Part shown: one piece after another, positions 1-64,000 of the stretch | Layout: each line of letters starts with the position of its first letter | How positions within the stretch are numbered: position 1 is the stretch's first letter | Assembly (NCBI GenBank): GCA_028554795.2 | Contig: CM068830.1 | Location: 110,125,214 to 110,189,213 of the forward strand | DNA length: 64,000 bases | Direction: 5' to 3' | DNA from: Sinohyriopsis cumingii | Taxonomy: Eukaryota > Mollusca > Bivalvia > Unionida > Unionidae | The notes under the pieces: generated by a model | What the model saw: only the letters and a program-made list of their open reading frames with translations | Database searches by the model: none | What the model was told of the DNA's origin: nothing | Program-made: the position numbers and the translations under genes

Positions 1-1
1 A

Positions 2-199
2 GCAATCTACACGCTCGATTCAACTGCTCCTCAACATGGATTCACACGTGAGCAATTACAAGTAATTCCCGAGGACACACAATTACCACCCCGATCACAT
101 AACTTGCGCTGGCGTCTCTACGTCGATTACATTCAAGACAGGTCAACATCACATTATCACGTGTATGACCGCACTGTTATCTTTTTCTATCTACGGTAA
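2..199 (+). CDS. C-terminal fragment of an unrecognised element-A protein (integrase end?)
   Basis: An open frame of 65 codons runs in from the window edge and stops at TAA 197-199. It looks like real coding sequence: it contains 'GFTREQLQVIPED' and ends in an aromatic tail 'RTVIFFYLR', with no stop. The 'FTREQLQ' part loosely resembles the stretch after the core of Polinton-type integrases, and an integrase would be expected at this edge, convergent with the polymerase-helicase. That assignment is weak, because no catalytic part lies in the window. It is separated from the helicase end by about 120 bases. Confidence 0.45.
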   Translation, partial: AIYTLDSTAPQHGFTREQLQVIPEDTQLPPRSHNLRWRLYVDYIQDRSTSHYHVYDRTVIFFYLR

Positions 200-318
200 A
201 TTGTCTTGAATTTTTATTCGAATACTGCCATAGCATTATACAATTACAGCTCGCGCAGTGATTATCATGCTGTTGTTTTAACGCGTTAATAAATTCAACA
301 TCAAGGTCGAACTCGCGA

Positions 319-1042
319 TTATTTTTTTGTCACTCTGTTTGTAACCGGCGAGTTTTTTCTTATTATGTCGCTGTTGTTTTCATTATTAATTTTATCAGCT
401 ATTGACTCTTCCAAGACAATTCTTTGCAGTTGAGATATTCTTCTGAATCTGGACACAGCCAAGTAGACCAAGTTCAACCATTCGGTTCTATCATGAACGA
501 TCCAGACAGTTGTATCACTGATAGTTAGTCCTGGAGACGAATGTATCGTCGCTGCGTATCCCAGCGTCCACGGGGATTTATTCATTTTTAGTGCATCTTT
601 GACAACATTGACATCAACTGTGACAATATCATTCAATACTAAATTCTGTTTCTCTGTTTTTCCAGGAATATCAACATCTATATTCTGTAACCGCGTATCA
701 GCTGGTCTATAACATAACGGTACTGGCAACATTGGAAACTTTTCTTGTTGTAATTGAAATAGCTGCTGTTGAAGTGTGTCTCTAACTATCTTTCTACTTG
801 CCACTATCAAATAGTCTGGTTTCCATTTTTTCCAAAAGTCGCTCATTGAAGTTTCAGGAATCATCTCGCGCATAATTTCGCATTGAATTGTATTCGGTTG
901 TAATCTGATTAATGTTTTATATTCCTTCAACGTTGCATCAAGTGCTCTATGATCATCAGACACTTCTTCATAATAATCAACAAAATCTTTTAACCACAAA
1001 TGCGGAGATGGACCAACAAAAGGTGGTGGCTGACCGTGATCA
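319..1042 (-). pseudogene. SF1 helicase C-terminal part of a polymerase-helicase gene
   Basis: Open from about 1042 down to TAA at 319. The first residues, before the first Met at 999, contain 'DHGQPPPF', which fits helicase motif III (GDxxQ). Later come 'LGYAATIHSSPGLTI' (motif V-like) and 'VYLAVSRFRR' (motif VI with the arginine finger). This is the second RecA-like domain of a superfamily 1 helicase and would act in unwinding during element replication. It is out of frame with the piece at 1040-2383, so one frameshift near 1040 separates the two. Apart from that break it is open over more than 220 codons. It converges with the coding end at 2-199. Confidence 0.75.
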
Positions 1043-2383
1043 CATTATCACTGCAGTATTCGCTGTTAGCAGCCAATCCAGAAACAATTTTAATATATCT
1101 AACGGTACCGTACATATCTCATCCCAAATTATTTTCCTTGGAATATATGTTGTTCCCATTCGATCTGGAGTCCATACACCACCGCTGTATTTGAAAAAGC
1201 TGTGATAAGTATAAGAATTGACTCCTCGTTGTTTCATCTCCCTGGCGAGCCTGTGTGTAGGTGTTAGCACAATCATATGTGAAGATTTTCCACGAAATAA
1301 GTCTATCGCTCGAGTTTTGTGTCTAGTGATTGGATCATACACAGATGGTGCGTTTGACATTTCTGATAATTCTGATTTACAATAATCATCCTTAATTTCA
1401 ACGTCAGCGGATTCACAATATCTATGTAACATTTCCTTTTTTATTCTCCAAGAACTCCATGATTCATCGTTGCTTGTAAAACAAGCCAGTGATTCTGAAT
1501 ATCTGCTACTGATATAAAATGAATCCGTTGCAACTCTAACTGCAGTGTCAGGAAATCGATTTATCATTGATAGCAAATTTATAGAAACATAAGCTAGCAT
1601 CGAAGATCTTAAATGTGTGTATTGAGGCGATTCTCCGCTAATATAACTTACAATTGTGCCCAAATTTTCCCCGTCGGACAAGAGCGTGTCCTCCCGATTA
1701 CAAAATATATTTCTCGCAACGGCATCAGCAATTATAAAATTTAATTCAGCGTCATCGATAATCAATCGACAGTGATGTAGTTTATGATCATATGCACCAC
1801 CTTGAGTAAATTTACCGATTATTCTTCGTCCGAGATCTTTTGCTGTTTTTTCAGTATTGCTGAGTTTAATCTTAAGAATTTTAGAAGCCTCACCAACAAT
1901 GACATCCAAGGGAGTATTTGGACTCTCTCGTGCATACTCGCCAATAACCTCATCCAAACTGATACATTCCGGTGTTGGCAACCAAACTGAAGTCTGCGGT
2001 TGATATGATATGATTGCTTCCCTGACTGTCAACGATACCTGTATTCGGCTGTCAAGCATATATCGCAATAACACTATTGGTGCCCAACGCTTTTCACTAA
2101 AGTGTCTGCCAAACCAAACATAACAGCACGGGTGAAGCTCTTTAGCAAATTCAAAGGAAGTCACACGAGCAAATCCTGTCAGGGTAAAATCGGGTAAAGA
2201 ACCGTTTATAGCAACTCGTGTCATCGAGTTCGTGGGATGTCCAAATCGCTTAAAGTATTCGCGGCACTCGTCCATCCCGAGAAAGCTTCCGAGATAACAC
2301 GCAATCATATCCACGGAAATCATATCCCGGTAGTCATACCGGGTATTCCACAGCCCGCCATGTCCATACTCGACACAACTCAA
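1040..2383 (-). pseudogene. polymerase-like palm fused to SF1 helicase N-terminal domain
   Basis: A 447-codon open piece. Residues 22-31 read 'ISVDMIACYL', a motif A-like palm strand. Residues 282-291 read 'VRVATDSFYI', a motif C-like site with the two acidic positions reduced to one Asp. The helicase starts near residue 370: 'IVLTPTHRLAREM' (motif Ia type) and 'KIIWDEICTV' (Walker B/DEAD-like, D421 E422). No GxxGxGK[ST] P-loop occurs where one is expected, between 'DPITRH' and 'KTRAIDLF' (about residues 350-362), so a short in-frame deletion probably removed it. The family is known to me as large polymerase-helicase fusions in eukaryotic mobile elements. It takes the place of classic PolB in this element. 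It is flanked by frameshifts near 1040 and between 2383 and 2577. Confidence 0.7.
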
Positions 2384-2576
2384 TTGTATATCCGAGAGAA
2401 ACTCACTTCGTGTTGGTCCACACGAATTTCTTTCTCTTGCGGTGTGAACGGCAACACTCGGAACTGTAAAACAATTAGTTAATACCTGCTCAGTATTTTC
2501 TTCAATTACATATTCTCTTCGAGTTTTTTCATTTGTTGTTGCAGAGACTCCGTCCGGTATAATTCGCCGTTAGATC

Positions 2577-2969
2577 TTACAAATTGATCATATTCGCCAT
2601 CTTCGGAACTTTTAAACAACCACATCGACACAGGTCATTTTTACTTATCTGTTTAATAAAATCAAATATATTCCCCTGATAATATTTCACAACACGATCT
2701 CGCGGAAATAGCGTAACTGCGTTAGTCCAAGCGTGAGTGTTATGATCAATGATATTAATTGGAGCCCCGTATCGATTATATTTCGATTTGGATAATACTT
2801 CCTCTGTTATCGTTGTTACGGTTATGGAAAATCTTAATGCTTTTTCTAACTCGGCGACATCGTTTATTGACGCTCCTGTGTGTTTGACTCGCTCCGCCCA
2901 CGCTGCTATCTTGGACTGTCTTAACGCAGTCAGACTGTTTCCGCGTATCGCATGTTTAAAATGTTCCAT
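2577..2969 (-). pseudogene. upstream part of the polymerase-helicase gene
   Basis: A 130-codon open piece starting 'MEHFKHAIRGNS' and ending near 2577. It lies directly 5' of the palm piece on the same strand but in another frame. A third frame between about 2384 and 2570 also looks coding, so at least two frameshifts lie here. It includes 'NTHAWTNAVTLFPRD', which suits a nuclease or palm-proximal region, but I cannot name a catalytic motif. I assign it to the polymerase gene by position and strand. It is less conserved-looking than the downstream helicase. Confidence 0.5.
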
Positions 2970-3029
2970 TACTCACTCGGCTACACAATTCAGCGCCAAC
3001 GACGAAGTCGTTTTCATCGGGTGAGTTTA

Positions 3030-3518
3030 TTAGTTTTTGGGTTTTTTTATCGGATAGATTCCATAAATGACCGAGGTCACAGGATACGCTCTCGAGTAAT
3101 ATGGTTTATCAATCCCAGTCAGCGCTCCTGGTTTGGAATCTTTACTTAACAGAATGGTCTTTCCGCTAGCAAGGACAGGGTCGAGTTTGTCATGGATAAT
3201 CCACGTATCAGAATCTGCTTGCACAATAAATTTTATTCTGAAAAAATAGTTCCGATTATCAAGATAATCAATAATTGATTTTGCTCGTGCATCATTCATT
3301 CTAACATCGATGACTTCGTCAACATTGACTGTGTCAATGTCGCGGATAATTTTGAATGACGACCACACATGAGATGCGCCGTCGTCGCGGAATTCTTTTT
3401 TGGCATTCCTGATAATATCAAACAGATTAGTCAGGTCTCGTCTTCGTGAGTCAGGGGTTAGTCTGTCAAGATCGAATCTCCCGGCGCCAATGGCAGATAA
3501 TCTTTCAAACTCCTCCAT
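3030..3518 (-). pseudogene. probable N-terminal part of the polymerase-helicase gene
   Basis: Reads from ATG 3516-3518 ('MEEFERLSAIGAGRFDLDRL'). I prefer this start to the Met at 3572, because 3572 lies inside the start of the divergent plus-strand gene at 3564. It ends in 'IKKPKN' followed by two stops. The piece at 2577-2969 is in the same frame, about 60 bases on, and an intervening stretch in another frame also looks coding, so this is probably one gene with small indels. The charged N-terminus has no domain I recognise. An alternative is a separate small gene upstream of the polymerase. Confidence 0.45.
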
Positions 3519-3563
3519 ATGATATTTAAGACAAATATTTAAATAAGAAATATTATATATAAA

Positions 3564-3800
3564 ATGAATCATTGTAAGTGGCTTGGTACAAAATCATTAA
3601 CCCTTTGTAATAAATCCTGCAGAGGTGAATTCTGCGGAAACCATTCCCAAAGCGTTCGAAGGGGGATTTTAGGGCCAATACCCTGCCTGCGATGTGGTGT
3701 TGGGGTCAGGGATAAAACACAGTTATGTGCAAGTTGCGGAGGAAAACGATACCCTGAACTCAAGCGATATTACAATAAAAAAATAACGATGTTGCGCTGA
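3564..3800 (+). CDS. small Cys-rich putative zinc-binding protein
   Basis: An intact 78-codon frame. Cysteines fall at residues 4, 15, 19, 24, 41, 44, 55 and 58, with His 27 between the groups. The second half, 'CLRCGVGVRDKTQLCASCGG', is two CxxC knuckles typical of a zinc ribbon. The C-terminus is basic. ATG 3564 follows an AT-rich TATA-like run without a gap. It is transcribed away from the polymerase-helicase gene, from a shared region of under 50 bases, and is followed by the HNH gene in the same direction. The function is unknown; nucleic-acid binding is a reasonable inference. Confidence 0.65.
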   Translation: MNHCKWLGTKSLTLCNKSCRGEFCGNHSQSVRRGILGPIPCLRCGVGVRDKTQLCASCGGKRYPELKRYYNKKITMLR

Positions 3801-3869
3801 AATCCGAGCGTGATTATTTAACTAAGTTTTCAGACAAATTATGATTTAGACAAATACATTATTATATAA

Positions 3870-4370
3870 ATGAGCCAAGAAGTTGTCCCACATACTATCA
3901 TTAAGAATTATGAAGCGAATCGCGAGGGAATAGTCAGACATTGCAGGTTGAAAAAACCAGTTGGTGTTGTTAATATTTCTGGTTATCTCACGTTCTCGTT
4001 TCGTGCTGATAAGCAGAAAAGTTATTGCTGTCATCGTTTTGTGTACGAGTGTTTCTTTGGGATAATCAAAGATGGTCTTGTGATCAATCATATCAACGGT
4101 GTAAAAACGGACAATACTTTATCCAATCTGAGGGTTGTCACACAAAGCCAGAATTGTAAATTTGGAAACACTGGATATAATGATAAAAGTGCCAGAGCAA
4201 TTTTATCTATAAATTTAGAGACTGGCGAAGAAATAATGTTTCAATCACTGTATGCAGCTGGCAAGTATTTTGATATTCACAGATTCTCAATACGTTTTGT
4301 CGCAGATAATATAACTAAATCTACCTTATCAAAAAAATATAAGCAGAAAATCACCTGTCAATATCAATAA
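3870..4370 (+). CDS. HNH endonuclease, homing-endonuclease type
   Basis: A complete 166-codon frame with TATATAA running directly into ATG 3870. Residues 71-82 'VINHINGVKTDN' followed by 'LSNLRVVT' are the signature of HNH_3-type nucleases, with the central His at 74. 'HRFVYECFFG' (His 55) precedes it as usual. Residues 110-166, from 'INLETGEEIMFQSLYAAGKYF', resemble the helix-turn-helix DNA-binding tails (NUMOD1 type) of homing endonucleases in phages and large DNA viruses. It probably nicks or cuts a specific DNA site, and may act in element homing or genome processing. It is one of the few undamaged genes here and sits on the opposite strand to the virion genes. Confidence 0.85.
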   Translation: MSQEVVPHTIIKNYEANREGIVRHCRLKKPVGVVNISGYLTFSFRADKQKSYCCHRFVYECFFGIIKDGLVINHINGVKTDNTLSNLRVVTQSQNCKFGNTGYNDKSARAILSINLETGEEIMFQSLYAAGKYFDIHRFSIRFVADNITKSTLSKKYKQKITCQYQ

Positions 4371-4929
4371 TGAAGATGAACTATCAAGTAATTACGTAGA
4401 ATTATATTTATTTAATTTTTTTCTATAATGTAAAAACGGAGATAACTCCGTTAAGTATATCATGCAATTAGTTCCCTCCCTTTGCACAACACTCCTTGAG
4501 ATTGTGCAATACCCGAGCGGTATACAATTATTATTTACAGCCAATTGAGTCACAGTCTATAACACTTCCGCGTTCACAAGTACAGGTATTTTTCAAATCA
4601 GAATTTAAATTTAGTTCAGAACTTGTTAACGATATATACCACAGACGGGTAAACGGTTCTCCGTGTACCGGTAACACGATCTCTAATTACTTCCCCTGCT
4701 GACTTGGTCAAGGTGACTTCGTCTAAAACTGTCAACACGGGCGGGTGTACAATAAATAATATTTTTTTCACAGATAAAGTCTTTATTTTATTACACTTGT
4801 TCGGTTTTATGGTTCATCTGTGTTTTTTTCTGCGATTATATTTAAGAAAACAAGCACGAAAAACCAAGTGACCTATTTTTGAACTTCCAAATATCAGTCA
4901 ACTTAAATACAATACGATCTTATTAGAAG
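4371..4929. other. non-coding stretch with a short hairpin
   Basis: No gene supported; the 68-codon plus-strand frame at 4496-4702 has no recognisable features. A perfect 7-bp stem with a 4-base loop lies at 4435-4452 (arms AACGGAG and CTCCGTT), about 65 bases past the HNH stop. It could help end the HNH transcript, but this is inference. Confidence 0.4.
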
Positions 4930-5062
4930 ACGGAGTCTTCGAAGTTCAACAGCAATCAATACCATCTTGTCATATCTGCTCATGGCGGATGCTTTTTCGT
5001 CATCCAGGGGTTGATTTTGGGGGATGGTATTGATTGCTGTTGAGTGTAGAAAATGACTCCGT
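4930..5062. repeat. long imperfect inverted repeat (hairpin)
   Basis: Bases 4946-4966 are the exact reverse complement of 5023-5043 (21 of 21). An outer 8-bp pair, 4930-4937 with 5055-5062, continues the stem after a short mismatch. The loop is about 56 bases. It could be a MITE remnant, a small hairpin RNA precursor or a replication or packaging structure of element A. Confidence 0.75.
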
Positions 5063-5079
5063 TAGGATAAGTCGTACTG

Positions 5080-5470
5080 TAAATGTTGTAAATACTATGT
5101 GTCTGTACCGTCCTACTGTAAATAGTGTAAATACTGTAAATAGTGTAAATACTATATGTTGTGCTGTCCTTAGTTACGACTGTAAATAATGTAAATACTA
5201 TATGTTGTGCTGTCCTTAGTTACTACTGTAAATAGTGTAAATACTATATGTTGTGCTGTCCTACTGTAAGCTTGCTAAAATGCGGTGGCAATTTAGAAGC
5301 TTTGCAAATGTAAATATTATGTATAATAGTGTAAATACATGTAAATACTATATGTTGTACTGTCCTACTGTAAGCTTGCTAAAATGCGGTGGCACTTTAG
5401 GAGCTTTACAAATGTAAATATTATGTATAACAGAGTAAATAGTATAAATACTATATGTTGTGTTGTCCCT
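5080..5470. repeat. minisatellite of TGTAAATA-rich units
   Basis: Short units of the type TGTAAATAGTGTAAATACT recur, often with a GTTGTGCTGTCCT tail. Within this, two longer copies of about 110 bases, roughly 5250-5355 and 5356-5468, share an AAGCTTGCTAAAATGCGGTG block with few differences. No coding potential. Confidence 0.8.
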
Positions 5471-5650
5471 ATATGAACCTGTTAGCATATCATTTGATAA
5501 ACTAGGGGCCCACATGGGGGATGTCTCGTCGCTCGCAAACACACCCTCTGGGTTCTCTAGACTGTTATTTGACAGGTTAGGGCTCACATGGGGGTTGTGT
5601 TTCCGCTCCTGAGTTTGGTAGCCTATCATATGATAAGCTAGATGCTCAAG
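5470..5650. repeat. three diverged copies of a ~75-bp unit
   Basis: A unit with a 'TATCATTTGATAA' core followed by 'GGGGCCCACATGGGGG' is seen about three times with substitutions (near 5488, 5560 and 5625). It lies between the minisatellite and the TA microsatellite. No gene seen. Confidence 0.55.
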
Positions 5651-5691
5651 GAGGTGTGGTGTCCATTTTGTTTTCTTTTAAATATTTAATA

Positions 5692-5694
<3 letters not shown>

Positions 5695-5786
<92 letters not shown>
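5695..5786. repeat. (TA)n microsatellite
   Basis: About 46 TA units. They end directly at the ATG (5785) of the following small gene, so any promoter there is replaced or masked by the repeat. Confidence 0.95.
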
Positions 5787-5789
<3 letters not shown>

Positions 5790-6094
5790 TTACGAAAACA
5801 TCAGTGATGTGATTGTTGCTATTAAAAAATTAGAAGAGAACGGATTTTATATATCTCTAAATTCTGAAACAATTATGTCTGATTTTGAATCATTACATGA
5901 AGCGTTATACAGGGCGTTATATTCTTCCTGCTCAATATCGATTTCCAAAAAAAATTCAAAATAATTTGTATAAATCACTGGCTACAGTAGATGAAGCACA
6001 AATAAATGAATTTGTTTCATTATCTCGTGCAACTGAAAAAATTAGGTTGAAATTATCTCAAGAGTATGAAATGAAAAAAATAATAAATACGTGA
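5785..6094 (+). pseudogene. small unknown element-A protein, frameshifted
   Basis: The frame opens at ATG 5785 ('MNYENISDVIVAIKKLEENG') and stays plausible to about 5910. The coding signal then moves to the +1 frame, which reads 'LPAQYRFPKKIQNNLYKSLA' and ends at TGA 6092-6094. One frameshift near 5905-5935 explains this. The C-terminal half is helical and charged ('INEFVSLSRATEKIRLKLSQ'). Product about 100 residues, function unknown. It converges on the small minus-strand gene at 6298. Confidence 0.5.
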
Positions 6095-6119
6095 GTAAGA
6101 AAATTAAAAAAATTATATG

Positions 6120-6297
6120 TCCGCTGATGTAATCAAGGATGAAATAATCACGACGAAATCAAGGACGACGAAATCAAGGACGACGAAGTAAATACCTCAC
6201 CTTGATTTACTTGGAAATGAAAATGAAAGTAACAAAAAGTGATATATTTTTTTTACTTCCTTGATGAAATCGCCTTGATTTTATCAAGGTGATGAAA
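6120..6297. repeat. short direct and inverted repeats between convergent genes
   Basis: 'GAAATCAAGGACGAC' occurs in near-perfect direct copies around 6150-6190, with related 'CCTTGATTT' copies in both orientations. A small palindrome, CCTTGATTTTATCAAGG, sits near 6272-6288. The position between two convergent small genes would suit a bidirectional transcription end (inference). Confidence 0.5.
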
Positions 6298-6546
6298 TCA
6301 GCGAGATAAGTCGGGGGGTTTAATGCAGGAGTGTGCATAATTGAGAATTTGATCTCTGTCACTTACAATTGAAATAATATGCTCGCGTCTGAGATTATCT
6401 AACTGTTGCTGTGTTAGTAAGAAGTCTTCGTCTCCGTATTCGTCAATAATGAATTTAACGTTAATTTCTTCTTGTGTAAATGCAGCCCTAACTGCTTGCT
6501 CGAGCGCTTGTTTGTCATATACGAAAACATTTATGTGGTGGTACAT
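6298..6546 (-). CDS. small acidic unknown protein, copy 1
   Basis: An intact 82-codon frame starting 'MYHHINVFVYDKQALEQAV'. ATG 6544-6546 follows TTTATAAAT directly. The middle, 'FIIDEYGDEDFLLTQQQLDNL', is acidic and then predicted helical. A diverged tandem copy lies just upstream at 6562-6785 with the same pattern of start, acidic centre and helix, which shows that this is a real gene family. No catalytic motif. Function unknown. Confidence 0.6.
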   Translation of the reverse strand: MYHHINVFVYDKQALEQAVRAAFTQEEINVKFIIDEYGDEDFLLTQQQLDNLRREHIISIVSDRDQILNYAHSCIKPPDLSR

Positions 6547-6561
6547 ATTTATAAATCTAAT

Positions 6562-6785
6562 CTAAGATCTAAATACGCGTATATATTTGAGTATTTGATG
6601 AATACCGCAATGCGCGATCACATCATGATCTTTTGTTAGTCGCTGTAGTTGCACATCAGTCAGTATAAAATCGTCATTACTGTATACATCAACAATTATT
6701 TTTTTTCCGGGGTAACTTTTCCGGTTTTGACATTTTCATCAAGAAGTTCTTTATTATGTATGAAACATTTCACGCGGTGATACAT
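6562..6785 (-). pseudogene. small acidic unknown protein, copy 2, frameshifted
   Basis: Starts at ATG 6783-6785 ('MYHRVKCFIHNKELLDENV') directly after a TATTATATA run. The frame breaks in an A-run near 6705 and resumes one base over with 'IIVDVYSNDDFILTDVQLQRL', aligning with copy 1. It ends at TAG near 6562. The tandem duplicate lies about 15 bases from copy 1. The homopolymer frameshift inactivates it unless slippage occurs. Confidence 0.6.
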
Positions 6786-6876
6786 TATATAATACTCGCT
6801 TGATTAATTGTGAAATATATTTTTCTGCAGATTTCAATATTTTTTAACTTTTTTTTTTTACTGAAAAACGTTGAAT

Positions 6877-7020
6877 TTACTAGTAAACACCCTATCAAAT
6901 TTAGCAAATTGGACGATTTCTGTAATTTTTGCTAGTAACACCCTATCAAAATTAGCAAATTGGACGATTTCTGTGATTTTTACTAGTAAACACCCTATCA
7001 GAATTAGCAAATCGGACAGT
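6877..7020. repeat. tandem repeat, three ~52-bp units
   Basis: Unit 'ACTAGTAAACACCCTATCA' plus 'AATTAGCAAATTGGACGATT' repeated three times with few changes. It lies downstream of the penton-like gene and upstream of the small-gene pair. No coding signal. Confidence 0.85.
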
Positions 7021-7097
7021 GTGCACAAAATATATATAAAATAAAATATTTTTACTGGAAAGTCTTAAGACTTGAGAACCCCGAAAATCGAAGATTT

Positions 7098-8555
7098 TTA
7101 GGATTTCACCCTGATTGGAAGTCTTAAGGCTTGAAAATCCCTGGATTTCACCAGGACATTAATATGTAGTGTTTCATTCCGTAAATTAATAAGGTTCCCA
7201 CGTTGGTCTGTCAGCGCGAAATTTATTCTGGTCAGCCACGGATTATGACATCGTAGATAGACCGGTTTGATTGGCTTTTGCACAATCATAAATCCAGGTG
7301 GTTCTTTCGGAGTAAATGAATAAAGAATAAATCCTTGCTGGGCTTGATTTGATACTGTTGTGTCCGTGCTGTAACTGCCATCAATGACATCACACACAAG
7401 ATTAACCGCGACCAATTCAGTTATGTTTACGATGCCCGGGGATACATGCCGGCCTTGCCCTTCGGGGTCATTGTTGTATCTGAGGGTAGTTGGCTCCGGT
7501 AGTGTTCACATGTGTTGTGCAAGTATTTCATCAAAGGACTCATTGATGAGGTCGGTGACGGATTTTCTTAACTCGGGTACGTTATATCCGGGAAATTTAA
7601 AATTCGGCAGCGTGGCTTCCGTCAGTGAATAACCAGCTAGAAAGTTTTGCTTATCGTGAATGAATTCGTTATCAGTGTAATCAGTTATTACCTGAATTGC
7701 TCGCTGATTAATATGTTCCATGTCGGCGGCAAGCTGATTTAATATTTCAATCCGCGTAATAATTTCGCTGCGTGATCTTGCAAGATAAAAAAGATGCTCT
7801 TGGAAGAGCCGCCGTAGCTGCGTTAGTTGTCTTTTATGTTCTTGATTAATAGTTTTATAATATTCAATAATATCTCTTAGGTCAAGAATAATAGCACTAG
7901 TTCTTCCTCGGGTAAAAGCCCACCAAATATTGTCCTTGTCGGGGAAACCAAACCTGCTACCCAACATTGCACTTCTTATATTATCCAGATGTTGTTTATA
8001 TGACGGGCTAATTTCATGATATGATTGTTTGTTAGTGACATAGTCAGACTTTTTAGGTGTTGGTGGTATTGGTTGTACCGGTGGAGCGACTTCAGGCCAT
8101 CCTAACACTGTTCTGATCGAACTATTGTATATATCCACGGCGTAGTCTGGAGTGTTTATTTAGATCGCTGACGACAGCGTTGGCTCATGAACAGTTATTG
8201 TTATTTTGGATTCCTTTGTTGTGATATTTTTTATTCGACGTTGCAATTCTTCATTGATTTCTTCGATTTGATAAGACCCGGTTGGTAACCCAATGACGTT
8301 CCAGTCTGGCGTGACATCGGGTTTATTTTTATATGCTAATACAAACGAATTATTTGCTGGCAAACCACCAAACGATTTTGATCTGATATTGGGCCAACTA
8401 TGATATACTCGTAATTGTGCTAACGCGATCTCGCTTATTGGAATCGCAGTTGAAAAATTAATATTGAATTCTGGCTTAGTTGAGGTTACTGTTAACAAAG
8501 ATGTTCGCGTCGGGCTTGTATTTGCGACTATCTGCTGAAGTAATTCCGTTGACAT
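7098..8555 (-). pseudogene. penton-like jelly-roll protein with a large in-frame insert
   Basis: One frame from ATG 8555 to 7098, interrupted by a TAA at about 8160 and a TGA at 7506-7508. The three open pieces are exactly in phase. The N-terminal part ('LRVYHSWPNI', 'LPTGSYQIEEINEELQRRI') and C-terminal part ('GFILYSFTPKEPPGFMI', 'LTDQRGNLINLRNETL') match the two halves of a conserved structural protein of Polinton-like elements, which I take as penton or vertex. Between them, about 8100-7490, lie some 200 extra codons. These begin with a Pro-rich stretch ('VAPPVQPIPPTPKK') and continue as a charged helical region. The gene starts within the end of the hydrophobic gene at 8476-8925. The insert could be a lineage-specific domain, for example an exposed spike. 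Confidence 0.65.
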
Positions 8556-8925
8556 TGTTGTTATTTATCTGCTGTTTTTTCAAATCGAAGTACTTTATAC
8601 GTTGAGCATAATCGTTGTACATCTTTGCCATTTGCGCAAATTCGGAATCTGATATTGTTGTATCGTCAAGACTGGATGATATCAACGACGACAATTTCGA
8701 GTAGGTGCTCGTGGCCGCGCTGTTTAACTTTTCATATTCGTGCAATTTTGTTAGCGCACACGAGGATATTTTTTTCGCAATAATATTATCAACTCCTGCA
8801 ATTGTTGTTGATGTTGAAACTGTAATTGTGACCGCGATTGCAGTTGTCACTGGTGTCGGCGCTGATAATAATACTCCCGTAGATGCAACTATCTCGGATA
8901 CCGAATATACTACTGTGTCTAACAT
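8476..8925 (-). CDS. hydrophobic/helical small virion-type protein
   Basis: A 149-codon open frame. Residues 13-48 are rich in Val, Ile, Thr and Ala and hydrophobic. Residues 55-105 are helical with a heptad-like pattern ('KLHEYEKLNSAATSTYSKLS') and an acidic 'DDTTISDSEF' turn. The combination of hydrophobic N-terminus, 'HE' and 'ISDEF' helix is a pattern I associate with small proteins of cnidarian Polinton-like elements. Its last 80 bases overlap the start of the penton-like gene in another frame, and the fibre-like gene reads into its 5' end. Likely membrane-active or scaffold role, uncertain. Confidence 0.55.
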   Translation of the reverse strand: MLDTVVYSVSEIVASTGVLLSAPTPVTTAIAVTITVSTSTTIAGVDNIIAKKISSCALTKLHEYEKLNSAATSTYSKLSSLISSSLDDTTISDSEFAQMAKMYNDYAQRIKYFDLKKQQINNNNVNGITSADSRKYKPDANIFVNSNLN

Positions 8926-9969
8926 GATTACACGCCGTTTGTATTTTTTTACCTTTAACCAATTGAGGCGTCCTAGCGATAAATTCCAAACACCACCAGT
9001 AAGATGTTGCGGTTAATTTCTTGTCGGCGGATTCCAGTATAAATGTTTCTGCGGTTCCGCTATTTAATATGATAGTGACAACCCCGGAATACTTGTCGGT
9101 GGAATGTCTCCAGGGATATGTTGTGAAGATTAAAAATTTAGCGGCACTGAACACAGAAAACCTGAACACGCCAGTGACTGTCGCTGTATATTTGAACGTA
9201 TTATTTTGTTTAGACCATGTTGCAAATCCAGATGATACCGTGTACACTATGTTGGTGATATGCCCAGGAGTAACTCCAGTGGGGACTTTAATCAAACTGG
9301 TTTTGTTAAGTATCTCAGGAATCCCCGTTACGATATCCTGCTGTGTTTGTTTGATCGTGTCAATGTTGGTCTTGATATCAGAAAGTGTCATGTCGATGAC
9401 GGGAGGAGTTCCGAAGAACTTATCCGTGGCATCATCGATTTTTTGAAAGTTTCTTCGAAGTCTCGCAAACGCGTTTACATGAACATCATACTCGGCCCGC
9501 AACGTTGTTAGTTTACCGTCAATAGTGCTAGTGCCTGTGTCAACATATTGTTTGTTTGCGGCATCTTCCGGGGATGTTGGATCTCTCAACGCGTTTATTT
9601 TGTTGCCGTTGAGATTGAGGTCTCCTGTCATTGTATCACCGGTCTTTTTTACACATTCCTCTGCAGCTTTTTGCGTATCATCTTGAAGCACCGCGATTGA
9701 TATCAGCGAATCTCTGATTTTCCGCTATCAGTGAACACAGGAAGGTTACCCGAAGTAGCTCCAATAACCCTACGAATTATTTCATGCCATTTGATATAGC
9801 TGGTTTTTAATTTTCCGTGCCGGTCCTGAAAAATGACAACCTCATCTGGGTCTATCCCGGTTAGACTTAAAAGATTATCGATTTCATCTTTGGTCGCATA
9901 TTTTGATAAATCCACGTCGGTACGCTTTACTTTTCTGTTGAGAAGAGATCTTCCGTAAATATCAACCAT
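8789..9969 (-). pseudogene. fibre-like protein with phage tail-fibre motif
   Basis: Two open pieces, 9703-9969 and 8789-9691, in different frames, so there is one frameshift near 9700. The N-terminal piece starts 'MVDIYGRSLLNRKVKRTDVD'. The second contains 'TGDTMTGDLNLNGNKI' followed by 'DPTSPEDAANKQYVD', the well-known repeat of phage tail fibres. Next come a coiled-coil-like stalk ('IKTNIDTIKQTQQDIV') and a beta-rich tail of about 110 residues with a 'VTGVFRFSVFSAAKF' strand pattern, suiting a trimeric knob. The last ~45 residues overlap the gene at 8925 and may be read-through after stop loss. Likely a receptor-binding fibre of the A-element virion. Confidence 0.7.
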
Positions 9970-10043
9970 TAATTGATAGGAAACTGTTTAAATCGACCCA
10001 TGGTATACTGGTGCATGATTTTGTGAGGTGGTTTGGTTGACGC

Positions 10044-10795
10044 TCATATCGCATCAAGAATATTCAATACTTGCTGGCCACATATCGGAGGATCGGTCAG
10101 TGTTTGTGTTGGCAGCATTGAGTACCAAATTTTGTCTTTGACCCTGTCAAGGACGCGGAGATGTCTTTTGTATATCGGAGAAATTCAACTGGCGGTGCTA
10201 ACCCATACGAATCAAAATAGATAATTCCACGTGGATCGATCGCGTAAGCAACCCAATGAGTTCCTGGACCATCGCTGTTATCAAGATTAATAATTCCGGT
10301 TTCTGGATTATTCGGTTGTTGTGGTAATTGATCTCTCATAAAGACGCCTCTGAAATTTTTTATATTTAATTGTTTAACAGCATCAAGCAAATCAAAATTG
10401 GACATTGGTAGAAAACCAGCGGTTTTCAAAACCGTTTTGGGTACCATGTTGGTGGAGTTCCTGGAAGTCTTAGCCTTCGTCCCTCTTTTTTGTATCCTTT
10501 CCCTGTGGCTTTCTTTAGTGCCATTCCAGCAGCGGTTACAACAGCTCCTAACGCGGCCGCTTTGGTGACTGCGGGAGCAGCAGCAGCTATCAATGCTGGT
10601 ATTGCTGCGAGAAGTGGAAATGTACCACCGGTTTTAACTATATCTTTGACAGCTGCAGGAGAGAAATCAAGCTGAGTTCCAGTTTTCGCCTGCTTTGCTT
10701 TACTGAAATGTTTTAGTATGGTTTTAGTTAATGACAGTTTGTTTGGACCACCATTAGCGATTTGATCGTGTTTTAGTGTTATTTATGTCCCACAT
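10044..10795 (-). pseudogene. adenain-type protease with pVI-like hydrophobic N-terminal region
   Basis: The 5' part (about 10795-10450) reads 'LTKTILKHFSKAKQAKTG' and then an Ala-rich hydrophobic segment ('PLLAAIPALIAAAAPAVT') ending in a basic 'KKATGKGYKKEGRRLRLPG'. This resembles a membrane-active, pVI-like protein. The protease frame follows from 10447: 'GPGTHWVAYAI' (catalytic His, residue 64) and 'GIIYFDSYGLAPP' (Asp 79). The nucleophile lies in a shifted frame near 10100 as 'PPICGQQ', so a frameshift lies near 10125. Another shift, or a gene overlap, lies at 10447. The ending is TGA 10044-10046. Adenain-like cysteine proteases process capsid precursors in adenoviruses and Polintons. 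Confidence 0.75.
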
Positions 10796-10915
10796 GTGCT
10801 TGTGTGTTTCGATTGTAATTTTATCACCTGACTAGAAGTCAGAGTGACATTAACATGACTGTATGACATTCTTATAACTTTGCGATTGATCTAATTGTTA
10901 CATATTTTCGGAAAA

Positions 10916-12367
10916 CTACATGTTTTCCACTGGTGCATCAACGACTCTCATTCGACCACTAATACCTTCAAGCAGCATTGCTTTATCAGAAAGTATAACA
11001 GCAATTGCTCTGTAATCCCCGTGAACACCTGTCGCACCAACAGGATCAGGGACTGGTAACTCGCCGACAAGAGCTCGGAAGTGAATATCAACAACAGACT
11101 GCTTGGATAAGTCAAGATCCTCCAGCGAAAAGTAATAAATCGGATACAAGCTTGTAAAGTCAAGCTGTGATATTTGTGTGACAGTATCTATATTTAGGTT
11201 ACGCGCCAGAAATGTCAACCAGCGATGATATGCGCGCGCCACATGGTTATCTCTGTAACTCAGTGATATATCTTCGGATGGTTCTTGCTGGCCGTTTATT
11301 CTCAGCGAAACCTCAGTGACATTAAGTTTGTCAAATATCATATGAGACTTTAGTTGATCATTTGTTCGGGAAACATCCTGCAGCTCAATGAAGATATGTA
11401 TTGGCGCAGAAACCCCCTGTTGTGATGCTATATGCCAAGTAAACACATCCCTGACTCGACTTAAGACGGTGCCTGTGGTTACTGTAAGCCATGACATCAA
11501 TGATTTACCACCTTAATTCATAAAAGAAAGCAATCGCGGCTCTTCTGTGATCGATGGAGTTAGCACTGGCATCCTCAGTGAAAGTTTTGTTAGTGTTACC
11601 ATACCAGCATCAGCATCACTAGCTCCTCGCCAGATCGCATCATTGTCGTGGCCTTTTCTGTGAAGCATAAATGTGTGCCTAGCTCCAAAGATGACCTTTC
11701 GGTAATCTCTGCAAAATCCAAAGATGTGATTGAGTGGAATCGCGCATGAGAAATTTCTGGTATCTCCTGACAGCGTTGCTCCGCGTGTTGCAAATCCCAA
11801 ATTGTAAGTTCAGCTAATATCTTTTATAACCTCAAATTGATTAGCTGGTCTAGCCTCGCGGTCGGTATTGGCGGCTTCTGCCTGATCAGCAACTTCAGTA
11901 GCTACTGGCGTAAGTAACTTAATATACTGAGTATGATTGGCGTTATCGGTGACATCCTTGGCAAACATCTTTGATGGACCGAATGACCTTGTAAAGTTGT
12001 CAGAATATCTCGCCAGACCAATTATTGTTGTGGAAACATCGAGGTCGTTTTGAATTACTTCGATATTTTTCCCATCGATCATGTACGCGGCGCTATCAAA
12101 CAATGCCATGATTCAATTGTTGACAAAACCAACTCGGTCATTGGCGCCATAGTTAGTACCCTCTGCCTTTGTAAGCTTACCTTCTACTTCAATAAACGCC
12201 TCAGATGGCAAGAAATATCTGCTTGTATCGTGAACCTGAAGTTCAATACGCCCCCGTTGATTTGGATCTCGTGCATCGTAGGAATAAAATTGATGATCAC
12301 GCACCGATTTGTCTCGCTCGACCGGCTCATCTATATTGAATGCTGGATCGGATATCAGTTTGAACAT
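10916..12367 (-). pseudogene. major capsid protein (hexon-like), element A
   Basis: A single reading frame from ATG 12367 to 10916 (484 codons), cut by three in-frame stops: TGA at 12113-12115, TGA at 11810-11812 and TAA at 11513-11515. No frameshift was seen. The N-terminus 'MFKLISDPAFNIDEPVERDK' and the pieces that follow fit Polinton-type double jelly-roll capsid proteins in length and pattern. ATG 12367 directly follows TATAAA. It lies between the pX-like gene (upstream) and the pVI/protease gene (downstream). The stops show that it no longer makes a full shell protein. Keeping phase over 1.45 kb suggests fairly recent decay or past selection. Confidence 0.75.
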
Positions 12368-12388
12368 TTTATACTACTGCATGTGATT

Positions 12389-12817
12389 TCAAACGGACGA
12401 CCCCGCTATCAAATTTGCTGTAATATTTCGCTGCATGTCGGATTCCGTCGCCGATAGTTTTTGATTTGCGGCTTGATTTATTATTTTACTAACATTCGCG
12501 GGCATGGTTTCGGTGGTTGGTAATTTCACCGGTGAACCTCTTTGAGGGTTGCGTCTCATTAGTCGAGCTATTCTTTCTCTGATTGCCGAGAGTGCTTTGC
12601 CAGCAGCGCCAACAATTCCACCGGGGGTTTTTTCGCCAACAATATTAATGGCTTTCATAGATAGCTGTTTTGCAAGAGGACCCAACTTTGGAACCAATCC
12701 TGCAAATAATCGCTGAACTGTATCGCAAAATCCGTCTCCGTAAGTTGCTCTATAGATTGGTAATCGTGAGTTTACTGCGCGGATCTGAGCGCTTGTGTGT
12801 CTGTTATATATGACCAT
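12389..12817 (-). CDS. pX-like basic virion protein
   Basis: An intact 142-codon frame. It opens 'MVIYNRHTSAQIRAVNSRLP', followed by 'IYRATYGDGFCDTVQRLFAG', a hydrophobic and Gly/Ala stretch and a basic 'RERIARLMRRNPQRG'. The 'P-Y-R ... G' start and position directly before the major capsid gene match the 'YPVYQGVARQRRHRLG' protein of elements C2 and D. I therefore call it a counterpart of the small core protein of Polintons (pX-like). It probably condenses DNA or lines the capsid. The end is 21 bases upstream of the capsid start. Confidence 0.6.
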   Translation of the reverse strand: MVIYNRHTSAQIRAVNSRLPIYRATYGDGFCDTVQRLFAGLVPKLGPLAKQLSMKAINIVGEKTPGGIVGAAGKALSAIRERIARLMRRNPQRGSPVKLPTTETMPANVSKIINQAANQKLSATESDMQRNITANLIAGSSV

Positions 12818-12867
12818 GTTATGCTATTGCCATGTGTCTAATCGCGGTAACCTTAGTCACGGTGACC

Positions 12868-13942
12868 CTAGTCACTATCAACGAGCTCATCAACGAGTTC
12901 TTGATACATATGAGCATCCATGATGCCACCTTGAAATAATCTCCGGCAAATATTAGAGGCCTCATTAATTATTTCCGGCGAGTTGTTTCCGGCACGTCTT
13001 CCTCCGATGAGAACTTCTAGCCGAGACACATCATTGAAAATATTATCAGGGCAAGGAATTCCATAACCACTGCCAGTGGGTGGTGGCTGGGATTTTTTAC
13101 TCATCTCCTCCTCCTGTTTAATCTCTTCAAGTAATTGGTTAAAAGATTCATCCAGTTCGGGATTAGCAAAAGCTACACCCGAAACATTAGATGGATCGGG
13201 CACATCTGCATGTGGCACTGTTATCGACCGTGATGGTTTCTTGGGTCTTCCTCGTTTTTTTTCTCTGTCTGTTGCAACGGCGCAGGAAGTGAAAGGTCTA
13301 TTTCAGGCTGTCGCACAGGAGAAGGTTGACGTCGTTTTTCTTGTTGTTTTTGCACTTGTACTAATTTTGTTCTTGTTGTTTTTGCTCTCGTATTATTGTT
13401 TGCTGTTCTCGTTTTTCCACCAGTTGCTGTTGACGCGTTTTTTTTGTGCTGTTTTTCTGTTCTTGTTGTTCTTTATTGTAGTCGCGTATTCCTTTAGGAA
13501 AAACTGGATAACCAACATCTGTTCTGTCTATGGTGTAGTCGTTTGTAGCTATTTTATACAACCAATCATCCCAAGTATCTTATTTTGCACCTTTAACAGA
13601 CTCGGGTTTTAAATATTGATCTCGTCGCTGAAAATTTTCGGCAGCAAATCTACCAAAATCATAACTACTGTGGGCATCTGTCAATTCAAATTCCCCAATT
13701 CGCTTTATACCCTCAGGAGTAAATCTCGATTTGAGATCAATTATTTTTCGTCTAGCAGGCTGCAGCGCGGTTTGTTCTCGCAATACTTGAAAAAGACTTT
13801 TTCCTTCTTCTGGCCCTCCAATAGCAGTTAAAACCTTTTCAGTGATTGCAGTAACAGGCTTAAATAATTCCTTTGCTTCAGTTGCATACTCAACTTGTGC
13901 TTGTTGTTGTAATTGCACATCCTTTTTAAACTTTTCCTTCAC
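12868..13942 (-). pseudogene. helical scaffold-like protein with AT-hook motif
   Basis: Three blocks appear to form one gene. 13942-13361 is one frame with a TAA at 13580-13582: helical 'MKEKFKKDVQLQQQAQVEYA', then 'DTWDDWLYKIATNDYTIDR', then a Gln/Lys-rich coiled tail. A shift follows, and the frame of 13218-12868 begins upstream with 'KKRGRPKKP' (AT-hook like, near 13250). It continues with 'MPHADVPDPSN' and 'NIFNDVSRLEVLIGGRRAGN'. It could equally be two adjacent genes; the AT-hook lying in front of Met 13218 favours one. Role probably scaffold or DNA-associated virion assembly. Function not known. Confidence 0.5.
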
Positions 13943-14596
13943 CGGTATCTATTTTTTAAGTGCTTCTGCTCGCTCCCTAAACAACCTGGCTGTGTAAGAT
14001 TCTGAGTGTACCATTATTTGGTATAAGGAATTTTTAATTTATATCCTCGAGTTGGGTTAGATACAATTTTTAGCTAGAGAGCAGCAGAGAGGACGACGAC
14101 AGGCAAACCCTACCAGGATATTTTCCAGGGACAGACACAAAAACAAAGACGTGATTTATGTAACACAGAGCAGCAGAGAGGGCGGAACAATACCGAGTGT
14201 TTTCGCAAGATGGACCCTTGTATTAGCAGAAATAGTTGTATAGGTAGATATTTTCATGAGATAACCCTTCAAGTCAGCAGAGAAAGTCTATTTTGTCATG
14301 TTTACTGAATGGAGGGTTTATTTTGTGAAAAGAACCGCTCTATCTAAAATGTTCTCGATAGAAGGCTCTGTTAAGAGAAATAGTTTGTGGGATTCGCCCT
14401 CTCTGCTGCTGCACCTGAATCAGTGATCACCAGTGAAGACTGCCGTTTATGTAGGAATTGCATGTTGTAATTATCTTAGCATTTGTTGCTGCGCGCGCGC
14501 ATGTACCTTATGGGAGTAGATGTTTTCTAGTCCCATAGAAAGTTTACAGATAATCGCCTTGGCTGGGTTAGTTTATTAAGGAGTGACTCAGTAATC

Positions 14597-14629
<33 letters not shown>

Positions 14630-16200
14630 AAAATCTTGTGACACATCAAGCGCTGTTGAGACTGTTGAGATTGGAGGCATAGGAAAGAGTTGTGATTGTA
14701 GAGACTTGTATTTGCGTCTTAACTGTGTTTATCAAAGTTTCCTAACATATTAAATAAATCTGAGACAACAAAAAAAGAAGGAAAAAAAAAAAAAAAAAAA
14801 AAAAACGGTAACGGAAGTATGAAAAGTACAAGGCGATCGCTTATTCTTTCGTAATATCGGTACTTACATCTGCGTAATCAGTAAAAGTCCGCTGTTTGCT
14901 ACCCGTGCTTAAATTTTTTCTAGGTGTTAATCATCACTAACCAGTGCGTCAGTTTTGGCAGCTCGGTGTTTTAGCAGTATATGCAAAAATGTAATTGACT
15001 CAGAAGTGAATATATATGGGTATTGTAGAAAAGCTGTGTTCTTCTTCTTCTTCTTCTTCTTCTTATTATTATTATTATTATTATTAAAATTAATCAATCT
15101 TGTAAACTGTCCTTTTTAACCCGGGCCTTTTCCGTCCAGGTCCTTTCTGACCCGTTAATAGTCTTTCTGGACCGGGCCTCTTTAAGACGGGCCGTTTTGG
15201 TCCCGGTCCATTCTGACCCATTACCGTTGTATAAGGAATTAACCTGATTGCCGCAGTCAAAATCTATCATGCATGCTTTCTACAAATATCATTAGTTTGT
15301 TTTTATTTGTATCTTCAGTTTAAAATTATTCTCATTTTTCTGCTAAATGTCATTGTCAGATGAAAATTCACCAGATAAATTGTCCAGTGAGACCTGAGCT
15401 CGATGTCTATGCGTTACGGGATTGCGGACTACGTGAAAGACTTATGGACCTCCGAAACTGAAGAGTAATAGGCGACGTAGAAGAAAACAAACTTCGCAAC
15501 TCCGAAACTAAAGATTTAACAGCAGAAATGCAGCAATATGCGTGGAAAATTTTATTCTTTTTAAATAAAACGCATGCTTTAACGAAAATTTAGCACATTT
15601 ATAATTATAATCAAAACATATCTTCGTCTGCTTGTAGTAAATCTTCACAACAAAATACTTAATGTTACTGTTTTATCCTGAAATGGGAAGATAATTATGT
15701 TACTATTTATATTGTCTGTGTGCATTTATGCAAAATAAAGCAGAACATAAACAGTAAACCGCAGACATCGCGCATGGATAAAGTAAGAAAGATGCTTATT
15801 CAGTATATTACAGTTATTGTTAGCAATATTTTTGAACGTAGAAAGAAAATATGTTTGATCCGACTGCATAACATATTTCATATCGTGAAAATATTGAGTG
15901 GGTACCCGTTATACACTCGGAGCGCAAGCTAATATCCTCTGCATTCTGACAATACTGTGAGCAGCAGGGAAGTTGAACAGACCAGTGCGTCCAGCCAAAA
16001 TAAACCTTCCTACGCGAACTTTCTCCGTGGAAGCCTCGGAGTTCAAAAATAAAGCCTTCTACGGGAGCTAATTTTCATGCATTTCAGACCGGATGCATCG
16101 GGTGGTCGCGCCGGTGTGTTAGTAAATATAGCGTTCGAGACAGGAAAAATAAATGAAGGGAATAATTTTTTATTTTTTGTTGCATGGTGGGGGTGCTTTT
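13943..16200. other. gene-free insertion between scaffold-like gene and ATPase
   Basis: About 2.2 kb with no coding signal inside the minus-strand gene row. It holds two A-tracts (14600-14627 and 14782-14805) like retroposon tails and 'GCAGCAGAGAGG' motifs in both orientations (near 14078, 14172 and 14400). There is a (TTC)n/(TTA)n tract at 15041-15086 and a GC-rich block with repeated GGGCC near 15119-15220. A 45-base piece at 15358-15402 is also found near 56850. Probably later insertions. Confidence 0.6.
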
Positions 16201-16899
16201 TCATGAATAAATTTGATCAAGACCAATTCGATACCGACTTCGTGGATCATGAAGATTTATCGTGATGAAACCATGCGGTGTCGCCTGAGCGCGGCTGAAC
16301 AAATTTTTGAATTTATTTATATCCATGTCACCGTTGCACCAGGTCTGATGGATATTTCTCAACGTGTGCGTGTCCACGCCGTTGAATACCGATAAGATAT
16401 TGCAATTGTCCCTGATCACCTTTGGAATCTGCGTATATCTCTGTGTCACGTAAATAACATCGGTGTTCTTGTGTCTGCCACGCGAGAATATCCTAGCCGG
16501 ATTAGTTTGTTTGTCCAGCATAACATCGTCGAATACAACAAGATTATTAATATCGCCGTCCAAATTTTCCACAGATGGAGCTTCATTGATGTCTGTGATG
16601 AATTCGATTGTGCCTTCGTCGGTATTGTCGCTAAATTCTTTTAACACCTGATAACAACGTTGATCGTCAACGGATGGTGCAACCAAGTACAACTTATCCC
16701 ATTTTAGCCATCGCATGATCAAATTCAATAACAATTGCGTCTTACCAGATCCTGACGGGCCGATGATTATCATTCTTATCGAATTCGGTAATAAAGAGAC
16801 AGTCATTTTTTCATCACCGAGAATCACGAAACTAAAGCTAGTGTCGTGTATTAGTTTCAAGCCATCTTTAAAGAAGATATGAGGAAATACTTTAAACAC
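16201..16899 (-). CDS. FtsK/HerA-type genome packaging ATPase, element A
   Basis: A 232-codon open frame. Walker A 'GPSGSGKT' is at residues 47-54 and Walker B 'LVVFDD' at 120-125. A sensor-like 'DVIYVTQRYTQIPK' lies about 20 residues later and an arginine-rich 'ARIFSRGRHKNTD' between them. This is the packaging motor of the Polinton/adintovirus group, which pumps element DNA into capsids. The C-terminus 'RSRYRIGLDQIYS' looks complete. The first codon here is GTG; the frame runs on upstream to about 16930, where a different element begins, so the true 5' end may be lost. Best-preserved enzyme in the window; a fragment of a close relative is at 63609-63838. Confidence 0.85.
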   Translation of the reverse strand: MFKVFPHIFFKDGLKLIHDTSFSFVILGDEKMTVSLLPNSIRMIIIGPSGSGKTQLLLNLIMRWLKWDKLYLVAPSVDDQRCYQVLKEFSDNTDEGTIEFITDINEAPSVENLDGDINNLVVFDDVMLDKQTNPARIFSRGRHKNTDVIYVTQRYTQIPKVIRDNCNILSVFNGVDTHTLRNIHQTWCNGDMDINKFKNLFSRAQATPHGFITINLHDPRSRYRIGLDQIYS

Positions 16900-16989
16900 A
16901 GTTACAAATTCATCGACGGGAGTACCGTGTCTGGTCTAAGCTAAAAATGAATCGTACTATAGTTGCATCGGATGATTCCCAGAGGAAGT

Positions 16990-17370
16990 TATCCTTGACA
17001 ACAAAGTGCCTCTTTTGATGGTGTGCTTTTAGAACGTGAACTGTTCGCGACGATACATTTAGTGCGCATTAGAAAACCGGAACATACGTTAGACAAGGCA
17101 TATTTACTGAACTGGACCACTGCATTGTTTCTTGTCACTGGACGAGTGGGTGGCCCCAATCCTCTTGTCTCTAAATTGGAAGACATGAACAGCGAAGTTT
17201 TATAAACAACTTTTAATTTCCCGCGTTAAAACTGGTTATTAAAATAAGACGACGCGTATGACATCGAAAACATTCTCGATCGAAGAAGTACAAGCGCGTT
17301 TCGAAGTAAATGCAAATAGTTTTGATTCTTGGATTGTTGTTTCTCAGATCAGCGACTATCAAAAAAGGCA
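16990..17370 (+). pseudogene. integrase C-terminus with chromodomain, element B
   Basis: Two coding patches. 17023-17205 ends 'LVSKLEDMNSEVL' and matches the region after the catalytic core of the C2 integrase (46310-46455 there). From 17248 'DDAYDIENILDRRS' begins a chromodomain, soon broken by stops and shifts. The catalytic core is absent, so this is a truncated 3' end abutting the A element near 16940. It points opposite to the B-element PolB, unlike C1/C2 where integrase and PolB share direction. That suggests an inversion or two separate insertions. Confidence 0.7.
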
Positions 17371-17374
17371 ACCA

Positions 17375-17720
17375 TCATGCCGTTAAACACAGTAGCGACC
17401 ACTCCTTCTCAGTTCCTCTTCTTAAAATTTACGAAAGCACTCACTGTGGGTGTGGTGTGGATAACATGTACCTAAAACACAAATCCACTTTTCCTGACAC
17501 ATCTTTGTGATATGTCATCGGGTCCTCCATCGCCCATTTGGGTTTTCAACAAGGAAACAAACAATTTTACTAAACAGTTGCATCGTATACCTTCTCAATT
17601 GTTCCTTGAAATATACCACTAACTATAACAGCGGTAACCTTGCGGGCAACGCTTGTTTCCACCACAGCAGAAACAACATCACTCTTTTGGAACCTTTGGA
17701 AATTCCTTTAGGATCCGGCG
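17375..17720 (+). pseudogene. gene following integrase, B-type, unrecognised
   Basis: Short coding-like patches: 'MPLNTVATTPSQFLF' at 17380 and 'YVIGSSIAHLGFQQGNKQF' at 17511-17570. The second aligns with 'YCVIGTAIANLSLHQGDKQI' at 46816 in C2, at the same place after the integrase. It is hydrophobic and then polar. In C2 this leads into the end of the penton gene, so it may be the 5' part of a penton gene or a small gene before it. Too decayed to say. Confidence 0.4.
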
Positions 17721-17734
17721 AATCCTCGGAAAAT

Positions 17735-17906
17735 CTGAGCCAGGCACATTATCCTGACACCAGGCCGATCAGTCCTAACACGAGCCTCTTAATACTAAGC
17801 GCCTAGCAAGGCAGCTGTTAGTACCATTTTATAAGTCTTTAGTATGACTCGGTTTGGGTTCGAATCCTCGACTTTCCGCATCTTACCACTAGGCCACCGG
17901 AGCGTT
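17735..17906 (-). mobile_element. tRNA-derived SINE, family 1
   Basis: Read on the minus strand: an A-box-like TGGCCTAGTGGTAAG near 17900, a B-box-like GATTCGAACC near 17862, then a body starting with AAGACTTATAAAATGGTACT. The body matches a plus-strand copy at about 24060-24300 over more than 100 bases. It separates the integrase end of B from the PolB. Confidence 0.75.
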
Positions 17907-18349
17907 GATCATAAATGTTAATCTTGCAGTGAAACAAACCTTGCTCTGTACCCTCCAGCTTATACAGTTACTGGCCCTTTTGGCAAAAAGGCTCTTAAGG
18001 ATGACGTTTATCAGGAAATTATTGTTTTTTTGTGACACATGTATTGGTCATGTTTTGAATGTGGTCAGTTTTGTTACTGGTATTGCTCACTTTATACAAC
18101 TTTTTACTATTTAGTCATTTATTCTAACCAGGGTAGTAAAAGACAATCGTGCATTGTTGAACAGGGGATCTCCTTTAAGACGACTATTAGGGAAACTGAA
18201 GCTACGCAAGCAGCAAATTGTTAATGTGTTAATTATGTGGTACTTATAAGAAAATGGAGACCACCTGATGTACCCTTTGTTGACCTTTGTATTATTACAA
18301 CTTATTTCAGTTATTGGTAGTTTTGGGGTTTTAACTGGCAATTGCCTTT

Positions 18350-19145
18350 AACACGGAAGTTGTGCCATTTTGCCCCACAAGCAATTTAACATCACTTTGG
18401 CAAACGATCGCCTTCCTTCGTTTTTGTCGATGTGGTCTAAAGTGATGCCTTCTTGTTGCTAGTATTTCTCTTTGAATGTCGTTTGGTCTTCAGGAGTGTG
18501 ACACCAGGAGGGATAGCTGGTGGCATCTTGTTTCACTTTCAAAAAGGCATCCACATAGTCTGCGAAAATGCCTTTCTGAGCTTGGTCACCCTTGTAGTAT
18601 TTCTGTGTCTTGGGAAAGTGGTAAATTTCGTATACTTCTAACAGTTGGTATCCCATGTCCAGAGATTTGAAAACTTCCTCGCTGATCCACGTTTCCGTCA
18701 AGGCACGTTCTTCCTGGGTGTGCTGACAAGGTTCGTCATGGTTGCACGTTTCGGCAAAAGTACGGCACAAAGGAAACATCCGTTTTTCTTGGCAATGGTG
18801 AGGTAACACGGAATGGTACAAATTGGTGGGAGGCAAAACTTTGCACTTGATCAAACCTTCGTTTTGTCAAATGTTGTTCAGGTCAATGTGTTGCGTCAGC
18901 ATGTGCGGGTTCCCAGTACGAAAACCATAATATTTGCACACGTAAGGATACAATGAAGACACGTCCAAGTATTTGATTTCTTCTCCTTTCTCTACATCAG
19001 CGTGGTACATCAAGCAGGTGGCATTTGTCCGTCATCCGTACAAACCATCCATCGGTTTCAGCCGGTCCACCAGCTTGTAACTTTCTACGATACTTTTAAA
19101 CTCGGGATCGGTTTAAAAACGGTGATCATATTCGTGTTCCCACAT
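18350..19145 (-). pseudogene. PolB palm/fingers region, element B
   Basis: Downstream part of the B PolB. Near 18950 the minus strand reads 'EIKYLDVSSLYPYVCKYY', which is motif A of protein-primed family B polymerases. 18459-18854 is an open piece ('MIKCKVLPPTNLYHSVLPH ... ALTETWISEEVF'). Near 18400 'KNEGRRSFAKVMLNCLWGKM' is motif B. Stops and shifts occur between them, and the motif C region beyond about 18300 is unreadable. The polymerase would copy the element DNA from a protein primer. Dead as it stands. Confidence 0.8.
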
Positions 19146-20522
19146 TTACACCACTTGGTATCCTTGCTGTTCTAACTTCAAGCATCGCTGACAAGTAGCC
19201 TGGTACAAGACTTCAATGGTTCGTTGTAAAAACTGATTTTTAGTACCACGTTGAGGGTAACAGACGGGACATCCGTGAAATAAGCAACCGTTAAGTTCGT
19301 ACACGATCTTGAGGTTTTCAAAGTCCCAACGATCCATTAAATACATTCCAATAGTCTTTTCGCCTCCTCCGTTGCGGTCGTGCTGGATCCATTTGTCTTC
19401 CTTGTCGCACAAGTAATGAAACCATTGTAGGGCTTTGACCTAGTATTGACGTTTGACAAAATTGGTTGTTTAGGTCTGGTTACAGCCAGGGTTTTTTCGG
19501 GCATGAATTGTTGACGGTACACTAAGGAACATGCTTTGGCAATGGTGCAAGTTTCTTTCAAAGGATCGACCCCTCCGTGTTCCATGAACAGTTCTCGAAA
19601 TTTTCCACAGCAACGTCGTAAAATGTCCACGTTGGAACGACAATACTTTAACATTTCTTCCTGAAAGTCGAAGGGTCTGAGGGGTGAGCCTGGTACCAAG
19701 CGTAGAAAGCGTCTCGTTGTTCGGTACGCATGCTGTCGGGGTCGCAATCGTGAGCCTCAGGTAAATGGGGTAGAATGGTATGTTGATTGGCTTCCGTATT
19801 GAAAAAGTGAGGAAAATAACCTTTGGCCGTTTTTGTTATTCCAAATGTTTCAGGCATTCGGCTCAAAGGCATAGCCAAGTAACTCATTGAATCTTTAAAC
19901 TCCACTTGTCCCACTTGCATGTAAATGATTTTGGCTCCGTTCAAAGTCACTTTATTTCGTGCAGTGTCTTGTTCCATAGACTATCTCAAAATAAACTGTC
20001 CATCATATCCCGAAAAATTGTGAGCCATTACTGTGGCATGGCGATGACAATCTCCGTAACGTTCGATGTCCTCATGGCTCCACGTTTCGTCGATTGGGTC
20101 TTCGAACGATTCTTTCACTTCCTCTTGCTGCAATGAGGGCAATGACTAAAGATAGGCTCTTGGATGCACTTCTCGCACGATCGGTGAGCCACACAGAAAT
20201 TAGGAATGTGAATGCCAATCTCTTGCATACATTCGAAATCGAAAAAGATGAAATTCCCTTTCTTCATGTGGTCATCACCTTCATATTGGGGTTGGTATTT
20301 CTGAATGTAGCATTGATGTTCCAAGTCCACGATTTGGTGACAAATGTGACATCGTTTCTTTCCTGAACATACGTGTGCCTTGGCATTATTGGTACGTATG
20401 CCTTTTCCACACGTAGGACACAATCTCATGAGTGACAAGCACTTTTCTGCTGTGAACCTTGTGTCTTCAGATGTTGTTGGTAACAGGTTGGACTGACAAA
20501 AGTGCACTGACAAGCAGGGCAA
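19146..20522 (-). pseudogene. PolB exonuclease and middle region, element B
   Basis: Open pieces 20115-20522, 19648-19977, 19337-19747 and 19146-19412 follow one another in shifting frames. 20522 on: paired cysteines ('CHICHQIVDLEHQCYIQKY'), then 'FIFFDFECMQEIGIHI', an exonuclease motif I (Asp/Glu). At 20000-20035 'MAHNFSGYDGQFIL' is exonuclease motif II. Later 'GVDPLKETCTIAKACSLVYR' and 'LNGCLFHGCPVCYPQRGTKN' are typical of the Polinton polymerase between exonuclease and palm. At least four frameshifts or stops. The same landmarks recur in C1 on the plus strand. Confidence 0.85.
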
Positions 20523-21650
20523 GGCAATGCATTCGTTCTTGTACTTCGTTCAGACAGGGTTGAGAGGCCAAACATCCCTTACATTTTGATCCACAATTCT
20601 TGTGCTGCTCTCGGTTGTAATAACCTTGGTCACATTTCTCACAGTAATAAATGTATCTCAGGAATCCAGTGATACTGATTATGGTATCGAATTGTTCATC
20701 TTGATGATAGACTTGAATTTATTTTTCGTCTTTGAAATCTTTGCCTCGAAACAACAGAGATCCGCGCACTTCTTGAGGATGCACTTTCAAGGACATCTTG
20801 CAATTTTTGCATTTCAGGAATGCCACAGCGTGTGTCTTTGGATAGCCCCGCTTGCTGTTACAGGAGTTCTGCTTATCTTTGTTGTTTGGCACGACTCGAT
20901 GTTGGAATTGTTTGCAAGGCTCGCTTCCATTCTGTCGTGTCGATCTTGTCGGCCTACATTCCCAACAAGATGGCTCGGGCTAAACACATCTGGTATTGAG
21001 GGTAGTTAATTTGGACGAGGCTACGCTTGATGCTACGAAGGTCATCCACCAGTAACACTTTTCTGCGCTCTCGGGTCCCGTTGTAGAGAGAGACGTGAGC
21101 CATGAATAGTGTCGCTTTTCCATCGGTGATGTACAATGTGTCGTTGGATTGTTGCACGTGTTGTATCTGGTTGATGACTTTGTAAGGTGTCAATTTTGCT
21201 GAGCTGCTAGACTCGATCCAAACAGGGGACTTCAAGCGTCGTGATGAATGGAAAGTCTCAAGCGATCGTCTTCTTTCGCTTGACATTGGCGTTTCAGAGT
21301 GGATAACAAAGAATCCCACACCTCGGTGATGAAGCCCTCTTCTTTATCCAGTGGTACGTTAGACTTGAAATCTTTAAACTTCACCGAGAGGTGTATGCCG
21401 TAGTTCTAAATTTTCTGGAGGAACACGTTTCCATTTCTCGAATGTGATAGTAATTTTCAGGATTTAATAATGGTGGTGAACTTTGGCTGGGTGTGTGATT
21501 GCTGTGTCTGGATTCTGGTTCGCTTATGTCATCTTCAATGTCAATGGCATGAAGCTGTGCCAAGATTTCAGCTACTGTACGAGGCGATAAATCACGTTTC
21601 TGTCTCTTAATTTCTTCTCTTTTCTACACGAATTGATGCGATTGTTTCAT
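20523..21650 (-). pseudogene. PolB N-terminal and Cys-rich region, element B
   Basis: Starts at ATG 21648-21650 with a stop a few codons in, then an open stretch through 21381 including 'LAQLHAIDIEDDISEPES' and 'NPENYYHIREMETCS'. The C1 copy at 34283 has the same start pattern ('EVLAIIHASDFEDDMSQP'). Between 20950 and 21320 only short patches remain. From about 20700 to 20500 a Cys-rich zinc-finger-like stretch ('YYCEKCDQGYYNREQHKNCG') leads into the exonuclease part. This N-terminal extension is usual in animal Polinton polymerases. Confidence 0.7.
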
Positions 21651-21714
21651 CTTGTCTGCGTTAAGTTGAATGACTATATTTTAAACGCCATGGGTCACTT
21701 TATATCCATGGCAA

Positions 21715-21790
21715 CCCAGCATATAAATAAAGGGTGTGTGATTTCGATTCGACTATTCATTTCACTCTCAACCCGAGCAGAACGATGGAA
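21715..21790. promoter_or_regulatory. divergent promoter region between PolB and zinc-knuckle genes
   Basis: ATATAAATA at about 21720-21728 is a good TATA box for the plus-strand gene starting ATG 21785, about 57 bases on. The PolB gene runs the other way from 21650, so about 135 bases serve both. The same divergent pair exists in C1 near 34.1-34.28 kb. Confidence 0.5.
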
Positions 21791-22290
21791 GAGCCTACAC
21801 AGATAGAACTTTTAATCAGAGTTTTGCGGGGTGTCATAAGAACATTTTCTTCAGACTAGCCGACAGACTACATCCCTTCCTTTCAAAATTAAAGTCATGA
21901 TACTTGCTATATCTGTAAGAAGAAAGGGCATTGGTCTTCAGAGTATCCAGACCGTCAAAAAGCAAAACAGGTGCTAGAATAGACAAAAGTCAAGATACCT
22001 GTTATCATTGTCAAGACAAAGGACACTGGTCTTCATATTGCCCTCAGAAACAACATGAGTAAGAAGAAGTTAGACGAGCGGGGTTCCTAAAATGAAGAAG
22101 AAGAGGTACCCTCCCCAAAAGAAGAAACCAGACACGTGCAGAAAGATAAACTTGAGAAGAAAAGAGGACGTGCAGAGAGAGAAGAAGAAGTGGAGGAAAA
22201 ATCCGTGAAAGTGAAGAAATTTAGAAAACAGAGAGTGAAGATAAAGACAGAAAAAGACTATGAACTTTTTAAAGTGTTATGTTGTAATAT
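21785..22290 (+). pseudogene. zinc-knuckle (CCHC) protein, element B
   Basis: ATG 21785 opens 'MEEPTQIELLIRVLRGVIRT', then stops intrude. Two knuckles follow: 'CYICKKKGHWSSEYP' (last Cys changed to Tyr) near 21905 and 'CYHCQDKGHWSSYCP' near 22000, a full C-x2-C-x4-H-x4-C. After this comes a Lys/Arg/Glu-rich tail to about 22290 in shifting frames. CCHC knuckles bind single-stranded nucleic acid, so a role with replication or packaging of element DNA or RNA is possible. It is transcribed divergently from PolB. A homologue in the same relative place is at 33730-34110. Confidence 0.7.
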
Positions 22291-22511
22291 GAATTAGATT
22301 GTAAAATTTGGACCAGAATTGGAAAGACATAAAACGTAAGTGTCTCTTGGTTTTTTTTATTTTAGAATAAGAACCTACACTCATGCACTCACACATGTAC
22401 AATATGGGTAAAAAAATATTTTTTGGCAATTAAAATACTATCTCTTTTCGAGAGAAATGAATGGCCCTGAAAAGGACCGTTGGATATGTGTTTGTTTAAA
22501 AAGAAAACAAC

Positions 22512-23135
22512 TCAGGAACGGGAAGCAATCAGCTTTAGCTGCCTTAAGACTTTACCACGGCCAAGGCATACTTTTGGACAGCCTCCTGTCGATTTGGTAG
22601 AAATCACTAGGGGTATTACGGCAGGTGTAGTCACAGGGTAGGGTTGTTTAGCTCGGGAAGGTCTTATTCTCTTCGGTCGTAGTAAAGAAGTCTGATACAT
22701 TTGTTTCAGACTTCTTAACTCCGATAAAATGTCCAAAAGTACTGTGACCGTTTTACTTTCACCATTCTCTCTTAGATTTTGTTTCTTCGCTGCTTCTTCT
22801 TCTTCTTCCTGTCGTTTCCTCCTTGCCTCTTCTTGATATTGTTGCTGAAGGAGAAAATCTTGTTGTGCTTCCTTTTACTGCTGTAAAAAATTATCCAATT
22901 CTTCTTTCTGTCTCTGTTTAAAATTATCCACGTGTGGTAACTAAGGAGAAGGTGGCGAAGGTACTGGTACCAGAACAAACTCTTCCGAAGAAGAAAGAAA
23001 ATCCACAAAATCCCAATTAAAATCAACCTCTTCTGGAAGTAGGCCTGTGCTGACTTGGGTAGTCGCTGCTATTCCATCGCTTCTCGTCTTTACGGCCGGT
23101 GCACCCCAATTCATCGTCTTCTTAGTTTCCGTCAT
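22512..23135 (-). pseudogene. coiled-coil acidic/basic protein near the B terminus
   Basis: ATG 23133-23135 ('MTETKKTMNWGAPAVKTRSD') with a TATATAAA box about 30 bases upstream. Coding patches continue: an acidic 'FVDFLSSSEEFVLVPVPSPP', then after a stop a Gln/Glu coiled coil in the middle, and from 22736 a basic 'RPKRIRPSRAKQPYP' tail to the stop at 22512. At least two stops or shifts. This would be the gene nearest the right terminal repeat. No known domain. Confidence 0.5.
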
Positions 23136-23444
23136 GATTGACTGCGCACAGATGCTAGCGCATTTATATAGGGAATGTAACGTCACAGACTGCTATCTTC
23201 GGATTGGAAGGCTGAAATTTGTAACGCTTGTTTGAATTGGTGAATTAACTCAATCCGTTTCTATCCTTCCGTCCCCGATAAATAACCGCATTTCAACGCA
23301 TTCCCATCACCTGTTCTCGTCACAAGATGTGGACCGACGTAGAATCCTCTATCGTATCGTCAGTGCTGTTCCGTACAGACTTAGTCATGTATGTCAGATC
23401 ATCGCGGACCATTGTCAGAATCATGGATACAAGTGTCCCTCTAT

Positions 23445-23555
23445 ATTCCAATGTTCAATTTCCAATGTTCAATTCCCCTTGTCCGTATAGAGGCCGGAGG
23501 GTGGGGGTGCGTAATGTATTTTCCCATTGTCCGTATATCGCCCCCCTTCACTACT
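23445..23555. repeat. terminal repeat end of a B-type Polinton
   Basis: Two copies of a 'TTCCC(C/A)TTGTCCGTATA' block (23473 and 23521), then C-rich sequence ending CACTACT at 23549-23555. The right end of C2 near 49622-49721 has the same two-block layout and also ends CACTACT. Polinton ends are usually 5'-AG ... CT-3', which fits. The opposite end was not found. Confidence 0.6.
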
Positions 23556-24054
23556 AGTAGAAATTAAAAAAACTAAGTTCTTATCTCCCTACCTCTCGTC
23601 CAGTAGAGGAATTCATGGAATAGTAGAAAAGGCTGCTGCTTTTTGGGTTAGGTTTAACAAATAGATAAAATATTTCTCAAATATTTTTTTTGTGAAATAA
23701 TATGTGGAACGAGTGCTACCTCATTAACCTAGATGACTAACTGAAGGAAGATGTTTTTTTGCTTTTCGGATCAATCATATTTGTTAAGTTCACACAGTAC
23801 TAAATTTGTTCAGCTAAGAAGTCAATGCCAAAATGCAGTGTAGAGTTATATCTTTCCCTAGCACTGTTCTCCACTTACAAAACTACCGTAAAACCTACAC
23901 TGAATGATAAAACAATGTTTCTCTTTAATACCTTTGCCACATTTGCAAATAAATATTGCTTGGCTGTATTCGTTGATTAGTTTCTCCTAATCTATAACAC
24001 CAGTGAGATTTCGTTACATTTGTACAGTTCATGCCATCATTCTATCCAACTATA
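23556..24054. other. non-coding, nothing recognised
   Basis: AT-rich flank outside the B terminus. No open frame with coding character and no repeat identified. Confidence 0.5.
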
Positions 24055-24300
24055 TTTCCTCGGATGTGGAGGTCGTGGGTTCGATCCCCGGCAGAGTCCT
24101 ACCAAAGACTTACAAAAATGGTACTAACAGCTGCCTCGCTTGGCGCTCAGCATTAAGAGGTTAGTGTTATGACTGGTCGGCCTGGTGTCATTATAATGTG
24201 ACTGGTGGGACATTCTGCTACATATCTGCGGCATGATGCCTCAGTGCTAGACATCACTATAAACTGCCACATTGCAGACGCTGTAGCAATATGACTGAAA
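24055..24300 (+). mobile_element. tRNA-derived SINE, family 1
   Basis: B-box GGTTCGATCCC near 24089, then the body: AAGACTTACAAAAATGGTACT and GCTGCCTCGCTTGGCGCTCAG, through about 24290. It matches the minus-strand copy at 17735-17906. The A-box part is truncated. The conserved body resembles a mollusc core-SINE (from memory, unverified). Confidence 0.75.
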
Positions 24301-24559
24301 AATTGTTAAAGTTACGTTAAAAATCCAAACCACATCACAACACACACTAAACAAATTATACATGTAAAATACTTTAGGCTGTTAGCGGGATTCGCACAGC
24401 CAGCCTCTGGGTTTAAAATCAGACGCTTATACTAATTGTGCTGTGGAAGTAGTTAAAATAGCGTTACTTACGTCTATATGAGGATTGATTTTCACTTCCT
24501 TGTTGTCAGTTTGTATTAAGTTATCTTTTATCGGTGACATATATTTGTGTACGTACTCT

Positions 24560-24675
24560 CGCACTAATCTTAGGGGTCCCTGGTGATCGAGTAGTCTCAG
24601 GCGTTCACCTTTACAGATCATCGACATCTCAACTGTGTTCCCGTGGATTCGAGTCTCAGGCTTGGCCGCCATTGG
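24560..24675 (+). mobile_element. tRNA-derived SINE, family 2
   Basis: A-box-like GATCGAGTAGTCTCAGGCG near 24587 and B-box GGATTCGAGTCTCAGG near 24645, ending CTTGGCCGCC. The ends do not pair well enough for a functional tRNA. Related copies are at 28830-28900 (plus, 3' half) and 51430-51540 (minus). Confidence 0.6.
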
Positions 24676-24679
24676 GTGT

Positions 24680-25010
24680 GTAAGAAAGCATGTCAGTAGC
24701 TTCGCACAGGACGATGGTTCTTCCAGGACGTTTTTGGCATGTATTGTGCTAAAAAGTGGTATTAAACCAAAAGTAACAACAACAGTTTTATATAACTATG
24801 CACTTATTGGATCAATACTTGCCACAATAAAAGCGATGGGTCAAGGTTATTTTACATGAATTAACTGAAATAATGCAATTATTCGACATGTGCGTTTGTC
24901 TAAAACTGCATAACTATTAGACTCAGTGGCTGGTTATCAATATTTATAGAAATTATCAATTCATACAAATGGTGCAGCTACCTATCAAACGGCACTTATT
25001 AATCACTCAT

Positions 25011-25081
<71 letters not shown>

Positions 25082-27106
25082 GTTGGTTGCCTTTCTTTTT
25101 TTATTTCTTCTTTCCGTTGCACACAAGTTAGGCAACTTGATTTAGTGTTGCTCCTGCTTTTATACTTCCTTTTCTGGTTTGGGTAATTAAATAAATTAAG
25201 TTCAGTTAAGAGTATTTTTTAATCAAAGGGGCAAAGTTTCAATATTCGAAGTCATGATGTTGGAACGCATGGTAGTTGGTTGTTTTGTTTTCTTCCCAAT
25301 AAGATTATGAAGACCAGTGGATGTTTTTCTCCAGTAAAAAATTTGATGACCACTATCGAAGCCTTTTCAATACAATTCTAAAGACAACTGAGCTAGGGTT
25401 TTCTGCAAATAGATATGGCCAATAACACTTAAAATTTACTAAATAGTTGTGATTTAAAAAGTAAAAGTTACAAATTTGGCTGAACATCCTTAAAAATAGA
25501 TGAGCCAAATGCATGCAATAAAATCCGGGCGCTTTAACGTTTATCTCCTATCAAAGTCGAATTGCATTAAGTTGACGCAAGTAATATTCTGTCACATCCT
25601 GTAGTTTTGTTGTGTCTGGAAGACATTAGTGTGATCGATTACGTCAGCTAAAGAAACATTTGAAACTCAGACGTGTTGGTGCTAGATAGGTCCCACTGTT
25701 ATTGACGGCTGATTAAGAAACATGTTTGTAATGAATAGCCAAAAACTACTCAGCGACTATGAAAAAGTTACCAGAATTAGAATGTCACAGATGATAAAGC
25801 ATTGATTAAATTTCCTGAACACGACTCAAAAAAAATAATTTATATCGGAGAAAACGAGTAAAGAGTACAAATCGCTTGACGTAGACAGATTGTCATGAGA
25901 ATTGTATACGTATTACTTTCCTGTCATCCTGGTCCCAACGCCTGACGCGGCTAGTGTCAATGGACATGTTTATGTGTCCAAGGTGTTCCCAAAAGTAAAG
26001 GAACAATATCGAATTGTATTATATGCTCATTTTTTTCCCCGTTAACTTTACACTGACAGAATCGTTCAACATTCCCCGATATTGAACGCGCGCGACAATA
26101 CACATATAGCGTTCACGTGAATGAAGGAACTACTTTCTTTTGTAAATAAACAATGGACTCAGACGCCAGCATTTTTGATTTGTAAACAAATCATGTACAC
26201 TCGAGTAAGAGGCTCTTTACGTTGTGGTTGTTTATTTGTTTCTGAATGAACTTAAACATGTTTCGTGGACTGCAAAAAAACCCAGCTGTCTTGACATTTT
26301 GCGTTGATACAATGTTACGGATTTTGGCTAGCTACCTTGTATAAATGACGGATTAGGTCCTTACAAATAACAAGGCATATACTGTTTCTTTAGCTGGTGA
26401 TAAGAATGGCAAAATAAAATATACTTACAGTTTTACATCTAGAATTTCCTCAAAATGTTTTTTCTTAATTCTGCAAATCCGAATTACATGAGCCATGTCA
26501 TAGGTTTTCAATCTGGATTACATATTTCGAAAGTGTGATGTAATTTCGATGATAAGTGCAATTGCATCCTCCTTACTGAACTCAAAATGAAATACACGTT
26601 AAATTCCATAGCGCCTTTTTGAAAATTGCAATAAAAGACTTCATATTTTTCCCACGTTATGATTTCAAACATTCACTGACAGAAACAGAAACACATTTGC
26701 AGACGTAAACACGCTTCTCCCGCGCCACTTCAATCCGATGTATTTTATGTATAATTTGCACAGATGAATCCAGTCCAAAATCACAAACTTTCATCGAATC
26801 AAAACAAAACAACAAAATATATTCACTCCAGATCAAATGGAAAAATCATTGCAATGCCCAGTCATTCACAATATGACTGCAAATTTCAATTTTAACTAGA
26901 CACGCCATTTTCTTTCGAAAGTTATGTCGACCGCGCGACTAAGTTCAAATTTATCTGGGCGGAGCTATGTGCACATTAATAATGATGTCATTTTGTAATG
27001 TCAAATCTGCGCTTGTGTATTTAGTTTGGAATACAGCATTCATTCATTTACATTGTTTCTTGTAGTGTATTTTGTTTATATAATTAAGCCTTAGGTTGAA
27101 TAAAAA
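24680..27106. other. non-coding host DNA with (AT)n at 25021-25076
   Basis: One 56-base AT microsatellite. No coding frame over 80 codons with recognisable content on either strand and no other repeat seen. Confidence 0.5.
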
Positions 27107-27277
27107 AATGAGCATATAATAAAAAGGTTACTTCATTTGTATGGGAAAATAGGAACTCGTCTTGTCGGAAGGATATACTGCACTCACAAGTTCGTGCAGT
27201 ATTCATCCCGAAAACTCGTTCCTTTTTTCCCATACAAATGCAGTAACCTATAATTACAGTATGCTCTTTTCTCATTA
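27107..27277. mobile_element. hairpin MITE-like inverted repeat
   Basis: The two halves are imperfect reverse complements over about 75 bases each: GAGCATA...GGTTACTTCATTTGTATGGG on the left and CCCATACAAATGCAGTAACC...TATGCTC on the right. The loop is about 12 bases near 27190. Typical of a foldback MITE. Confidence 0.75.
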
Positions 27278-27913
27278 GTACAATTTATCACAACCACCGA
27301 CATTTTAACGCAATGTCATTAACTATTTACCTTTGTTTGGCGACACGTACGTATCTAAATCTATCCAGGATGATTCACTTATAGCTGCATATCACATTAA
27401 TTGAATAGTATAGTGTCTATCAATTAGCGTTAAATTTATTATTATTTGGTGAAACGGCGTTGAATATATGAAGATTTCACCAAATGCCATCGTATTCAAC
27501 CTGAGTAGAGAAGTATCCCAATGGTCACTTGTTTAAATGAAATACACTTTATAAACCACACATCATCTTTCAACCGTCTTAGTTACTAAAAGTTAACGAT
27601 TCAGACGTGCTCGTTTAGATAGATGGCCGGTATTTGACAAAGTTGGCTAATAGCCACACCTTATGCTCAGTAGAGCATACACACGCCATTGCAATAGGTC
27701 GTATGAGCTCAGGAAGCAAACTCTATACTAATAATGACTAATGTCTGTAGAGAGTAAGAAAATGAGAATTGCATAATGGGAGGTTTCCTTGGAATTAAAA
27801 GGAGTCGAATTTTGTATTTGTTTAAGATGTTATTGACATAAATGTTAATCATGGGCCAGACTACAAGGATTCACAACTGAAAAAAAACCTCCCTAATTAT
27901 TCCATCAAAAACG

Positions 27914-27951
<38 letters not shown>

Positions 27952-29300
27952 CAGAGAGAGACAGAGACAGAGAGGTTGATTACATGACTGAAATCATACA
28001 TTAATAAATAAATGATCATGGTAGAGACAGGACAAAAGAACAAAAACCAATAAGAATTCGCAAGGCAATAAGTAGTAATGAATTAAGAACGTTATATCTT
28101 TGCTGACAACATTTTCAGTGGATAGATCAGATTAATAATCTGTTTTGAACGACTCAAGAAAAGCGAATATTAACATTCACAGTAAAGTCAGAAGATTTAT
28201 ATGCTCAATACGTTATGTCTCTGGTACAAAATAGTATAAAAAGATACCCCCCCCCCCCGAAATATTTACCCCATTTAATCCAGAGCTAGAAAATTATAGT
28301 TTACAAAAGAGTCGGTTTTATATTGACTGGACGAACAAGGCAATTTTTAGTATATAATAAAGGCACATTTCCTATTCGCACAGAGATTCAGAATCTTTAT
28401 ACACTCACGTAAAACGCCACAGTTTGATATAGTGGTATAACGTTCACAAACACTAAGTGTAGGAACACCCTCCCACCGAAATGAAACAAATAACAAAACG
28501 AAAATGAGAATAAAAAAAATGAAACTATATAATTTAAAAAAAAACAACAAAAAACAACAACATCAGAATAACAACTAATATTTAGTGATGTAGAAGACAC
28601 GTCTTCTACGTGGAGATATACACCACTTGTAAATATAGGTATCCTAGTAAGTGTACTAAATGCTGTTGTAGATAAGTTAATATCTATATTCGTCAGGTAT
28701 GATGTAACGTATTTAATATCCACTGAGAAATTTTGTGCGTAAATATAATAATGCAATAACTAGGTTGATTTATACATGTACATATCAATATAGATACTGA
28801 TACCATTTGAACAAACCTTGAGGGTTTATTTTGGCATCTCACCTCTGTCTGCGTAAGTTCGAATCTCGGATTCGGCCAATGTGGGTATGTGAGACAGACA
28901 GATGGGAATAACTGGAAATACGGCTACAGCTGTTATATTTCTACCAAATTTCGAATTTGTCAAAACTAGCCACCTCTCTAAACTGGCCAAAGGCCAAGTT
29001 TTATTTTCTTATATGACTGTGCATACATCTTTTGAAACAGCCTCTTCTGAAGTGGCGTGTTTAAAATCTTTGATAGTAAGGAGGTCTTTCTAAAATGAAA
29101 GTCAAGTAAAGGTAGTCGAGAAAGGCAAAATGGGATAGATATATATATTTTAAAAAGGAAACAGACATTAAAATTAAATGACATGACATCATTGCCAGTT
29201 CTTGAACACTGTCAAGGATTATTTATTTTTGATCCTTTGCACGCAAATGCGAAACTATAATATACATTGTGTCACGTTATTCTTATATGTCTTCTGCAAA

Positions 29301-29346
<46 letters not shown>

Positions 29347-29964
29347 TTTCGATCATTTAAGGAGTCACGGTTTGCAAATGTTGAAGCACTCACTATAGTC
29401 ATGAGACATTACAATTTGATAATATGACCTTAATTGTTTGAAATGCTATGTGAAATACTGTTGTACATACCACAAGCAAGCTAGATTCTACTTTCCACAT
29501 CAAACTCACTCTGACAGATAATAGTGCAGGACGACATGTCTTCATTTTACCCATGTACACAACAAGCTAATTTGTCATTATGTTAACTGTTAGTCGAGAT
29601 ATCGTCTCCAGGTAAGGTAAACGTTTCTAATATACGTTAAACACTTTTGTGTGGGAAAGATAAGTATACTACTGATCAATATACGACCATCACGCAACAA
29701 TGAAAGGACCTCTTTACATGTCATATGAAATGCTTGGCAGCGATTCAAAAGTAAAGTGAATATCATTGGAGGGAACATGTAGTAGATAGGCTGATTAAGA
29801 TACGTACATAGGTATGTAGGTATTAGAGCCATGCGAACCATATGAGGGGTTCTTTCGGCGCAATTGGTGTAGACGTTGAACGTTACAATGCTAGGTGATG
29901 TTGACGAAAGTACACAAAATTAAATCCAACTCGTCAGAATAGATAGATAGATAGACAGACAGAC

Positions 29965-30059
<95 letters not shown>

Positions 30060-32239
30060 GACATACAGACGGACAGGAATAACTAGAAGTACAGTTACAT
30101 TTTGATTTAATTATATTTCTAGAGCAAATTCTTAACGTCTATTTGTATTGGTATATTTTCCCTCTTGATCTGTGTCTGTGTGTATATGAAAATATAAAGA
30201 AAAATTTAGAATGAAAAGCTTTTATTTTTAATTTATTTTTAAAATCGAATTCTTTTTGTACTTTTTGATGGGTGCGTTATTAGTTAGGGTTCCTGTTTCA
30301 AGATTCCCATTTTTCTCGCCCCCGGCCTAAAGTTTGCTTGGCTGGTATTCCCCTCCTTACGGCATTTGCCTATTGGTTGTTTTCCTAACCTTGTTTTGAT
30401 AAAAGGATTTGCGATCCTTTCCAGGCATCTTTTATTAGTTAAGTGTATGCTGTATTTTTCAAGAGCTATATTGTTGTGTTGTTGTTTGTCCTAGGTATGT
30501 GTATGGACTAACATTACTGGATAAAATTTTCATTAGTTGTTTTATGTTTTTAATCCTACCTAGATCTATATATTAAATAAATCCCTGAGGTAGCGGTGTC
30601 CGCTTTTGGCGTGTGGTTGTGACAGGTGGGTGCTGTCTTAGCTGCAATTCCCTTTATGAACCTGGATATCCCATATATTTCCACCATAGAGGACTCATTC
30701 TTCTTCCTCATCCCCCCCCCATTATCATGCTTTCTTATTATTTTATACATATAAGAAAATGAAACAAAATATAAAACAAAAACAAAGATAAATTACTGTT
30801 AGTTACCTGTTGTTTGTTTGTATGTTGTGCATGTTTTCCTTTGCTACTCACAAGTGTTAAAAATGTGTTTTTAGTCCCCTCGTTTCTTTGTTTTGCAATG
30901 TTCTAGTATGGTGTGCTTCTTTTCGTGAGCTCTTGTGCGATCCCTACTACTTCGTGTTAGCCACGTAGCTTTAGTTTACAAAATCTAGATTCGACTATTG
31001 ATTGTCAACTGAAACTTTTCGATCTTATCGTATGTAGTCTCTTATAAACACACATTAGTGATCATTCGTATGACAATAAATGATTACTAGAAGTAAAAAT
31101 CTATCGTAGATACTGTTGGGTTAAGGTATGCTTGATGAAAACAAAATGTTTTATCAGTTAAATGGTGGACAAATTCGACAAAACAACGACTAAAACTATA
31201 GAAGCTTGAGAATCTGACATCTAAAGGTCATAATTACAGGTTATTTAAAGCTAGTTTTCATTTAAACAAGATACATTTCTCATTAACCAAAATATATCTA
31301 ATTTTTTTTTTAATTTAGTTTAAAATTGCAAATCACAGATTTCCCGTAGAAACTGGTAGGTGGACTAATGTTCCATACTTTAGATATAATCGATTAATTT
31401 AATCAGGTAGCGTAGGACACTTACAAACATTTTCTTGTTTTTGGATTGGGGTTTTAAATATTGTTAACCATGTTAAGCATTATGTAATATCATCACATGC
31501 TACATATATTCATGTTCTTTTTCTTGAAAACCTCATCTGTTACAACCTTTAAAACCTGAGTGTAATAAAGTCTTGTCTTGCATCGCACATTCATTTGACC
31601 TTCATTAGGATGAGCACAGCCCCTGTTCCTCTTGTTCCGACTTTTGTGTACCATTTTTGCAAGATAATTTTGGCGATCCTGCGGGCTTAGTTATCAGCAT
31701 GTTATTGTTTACTTAGCATGCCCCCCGTCCTCCCCCCCCTCGCCTTCCCCCCTCCCCCGCTCTCTCTCTCTCTAACTCTTTCTCTCTCTTAGGATTGGGG
31801 ATCCCCACCCCCCCCCGACACTCATCATGTTAGTTATGTAAAGGGTTTATGAGTCTTTAGTGCTTGTCAAACATATATCCACTTTTGTTTTCTTCCTTAC
31901 ACAATCTCATTCCATAAGTAATACACCGTATCAATTGTTAATATTCCTTTTTTTATATTCGTAGCTTGACAAAATGGCCGCTTTCGCTTAACCGGCTTGA
32001 AGCAGCTGTTCCGGTTTTTAGTGCCGTTTTCATAATATTTGTGCTTGTTGCATGTTCTCATCTACGTTATTGTGTTCATTATGTATTGGCTGTTAAATTT
32101 CTGTGTGTTTCTTCATCTCCTGGTTTTGGAAATGAGAACAATTAGACCTTTTCTTAGCTGTCTTGCTCCACTGTTCTTGAACAAACCGCCATCACGTGAT
32201 ACTCGCCAGTCGACCCGTTTATGCTACAATTGACCCTCA
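27278..32239. other. non-coding host DNA with microsatellites
   Basis: No gene recognised. Simple repeats: (GA)n 27916-27975, C-tract 28248-28257, (CA)n 29303-29344, compound GATA/AT/AG 29938-30055 and a C/CT-rich patch 31722-31815. A family-2 SINE 3' half lies at 28830-28900 (B-box GTTCGAATCTC). Long frames here are AT-rich accidents. Confidence 0.55.
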
Positions 32240-33455
32240 TTAATTGCTTTAAATGATCGCTCCTTGGCTCTCCACATTACATCGTGCTATAGACTAAACG
32301 AACTAGGACTACATTCATCATTTCCTAAATGTAGACAGAAACGAAAAAAGAAACGTTGTTTCAAAGCTGGCGTGCGTAGAACAGGAAGAAGAATTCCAGT
32401 TATCTCCCTTATTTCGGATCAACAATTTAAAATAAATTCGACCGTAAATTTAGATCACCTAATTCAAATCCCTATTACTTCGTCAACCTTTGTGTCAACT
32501 ATCCAAGAGATACCTCTGCGTATTGCATTATTCAATGCCCAGTTAGTAGGAGCACCGGAAAAGCGCACAGAAATAATTATTTTTATCAACGACCAGAATA
32601 TTGACGTCTTTTTCTTGATAGAAACATGGCCAAAAAACATCAGGCGATGAGCCCAAGTGTGCGGATCTAACACCCACTGGATACTCCATCAAGTCGGTCT
32701 CCCATAATTATCGCGGAAATGGAATTGTTGTCATCACAAAGAACTCCGTGATCAAACGTCTTAACCACACCACAACATTCAGTTTCGACCACACATCGTT
32801 TGAACTAGCCCGAACCACATTCACACTGGAGCAAAGGTCAGTCCATTTTTTCTGCCCATATCCGGTCTCCTAGTAGAAAAAACAAGCTGGTTGATTCTCT
32901 CTTTTCGGAGCAGTTTACAATTCTCCTGGACTATGGAAATTCGATAGGTGGCAACCTGATTATTCTTGGAGATTTCAACTTTCACTTTGACTGTCCCGGA
33001 AACCCAAATGCAAAACAACTCATAGATTCCGTTAATGTATTCAACCTAAAACAGTCAGTTAACAAAACCACCCATAAACATGGTCACATTTTAGATTGGA
33101 TTCTTCATAGACCTGATGATAACATTCTACGGTCCTCCCTGGTATCCTATGATCTTGCATCAGATCATCTCTGCATTATATGCCATCTTGACGTATCAGT
33201 CCCTAACCTTCCACATTTATCTGCAACTAAGAAAAACCTCCGTAATTATAAATAGAACCAAACTAATCAACGACATCCAAGCTAACCTAACAACTTGCTT
33301 ACCTCCTGCAGCAGAACAACTCGATAACCGCCTGCGTTCATTGCTTGACAAAACATGCCCCAGCACCAAGTGCAGAGTATCAATTCAAAAGTGTACTCCA
33401 TTGTATAGCAGTGTTAGGGACAAGCTTCACACTGCTAAAAGAGACGTAGGATAAA
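32240..33455 (+). pseudogene. non-LTR retrotransposon ORF2 fragment (AP endonuclease)
   Basis: Coding patches in several frames. 'LRIALFNAQLVGAPEKRTEI' followed by 'DVFFLIETW' (about 32515-32625) is the start of an AP-type endonuclease domain. Near 32965 'IILGDFNFHFDCPGNP' carries the GDFN motif, near 33080 'HGHILDWIL' follows, and near 33155 'YDLASDHLCI' is the SDH catalytic end. 33240-33454 reads as the linker towards the reverse transcriptase, which is missing. The order fits CR1/L2-like elements. 5' and 3' parts are lost; it abuts the left edge of C1. Confidence 0.75.
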
Positions 33456-33729
33456 GTTCATCATGTCAAGTCCACGAGTTTGTAAACGACAAACACCAAA
33501 CGGTCCTTTCAGGACAGCCATATCTCTACAAATAGATAGACAACACAAAGATAGCCCAAAATCAAATAAAAATTAGACCCCTTTTCAGATAATTGAACGA
33601 TGTGCGTTTGTTGTTGTTTAAGCCACGTATTACAAAATTCAAGACAAAGGGTCACTTACTTTTTCTTTTTGTATATTCTCATCTTGAAATCAAAATGAAA
33701 ATTTCACATTACAAAAGTTCATTTTCTTC

Positions 33730-34110
33730 ATTCGCTGTCTCTCTTTTTGAATTTCTTCAGTGGCATAGGCTCTTCAACGACGTCTTCAATTTCTTCTCTT
33801 AGTCTTAGTGTATTGCATTTCTTGACTCGAATGGGTTCTTCATTATCCGAAGACCCCCACCCCTCCTCTTCCTCTCCTTTCATCTGTTTGTTATTTTTGT
33901 TATGGCACTTTGAAGACCAGTCGCATTTCTCTTGGCAATGATATCAGGCATCTTGAACTTTATTCCTATGCTTTGATTTTGTGGCCTGATGCCCTTTCTC
34001 CTAACATATATAGCACTTATCTTGACGTACATCACGAGAGAAGGAGTAATAAGTCGTCTTCTCTGAAGCATAATTTCGTATGACTCTCTGCAAATCTCTG
34101 TTCAAAATGG
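33730..34110 (-). pseudogene. zinc-knuckle protein, element C1
   Basis: Minus strand, divergent from PolB at 34283. Near 34050 'CYIC' is followed by a stop and 'EKGHQATKS', a damaged knuckle. Near 33950 'YHCQEKCDWSSKCHNK' is a second one. Then comes an acidic-to-basic tail ('LREEIEDVVEEPMPLKKFKK') ending near 33745. Same order and spacing as the B copy at 21785-22290, which supports a conserved gene. Broken by stops; the part towards 33600 runs into retrotransposon-linked sequence. Confidence 0.65.
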
Positions 34111-34282
34111 TAAGCTTTGGTGACTCTTCTAGCTTGACTGATAGATGATTGGACACGCTTACGGTAAAACACTAGTTCTGTATATAGGGCCCGCGGCGAG
34201 AAAAACTTAGTAAATGAAATTCTTTAGTTAACATGAAACGATCGCATTAGTCCAGTGAGAAAGCAGAATAAAGTAAGTAGAA

Positions 34283-36745
34283 ATGGCGTATCGACTCACA
34301 CGAGATGAGGTTTTAGCTATAATTCATGCGAGCGATTTCGAAGACGACATGAGTCAGCCTAAAACAACACCTTGCACGTATACCTTAAGACCAAGAGAGA
34401 TTCGCGCAAAAGAAAGTCATTATGTAACTCCCAAAAAGTATTACCACATTCGAGATGCTAAATATGTACTTCCATAACTTTGTGAACGACGGTGAAATTC
34501 AAAGATTTCAAGCCTGAAGTATTTCCTAAGAAAGTTGAATGTTTATGAGATTCCTTGTTAGAAACTCTGAAATAAACAATGTCAAGCAAAAGAAGACTAT
34601 CGTTGGAGACTCTTCATCCATTAAGACGGTTTGAGATCACCCGTCTGGATCGTAGTTGACACACCAGCAAAATCGACAAATGTCAACACTCCCACCAACA
34701 CAACGACGACTGTCATATCCCAGTCGGAAAAGTCACTCTTTACATGACCCAAGTTTCCCCATCTAACGTGAGTGGGCCACTCAGAAAACTGCTACTGGTG
34801 AACGAGATTCTAAGTACAATCGTATCATCATCTAAATTAACAACTCCAAAGACCACATGTTCTTAGGCTGGGCCATCCTCGTGGGTCGAATATATGCCGA
34901 CAAGAACGAAACCGCAGAATTGAAAAGAGCATGGGACAGCATCGAAAATCTAACCGACCCAAGCAACGAAGAGAAATAGATCTGCTGTTAAAGCAAGTGT
35001 GCATATCGAAATAGTCCGCCTGTAGTATTCCTGAAATGAATAGAAAACCTCAAGACGCATTACTTTACATTAAAAGTGTATCCTTAAGTGGTTCGCGGAG
35101 CTCTGACATTTTGAGGACCCAATTACCACATGGAAAATACATGTACGTGTATCATTGTGAAAAAAATGCATAGCCATTGCCAGTATCATCTGATTTTGTA
35201 GGTCCTAATACTACTGCGAATAGGTGTGACCTAGGATTTGCCAATCGGGAACAACAAACTCAATGAGGAGAGAGATGATGGGGTTGATTAGCGACCAAGC
35301 CTTTCATTCCCGAAGGAAAATAACGAATCCACTACTTTTCTTGCAAGAGAACCTCTGTCTGTCCTACTTGTTAAGAATAACATCGCACGACACAAGGTCA
35401 ACAACAGAAATGTTCTTCGCCCAAAGGATTTTATACACTCGACTTAAAACAAAAAGGACATACCATTATGGAGACTATTATTGCTATGCTCACAATTTCT
35501 CGGGATATGATGGACAATATCTTCTGAAAAACTATTTCCCTCCATCACTATGAACGGAGCCAAAGTCATTTAAATGAAAGTGGGACAAGTATAGTTAAAA
35601 GATTCCATGAGTTATCTATCAGTACCTTTGAGTCAAGTGCCGTTAAGGTTTCAAATGTCAGAAATGGTCAACGGGTATGTTTCACATTTTGTTTAATACC
35701 GGAATCAATCAGCAGGCTGTCCTCCTGCATTTGTCTTACGTTCACTATTACGACACCGACAATGTACACACCGAACAACCAGAAGCTTTCTACACTTGCC
35801 ATCAATCTCATGCTTCCAAACCCTTTGCCTTTCAGGAATAAATATTAAAGTATTGACGATCAGACGAGGACATTTTATGCAGCTTACTTTGAAATATTTC
35901 GACAATTCTTCCAAGACCACGAAGGTATTGATCCTTTGAAGAAGCCCCAAATCATCGCAAAAGGGTGTGAATTTGTGTACCGCAATATATCCATGCCCGA
36001 GAAAATACTAGCCATCATACCCTCTCAAACCTACCTCTTCATCATACGTAGATACTCTGCCAAAGCTCTGTGTTGATTTCATTAATTCTGCAAAAGGGAC
36101 GAAAAAGGGTTCCAACATTCCATAAACCGGGACGACAAGAAAATTGAAAGTCATTCAGTGGATGGTTCGGATTTAGAAGACCTATACATCCAGTACGAAT
36201 TTCATGCATTCTTTTTTCATGAATGCCCCCATCTGTTACCATCAAACTACAATTGACGATTCAAAACCGATCCCGCGTTCAGACGCATTGCTGAAAGTTA
36301 AAACGTGGTACATATCGAACCTCTGGACCCACGCGATAGCTTATTTGGAGAACGAACGAACGCCACATGCTTGGAGTACGACATGGATAGATTTCAAGAA
36401 GAATAAATCAAATACATCGATTTATATTCGTTGTATCCTTTGGTGTGCAAATATGGTAGACGTGGAATATATTATACGAAGTTTCAATACGAAGTCCCGA
36501 TCAAATTCAAAGTCTTACCTCCTCCAACTTGTGCCATCTCATCTTACCACACAACTGCTAAAGGAAAATGATGTTTCATTTATGCGTACCTGTGCTATAA
36601 CCGTAATTATGACCAACCTTGTCTTCGCACCGAGAAAGAACGCGCTTTGACAGGAACGTGGGTCAGAGTCTAATTGTTTTTGGGTCTCTGGATCTGGGAT
36701 ATCGCGTGTTAAAAGTCTTCAAAGTATTCAACTTTCCAAACACAT
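34283..36745 (+). pseudogene. protein-primed PolB, element C1
   Basis: ATG 34283 'MAYRLTRDEVLAIIHASDFE' and 'PKKYYHIRDAKYV' match the B copy N-terminus. Then mostly broken sequence follows. Near 35485 'YAHNFSGYDGQYLL' is exonuclease motif II. Near 35920 'GIDPLKKPQIIAKGCEFVYR' matches the middle region. Near 36415 'IKYIDLYSLYPLVCKYG' is palm motif A, then 'KVLPPPTC' and 'TEKERALTGTWV'. The last shared block is 'DLGYRVLKVFKVFNFPNT' at about 36697-36742, where homology ends and the BIR gene follows. Motifs B and C are missing, so the polymerase is 3'-truncated as well as broken. Confidence 0.85.
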
Positions 36746-36781
36746 AACTCTAGCAACTCTGGCTGCTCTTCGACTGCTACC

Positions 36782-37265
36782 ATGGCAAGCGATGCTGTTG
36801 TTGACTATCGAAATCAATGTCGTGCAAGTATCACCATCCGGATGTAAAGGCCATGTCGTTTATTACGATGTACATTGTCCATTTACTAGCGGAAGAGATA
36901 CATCACTTTCATTCTTTTGTTACTGGGCAATTGAGGCCGTGCGTTTGCATTCTTACCGATCGCATCCAAGCCTATGTAACTACTCCAGATACCACTACCA
37001 CATCATCGAAATGCATCTGTCAAAAGAAGAATGCACGATGCTTTGGGCTTTTCCTGGTCATTGTGACTTTGAACGTCGATTCCAGACGTTCAAAAGAAAA
37101 TGACCTAAATACTGGACGAACTTGCCCCCAGACCTGGATTTTTTATATTTAGGAGAAGGAAATTACGTCACGTGTTTCAGATGTGGTGGGTCACTTCATC
37201 AGTGGGATTATACCTTGCCTGGAAGAAGTCAAATGGTTTCCTAACTGTGAAGATGTCAATGCCTG
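36782..37265 (+). pseudogene. BIR-domain protein, element C1
   Basis: ATG 36782 'MASDAVVDYRNQCRASITI', soon interrupted. The BIR part runs from about 37055: 'HCDFERRFQTFKRK', then 'LYLGEGNYVTCFRCGGSLHQWD' in patches (C-x2-C zinc ligands), and 'EEVKWFPNC' near 37222-37250, where the ligand His is lost. Spread over three frames. BIR domains occur in inhibitor-of-apoptosis proteins of animals and several DNA viruses, where they block caspases or signal through ubiquitin. Copies in C2 are better kept. It follows PolB directly. Confidence 0.7.
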
Positions 37266-37284
37266 CGTTTTGTTTGACCAAGTA

Positions 37285-37443
37285 TTATCATCTTCATGGA
37301 TATATTTGTTGCTTGCCTTTGAAGCTAAGAGAACGCATTTGCAGAGAGTTTGTCCAGATAAAGAAATATTTCATCCTTTACGATACAAATGTTTTAACCA
37401 GTGGTACCTGAATGGCAAAATTCAAAATTACACAGAATTCTAA
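37285..37443 (+). pseudogene. 'LRERI' accessory protein, C1 copy
   Basis: Patch 'CLPLKLRERICREFVQIKK' in one frame and 'FHPLRYKCFNQWYLNGKIQN' in another, matching the C2 copies at 41732, 41954 and 42405. The 'LPxxLRExIYxELVKIQVK' helix is faintly F-box-like, but I would not assign it. It ends at TAA 37441-37443. Confidence 0.5.
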
Positions 37444-37589
37444 AGGAAGGTTTGGAGGATTAAAAAGTGTGTCGATTTGTGACCAATAGTATTTTTCTGT
37501 GTATACGAAGACCGATTATTTAGAGGCACTTTGATACAAAAGAGCTTGCCGGTACGCCACGGCCTTAATCAGTAGTGTGGCAACAGAAT

Positions 37590-38148
37590 CTCTAGAATGA
37601 AGTCAATGCCATTATTCAGAATCTAGAGGATTACCAAGATTTATCAGAATAAGTGTTTCTATTTAATTTGTGACGATATGTCGTGTTCGTGTGGCTACAT
37701 TTCGATGATTTCTTTTACAAGCAGATTCATTATTTACTATTTAGGAAATGTACCTGCGAAGAAATCATGGTCACACATATGACATTAAATATGAACCAGA
37801 GGCTCATTCTGTTAAAGATGGTGCGAAGTCCGATCGATACCTTTCTATCTCTGTGCAAAGAAACACTTTCTGGTGCACAATGGACTGTTAATGCTTGCTA
37901 ATATGTGTTTGTAGCTTACGACATACACGAACCTTGGAAAGATGTACGTGACTGGAAACCTTTTAGCTTCGATGCTTGGATACAAGGAATGCGAAGTGCA
38001 TGACTATGACAAATATATTTGCAATCGATAAAATGGATGACAATAAAACCCGAGTTGAACATGACATTCAAGCCCATGGTAGAAACAGTGATAGAAGAAC
38101 CCATCACGGTGGAAACTCACTCTCAAGACAGTTCTTTCGTACACATTG
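37590..38148 (+). pseudogene. accessory proteins 'EDYQ' and 'DIHxPW', C1 copy
   Basis: Near 37602 'EVNAIIQNLEDYQDLSE' matches 'EVNDTIQTMEDYQHLLRK' in C2 (42918). Near 37730 'QADSLFTI' matches 'PADSLWILYEQHL'. From about 37918 'YDIHEPWKDVRDWKPFSFDA' matches the C2 patch near 43243-43300. Broken in several places. These are small genes conserved in order between the two elements; function unknown. Confidence 0.5.
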
Positions 38149-38149
38149 A

Positions 38150-38353
38150 ACGACTGAAAGGCCATTCTTGGAGGACAAATTAGAGATTGTAAATGGTGTA
38201 GAGACTAAAAGATTTGAGAACGTCCCTAGAAGCCATTCGACACACTATCATCGAGTATGTTGTGCACTGACGTTTTCATATACAGCTTTGGCCATTTTTA
38301 TTAGTGTCGTCTTGATGTACATATTCATTTATACGTATGATAAATTCTTGTAA
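38150..38353 (+). CDS. small one-pass membrane protein, C1 copy
   Basis: An open frame of about 60 codons: a polar N-terminal part, then 'ALTFSYTALAIFISVVLMYI' as a membrane helix of about 20 residues and a short charged tail. It aligns in place and layout with 43447-43668 in C2. Likely a tail-anchored membrane protein. It lies just upstream of the ATPase in both elements. Confidence 0.5.
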   Translation, partial: TTERPFLEDKLEIVNGVETKRFENVPRSHSTHYHRVCCALTFSYTALAIFISVVLMYIFIYTYDKFL

Positions 38354-38417
38354 ACATTAAACGCGTCTCCGAAAAATGAAATCTCTTATATTGTCAGAAT
38401 TCGTATTACCTAAGTTA

Positions 38418-39095
38418 TGGCTACATCTTCTTCCACCATTCCTCTGTTCTCAAAGTCACTGACGAAAAATTAGATTGCCAAAGTTGGGAGGTCCTTTGTC
38501 TTCGCCATCCCTTTAACATGGAGATTGCAGGAACGAGTGGTTCAGGCAATATTGAATTTGTCAAACGTGTGATTGAACACAAAGCCCATTGGATAGATTG
38601 TTCACGCCCAAGCATCCTGTGGTGTTCCAAAGAGTTGCAATCGGCTTACACAAAAGTTCAAGAAAGTTCAGCAGAATTCATTGTGCTTATTCAAGATATT
38701 CATCGTGAAGATGATGGGATCGTGTCTAACCTGAAGCAAACACATCTGGTCGTCATCAACGGCATTTTAGGAGAAGACTAAGAATAAATTAAACTGTGGT
38801 TCGAACGTAATGCTAGTATCGTTGACGTTACACACAATTTGTCTCAATAAAATAAAGCACATCATACCATCACTCTCAATGCACATTAAGTGGTCTTGTT
38901 TAAATGCCCAATAGATAAATCTCAAGTGTAAGCGTAAGTCAAACATTTAGAAACCTCTTGGAAAGATTATACTTACGAAGATTCCAATCAAATACCTCAT
39001 GCATATTTACTCGTTAGTTCAAAACCCACCTCTCCAGATTATTTGAGATTTCGTACACATCTTTTTCACCTCTGGTGCTGAGAAAGAATGCCAGT
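38418..39095 (+). pseudogene. packaging ATPase, element C1
   Basis: ATG 38418 'MATSSSTIPLFSKSLTKN', then a stop. 38518-38781 is open: 'TSGSGNIEFVKRVIEH' is the P-loop with GKT replaced by GNI, and 'QTHLVVINGIL' is a Walker B that has lost its acidic pair. Later patches ('HTICLNKIKH', 'DFVHIFFTSGAEK') match the C2 ATPase. Loss of both nucleotide-binding motifs means it cannot work. Same family as the C2 copy, distant from the A type. Confidence 0.75.
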
Positions 39096-39099
39096 CATT

Positions 39100-40025
39100 T
39101 ACACATTCCCATCGGCATGAACAAAAATTACAAAACTTTCCTTCACATATTTTCTGTTCATCAGTAGTTGACATGACTTTGTTCCAATATTACCTTCTCT
39201 CCATACTGATTCGTGCGCCGTACGGCATTATTCGCAAAAAAAGATGTACAAATATGTACCCACTTGTTAGCAGTCAGTATCAAAGAAGTCTTATGGTGGT
39301 TTTTATTGACAGCCCGTCAGTTACTTCAATGAATGATCTCCACCCATCGTCAAACTAAACGCTTGTTTGAAAAACATCAAATGGCCTTGTTAGAACTGGC
39401 ACAACAGAGAATCGATGCTAAACCCCAAAAATCAAATCATTTTGAAACCTAGTGGAAGCAGCTATCTAGGCATTGTCATCAGTCGTTCCCTCATAAAACG
39501 GCATCCTAATGCCCCAGCAGCCACCAAGAAATCTCCTCTCACAAAGGAAGTTCCAGGAAGAGGAACGAAATTGCAATGCTCAATGTACACCCCAAGAAAA
39601 AAGAAAGGCCCAAAGAAAAAAAATTCCAAAGAAGATTATTACTAGCATGAAAGGTACCGCTCTTTGGATGCAACCGTACTCCCAAAAGCCATAGTGTATC
39701 CAACTTCTTCGGCCATGAGATACCAGCCAAATCTAACTTAACACTCATATTTCTTAAATTATGAAAGAACGTTTTCAGCATGGACGAACACTTCTTCTTT
39801 TTCTGTAACGGATTCTGCTAGAAAATGTGCCCTCACCAAAGTACAGGATGGAACAGGAGTATGATGAAGTTTAGTGGATTTATCAAAACAAGAATGATCA
39901 TGACTTAGTCTGTTGAAAACATTTCAACGTTACTTAATGCCAGTGAGAAGTTGCTATGACGTATTGACAATCTCTTGTGTAGAATTCCAGTATCGAAGAG
40001 ACGTGTGCAAAACAATTCACTTAAT
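39100..40025 (+). pseudogene. basic proteins downstream of ATPase, element C1
   Basis: Low-complexity Lys/Pro/Ser-rich frames (39415-39645, 'KKKGPKKKNSKED'), then 'IPAKSNLTLIFLKL' near 39722, which matches 'MPAKPNLTPILPQLMKQCPN' at 44788 in C2. A last patch to about 40020 may match the C2 gene at 44980-45540. Homology to the unit ends here, at a short satellite. Function unknown; basic proteins may bind DNA. Confidence 0.45.
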
Positions 40026-40057
40026 TTATGGATTTTGGGGTATGAAATGAAATGTCT

Positions 40058-40215
40058 GTTGATGAGGGGCGAAATGTCCTGGGCCGAAACGTCCATGGGG
40101 AGAAACGTCCATGTACCAGGTCGGGCGAAATGTCCATTGAAGCGGGGCGAAATGCCCATTGAAGTGGGGCGAAATGTCCTGGGCCGAAACGTCCATGGGT
40201 CGAAACGTCCATAAC
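40058..40215. repeat. short tandem repeat GGGCGAAATGTCC/GGCCGAAACGTCC
   Basis: About nine copies of a ~17-base unit with alternating AAATGTCC and AAACGTCC ends. It marks the junction between C1 and C2 and may have mediated their head-to-tail join. Confidence 0.85.
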
Positions 40216-40224
40216 TGGGGAAGG

Positions 40225-40522
40225 ATTATCTACTTCGAATGTTTTAGTTAGAACAGGATTTGTCTACTTGGGACCTGAGACTGGATTTGGATACGAAGTA
40301 CAGTGTGTCAGTTGCGGTCTAAATTTACGAATGGGTATATGTATCTATAAAGATTCAGCTATTCTGGAACATCCTCGATGGTCTCCGCCCTGTCCTTACC
40401 GTTCTATGACCTTTCCACCCATCACACTACGGTACGATTATGACGGTACCTTAAGGAAGGTAGTACCGTTGTCCAGGAAGAAGAAAAAAAAAAAAAAAAC
40501 AAGACTTCCAAAACTAAACTAA
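40225..40522 (+). pseudogene. BIR C-terminal half, C2 copy 1
   Basis: A frame open through 40522 reads 'FGYEVQCVSCGLNLRMG' and 'ILEHPRWSPPCPYRS': C-x2-C, then H-x6-C, the zinc site of a BIR. The N-terminal helices are lost against the satellite. After the BIR comes a basic tail with a Lys run. First of three C2 BIR copies. Confidence 0.65.
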
Positions 40523-40561
40523 AAAAGGAACGATGTACAAGCTTGAGACTTCATTGGGACT

Positions 40562-41245
40562 AGTATAAAAAGGGACAATATGCAAGATCGATTATTCATT
40601 GTGACTACCAAGACCAAGCGAGAAAGATGAATACTTTCAGGGAAACACAAAACAAGTAAAGACAGGCACAATTCAAGTTCGGTGATTCTCAAGTTAAGTG
40701 CGATGCTGTTCCTTACGATGAGAGCGATGTCGTACGCTGTGACATCAGAGATGAAGTAAAGCATCATGGGAACTTTGTTCTCGTTAATACTACTACTACC
40801 ACTACACATACCATAGAAAGAGATTATGTGCGTGTCAAACCTGACAGATGCGAAAGCAATGCCAATAGTGATCGTGGACTCATTACTGGTTTTCATTGTG
40901 GATGTCAACCTGCATGTCTACCACCCTATGGATTATCCAACACTGAGCAAACTCCTGTCTATGTCACCCTTCCTTCATCGAAACGAACCTGTGACAGACG
41001 ATTATTCGTTCCCTGTGCATTTGCATGAATACTGCGACTTTGAAAATCGTCTTCAATCGTTCAAAGGAAAATGGCCTAAATATTTGGGAGGACCGACCCA
41101 CGAAGATATAGCCAGAGCCGGATTTTTCTACTCGGGAGATGGGGATAAAATGAAGTGCTTTAGTTGTGGTGTGTCACTTCACCAGTGAGAACAATAAGAT
41201 TAAACATACCTGGAAGATGCTCGATGATCCCCGAATTGTCACTAT
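40562..41245 (+). pseudogene. BIR-domain protein, C2 copy 2
   Basis: TATAAAAAG at 40563 and ATG at 40627. Several broken patches lead to an open stretch through 41188 with a clear BIR: 'DFENRLQSFKGKWPKYLGGP', 'IARAGFFYSGDGDKMKCFSC', 'GVSLHQ', then a TGA where Trp would be expected. Downstream 'TYLEDAR' and 'SPNCHYL' complete the site, but the ligand His is Asp. The BIR would make an IAP-like inhibitor acting on host cell death. Stop codons show decay. The 3' 420 bases are duplicated in tandem. Confidence 0.75.
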
Positions 41246-41700
41246 TTACTATACCTAAAGTGTTTATGTGCGTGTCAAACCTGACGGATGCTAAAGCAAT
41301 GCCACTCGTGATCGTGGACTCTTTACTGGTTTTCATTTTGGATGTCAACCTGCACGTCTACCAACCTACGGATGATATCCAACACTGAGCAAATTCCCGT
41401 CGATGTCACCCTTCCCTCATCGAAACGAACCTGCGAAAGACGAATATTCGTTCCCTGTGCGTTTGCCTGAATACTACGACTTTGAAAATCGTCTTCAATA
41501 GTTCAAAGGAAAATGGCCTAAATATCTGAGAGGACCAACCCACGAATATTTAGCCAGAGCCGGTTTTTCTACTTGGGCGAAGGGGATAAAGCGAAATGCT
41601 TTAATTGCCGTGTGTCACTTTACCAGTGGGAGCAACACGATTCAACGTATCTGGAACATGCTCGATGGTCCCCGAATTGTCACTATTTACCTTTAGTGGG
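40825..41700. repeat. tandem duplication of a ~440-bp BIR segment
   Basis: 40825-41245 and 41268-41700 are direct repeats at high identity, starting at 'GTGCGTGTCAAACCTGAC' in both. The duplication created BIR copy 3. Confidence 0.85.
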
Positions 41701-41715
41701 ACGACATCAGTAACG
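41268..41715 (+). pseudogene. BIR-domain protein, C2 copy 3
   Basis: The tandem copy. Near 41465 'YYDFENRLQ' is followed by a stop and 'FKGKWPKYLRGPTHEYLARA'. In the next frame from 41588 'KAKCFNCRVSLYQWEQHDST' then 'YLEHARWSPNCHYLPLVG' keeps all four zinc ligands (C-x2-C, H, C), the best zinc site of the series. One frameshift near 41565 plus stops. Confidence 0.7.
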
Positions 41716-41731
41716 CCTGAATGGATACTTT

Positions 41732-41950
41732 ATAAGAGAACATTCGTGATTTGCCTGTGGATTTGAGAGAACGCATTTACCGAGAGTTGGTCAAAATACA
41801 AGTGAAACGCAAACTCAAAACCATTTCTCTATTTTTAAATTATGCTCTTTTCCAAAGTATAAGAAGACTGATTATGAGTGGAGACTACTTCAGTCACAAA
41901 GGTAAACGAGGCTATTGGCCACGAGCCAGTGATTCCAAAGGAGTATATAA
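41732..41950 (+). pseudogene. 'LRERI' accessory protein, C2 copy 1
   Basis: 'IRDLPVDLRERIYRELVKIQ' followed by a basic stretch in an open frame from 41751. A near-ATG context 'ATGGATACTTTATAAGAGAA' has a stop in place of a Gln codon compared with the next copy. Diverged after about 40 codons. Confidence 0.55.
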
Positions 41951-41953
41951 TTA

Positions 41954-42207
41954 TGGATACTTTACAAGAGAACATATCTGGCTTGCCTGTGGTGTTGAGA
42001 GAAAATATTTACCAAGAACTGGTCAAAATTCAAGTGAAACGTAAAGAACAATTGTATCCGTTACGCCACCGATGTTTAAGCCACAGGTTCCCTAATGGCA
42101 TAAGAGCCATGATTCATTTCAAAGTGTTTCATTGGTCGGACATTGATGATTCTCGTGAGATTCATAAAATTTGGATGACACTAATTCTACTTACAAGACC
42201 ATCATAA
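41954..42207 (+). CDS. 'LRERI' accessory protein, C2 copy 2
   Basis: An open frame from ATG 41954: 'MDTLQENISGLPVVLRENIY', 'QELVKIQVKRKEQLYPLRHR' and 'FHWSDIDDS'. About 84 codons and the least damaged of four copies in the window. N-terminal half amphipathic helices, middle basic with a 'LRHRCL' motif. Function unknown; the Leu-Pro start is weakly like an F-box helix. Confidence 0.55.
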
Positions 42208-42368
42208 TACACCAAATTCCAACAGACGAGAGAGAGGATTACCAAACTCTTTTACACCAAGAACTCTTGGTTGAAGAGGAAACGTCTGTACGACGTGTGA
42301 TGTGTGAGTTAGTGACTAAATCATATTGGTACGGAACTAAAATAAAACCGATGCTGTTCAAAAAGTAG
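42171..42368 (+). CDS. 'EDYQ' accessory protein, C2 copy 1
   Basis: 65 codons, open: 'IIHQIPTDEREDYQTLLHQE', 'ETSVRRVMCELVTKSYWYG'. Overlaps the end of the preceding frame. Two further copies follow (42600-42850 and 42871-43095). No known domain; the conserved 'C-x-LVTK' and acidic helix are shared by all. Confidence 0.5.
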   Translation: MDDTNSTYKTIIIHQIPTDEREDYQTLLHQELLVEEETSVRRVMCELVTKSYWYGTKIKPMLFKK

Positions 42369-42404
42369 ACTTGTTACAAAAGAGAGTTTAGTATGACATA
42401 ATCA

Positions 42405-42855
42405 TGAATTCTTTACAAGAGAACATTTTGGATTTGCCTGGTAAGTTGAGAGAACGGATTTACGGAGAAATGGTCAAAATTCAAGTGAAACGTAAAGAAC
42501 AATTGCATCCGTGACGTCACCGATGTTTAAACCACTGGTATCTGAAAGATATAAAGGACTGATTCAGATGAAAGTGTTTCAGTGGTCAGATATTGTTAAA
42601 CTGGCCGTGGGCGAAAAGGATTGGTTTGTTACTCATGTTTGTATGTACTACAAAGTACACTTACTGCAACAAATTCCAGACGAAGAGTTAGAGAGTTGCC
42701 AAAATCGTTTACACAACGTCAATTTAGTTTAAGAAGAAACTTCTGAACGGTGTCCTTTGATGTGCAAGTTAGTGACTAAACTATTTAGATTCGCCACTGG
42801 AGTAAAATCGTATCTGTGCAGAAAGTACACTTATTGTCTCCGACAAAAAGAGGTA
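42405..42855 (+). pseudogene. second set of 'LRERI' and 'EDYQ' genes in C2
   Basis: ATG 42405 'MNSLQENILDLPGKLRERIY' then 'GEMVKIQVKRKEQLHP' and a stop, a third C2 copy of the LRERI gene. From about 42600 'VGEKDWFVTHVCMYYKVH', 'QIPDEELESCQNRLHNVN', stop, 'LMCKLVTKLFRF' is a second EDYQ copy. So the pair was duplicated as a unit. Confidence 0.55.
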
Positions 42856-42860
42856 TAAAA
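42852..42860 (+). promoter_or_regulatory. TATA box
   Basis: GTATAAAAAC just before ATG 42871. The same TATAAAAA word occurs at 40563 and 43696 upstream of other C2 genes. Confidence 0.4.
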
Positions 42861-42870
42861 ACAGACTACC

Positions 42871-43095
42871 ATGCCACGACCTTTATCAAAAGTGAATCAA
42901 CAGATTCCGTGGTCGGAAGTCAATGACACTATTCAAACAATGGAAGATTACCAACACTTATTACGAAAACTGTATCCATTCATTTGGGGTCGACGTGTGG
43001 TGTGTGTTTTAGTGACTTATTTTCTGAGATTGCGTTTACCAGCCGATTCCTTGTGGATTCTTTACGAACAACACTTAGCATCCAATAAAACATGA
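42871..43095 (+). CDS. 'EDYQ' accessory protein, C2 copy 3
   Basis: 74 open codons from ATG 42871 'MPRPLSKVNQQIPWSEVNDT', 'IQTMEDYQHLLRKLYPF', 'VCVLVTYFLRLRLPADSLWI'. It matches the C1 remnant at 37602-37760, so this copy is the orthologue by position. The second half is hydrophobic. Function unknown. Confidence 0.55.
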   Translation: MPRPLSKVNQQIPWSEVNDTIQTMEDYQHLLRKLYPFIWGRRVVCVLVTYFLRLRLPADSLWILYEQHLASNKT

Positions 43096-43099
43096 AATT

Positions 43100-43400
43100 G
43101 GTTCTTTTAAATGTCCACGAGAGACTAATTTTGCTGAAAGCCTTGCGTTTTCATCTGGGTACTTCTCGACCTTTACGGGATAGAAAGATTTGACAACTTT
43201 TGAGTACCGAAGATGTGTATGACGATGTGAGTGTAGCTTGTGATTTACACGCTCATTGGACAGATGTACGTGACTGTAAAAATTGGGGTTTTGAGGCTTG
43301 TACACAATAAGTAGCCCATTATGCTCGAGCGTTGTGATCCTCCATTCCAACGTCCAAGGAAAAAAGTTGCTTTTTAACATGTGTTAGTGACAGTGCCAGA
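43100..43400 (+). pseudogene. 'DIHxxW' accessory protein, C2 copy
   Basis: From about 43096 'MKLVLLNVHERLILLKALRF' and, after a break, 'LLSTEDVYDDVSVACDLHAH' and 'WTDVRDCKNWGFEACTQ'. It matches the C1 patch near 37918-37990. Several stops. Unknown function. Confidence 0.45.
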
Positions 43401-43446
43401 AGAACATGTCACCTAGGAAAACCACTCCTTTCAGGACACGACTGGC

Positions 43447-43668
43447 ATGGACATTCCTGAAAGACCATTCCGGGAGGACACTTGTGTGACATTACCCAAT
43501 GTAGAGTCTGTAAGAACATTACATTCTGTTCCTAGGACATCTTGGTTACCAAAAACATGTACAGAAACTTGTTTCTATTCCACTTTGATCGTTTTGATGT
43601 GTATTTTATGGTTGTACGTAACACTTTGGGTTTTATGTATTCTAGTCTTTCGTGTTTATTTTATATAA
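43447..43668 (+). CDS. small one-pass membrane protein, C2 copy
   Basis: 73 open codons 'MDIPERPFREDTCVTLPNVE' with a long hydrophobic stretch 'YSTLIVLMCILWLYVTLWVL' near the C-terminus. Same layout and place as 38150-38353 in C1. Probably a tail-anchored membrane protein of the element. Confidence 0.55.
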   Translation: MDIPERPFREDTCVTLPNVESVRTLHSVPRTSWLPKTCTETCFYSTLIVLMCILWLYVTLWVLCILVFRVYFI

Positions 43669-43695
43669 ACAAATCAATAAACGTGTCCTGAAAAA

Positions 43696-43703
43696 GTATA
43701 AAA
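43696..43703 (+). promoter_or_regulatory. TATA box of the C2 ATPase
   Basis: TATAAAAA 55 bases before ATG 43751, a normal eukaryotic spacing for TATA, start site and short leader. Confidence 0.5.
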
Positions 43704-43750
43704 ACTCGTGTCTTGTCTGTCTTCGTGCCACAAGTGACATTCCTGGCATT

Positions 43751-44490
43751 ATGGCTACCTCTTCTGCCTCCGCTCCTTCTTCCTCCACTTTCAAAGTCAT
43801 CAACGAACACTTAGATCGTGCCACTTGGGAGGCTTTATATCTTCGCTATCCTGTTAACATGCTCATTCCTCGAACTAGTGGTTCAGGCAAAACCGAATTT
43901 GTCAAACATTTGATCGAACATAAACATCATTTGATCGATTGTCCACCTCAACGAATCGTGGGGTGTTACAAAGAGTGGCAATCGGAGTACAGCCTCTTGC
44001 GAGAAAGTCATGGCGATTCCATCGTGTTTGTGGAAGACATTCCTAACGAAGACGAAGGAACCGTGTCTGACCCCAGTCAAACCCATCTGGTCATTTTCGA
44101 AGACATGTTAAGAGAAGAAAAAGAGGATATTAAAGTGGTTTACGCGCAAAGGACATAATCGTAATGCCAGTGTCATTTACATTACTCAAAATTTGTTTCA
44201 ACAAAGTAAATCCCATCGCACCATCAGTCTCAATGCTGATAACGTGGTCTTGTTTAAAAGCTCTAAATATAAATCGCAAGTGTAAGTCTTAGCCAAACAG
44301 TTAGGAACACCTTGGCTAACTCATGCGTACTACGATGCCACTCAAACCGCACACGCATATTTACCCGTCGATTTGAAACCCGCCCACCCCCCGATTATTT
44401 ACGATTTCGTACCCATTTGCTTCACCACTGGTGTCAAGACGGAGGGCCTATCGTGTACATGTCACCATTCGCTCCCTCTTAAAATGGGAT
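43751..44490 (+). pseudogene. packaging ATPase, element C2
   Basis: ATG 43751 'MATSSASAPSSSTFKVINEH'. Intact P-loop 'TSGSGKTEFVKHLIEH' near 43880-43920 and Walker B 'THLVIFEDML' near 44083-44110. The frame ends at 44158 and resumes one frame over with 'ASVIYITQNLFQQSK' (sensor region) and 'ISLNADNVVLFKSSKYKSQV', a stop, and 'TPWLTHAYYDATQT'. One frameshift near 44140 and later stops. FtsK/HerA-type packaging motor of the Polinton group, clearly a different branch from the A-type ATPase. Confidence 0.85.
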
Positions 44491-44494
44491 CCTA

Positions 44495-44975
44495 ATGCTC
44501 CCAAAGTTCTCCCCAAGAAATAAACCCATTCCCAAAAAAGTCAAACCATGCCCAAAGAAGATAAAGAGCAACGGTGTCAAGACCAGTTCACAATCCCATA
44601 AAAAGAAAAGCCCACAAGAAAATGAAAATAAAAGTACCCATAAAAAGAAAAGCCCTCAGAAAACAGTTTCTACCCACAAGAGACGCTTCGGACAGGACGC
44701 AACCTTACATTCGCAAACCACGACCTACAAAGACGGCGACCTCGTCTCCGGTACTCTCAGGTTCTTCCACTTCTCCGTTCCCGGTGATGCCTGCTAAACC
44801 CAATTTGACACCCATTCTTCCTCAGTTGATGAAACAATGTCCAAACATCTCAGACATGACTCTTGAAATCGAATGGAAGCAAGAAAACTGGCTTTATTTC
44901 CTTAGAAGCGATGGATGTAGTACAATTATTGACAAGAACAACGGACCCACTTTTGCCTCCCAAATCCAAATCTGA
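44495..44975 (+). CDS. basic Lys/Pro-rich protein, C2
   Basis: Two overlapping frames (44495-44797 and 44574-44975), both rich in Lys, Pro and Ser ('RPVHNPIKRKAHKKMKIKVP'). The second continues into a structured part, 'MPAKPNLTPILPQLMKQCPN' and 'ISDMTLEIEWKQENWLYFLR', which has a C1 match. A disordered DNA-binding N-terminus with a small folded C-terminus is likely. It could be a core or accessory protein; not identified. Confidence 0.45.
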
Positions 44976-44979
44976 CCGA

Positions 44980-45540
44980 GATGTCCGAGTTACAACACGA
45001 ATTGCAGTCATTGATGGATCGCAACGATTAGTCCGAGACAGAAAAATCGCAAAAGTACGGTCATCTCTTGCAACGGCTAAATCTATTTCACCAGAAAGCT
45101 TTAGACGAAACAGCTCTACCCACTCTGAAAAATTTATAAAAAACCTGATGGAAAGTCCAACACCCACACCACCACCAACAACAACCCCAGTGATCATGGG
45201 AGACGCTACCCCTTGAAAGCCTGAGGAAAAAGAGGTACGGGAAGTTTTTCAAACACCGTCAGTAAATCCCATTCGTAGTATGATTGAAGAGTTCTTGTTG
45301 ACCCCTTCCCCCATACCACAAAGAGAAGAAATGAAAGATTGGGTTAAAAAGACAGAAGTGAAAAAGAAAGAAGGGAAACCTGAAGTGAAAAAAGAAAAGA
45401 AGACCAAAGCCATTCCATTTCTACCACCTCCACCACTATATTCGACTAAATCTCGCGTGGCCCATATGACACGTAAATCAGTATTCCAAACCACCCTCTC
45501 GCCCCGTCCAGAGTATCATCAGCGAAGAGTGGGTGACTGA
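44980..45540 (+). pseudogene. coiled and Pro/Lys-rich protein, C2
   Basis: 'MSELQHELQSLMDRND' near 44981, a stop, then 'GHLLQRLNLFHQKALDETAL' in patches, and an open frame 45280-45540 'MIEEFLLTPSPIPQREEMKD' with Lys/Glu-rich and Pro-rich segments. It lies between the basic protein and the integrase. Possibly two genes. No domain recognised. Confidence 0.4.
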
Positions 45541-45550
45541 TTAGCAAACA

Positions 45551-46658
45551 TGGAGAAGGTGTTTGCCAATATTTTATACGATCCATTCCATCCTGCAGTG
45601 ACGGAGGAGTTCAAAAATTGTATCGTGCTACCAAAACCCGTTTGAAAAGTCTCCGTTTACCTCAAGTGCAAAGGCAGTTACAAGAACAAGTCACCTACAC
45701 GTTACACAAACCCATTCGACAAAACTTTTTCGATAAGTAGCACCCTAGTGGTGGGAATAGATCATCAATGGCAAGCCGAGTTAGCCGACGCCTCCCATTT
45801 GGCCATCTACAATCGTGGCTACAAATATTTGTTTTGTGTCATCGACGTCTTTTACAAATTTACCTGGGTCGTGCCTTTGACGTCCAAATCGAACAGTGAG
45901 TTAGTGTGAGCCCTTCCAAAGGTGTTGAAACAAAGCGGTCGCCACCACGGCAAACTGACAAACGCATCGAGTTTCTGAACCAAACTTTCCACAAGAAACT
46001 AAATAAACGTAACATTCATTCTTTTGCCATCGAGAATCACGAAACCAAAGCCATCATCGTGGAACGTTTTCAACATTCTTTGAAAGAACGTATGTGGAAA
46101 TATTTTGCGCATCACCACACTCTGAAGTACATTGACATTTTACCACACCTGGTCCAAGCGTACAACCAATCTTACCATCGAAGCATTGGACATGCCCCCC
46201 GCCCCCCAAGAAGTGACTCCCGACAACGAAGTGACAATTTCTGAACGTCTGATTTGTACGTCTCCGCCGCAGGCTCTCCCCAAGAAAAGTGGAGTGTTGT
46301 CAGTAGGAGATTGGGTGCGCATTGGCAAAACCAAACGTACTTTCGTCAAAAGTTACTTACCCAACTGAACCATCCAACTGTTTCGTGTGACTGGACGAGT
46401 GCATGATTGTTATCCTATTGTCTATAAATTGGAAGACATGAACAGGGAAGTCCTAAAAGGAACGTTTTACTTGCCCTAGTTACAACCTGTCACCAAAAAA
46501 GACGACGACATGTACGATATCGAAAGCATTCTCGAACGCAGAACACCTAAGGTGGGAAAACGACGTGTCAAAGAAGTCAATGTGCGTTGGAAAGAATATC
46601 CTCCCAGTTTTGATTCTTGGATTGACGCTTTACAAGTCATTGACTTTAAAAAGAAGTG
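45551..46658 (+). pseudogene. retroviral-type integrase (rve) with chromodomain, C2
   Basis: ATG 45551 'MEKVFANILYDPFHPA', then a shift and 'KLYRATKTRLKSLRLPQVQR' (N-terminal helical domain). 'HQWQAELADASHLAIYNRG' near 45765-45825 holds the first catalytic Asp, 'TDKRIEFLN' near 45957 the second, and 'IIVERFQHSLKERMWKYF' near 46049 the Glu. After another shift near 46200 come 'VGDWVRIGKTKR', 'YKLEDMNREVLKGTFY' and a chromodomain 'YDIESILERRTPKVGKRRVK' to 'FDSWIDALQVIDF'. The DDE residues survive, but there are at least three frame breaks. It inserts element DNA; the chromodomain may steer it to marked chromatin. Confidence 0.9.
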
Positions 46659-46669
46659 ACCATCATCCC

Positions 46670-47208
46670 CTTCCACACAGCCTCAGATACCGCTCTCACT
46701 GCAGTGACCACTCCTTCACCCAGTTTTTCTTTGCAAGATCTACAAAAACAACCCTTGATGGTGTAGTGTGGTGAACGTGTGCCTAAAATGTAAATTGTCT
46801 TTTTCTGCCTGATCCTTGTAGTATATTGTGTCATCGGTACGGCTATTGCCAATTTGAGTTTGCATCAAGGAGACAAACAAATTGGAGTTCTAGGAACAAA
46901 TATTCCATTCTCCAAAGGAAAAGTCACGGCGAAACTCCATTTTAGAAAACGATTCTCTAACGAATTGTTAGTCATGTAACCAGTGTACCAAGGCGTCGCT
47001 CGATAGCGATAGGTTTTATAAAACAGTGGCTCATGTTTTGAAACCGACGGTGACACGAGGATTGCACTCCTTTGAAGATGCCGCATTGACGCACGGCAAG
47101 GAATTTCTCCAAAATGTCATCATCGAAAAACAAAACCATAAAGAAGCTTTCTTGAGAGCAAGTAAAAATGTCTTGCTTCAAACGGCCAAAGATATTTTCG
47201 GCCGATGA
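46670..47208 (+). pseudogene. penton end joined to pX-like protein, C2
   Basis: After a broken start (46670-46790) 'YCVIGTAIANLSLHQGDKQI', then 'NIPFSKGKVTAKLHFRKRF' (end of the penton fold) run in one frame into 'PVYQGVAR' (pX-like start). Open again from 47026: 'VLKPTVTRGLHSFEDAALTH' to 'KNVLLQTAKDIFGR' and TGA at 47208. The jelly-roll body seen in D (59714-60270) is missing here, so an internal deletion removed most of the penton. The order integrase, penton, pX, capsid is that of D. Confidence 0.65.
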
Positions 47209-47394
47209 GAAACTCCTATAAATGCACAGAACGCTAGTGAGTCAGGCATTCCCGCTTCTGTGACGCCACATCATGGACAAGGCATAAAGAGGCGACGAAA
47301 ATAGCCCTTCTGAAGACTTCACACTCATAAAGACAAAAAAAGAACTGCTCGAGACTTATACATTTTTTATTATAAAATCATAAACACAGAAATG

Positions 47395-48060
47395 ATGTAC
47401 CGAGAGTCTTGCGCCTGTTCCAAGTCGGAACAAGATCTGTTTGCCATGCAACCCACCATGGTGACGATGCAAGAATCCCAATGGGTCGAATTTCATCCCG
47501 TTTCCTATTTGACTGATTCAGTTCCCATTGTGTTTGAAATGAAAGGACAACCAGAAGAGTATATAGATCTGAATAGCAGTTACTTGTACCTGAAAATGAA
47601 AGTGATCAATACGGACGACACTGCTCCAGGATCAGATGGTAGAGTGGCTCCCGTCAAAATTTCATGCATTCCTTGTTGAGTGAAGTCGATTTGACGTGAA
47701 TAACAAACTGGTCATCAGCAGCATGTATACTTACCCTTTCCAAGCCTACCTGGAATATCTCTTGACGTACGGAAAAGAGAACAATAACACTCATCTGGAT
47801 GCTTGCGTGGTATGGAAAGCTGATATAGCAGGTGAGAACACGTTTAACGACACAACCCTGACTGCAGATGAAGACCCTCACAATCTATGCTTTAACAACC
47901 GTAGAAAGAAAATCCTGCAAGGACGAAATTTAGAACTGATGAATCGTTTGCATTTGGACATAATGTTGCAGGATATCCGTCTGAGACTGAATCGTACCAG
48001 TACCGCACTCCATTTGATGAGCTGGCCATAGAGGCAATTGAAGATAAAGAGAGAATAGAG
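47395..48060 (+). pseudogene. major capsid protein N-terminal half, C2
   Basis: ATG 47395 'MYRESCACSKSEQDLFAMQP', 'QESQWVEFHPVSYLTD' and 'EEYIDLNSSYLYLKMKV' are the first strands of a Polinton double jelly-roll capsid. The frame shifts near 47665-47690 and continues 'NNKLVISSMYTYPFQAYLEY', then 'LELMNRLHLDIMLQDIRLRL' and 'LNRTSTALHL'. Homology with the D copy stops near 48010, so the second jelly roll is deleted. The family is related to the product called F54H12.2 in nematode annotation (from memory). Confidence 0.85.
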
Positions 48061-48588
48061 AAGGAGGAGGAGAGAAAGAAGATAGGAGTAAAAGAAAAGG
48101 CCAAGTTTAGCTCACCCGATCATCAGGCATACAAGTGAAGTTAAGCCTATGGTGAGGATACCTCCACAGTCACTTACAAACACCACAGACACAACCAGCA
48201 CAGAGGCCTGTTGTCCCACAACAACGTCCACAGGAGGAAAGAAGGTAACATCTAAGTGTGCAGAACAGGTGAAGGAAAGAAGTCTTTGTTATCCTTCAAC
48301 GTGAAGACTGGGATAGTGAAGCCAGTCAACCTCCCTCAGCTCTCCCTACCACAAGGCTGAATTGGGAGAATGATTGGATTAGGATATGTGTCCGTCGTGG
48401 CAGACCTGGGAGATGTCATCATTAGCAATGTGAATCTGTTCAAGTTGCCAATTTGTGTGAATGTGTGTGTGTGTGTGTTTGTATAATATCACGTACATTT
48501 GTGTAGATAGTATAATTATTGGAGTTTGTGTGGATTGTAGAGCGTGTTTTTTTTCCCCCTTCTGTGTGAATGTTATATTTGGGTTTAT
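48061..48588. other. no gene recognised past the C2 capsid break
   Basis: A Glu/Lys-rich stretch near 48045-48120 and a short frame near 48290-48440 ('LGYVSVVADLGDVIISNVN') look faintly coding but match nothing else here. Then a GT-rich tract near 48456-48480. Confidence 0.35.
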
Positions 48589-48589
48589 T

Positions 48590-49095
48590 TTCGCTCCTTC
48601 CCGTGTGTGAATAGTATATTTGTGTTTAGATTTTGCTTCTTTTGGTGTGTGGATAGTAAATGTTTTTGGTTTTTATAGTATAATTTGGGTTTGATTTTCT
48701 CCTTCTCGTGTGTGGATAGTATATTGTGGTTATTGATAATATATTTTGGGTTTGATTATCTCTTCGCGTGTGGATAGTATATTTTAGTTCATTTTTTGGT
48801 CATCCCCTCTATATGGATAGTATACTGTGGTTATTTATAATATATTTTGGATTTGATTATCTCCTTGTCGTGTGAGGAATGTATATTGGGGTTATTTATA
48901 ATATATTTTGGATTAGATTTTCTCTTTTTCGTGTATGGATAGCATGTATTGGTTTGCTTTTAGGTCATCCCCTCTGTATTGATAGTATATTATGGTTTTT
49001 CATACTATAATTTGGGTTTGATTATCTCCTTGTCGTGTGTGGATAGTATATTGTGGTTAGTTCTTTGGCCCCTCACCTCTGTGTGGATAATAGAT
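48590..49095. repeat. minisatellite, ~60-75 bp units
   Basis: Units of the type GTGTGGATAGTATATTGTGG plus TTATTTATAATATATTTTGG and a TTTGATTATCTCC block recur about seven times with substitutions. Not coding. Confidence 0.85.
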
Positions 49096-49204
49096 AATAT
49101 GTGTATTGAATGCAAGGGAAGTTTTCCGTCACGTCCGTGCTTGACAAATATAAAGTTAAAGCGTTCGTCGTTCGCGCCAAAAGTAAATAGAAAACATAAA
49201 GAAA

Positions 49205-49350
49205 ATGGAGGAGTTTGAGAGATTAAACAACAACTAGATGAAAGTCCAGGAGAAGTTCAGATTGATGGGCCATCGTGACTGGATGGCAGAAGATGAAAAG
49301 AAGAAAGGAATGCTGGAAGAAGTGAGGGGATGGTGGAAGAAGTATATAAA
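49205..49350 (+). pseudogene. small coiled gene at the C2 right end
   Basis: ATG 49205 'MEEFERLNNN', a stop, then 'MKVQEKFRLMGHRDWMAEDE' and 'GMLEEVRGWWKKYIK'. A gene of like size and context (GAAAATGRAG after a CGCGCC-rich lead) is at 63340 in D. Short and broken; weak support. Confidence 0.3.
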
Positions 49351-49614
49351 ATAGAAGAAGAAGGAGAAGAACCCAAAGGCCCTTTTCATGGCCCCCTCAT
49401 ATGTCTCAAAAAGAGTTGATTTCATGCCTAAAAAAAATTGTCTGTATCTTGTATGTTGTATGTGTTATATAAATCTAAGTCCCACTTTTTATTCTCGATT
49501 GAGGTCAGTCCGGTGCACACTTGCACACCTACTCTTTACTCAATACTGTGACGTCCTACATTACTGCAACATTGTTACCAATCTCCCATAGCGTGAAGTC
49601 AGACGCCATACATA

Positions 49615-49721
49615 CTTCACCTTCCCTTGTCCCTATACAAGCCCACGACCTTTTTGACTGTATTTTCCCTTGTCCCTATAAATCGGCCAGACTATAGCCC
49701 CACTATACTACTGGCACTACT
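49615..49721. repeat. terminal repeat end of element C2
   Basis: Two 'TTCCCTTGTCCCTATA' blocks (49622 and 49665), then CCCCACTATACT and a final CACTACT at 49715-49721. Same two-block design and same last seven bases as the B end at 23555. Marks the right boundary of the C2 Polinton. Confidence 0.6.
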
Positions 49722-51002
49722 TTAAACCTTTTGACATACGGTAATTTGATATACCAAAACAGTGTTTGATGTACCTAATTGTGTTCAATGTTTTGGCGCA
49801 TTGATACTCACATATAAACAGCAGTAGCGTCAAGAGCGGGGTGCGGAGGATGTGGACCACCATCAGAGGGGATAACACTAAAATGACTGTTTATGTAAAT
49901 TTTTTGCAGGAAGTAGGTCCATGCGAGCAATGCCATGAGTTACCACACATGGTTCTCTATAAATGTTTTGAATTTATTTGCACGAAAGGGGTCCATTGTG
50001 GTGACACCATGAGTTACCGCACTGGGTGACACCAACCCTCGTGATGCCACTATTAAACATTATTGTTACATTAGAATATATTTTAACAGCAGGCTAACGT
50101 TTGTACATTCTATAATTCTGCAAAGAATTTCCACTGATTAATCATTAACGATGTAATAAAATAACGATAAAACTATTAATAATTCCAGTCTTCTTATTCA
50201 ATTAAACATGGTGCAGAGTTCTATCGAAATCCTCCCGCCCCCGCATAATTGAGAGAATACGGGAAGGTATGTGAAGTGAGATAAAAACAAAAGAAAACTG
50301 AACTTGCACCATGTAACCCACAAGAACATGGAACTTAATAACGGTTAGGTGTAAATGGTCCATGGGATTTTAATTCAGTGTTTACGATACCAACGATGTA
50401 AGGTTGAAACGGACTGTCAAGACGTGTACCGTATATTTGTTTGTAAGAATGAATACACTTATTGATATACCTGAAGTATTTGGCATCCGAGGCGGATCCT
50501 TCCTATGGCACCCCATAAACAAACATAAATTTAAACACAAAGAAAAATATATTATGTTTGCAAGCAGATTTTTAAACAGTACAGTATTGCCATAAACAAA
50601 TTGGAAATAAGAAAAATTCAGGATAGTACAAATTTCAATGAACAGGTAATACTGCGTTGTATTTTATACGAGAAACAAAGGACATCACTTCCCGATGGCA
50701 ACCCCCCTCCTGGCTCTCACCGGAGTGGGATCGCCCCCTTCGCACCTCACTTAGTACGAACTGAATACACATTCTATCTTTTGCTTTGTATAATTTTATT
50801 TCTTTCTTCCTGTTTTATAAAAACTATTAATATGGGTCTAAAAACATATTAATAAATAGCCGCCCAACCCTCCGTCAGCCTTTCTCTATCACTGTGAGGG
50901 TTAGTAAGGCAGCCGACAAATTGACCAATAAAATATTTTAATGAATAAATGGTTTTATGGCAAGTCTCCTCAACCCGATCACCACATCTCTCCCCTTCTT
51001 TC

Positions 51003-51045
<43 letters not shown>

Positions 51046-52140
51046 GCTGACTATATAGGAAGAAACAAGCGAAAGTCCGTTAAAACACGAGCATAGCATA
51101 TATACACCTGTCATGCCACGATAGTAATATTTCGAAATGGAGGTCCCGGCTTAATTTTTTTTTCTGCGTGCAAAAAGTGAGCGATACTCCTTGATAAATA
51201 CTGTTAGGGTGTGGTGGCGTATCGTTTACGAGTAGTGTGGATATTTTGTGTCGCTGTGATTTGCATGTTATCATGATGTAATAGCGTTGTTGTTGCTGTA
51301 GAGTTTAAGGCCATTTGTCAGCACAAGATACATTTATACATGCCTGGCAAGTATAAATGATGGATGAGGAACCCGAACAAAATCTGGAAAGAACCATCGA
51401 CCCACGAAAAGCTACTGATAAGCTTACTCAGATACCCGCATTGGCCGAACCCGAGACTCGAAATCACGCAGACAGAGGTGAGATGGCAATGATCCGTGAC
51501 GGTGGACGCTTTAGACTACTCGGCCCCACGTGTTGTAATAATGTAAATGTCGTTATAGTGTGTGTCTGTAGTGATCAACGATAGCGATTTTACCGACCAC
51601 AGGTTTTTGACACCTATAGCTTTTTGTTGATGGTGCCATCTGTTACAGAATTAGGCAAAGAAATAACATAGTTTTGTCTTAAAACTATTCGACTATTTCT
51701 CGTTGTACATACGTACAACGTTATCTAGGGTGAATGTGTTTTTCCAGGAAAGCGACTGTATTAACATGTACCTAGCCATAGAGATTACTTGTGACGAGGT
51801 AACATGACTAACATGATATGCACGGGTATTCTACCCTGACTTGTACTCACTCTCATATGGATTTAAGTAAGACCAATTTCTAAAACCACACTGGTTATTT
51901 TTGGATCACGTCATGGAGTATACACTCTCCGTTGTTCTCCAGCCATAGGGGTAAGTGTTAAATTTACATTTTCAGTTGATATGCGAAGCTTATTCGGTTT
52001 GTAATGTTTCATCGCGTAATAATGTTATTACAACGCAAATTTAAAGTATTTAATTACAAGTCACTATTAGAGGTCAAAGTATTATCATATATCTAGAGAT
52101 TATACAGAAACTATTATTATGACCAATTTGGTTTTATTGT
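49722..52140. other. non-coding flank with a family-2 SINE
   Basis: No gene recognised. Between about 51430 and 51540, on the minus strand, lies a tRNA-like SINE (A-box GGCCGAGTAGTCTAAAGCG, B-box GATTTCGAGTCTC), related to 24560-24675. A (TCTG)/(TC)n tract lies at 51001-51045. Confidence 0.55.
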
Positions 52141-52690
52141 AGCTGAATGTGTTTGTAACTGACTGTGTTTATAGCTGACTGTGTTTGAGGCTGATTCTAT
52201 GTAGCTGACTGTCATTGTAGCTGATTGTGAGTGTCGCTGTAATTGTATCTATGAAGAGGGATTGTCAATGTGACTGTGATTATGCCTAGAGCGGGTTGAA
52301 GCAGTCCGAAGCCGTCTAAAGTTGCTTAGAGCTATCTGGAGTTTCCAGAACATTTAATGCTACGTGCTGTCGATACGTATGTATATATGTACGTATGTCT
52401 GTGCCACGGACGTAGACGTAGCAAATTAGAAAAAAGTACTGTATGCTATCTGTACTTGTAACGTATGACTGTACTCGTGGTGGATTCTTAAAGGGTACGA
52501 GTGTTCGATAAGAGTGTGGACCAACTCAAGGAATCGTGCAACTGTACCAAGAGTCTAGAAGCATACGTTTGGATCAATTGTTGTTCCCTTGCATTTTTAT
52601 ATCCATAAGATTATTTTGAATCTTCGTTATGTTCATAAGATTATTTTGAATCTTAGTTGTGTTCTTAAGATTATTTTGAATCTTAATAGA
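52140..52690. repeat. two short tandem repeats
   Basis: 52142-52245: a ~20-base unit around AGCTGACTGTGTTTGT, about six degenerate copies. 52602-52685: a 30-base unit TTCATAAGATTATTTTGAAT + CTTAGTTGTG, three to four copies. Between them no gene is seen. Confidence 0.8.
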
Positions 52691-52914
52691 ATTCATATTC
52701 GAGATTATGTGAATCTCTTATTGTGTAAAATACTGTTTGAAGCGTATGTTTGTCCATGAGGTTTCTTGGATCTGTACTTCATTTTGATTTAATATTTTTG
52801 GTTTATTTTTGATGTATGAATGTTGTGTAGAGTGATTTGAGTAAATCGTATGTTGAGAGTGTGAGAGATTCATTGTATTTTTACATCATATATTTATCTT
52901 TATTAATTCATTCA

Positions 52915-54520
52915 TTTAGTCCCAAATCCACTCGGTTGCAATTCTGCGACACCATCTTCGAGAGCGATGAAGTACATTTTGAATCGAAGTCCGATAAACT
53001 ATGCAATATATGTTCCATTGGTTTCGTCTTTGTAGTTTCCTAGGACTATTTTGCTCTCGACGCAGTGTTAAGGGTTGTGTGTGGGATAATCGTTGAGATC
53101 GAAAATTTATCTGTGGTCAAACTTGTCTTGGTAAAAAATATTAGCTGACTTCGAGTCTGTATCAGTCATAAGCAGAGTAGCGCGATATCCGTATTTGTTC
53201 ATAATAAAGTCATAACAAAACTCGTACATCAGCATTTTGGAGAGCTCGAGTATGGTAGAGCCAACTTCGATAGGTTTATCGAGTTTGAGACTGATTTTCT
53301 GTATTCGATTGCAACGAGATCATCATCGAAGATTTTCATGTGAAGACAAACATCATTGCCGATCAGCTTATCTCTTCGTTTGGTGCTGTTAACAATTTCA
53401 ATTTCTTTTCCGATGTCGAATGTTTTCCATGGTTTTTCCGAAGACGCCATTGTTCATGAAGCTGGAGAAACGTTTGCCGAAGTCTGCGTGGTTTTAGCCC
53501 GTTGCTTCGTGCTAAAGTCGATGCAGGTTTTCATCCACGGGGATTGTTGAATTTGAGAGCGCGATGAAGTTTATCGAGCACGTCTCCATGTTAGATAGTT
53601 TGTTCGAGTAGACAATTCTTCAAAATGTACTTGTTTTAATTCATGAGATTGGGCACAAGTTTTTGCACTTTGGCGTCTCCCAAACTTATTATTTTTGTTC
53701 GTGCTGTTCCCGAGACAGCATTTCGTTAGTGACAAGAAGTTGTTCACTTAGAATGGATAATCGTTGTGAGCATCGTGGAGATGTTCTGGATAAACGAGAT
53801 CGACCTCGACGAAGCAGCCTATGACGGAGGTGAATCCTGCTCGTTTTTCTTTTGATGGAACTGTTCTCCGGTCATCCTGTGAAGTCAGCCTGTGGGTAGA
53901 GGTTGTGACATGGCCCACTTTTGAGATTGTTCCCGTCGAGGTATATGATGTACGTGGATGGCTTCATGGGATCGTAGTTGGTCATGTATTTGTTGTTGGT
54001 GACGGCGTGTTTTTTTGCTGGCGAAAGAAATTCCGTCTGGAACTATGTGTTCGATGAATAGAAACGTGTCTAGAACGGTGAACAGTTCCAGTTGGATTTG
54101 ACATATTTGGAGGAGCGCATCCCACGGGAGAACTCGAGCTGAGAAGTACCAGAGTGGTTGCAGTTGGTAACGGTCCATGATCGTTTTTCGGAAATTGTCG
54201 AATACATCTGCGAGCAAGAGAACATCCGTTTTGAGATATACATGGTGTTAATCTCCGAGGGTTTGACACCCAAAATTTTGCTATACCGTGTGTGCAGGCT
54301 GGCATTCAATCATCGATGTATTCGCAAGGATAAATTCCTTTTACTTGGAGTAAAGTAATCTTCTCTGGACCCGTTTAATCTAGGTGAATAAGGTTAGGAC
54401 AGTGTTGAGCGAACTCCGACATGAACCGAAAACTATCATTGAATCGGAAAAGTCCAATCCAGAAATGACATGCACTTTTCAAAATTGCTGGCGATGCAGT
54501 TGATGCTGTAGGAGAATCTG
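52915..54520 (-). pseudogene. family B DNA polymerase of a third lineage
   Basis: Minus strand, many frames. From the 5' side: 'SFRFMSEFAQHCPNLIHLD' (54430), 'LLQVKGIYPCEYID' (54340), 'MLADVFDNFRKTIMDRYQLQ' (54217) and 'WAMSQPLPTG' (about 53900; palm motif A neighbourhood). Then come 'KLVPNLMN' (53660), 'NSTKRRDKLIGNDVCLHMKI' (53390), 'ELSKMLMYEFCYDFIMNKYG' (53215) and 'ATLLMTDTDSK' (53160), the catalytic motif C with both Asp. It ends with 'FKMYFIALEDGVAELQPSGF' near 52960. Different residues around the motifs set it apart from the B/C polymerase. At least eight breaks. No other genes of its element were found beside it. Confidence 0.85.
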
Positions 54521-54599
54521 TATCTGGCGGCGTCGGTGTGAAGTTTTTTGACGTCAGGATGACTGAGTTCTGCGAGGAACAAATGTCCATCGTACTGTT

Positions 54600-56835
54600 A
54601 TGTATATTTAATTCGCTTTGTTTGTTAGTTTGTTTTATTTTATCTTATTTCATTTCATGCTATTGTAATGCAACATTGTATGTTGGACTTGACCTTGTCC
54701 GAAATGAGTTCAATTCTGATTGACCCAAATTTATTTTTTCTTAGTTTTATTCTATGTAAACGACTAATACTTAGCTAAATTACTCTGCATGTGTATTGGC
54801 TGAAAATTAGTATTATTAGTTGTAGAATAAAGTAAACATGCTTATTTGCGTGAATTGTCCAAAATTCAAAATATTATTGGGGAACATCAGGATCTTTCTA
54901 GAAGGTTATTTTCCATTTGGATTTTTTATATAGAAAATGCTAATTATGACGTGAAGCCAAATATAACATTATATATTGTGTAACTGAGAGGATTGTATTA
55001 GTTGATTAAGATCTAGCACATTGAAATTGTATAGTATGCTGTGTCCAGTTGGGCTGAATTTTATTTCGTAAAATTATTGTAATCAAGTGACTATTTTCTC
55101 TGGAAATACAAAAGTACTCTGATAAAATTATTGGAAAGAGACATTCACTGGAATTTATAATGTATTCAAGCGTGGAATTGTAGTTCAGTGATTCACCAAA
55201 CGACTGTGGCACATCAACACACTAGGAGCTATAACAGACACTTTATGGATTCATTCTGGAAATTTACTTTGTTTTATTTAGGACTTTAAATTACTTGTAC
55301 TTGTGTCTATAATTCTTGGAATATTTTAGAATTTAATTCGCACTACCGAAAGATCTGTTTTCTCATTTCACTTTGTATTCTAAGAAATATATTATTTGTT
55401 AAATTTTGCACAGCTTATTGTCTTTCACTCTTTTCTGTTACTTATTTTAAAAGCATAGACTCGTAACAGAAAATATTGCGCTAGTCCTTGGATACGAATT
55501 TCACTTAAATATTTCAGAAAACATTGTTTTTGAACAATATGAGCTGGCATGTGTGACAATGATGCAAAGGCAGCCTTCTTAGTGTTCTTAAAATACGTTT
55601 TACATTCATATTGACTTATTAGCAGACGGGGTGAGTCTTGGTACATAATTTCGTTGCTTAAGTTTCCCGAAATTGCGTGGTTTAGTTTACAAACATTGGT
55701 TCATATATTTTTGGTTACCTGAGGAGTTGTTTCTTTATACTGTACCACCGACTACTCTGTTGTAGCATAAATTTTATTTTGTGGAATCAGAAAGAGGGTG
55801 CTGGTCAGTTTCTAAAATATGTGCATCGTCCATGTCTTTTTAGTACTATAGCGTGCACATTTTGCACTTATTTTACAAGAGAATCAGCTTTGCTCTTTTT
55901 ATGTCATCTATTCACTACATTTTGATATTTCATGAAGAGTTGTACTATTTGTGCTGTGAGATATCATTGTTATCACCAGGAACTAACTCTACTTGGTATA
56001 TTAGCTATAAAAATGATGAAACTGACATATGCTAAGGAAACTGTAGGTTAAATTGTGTAAATGAGGTATGGAGTTGTCTCGCAGCTGTTGTTGTATTTCT
56101 TGACTTCTCGGTCATCGACAAATGCAATAAATCATAGGAAACTAAATAATTTCAATTGTGCCAGGTCAAGGTTGTGTTTTGATCAGAATTGTCCAAAATT
56201 TCGAAAATGAGAATCTTTTCCCCTAATCATTCTGATATATGAATTCTTAAGGTCTCTCTGGGTAGTTTTATATTTTGACATACACATACCCAAATATCTT
56301 TAAGGTACAAAGAAAACAAAAACAATCATGAGCCTAATTATAAACCTAGCGTTTATAAATTTACACACCAGCTAAATCGTTAATGTGATTTACATTTACT
56401 CTGAGTTAGGTTTGGGAATGGGTTGGCTTGTTTGGTGACTGCCTGTCACAGTTAGACCAGCAGTGGAGATCATATTAATAACTTGGGCTGTACATGAACA
56501 GTTGCATTGACTTGCGTATTTAGATATTCCTACTACAGAGTTAAATATCTAAAGTTCGAAAAGGCTGAGAGGTGATGAAGTATGCTAATTTGTTATAATA
56601 CTTGTGAACTTAATCATCCTAATCCTTATATTGGCTCTTAAAGACGAATTGTCATGGGAAAAAAATCAAAATAGCTATTTGCCGTCAAAAATGAATGTAA
56701 TAGAAAAAAGACATGGATTGGTGGTAGTTTCGGTTCAGTATAAAGACCAGTTGTACACGCAATTAACCCGTTTACCTCAGTTAAAATCATTTGTTAGATT
56801 TTCCTTGTATCTTTAATGTAAAGTTTTCATTTTTC
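54600..56835. other. non-coding host DNA, nothing recognised
   Basis: AT-rich, no gene, tRNA or clear repeat seen on either strand. Confidence 0.5.
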
Positions 56836-56839
56836 AGCA

Positions 56840-57168
56840 ATAGGTCATCGTCGATGAAAATTCACCAAAATAACTGTCCAGATAGACCTTAGATCTCAGG
56901 CCTAAAACTCTAATATCTGGACACAGAATCCGATTCCGACAATTGGTGTATACAAAACGTGTCTAAAATAATACGTTTTCCCACTCTGTTTTCTAATTTA
57001 ATGTGAACGTCCAGATTATTTAGTATCATTGTAGAGCTACATCTGTCTACCTTTCTACAATACCACCCACTTTTGGTATATCGTAAATGACCTTGACCTA
57101 ACAGAGCTTGGAATTATGGTACAACCTCATGACGCGTAAAAGTGGCACGCGGGGTTAATGAATTAATC
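56840..57168. mobile_element. diverged fragment of the TTAA MITE
   Basis: 56890-57168 aligns with 59340-59629: the shared order is 'CTGGACACAGAATCCGATTCC', 'GTATCATTGTAGAGCTA', 'ACCTTTCTACAATACCACCC', and an end GGGGTTAATGAATTAA. Its first ~50 bases also match 15358-15402 in element A. The left end is not clear. Confidence 0.6.
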
Positions 57169-58816
57169 CGCGCGAGGCTAGTGAATAACGGCAAATTTCA
57201 ATATAGCTTGAATCTATAGAAAATTTATTTATTGAATAATGTCATGGTTAAAATCCCTGAATTTAAACCATGACATCATTCTAAAAATACATTTCTGATT
57301 GATTAATAAATGATATATTTATTCATGGCTGGTACGATTGTTCTTATAAATGACCATGATACACTAATGCTGTTCTAATGCTATGATTCGCTTGGTTAAA
57401 AGAAAGGTATCCAGGGTAAGTAGATTACAGCTAAGACCAAATATATTCAAAGCTGTGCAATAACATATAGTCATCGGCTTCCAACTAGATTAGATGCTGA
57501 AAATATCTTTGTATTTTATTGATAAAATAGTCAGACGTCTGTGTGGTTGTAAATGAAAAACAGGAAATACTATTTCCAGCCTTGTTCGAGGCGATGATGA
57601 TATCTATTGGAAAGCGGGAATATCATGTTCAGATTCCAATGAAATTACTTTAAAGTTTTAGCTCAATCTTGAGTGAAATATTGATAGGTGCATAACACTA
57701 ATGAAAAAATTAGGGGCAGAGACATCTTCCGTCAATTATTTGTAAGGACGAATTTGTGTAACTTGATAACTCTGAAACGTTGTTCTCAGCTGATGGACAA
57801 ATCGTTCTTATATTGCGAAGACGTAGTTCTAACGTGTATTTTTATAACTGATGTGGGCTCAAATCGGACGTTTTATAAATTGTAACATAAAATCACTGAA
57901 AAATTTGAAGATTCATTTCGGCTGCAACTATTTAAGTAAATAAATTTTGAATTTGAGAAGGCAGATATTTTTTCTTGTGTGATACATACTATTGCCATAT
58001 ATAACATAATTTGATTATATTTTAGAAAATTTCAATACAATAAGTCGAGCGAATTCTTACAGTTTAAAATGCAACGTCACCAGCCAATTGATATCGAACA
58101 CTATTATCGCTGACCTCACTTCTGAAATGTACTCAAATGCTTTGTTTCTCATATTTAGCTGTGCTGCTTGTCGACCAGAGCTTTTTGTTATCATATATTA
58201 GCATACATTTATTATAGCAACAACTCCTAAGTTACTTAAATATTTGCCATGAAACGTGATGCACATTTTACCTCATGACTCATTTTTGATCATCCACGCA
58301 AACGATACCATTAATACACAATGAATGGGTATACAATTTCTTACCCTAATGTTTAAATGTTAAATTGTCTTTTATTAAATAGAGGAGTTATACGCACTGA
58401 ATGAATCGGAAGTTATAGCCTAACCGTGGCGTGGGATTTTATATTGAAAGTTGATTTTTGAATTTAAAATGTAGTTTGTTTAAACTGTCGTACTTCAAAC
58501 TAAACATTTACAATCGCACATTCACTTATATGTGTTTGTTTTTATATACATTGGTAGTACTGAGGGATATTCCGGGTAAAGAAGGGACCGTCTGGAGACC
58601 ATAAGAAATAACATTACGCTCGCCATTTTGAAAAGGGGACTACTATGGACAGTAAGAATTTAACATTAGTCCATATAATGAACATTATGGGTCTGTCTGG
58701 GTACAACTGAGGTGATAATTTTAAAACTCTACCTGCTAAAATGCATATGGACAAGAGAGAAGTTTTGTGTTAAAACTACACTTACTTACATAAAACTCCA
58801 TCTGACTCACCAGCAC

Positions 58817-58879
<63 letters not shown>

Positions 58880-59093
58880 TAGATAGATAGATAGGTGTGT
58901 GTGTGTGTGTGTGTTAATAGAAACACTTAACAAACGAAAAGAACAGGAGTGATTACACATATGAACAATCAGCTCTATAAAGGGTTGGGATATGAACTGT
59001 AACCATATTTATTTACTGTCGGATATACTATATACAGCACTGACTGTCCTTCCATACAAACTACTGCCTGTCACACTTCCCATTCATGTTGTT
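57169..59093. other. non-coding host DNA with a microsatellite
   Basis: No gene recognised. 58818-58914 is a compound (AT)n, (GATA)n, (GT)n microsatellite. Confidence 0.55.
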
Positions 59094-59629
59094 TTAACTC
59101 ATTAACCCCTGGTGGTTTTTGTCGTTTCTGCCTGAAATGCGAGTAGGAACACATTTCGGGTGCTATTTCTGGATATATAATAATAAATCGACTTCCAAGA
59201 GATTTGACATTAACCTAATTTTTTTATTGCTTAATGGACCCATCATTTTCGTATCGAGATCACTCTTTATTCCAAATGTCCACCTTATCCTACTTTTTGC
59301 AAAGGTTCAACTCTCTGTGTGCAATTGAGATCGGTTTGCCTTAGATATGAGGCATTACAGTCTAAATCCGGACACCAAACCGGATTCCGATCACTGGCGA
59401 ATTTCGGGTGGAATAAAGTGGCTTCCAAAATATTATGTTTTTCCCTCTGTATTTTGTAATGCAACGAGAAAGTCCATATTATTTGGTATCATTGGTAGAG
59501 CTAAGTATGTCTACCTTTCTAGAATACTACCCATTTTAGTGCCTCACACATGACCTTGACGCTACAGAGCTCGGCAGTAGGCTACTACCTCCTGCAGCGT
59601 AAACGTGGAGCCAGGGGTTAATGAGTTAA
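59094..59629. mobile_element. piggyBac-type MITE with TTAA target duplication
   Basis: TTAA at 59094-59097 and 59626-59629 flank perfect 15-bp inverted ends: CTCATTAACCCCTGG (59098-59112) and CCAGGGGTTAATGAG (59611-59625). Internal 514 bases carry no credible gene. TTAA duplication is the mark of piggyBac transposases. It lies just before the first readable codons of the D penton gene and may have cut off its 5' end. Confidence 0.85.
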
Positions 59630-59689
59630 CACTCCCATCCTCACCCAATTGGTCCATTTCAGTAACACGTCTCTGCATGGGGGCAGCTG

Positions 59690-60480
59690 GTCACGCTCAA
59701 TCGAACCATCGAAGTGACCTTAGTCAAATTCATTCATCCCACACCAATCAAAAACATCAATGAGAATCAAAACACTTTCCACGTCGAAATCATGAACGAA
59801 CAAGTGCAACAAGCCATGAATGAAATTGGGTTTCCAGGTATAAACAATTCAGCGAGCAATCCATCATTCACCATCTATAATGCGAAAATTCCGGCAGGCT
59901 ATTATTTTAACAAAGCCAAACGAAGTGTCAACATCGAGTACCATAAAGTGGCTCGCTGCCTACTGATGAAATCGAAGGATACCCAAACGTTGCCCATCAG
60001 TTTTAACCGTAGTTTGTTTGAAAGTTTGGGTGGAGACACAAAATTGGCACCGAATTTCAACCAGACGATCAACTGCAATATGGAATTTCACAAGTATTTT
60101 AGATCCCATTTAGAACTGAACGAAGGATTGAATTTGATATGTTTGTATTTTGATATGGTAGATTACAACGTGGTGGGACAAAAAGCCGCACCGTTACTGA
60201 GAGTCATTCCTTTCAACCTGGATTCTGCCACGACCAATGACGAGGACGGTGGAAACACGTATCACGTTCACTGCTAGTTTGTACATCCTCACTATTTGTC
60301 TGTCAGTAAATCGTATTTCGACACTGTCAATATTGCTATGAAAGGAGATCTGGGACAAAATATTCCATTCACCAAAGAGAAAGTCACAGTGAGACTCCAG
60401 TTTCGAAAACGATTCTCTATCGACTTGCAAGTCATGTATCCAGTGTACCAAGGAGTCGCTCGACAGAGACGACATAGATT
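59690..60480 (+). pseudogene. penton (minor capsid) protein, element D
   Basis: Open from about 59690 ('LVTLNRTIEVTLVKFIHPTP'), without a good ATG, so the 5' end is lost near the MITE. 'FHVEIMNEQVQQAMNEIGFP' and 'AKIPAGYYFNKAKRSVNIEY' lead to 'LNLICLYFDMVDYNVVGQKA', 'APLLRVIPFN' and, after a TAG at 60275-60277 in the same frame, 'SVSKSYFDTVNIAMKGDLGQ' and 'KVTVRLQFRKRF'. This pattern is the single jelly-roll penton of Polintons, which closes capsid vertices. Without a break it continues into the pX-like part. Only one internal stop. Confidence 0.8.
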
Positions 60481-60847
60481 GGGAGATATGCTAACATCTG
60501 CCTTTCATTTGGTGGACCCCTTCTTCAATGGAATGGGGACACGAGGATTGCACGTCTTGAAAGATGCCGCTTTGTCGCAAAGCAAATAATCTCTCCAAAA
60601 TATCATCATTGAGAAACAAAACCCCAAAGAAGCTTTCTTGAGAGCAGGCAAAAATGTCTTGCTTCATACTGGAAAAGACATTTTGGTCGGACGAGAAACG
60701 TCTATAAATGCCCTGGACGCTGACATTATTGTTTCCCTGACCCACAGCAAGAGCGAGGCACAACGATACGTCGAAGACATCCCTGCAGAGGCCTTCACAC
60801 ACCCAGAACCAGAAAGCGCACGAAATGAAGAACCGTCCGAGAATTAG
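60456..60847 (+). pseudogene. pX-like basic core protein, element D
   Basis: 'YPVYQGVARQRRHRLGDMLT' from about 60436, then 'MGTRGLHVLKDAALSQSK', TAA at 60587-60589, and in the same frame 'IIIEKQNPKEAFLRAGKNVL' to 'RYVEDIPAEAFTHPEPESAR' and TAG 60845-60847. The Arg-rich start and helical amphipathic middle fit the small DNA-associated virion proteins that precede the capsid gene in Polintons. No stop separates it from the penton frame, also true in C2. Confidence 0.65.
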
Positions 60848-60884
60848 ACGCTTTTGATTATTCAAAGGCCAGAGAGAAAAATTG

Positions 60885-62140
60885 ATGCACCGAGAGTCTT
60901 TTGCATGTTCCAAGTCGGAACTTGATCTGTTTGCCATGTTACCCACAATGATGATGATGCAAGAATCCCAATGGGTATAATTTCATCCCATCTCCTCTTT
61001 GACAACCCAGCCCCATCGAATCTGAAATCAAAGGACATCCAGAAGATTACGTCGATCTTAATAGCAGTTACTTGTATGTGAAGGTCAAAGTTCTCGATCC
61101 GAATAGATAGTCTATAGACAGGAACGAGGAAGTAGCTCCTGTAAACAGTTTCATGCATTTATGTATTAGTGAAGTAAATTTGTACTTGAATAACAAACTA
61201 GTCAGCAGCAGCATGGATACTTCCGGAGAGTACCTGGAAAATCTCGTTACGTACGGAAAAGATGCCACGAACACCCATATGGATGCTTGTGTGGTATGAA
61301 AACCTGAACGATAGGCAAATTCAAAGACACCGATTTGATTAGAGATAAACAAGCAAACTACAATGTGGAATTCAACGACCGAAGAAACAAAATCAAGGAC
61401 GAACTTAACTTAGAACAGATTAATCATTTGCATTTGGACACGTAGTTACAATATAAGTATTTGCTTAACGGAGCGGATGTCCATCTCAGACTGAATCTCA
61501 ACAGTACTGCTTTCCATTTTGTGGCTGATGCTACTAATTACAAAACCGTCATCGAAGAAGCCAGACTCTACGTTAGACACATATAAGTAATCTAAAGTGG
61601 AAAACGACATCAGTCACAATTTGAGCAGAACGACCACCATGTATCCAACACGAAGCATGGAAGTGAAAATTTTCATCATTGCTGCTGGACTCCGATCCAA
61701 GATCGAATATTATCTGTCTCAAGGACAGTTACTAAAACCTTTAATCATTGGCATCGTTAGCAGTGCAGTCATAAACGGATCCCCCGATCAAAATCCTTTC
61801 GAGTTTGAGCATTACAACATGTCCAAGACCGAAGCCAATCGAGATGGCAACACCTTCTGTACCAAATCCTTTGAACCTGACTTTGACAAGAAGTACTTGA
61901 GGTCGCCCGTTGTTCATGTAAAAAGCTATCGGTCAGCTAGGGACCAACCTTAGTCACGGCAGTTCGTACGACGATTATGCACGAGGTTAGGCTTTTGATT
62001 GCACTCCTGACCAAGGCAGCGACGAGGGACATTTCCACCCAATAAAATCTGGTCTACTGCATGTGGAACTTAAGTTTGCAAAAGCCTTACCCGAGACGGT
62101 GAACGTCATCTTGTATGCCGATTTTTATAATACGATATAA
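60885..62140 (+). pseudogene. major capsid protein, element D
   Basis: ATG 60885 'MHRESFACSKSELDLFAMLP' and 'MMQESQWV' then a stop; 'DYVDLNSSYLYVKVKVLDPN' near 61047, 'SFMHLCISEVNLYLNNKLVS' near 61147, 'GADVHLRLNLNSTAFHFVAD' near 61470, 'EARLYVRH', and at the end 'SGLLHVELKFAKALPETVNV' with 'ILYADFYNT' near 62050-62135. Both jelly rolls are represented, so this is the longest capsid copy of the C/D lineage, but many stops and shifts break it. It is followed by a small unknown gene and the protease. Confidence 0.85.
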
Positions 62141-62198
62141 ATCAAGTTTCAGAGAATTCATTCTAGACTGTTGAAGCTAATAAGAACCTTAGCCCTCT

Positions 62199-62670
62199 TT
62201 GTATGGACAAGAATGTTTGGAAATGGAATGGGAGGATATAGTGGAAGCAGAACCATCCACCAAAAAAGACAAAGACGAAGGGGATATTGTGATGTTCAGG
62301 TGGTCAGAACAAAAACAACATTTATCCTCCTGTTTTGCTAAACATCTGGCGGAAAACATTACAGGGTTGACCAAGAAAGATTGCTATGACTCTGAAAACG
62401 ATCATCCCAGTCACATTCAACACGATAAATGTCTGATGATGAGCCAAGAAGAAATACTGGACATGTATATGGAGGACACTCGTGGTCTCATCTAGGAAGA
62501 AGCAGTGTTGCATTAGTGGTATACAAACTTGTGTAATCATTCTTTTCCTCCAATGACTTCTCTAGAGATCCATCGCATTAAACCTCTCTTTGCGCAGAGT
62601 ATGGAGGCGAAGAGAAGAGTCGTTTACTTGACAGAAATTTTCAAGCAAAATGTCAGAATTGATTTGATGA
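62199..62670 (+). pseudogene. unknown acidic protein between capsid and protease, D
   Basis: 98 open codons from 62199: an acidic Lys/Glu/Asp stretch, then 'HPSHIQHDKCLMMSQEEILD', a TAG at 62493-62495 and further patches 'EAVLH', 'LEIHRIKPLFAQSMEAKRRV' and 'VYLTEIFKQN'. Helical, no known domain. Position suggests a virion or protease-cofactor role, which is only inference. Confidence 0.45.
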
Positions 62671-62683
62671 CTTACCATTACCT

Positions 62684-63105
62684 GTGAAACAAGAAGAAAA
62701 AACCCAAAACAGGATGGATACCTGGGAACTTTATTACCTTTGGAAAATAGTTCTTACACTGCTTCTCGGAATCCTGTCATGTGCACTAAAGATGAACTTC
62801 ATCATTGCAATATACGACAGTCATCTCTCAGGAACCCAGTGGGTAGCCGTCAACTTTCATCATGATGCCTTTGTTGAGTATTTTGATTTGTATGGATTAC
62901 CGCCTTTGGAAGACGACATCATCGACTATTTGAAAAGAAATGCCTAGATGACAAGATTCAATAATGTAAAATTCCAAGGCGCAGATTCCATGGTGTGTGG
63001 ACAATATTATGTGTTTTCTTCAACACAGTCTTGGATATCCTTTAGAACATTTAGCCATTGATTTTGGTCGTGACTCGACGAAAAGGTAGATCCACGGTTT
63101 TGTTA
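62684..63105 (+). pseudogene. adenain-type maturation protease, element D
   Basis: 'GTQWVAVNFHHDAFVEYFDL' with 'YGLPPLEDDIIDYLKRNA' (62830-62947) contains the Asp-bearing 'YFDLYGLPP' strand. The usual catalytic His of 'GTHW' is Gln here. After a TAG, 'FQGADSMVCGQYYVF' near 62980 carries the nucleophile Cys. Then, after a shift, 'SLGYPLEHLAIDFGRDSTK' is the C-terminal helix region. The N-terminal part upstream of 62800 lies in shifted frames. Same family as the A protease at 10044-10795. Loss of His plus breaks means it is inactive. Confidence 0.8.
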
Positions 63106-63339
63106 CCATTATAGATATCTCGTCCTTAGCTAGGAAACTTAGTGTATATCAATGTCCAAAAGACTTCCATCAGATGAAGTCTAACATGACTTCACAACAT
63201 TGTCAACGTTGTCAAAAATGTGTTATTTGAAGAAATATGTGTTGATGTTATATTATGTGTTGGTTGTTTGTTTGTTGAGTAAAAATGGTATCTGCGCGCC
63301 ATTCAACATTGAATAACATAAATAAATCACGTCGAGAAA

Positions 63340-63576
63340 ATGAGGATGTTGCAAGAAGTAGTGGATACCATAGGCATGGTGGAGGAAATGCTAGAAAGGT
63401 TGCAGCATGGTTATTTTAGCCCTCACAGAGTCAAAATGAAGATAAACAATGTGACTTGGAGAGCTTACAAAAGTGGAAGAAAGAGAAAAAGGAGGAGGAA
63501 AAAGATGAGAAAAAGAATTTTAAAAATCCCCTTAAAAATGAGGTGCTGGTGGAGAAGAAAGGAGGAGGGAAAGTAG
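63340..63576 (+). CDS. small basic coiled protein, D right end
   Basis: 78 open codons: 'MRMLQEVVDTIGMVEEMLER' helix, then a Lys/Arg-rich tail ('KRKRRRKKMRKRILKIPLKM'). It may be the counterpart of the broken frame at 49205 in C2. Could be a chance frame in purine-rich DNA; low certainty. Confidence 0.3.
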   Translation: MRMLQEVVDTIGMVEEMLERLQHGYFSPHRVKMKINNVTWRAYKSGRKRKRRRKKMRKRILKIPLKMRCWWRRKEEGK

Positions 63577-63608
63577 ACGAAAGTTAAAAGAACCTTTTCT
63601 AAATCTAG

Positions 63609-63838
63609 TTATGTAGATATCTCTCTCCGCTGCACCAAGTTTGATGAATATTTCTTAGGGTATGTGTATCAATTCCGTTTAAATACAGCTAAAATAATAC
63701 AGTTATCCCTGATCACGTTTGGTATTTGTGTATATCATTCAGTGACATAAATTATATCTGTATTTATATGTCTGCCTCTGGAAAATATTCTAGCTGGATT
63801 TGATTGATTATCCAGCATCACATCATCGTATACTGCTT
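63609..63838 (-). pseudogene. fragment of an A-type packaging ATPase
   Basis: Reads 'YDDVMLDNQSNPARIFSRGR' then 'DIIYVTE', a stop, 'YTQIPNVIRDNC' and 'CSGERDIYI'. This matches the A ATPase from Walker B onward (its residues 123-190) with about three changes in four lines of text. Upstream, where the P-loop should be, a TA microsatellite begins. A short isolated relic of a second A-lineage element, or the edge of one that lies to the right. Confidence 0.8.
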
Positions 63839-63866
63839 TAAGGAGACCATTTCCATTGCCCATGTC

Positions 63867-63944
<78 letters not shown>
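63867..63944. repeat. (TA)n microsatellite
   Basis: About 39 TA units just 5' of the ATPase fragment. The Tyr/Ile repeat protein it encodes is not real. Confidence 0.95.
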
Positions 63945-63946
<2 letters not shown>

Positions 63947-64000
63947 AACTCATATCCACTCCTGAAATGCAAATAATTATTTTAACAACTGAATCAAGTC

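What the first reader, a model, noticed from the sequence alone, without database searches (positions are those of the whole stretch)
319..3518. Virion-type element that replicates with a polymerase-helicase fusion instead of protein-primed PolB
Element A has the full structural set of a Polinton-like virus (capsid, penton-like, protease, ATPase, fibre-like), yet its replication gene is a polymerase-like palm fused to an SF1 helicase (motifs at residues 22-31, 285-288 and 421-422 of the 1040-2383 piece). This pairing of a Polinton-type morphogenesis set with another replication module may define a separate virus group.
Basis: partly seen in the sequence, partly recalled or inferred. Interest (0 to 1): 0.8.

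Follow-up and report, generated by a model that had tools for sequence, protein, structure and literature searches.

The report
Tlr1-type endogenous virus, probably in mussel
The window holds a broken copy of a 16-19 kb virus-like element, repeated many times in what is probably a mussel genome, that carries virus-particle genes together with a DNA polymerase fused to a helicase, a combination previously described from single-celled organisms.

The parts
2..199 (+). C-terminal end of the RVE-family integrase ORF; its core lies left of the window in L030 8122-9000
   Evidence: Matches the C-terminal part of the integrase ORF L030:5218-6219 by eye; rve PF00665 E 2.3e-8 in L030:8122-8796
105..3515 (-). 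pPolB-SF1 helicase replicase (Tlr1-like helicase), broken into five frame-pieces
   Evidence: tblastn of P0001-P0116; 94 scored places in own genome, window copy included
3030..3572 (-). replicase piece: N-terminal domain
   Evidence: P0089 residues 3-307 align to window 3515-2634
2577..2972 (-). replicase piece: middle domains upstream of the palm
1040..2569 (-). replicase piece: PolB-type palm (motifs SVDM..CY, IGKFTQG, VATDS) and first half of SF1 helicase; Walker A missing, Walker B WDEIC present
319..1044 (-). replicase piece: second half of SF1 helicase (motifs V GYAATIHS, VI VYLAVSR)
   Evidence: motif strings (motif names recalled)
105..329 (-). replicase piece: C-terminal HNH-like stretch
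   Evidence: aligns with P0010 residues 674-748; motif QFTVDR; Pfam HNH only at E 0.18 in one of 12 relatives
3543..3800 (+). zinc-ribbon protein
   Evidence: relative in L030 1473-1694, 74%; Pfam DZR only sub-threshold
3870..4370 (+). HNH endonuclease
   Evidence: PF13392 E 1.3e-12; PHROG HNH E 4.8e-25
7098..8564 (-). putative minor capsid (penton-like) gene in three pieces
8789..9724 (-). fibre-like protein
   Evidence: PHROG tail fibre E 6.1e-7; 20 of 20 copies
10097..10782 (-). adenain-like protease fused to a short N-terminal domain, frameshifted here
   Evidence: Peptidase_C5 sub-threshold, E 0.011, 0.021 in L023 and 0.17 in L018; 19 of 20 copies
10916..12373 (-). [quoted passage not shown]
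   Evidence: PF21738 E 1.2e-10 and 2.1e-18 / 3.1e-19 in L023 / L018; at least one piece in 20 of 20 copies, C-terminal piece in 19
12389..12823 (-). conserved ORF whose identity follows the MCP type
   Evidence: 19 of 20 copies
12868..13302 (-). conserved ORF of unknown function
   Evidence: 20 of 20 copies
14164..14410 (.). right terminal inverted repeat; element ends at 14410
   Evidence: matches the left ends L031 1878-2121 and L032 2144-2384 and right ends of 11 of 20 copies
16201..16935 (-). A32-type packaging ATPase, outside this element (piece of another copy)
   Evidence: PF04665 E 3e-12; lies 1.8 kb beyond the right repeat; in the family the ATPase is at the left end
18459..21343 (-). 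separate broken DNA_pol_B_2 element
   Evidence: pieces in the fetched flank of 1 of 20 copies

Best explanation
The sequence is the decayed remains of an endogenous Tlr1-type polinton-like virus. Shown: the family includes 15.8-19.2 kb units bounded by ~245-bp inverted repeats (left tip AGCAGCAGAG) and 5-bp target-site duplications. Left to right in window orientation the order is ATPase, PLA2-like protein, RVE integrase, pPolB-SF1 helicase-HNH replicase, penton-like gene, fibre, protease-like gene and double-jelly-roll capsid (integrase and PLA2-like gene seen beside four elements only). Inferred: the linear genome is copied by the replicase, whose palm is of the protein-primed kind and whose SF1 helicase opens the template. 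The integrase inserts the linear ends and makes the 5-bp duplication. The ATPase fills a capsid whose PLA2-like and fibre proteins serve entry. The window copy can do none of this: replicase frames are broken, Walker A is deleted, and the left end with the ATPase is missing.
Against: No Tlr1, TvV-S1 or transpoviron sequence was held for direct comparison and no tree was built. Left repeats were found in only 10 of 20 copies and right repeats in 11 of 20. TP and vOTU-like domains were not resolved (N-terminal model pLDDT 64). The mCP has no family match above cut-off and the protease is sub-threshold. Tlr is reported to lack the protease (PMC4028283). Expression, particles and current mobility are untested. 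The host is inferred, not named.
Confidence: 0.88

Rival explanations
1. The replicase belongs to an unrelated transposon inserted beside a capsid element.
For: In the window alone, about 3.5 kb with repeats and two + strand genes separate replicase and capsid genes.
Against: Same neighbours in 20 of 20 other copies fetched; replicase and capsid inside the same TIR/TSD-bounded unit in 9 of 9.
Confidence: 0.01
2. An ordinary Maverick/Polinton or adintovirus whose replication gene is the PolB at 18.5-21.3 kb.
For: Same strand as the capsid genes, 1.5 kb from the ATPase at 16.2 kb; weak DNA_pol_B_2 matches, best E 6e-5.
Against: Lies outside the right repeat at 14410; pieces of it in the fetched flank of only 1 of 20 copies; TSD is 5 bp where vertebrate Mavericks have 6 bp (PMC8097293, passages).
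Confidence: 0.03
3. A pure transposon: the virion genes are ancestral baggage and the family spreads only inside the genome.
For: High copy number, RVE integrase and TSDs are enough for spread by re-integration.
Against: Virion genes are still recognisable in 20 of 20 copies, with an MCP frame of 431 aa in L018 and 297 aa in L023; fibre and PLA2-like genes make most sense for particles (inference).
Confidence: 0.3
4. A satellite (virophage-like) virus that uses a co-infecting large DNA virus, as PgVV and known virophages do.
For: Related replicases occur in transpovirons and in PLVs, some of which depend on giant viruses (PMC11071308, passages).
Against: No helper virus or late-promoter signal was examined; RVE integrase and PLA2-like gene suit an autonomous animal virus equally (inference).
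Confidence: 0.15

Closest known systems
Tlr1 element of Tetrahymena thermophila
   Same: RVE integrase, palm-SF1 helicase fusion with a C-terminal endonuclease domain, double-jelly-roll MCP, packaging ATPase (as described in PMC11071308 and PMC4028283, passages)
   Different: Host probably a mollusc; HNH-like stretch instead of the GIY-YIG reported for Tlr1 (PMC12721341); protease-like gene (reported absent in Tlr); PLA2-like gene. Sequence of Tlr1 itself not compared
Polinton-like viruses with Tlr1-like helicase (PgVV-like and TVS-like contigs, Tetraselmis viridis virus S1)
   Same: Replicase type and double-jelly-roll virion module (PMC4642659; PMC11071308; passages)
   Different: PLVs are described as mostly lacking the RVE integrase; described hosts are algae or unknown
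Transpovirons
   Same: pPolB-SF1 helicase replicase
   Different: No virion module (PMC11071308, passages)
Maverick/Polinton and adintoviruses of animals
   Same: RVE integrase, TIRs, MCP, ATPase, protease-like gene
   Different: Replicase is a palm-helicase fusion rather than the polinton pPolB; TSD 5 bp rather than the 6 bp of vertebrate Mavericks
OmPLV of Oxyrrhis marina
   Same: SF1 helicase-pPolB fusion in an endogenous PLV (PMC12721341, passages)
   Different: There the helicase is N-terminal and the exonuclease is kept; here the helicase is C-terminal of the palm

Membership tests
Tlr1-type polinton-like virus | Large protein with PolB palm followed by C-terminal SF1 helicase | tested here: met
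Tlr1-type polinton-like virus | Palm of the protein-primed kind | tested here: met
Tlr1-type polinton-like virus | First Asp of motif C (DTD) replaced | tested here: met
   RVATDSFY in 8 of 8 loci L002-L009, of which L002 is the window copy and L003 its duplicate
Tlr1-type polinton-like virus | RVE-family integrase in the same unit | tested here: met
   PF00665 E 9.3e-9 and 2.3e-8, above cut-off, in both elements of L030; same ORF by eye in L031; L032 by 85% DNA match to L031; not tested in the other copies
Tlr1-type polinton-like virus | Double-jelly-roll MCP and packaging ATPase | tested here: met
   PF21738 E 2.1e-18 and 3.1e-19; PF04665 E 5.2e-12; ATPase C-terminal end in the left-end stretch of 18 of 20 copies
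Tlr1-type polinton-like virus | Penton-like minor capsid protein | tested here: inconclusive
   gene conserved in 20 of 20 copies but no family match above cut-off and no structure made
Tlr1-type polinton-like virus | N-terminal TP and vOTU-like domains, exonuclease lost | tested here: inconclusive
   N-terminal model of relative P0028 has pLDDT 64; only the palm gave clear matches
Tlr1-type polinton-like virus | Phylogenetic grouping with Tlr1 and transpovirons | not tested
   reference sequences not held; no tree built
Maverick/Polinton | Polinton-type pPolB as replication gene between the repeats | tested here: inconclusive
   pieces of the neighbouring PolB in 1 of 20 fetched flanks and outside the repeat in the window; but the ~5 kb next to the replicase was not read in most copies and only this one PolB was used as query
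Maverick/Polinton | 6-bp target-site duplication (as in vertebrate Mavericks) | tested here: not met
   5 bp in 9 of 9 copies
Transpoviron | No virion module | tested here: not met
   an MCP piece in 20 of 20 copies
OmPLV-type fusion | Helicase N-terminal to a complete pPolB | tested here: not met
   helicase motifs follow the palm

The most novel reading that the evidence does not exclude
This family is the first recognised lineage of Tlr1-type viruses that infects animals: recently active and perhaps still particle-forming in molluscs, swapping capsid modules between two MCP lineages on a shared replicase backbone, and belonging to a replicase clade also found in sea slugs and arbuscular mycorrhizal fungi, which would imply spread across opisthokonts.
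Probability: 0.35. Interest if true: 0.75.

Novelty: new variant of a known kind. Interest (0 to 1): 0.58.

Why it matters
In the papers I could read, Tlr1-type replicases are described from protists, algal viruses and giant-virus plasmids. A high-copy family in a probable mollusc, with both ends, integrase and capsid genes, would extend that lineage to animals. It gives many insertions with target-site duplications to study and shows capsid modules recombining on one backbone. It also cautions that capsid genes, a PolB and an ATPase lying side by side in an animal genome need not be one virus.

Tried and rejected
IMG/VR scans with the replicase piece, replicase alignment, ATPase and ATPase alignment gave no confirmed locus. 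The one genome contigs locus (L001, 3.1 kb, a MAG contig labelled Diapherotrites) carries only a broken relative of the replicase and no context. The phage collection gave only helicase-region matches, mostly annotated RecD- or Dda-like. Rfam: nothing at gathering scores. The 91-nt inverted repeat 17740-17830/24115-24205 was considered as a TIR and rejected: a tRNA-like B box lies beside it (seen by eye; motif recalled), so SINE copies are likelier. Left repeats were found in 10 of 20 copies and right repeats in 11 of 20; ten had both, and I dropped one of these (no. 09) before the TSD count because its left alignment did not reach the tip. In copy 17 the script missed the duplication by one base because of a gap (one search prints False) and I scored it by eye (ATATA on both sides). 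Only the capsid-side flank was fetched at length; the planned opposite-flank control was not obtained, and the TSD-bounded units stand in for it. Genome-wide ATPase, MCP and PolB counts did not complete. A loose motif pattern missed Walker A in L005-L008; a tblastn of a relative's stretch then showed the stretch present in 7 of 9 loci and absent in the window copy and its duplicate. No tree was built. Krupovic 2016 (vew019) is not held and was not read.

Full report
WHAT IS IN THE SEQUENCE. Between 3515 and 105 on the minus strand lies one broken gene. tblastn of 116 database relatives against the window places them along 3515-2634, 2634-2521, 2563-1046, 1065-323 and 329-105 in changing frames; single relatives cross several of these pieces, so the four ORFs of the finding are one gene. 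The best relative of the 1040-2383 piece is a protein of the bivalve Sinanodonta woodiana (E 7.8e-118), with a second Sinanodonta protein at 5.8e-92; between them rank unnamed proteins and one of the fungus Diversispora epigaea (1.2e-106). Other named relatives come from Elysia sea slugs, Glomeromycotina fungi (Rhizophagus, Gigaspora, Cetraspora, Racocetra) and MAGs named Candidatus Thiodiazotropha; most of the 116 have no name. I read the MAG hits as host DNA in the bins, which is inference.

THE WINDOW COPY IS DEAD. Besides frame breaks, 13 residues that include Walker A are missing in frame; the stretch is present in 7 of 9 loci compared and absent only in the window copy and its duplicate. 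That duplicate lies 186 kb away on the same contig at 100% identity over the query, so the loss is older than the duplication, if that is not an assembly artefact.

LINKAGE TO THE CAPSID GENES. The genome search answered once: the window is C7:110125214-110189213 of a 2.9-Gb assembly of 1138 contigs, and the replicase piece has 94 scored places, the window included (27,064 first-look candidates, a capped and similarity-ranked list), at 85-100% identity; by my count 51 of 94 have no stop inside the matched stretch. I fetched the stretch 5-15 kb upstream of the replicase for 20 copies chosen by hand and searched window pieces separately: penton-like N-terminal piece 20 of 20, fibre 20, ORF12868 20, MCP C-terminal piece 19, protease 19, ORF12389 19; in the copy without the C-terminal MCP piece (L014) another MCP piece was present. 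The neighbouring PolB was present in 1 of 20, the packaging ATPase in 3 of 20 in this stretch. Outside this genome, an MCP relative (P0185) and a replicase relative (P0069) are both listed from ENA on a contig of length 14727; only that MCP hit of 27 lies on a contig over 10 kb, so I take it as the same contig, but I could not fetch it.

ENDS. Downstream of two other copies (L031, L032) shared sequence stops sharply (positions 2122 and 2141), and the last ~245 bp match window 14164-14412 in inverted-repeat sense. A 500-base reference from L032 finds right repeats in 11 of 20 and left repeats in 10 of 20 copies. The 1-kb stretch at the left-end distance holds the C-terminal end of the ATPase in 18 of 20 copies. 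Of ten copies with both repeats, nine could be read to the tip: each left tip reads AGCAGCAGAG and each copy is flanked by an identical 5-bp direct repeat (8 by script, copy 17 by eye; shifted control 0 of 648). Lengths are 15.8-19.2 kb. By coordinates, replicase and capsid genes lie between these ends in all nine. So the element is one insertion unit, and in the window it ends at 14410. The left repeat and own ATPase of the window copy are missing: in L030 its PLA2-integrase part runs into a neighbouring element in opposite orientation.

OTHER GENES. L030 shows, beside the replicase, an integrase (PF00665, E 9.3e-9 and 2.3e-8, above cut-off), a phospholipase A2-like protein (PF08398, E 5.9e-15 and 1.3e-13), the ATPase (PF04665, E 5.2e-12), an HNH endonuclease (E 4.3e-15) and a zinc-ribbon protein without a Pfam match above cut-off. 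L031 shows the integrase and PLA2-like ORFs by eye, and L032 matches L031 at 85% DNA identity over that part. Window 2-199 is the end of the integrase. The MCP matches PF21738 (E 2.1e-18 and 3.1e-19 in two copies). The protease is sub-threshold (E 0.011-0.17 to Peptidase_C5).

HOST. Not named by any tool. By lengths or coordinates seen, C1-C12 and C14-C19 are at least 71 Mb each (C13 was not seen). Named sources of the closest proteins are a bivalve for the ATPase (84% over a third of its length in Sinanodonta) and a bivalve, then a fungus, for the replicase; no MCP relative is named. n = 19 for unionid mussels is recalled. I put a bivalve at about 0.7.

COMPARISON. PMC11071308 (passages) describes Tlr1 as a PLV variant with RVE integrase and, in place of a plain pPolB, a multidomain protein with C-terminal SF1 helicase; it argues that the palm is protein-primed and probably active, and notes C-terminal GIY-YIG or HNH domains. 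PMC4028283 (passages) gives Tlr's MCP, penton and ATPase and says the protease is absent there. PMC10120064 (passages) says metazoan MCPs outside the Maverick cluster were found only in Cnidaria in its set; whether the present MCP falls in that cluster was not tested. PMC8097293 (passages) gives 6-bp duplications for vertebrate Mavericks. PMC10294476 (passages) mentions Mavericks in all mollusc genomes it analysed, without more detail. Searches for such elements in molluscs or animals (listings) showed no report by title; the library lacks most subscription papers and Krupovic 2016 was not readable, so absence from print is not shown.

HOW IT LIKELY WORKS. Shown: gene content, order, ends, duplications, fold of the palm. 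Inferred: protein-primed copying of a linear genome, helicase-assisted strand displacement, RVE-type insertion, packaging and entry with PLA2-like and fibre proteins. Whether particles form now is unknown.

Confidence went from 0.90 to 0.88 and the host estimate from 0.75 to 0.7, because repeats were found in only half of the copies and the third-best replicase relative is fungal; the polinton-pPolB row was changed to inconclusive; one search was added.

Noticed in passing
L010-L029: Two MCP lineages on one backbone: 5 of 20 copies have window-type MCP (84-89% identity) with ORF12389 at 83-86% where found (4 of the 5), 15 have another type (59-69%, ORF12389 47-56%), while penton-like, fibre and protease identities do not follow this split. 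Looks like capsid-module exchange between copies.
   Followed up: partly
window 18459-21343: A broken PolB (DNA_pol_B_2) element with N-terminal zinc-finger-like cysteines, followed near 21.8-22.1 kb by a + strand stretch with CCHC-like repeats; PolB pieces also lie 2.7 kb beyond the last capsid-side ORF in L024 (7881-9716), where no right repeat was found.
   Followed up: partly
window 16201-16935, 63611-63833, 14097-14168: Three pieces of the packaging ATPase in the window; the last sits at the inner edge of the right terminal repeat, as do short ATPase matches in L018 and L025, which suggests the repeat once copied part of the ATPase.
   Followed up: partly
L030 1-7409: A second element of a diverged subfamily (66% DNA identity) lies directly left of the window copy in opposite orientation, with long open frames.
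   Followed up: partly
window 5114-5468 and 6876-7017: Tandem repeats (18, 46, 104 and 51-bp units) between replicase and capsid genes of the window copy.
   Followed up: no
window 43853-44219 (+): A weak match (25-42%, E 9e-5) to the packaging ATPase, perhaps another virus-derived gene.
   Followed up: no
Glomeromycotina fungi and Elysia sea slugs carry relatives of this replicase at 31-43% identity; for R. irregularis a Polinton without a detected MCP is reported (PMC7805220, passages).
   Followed up: no
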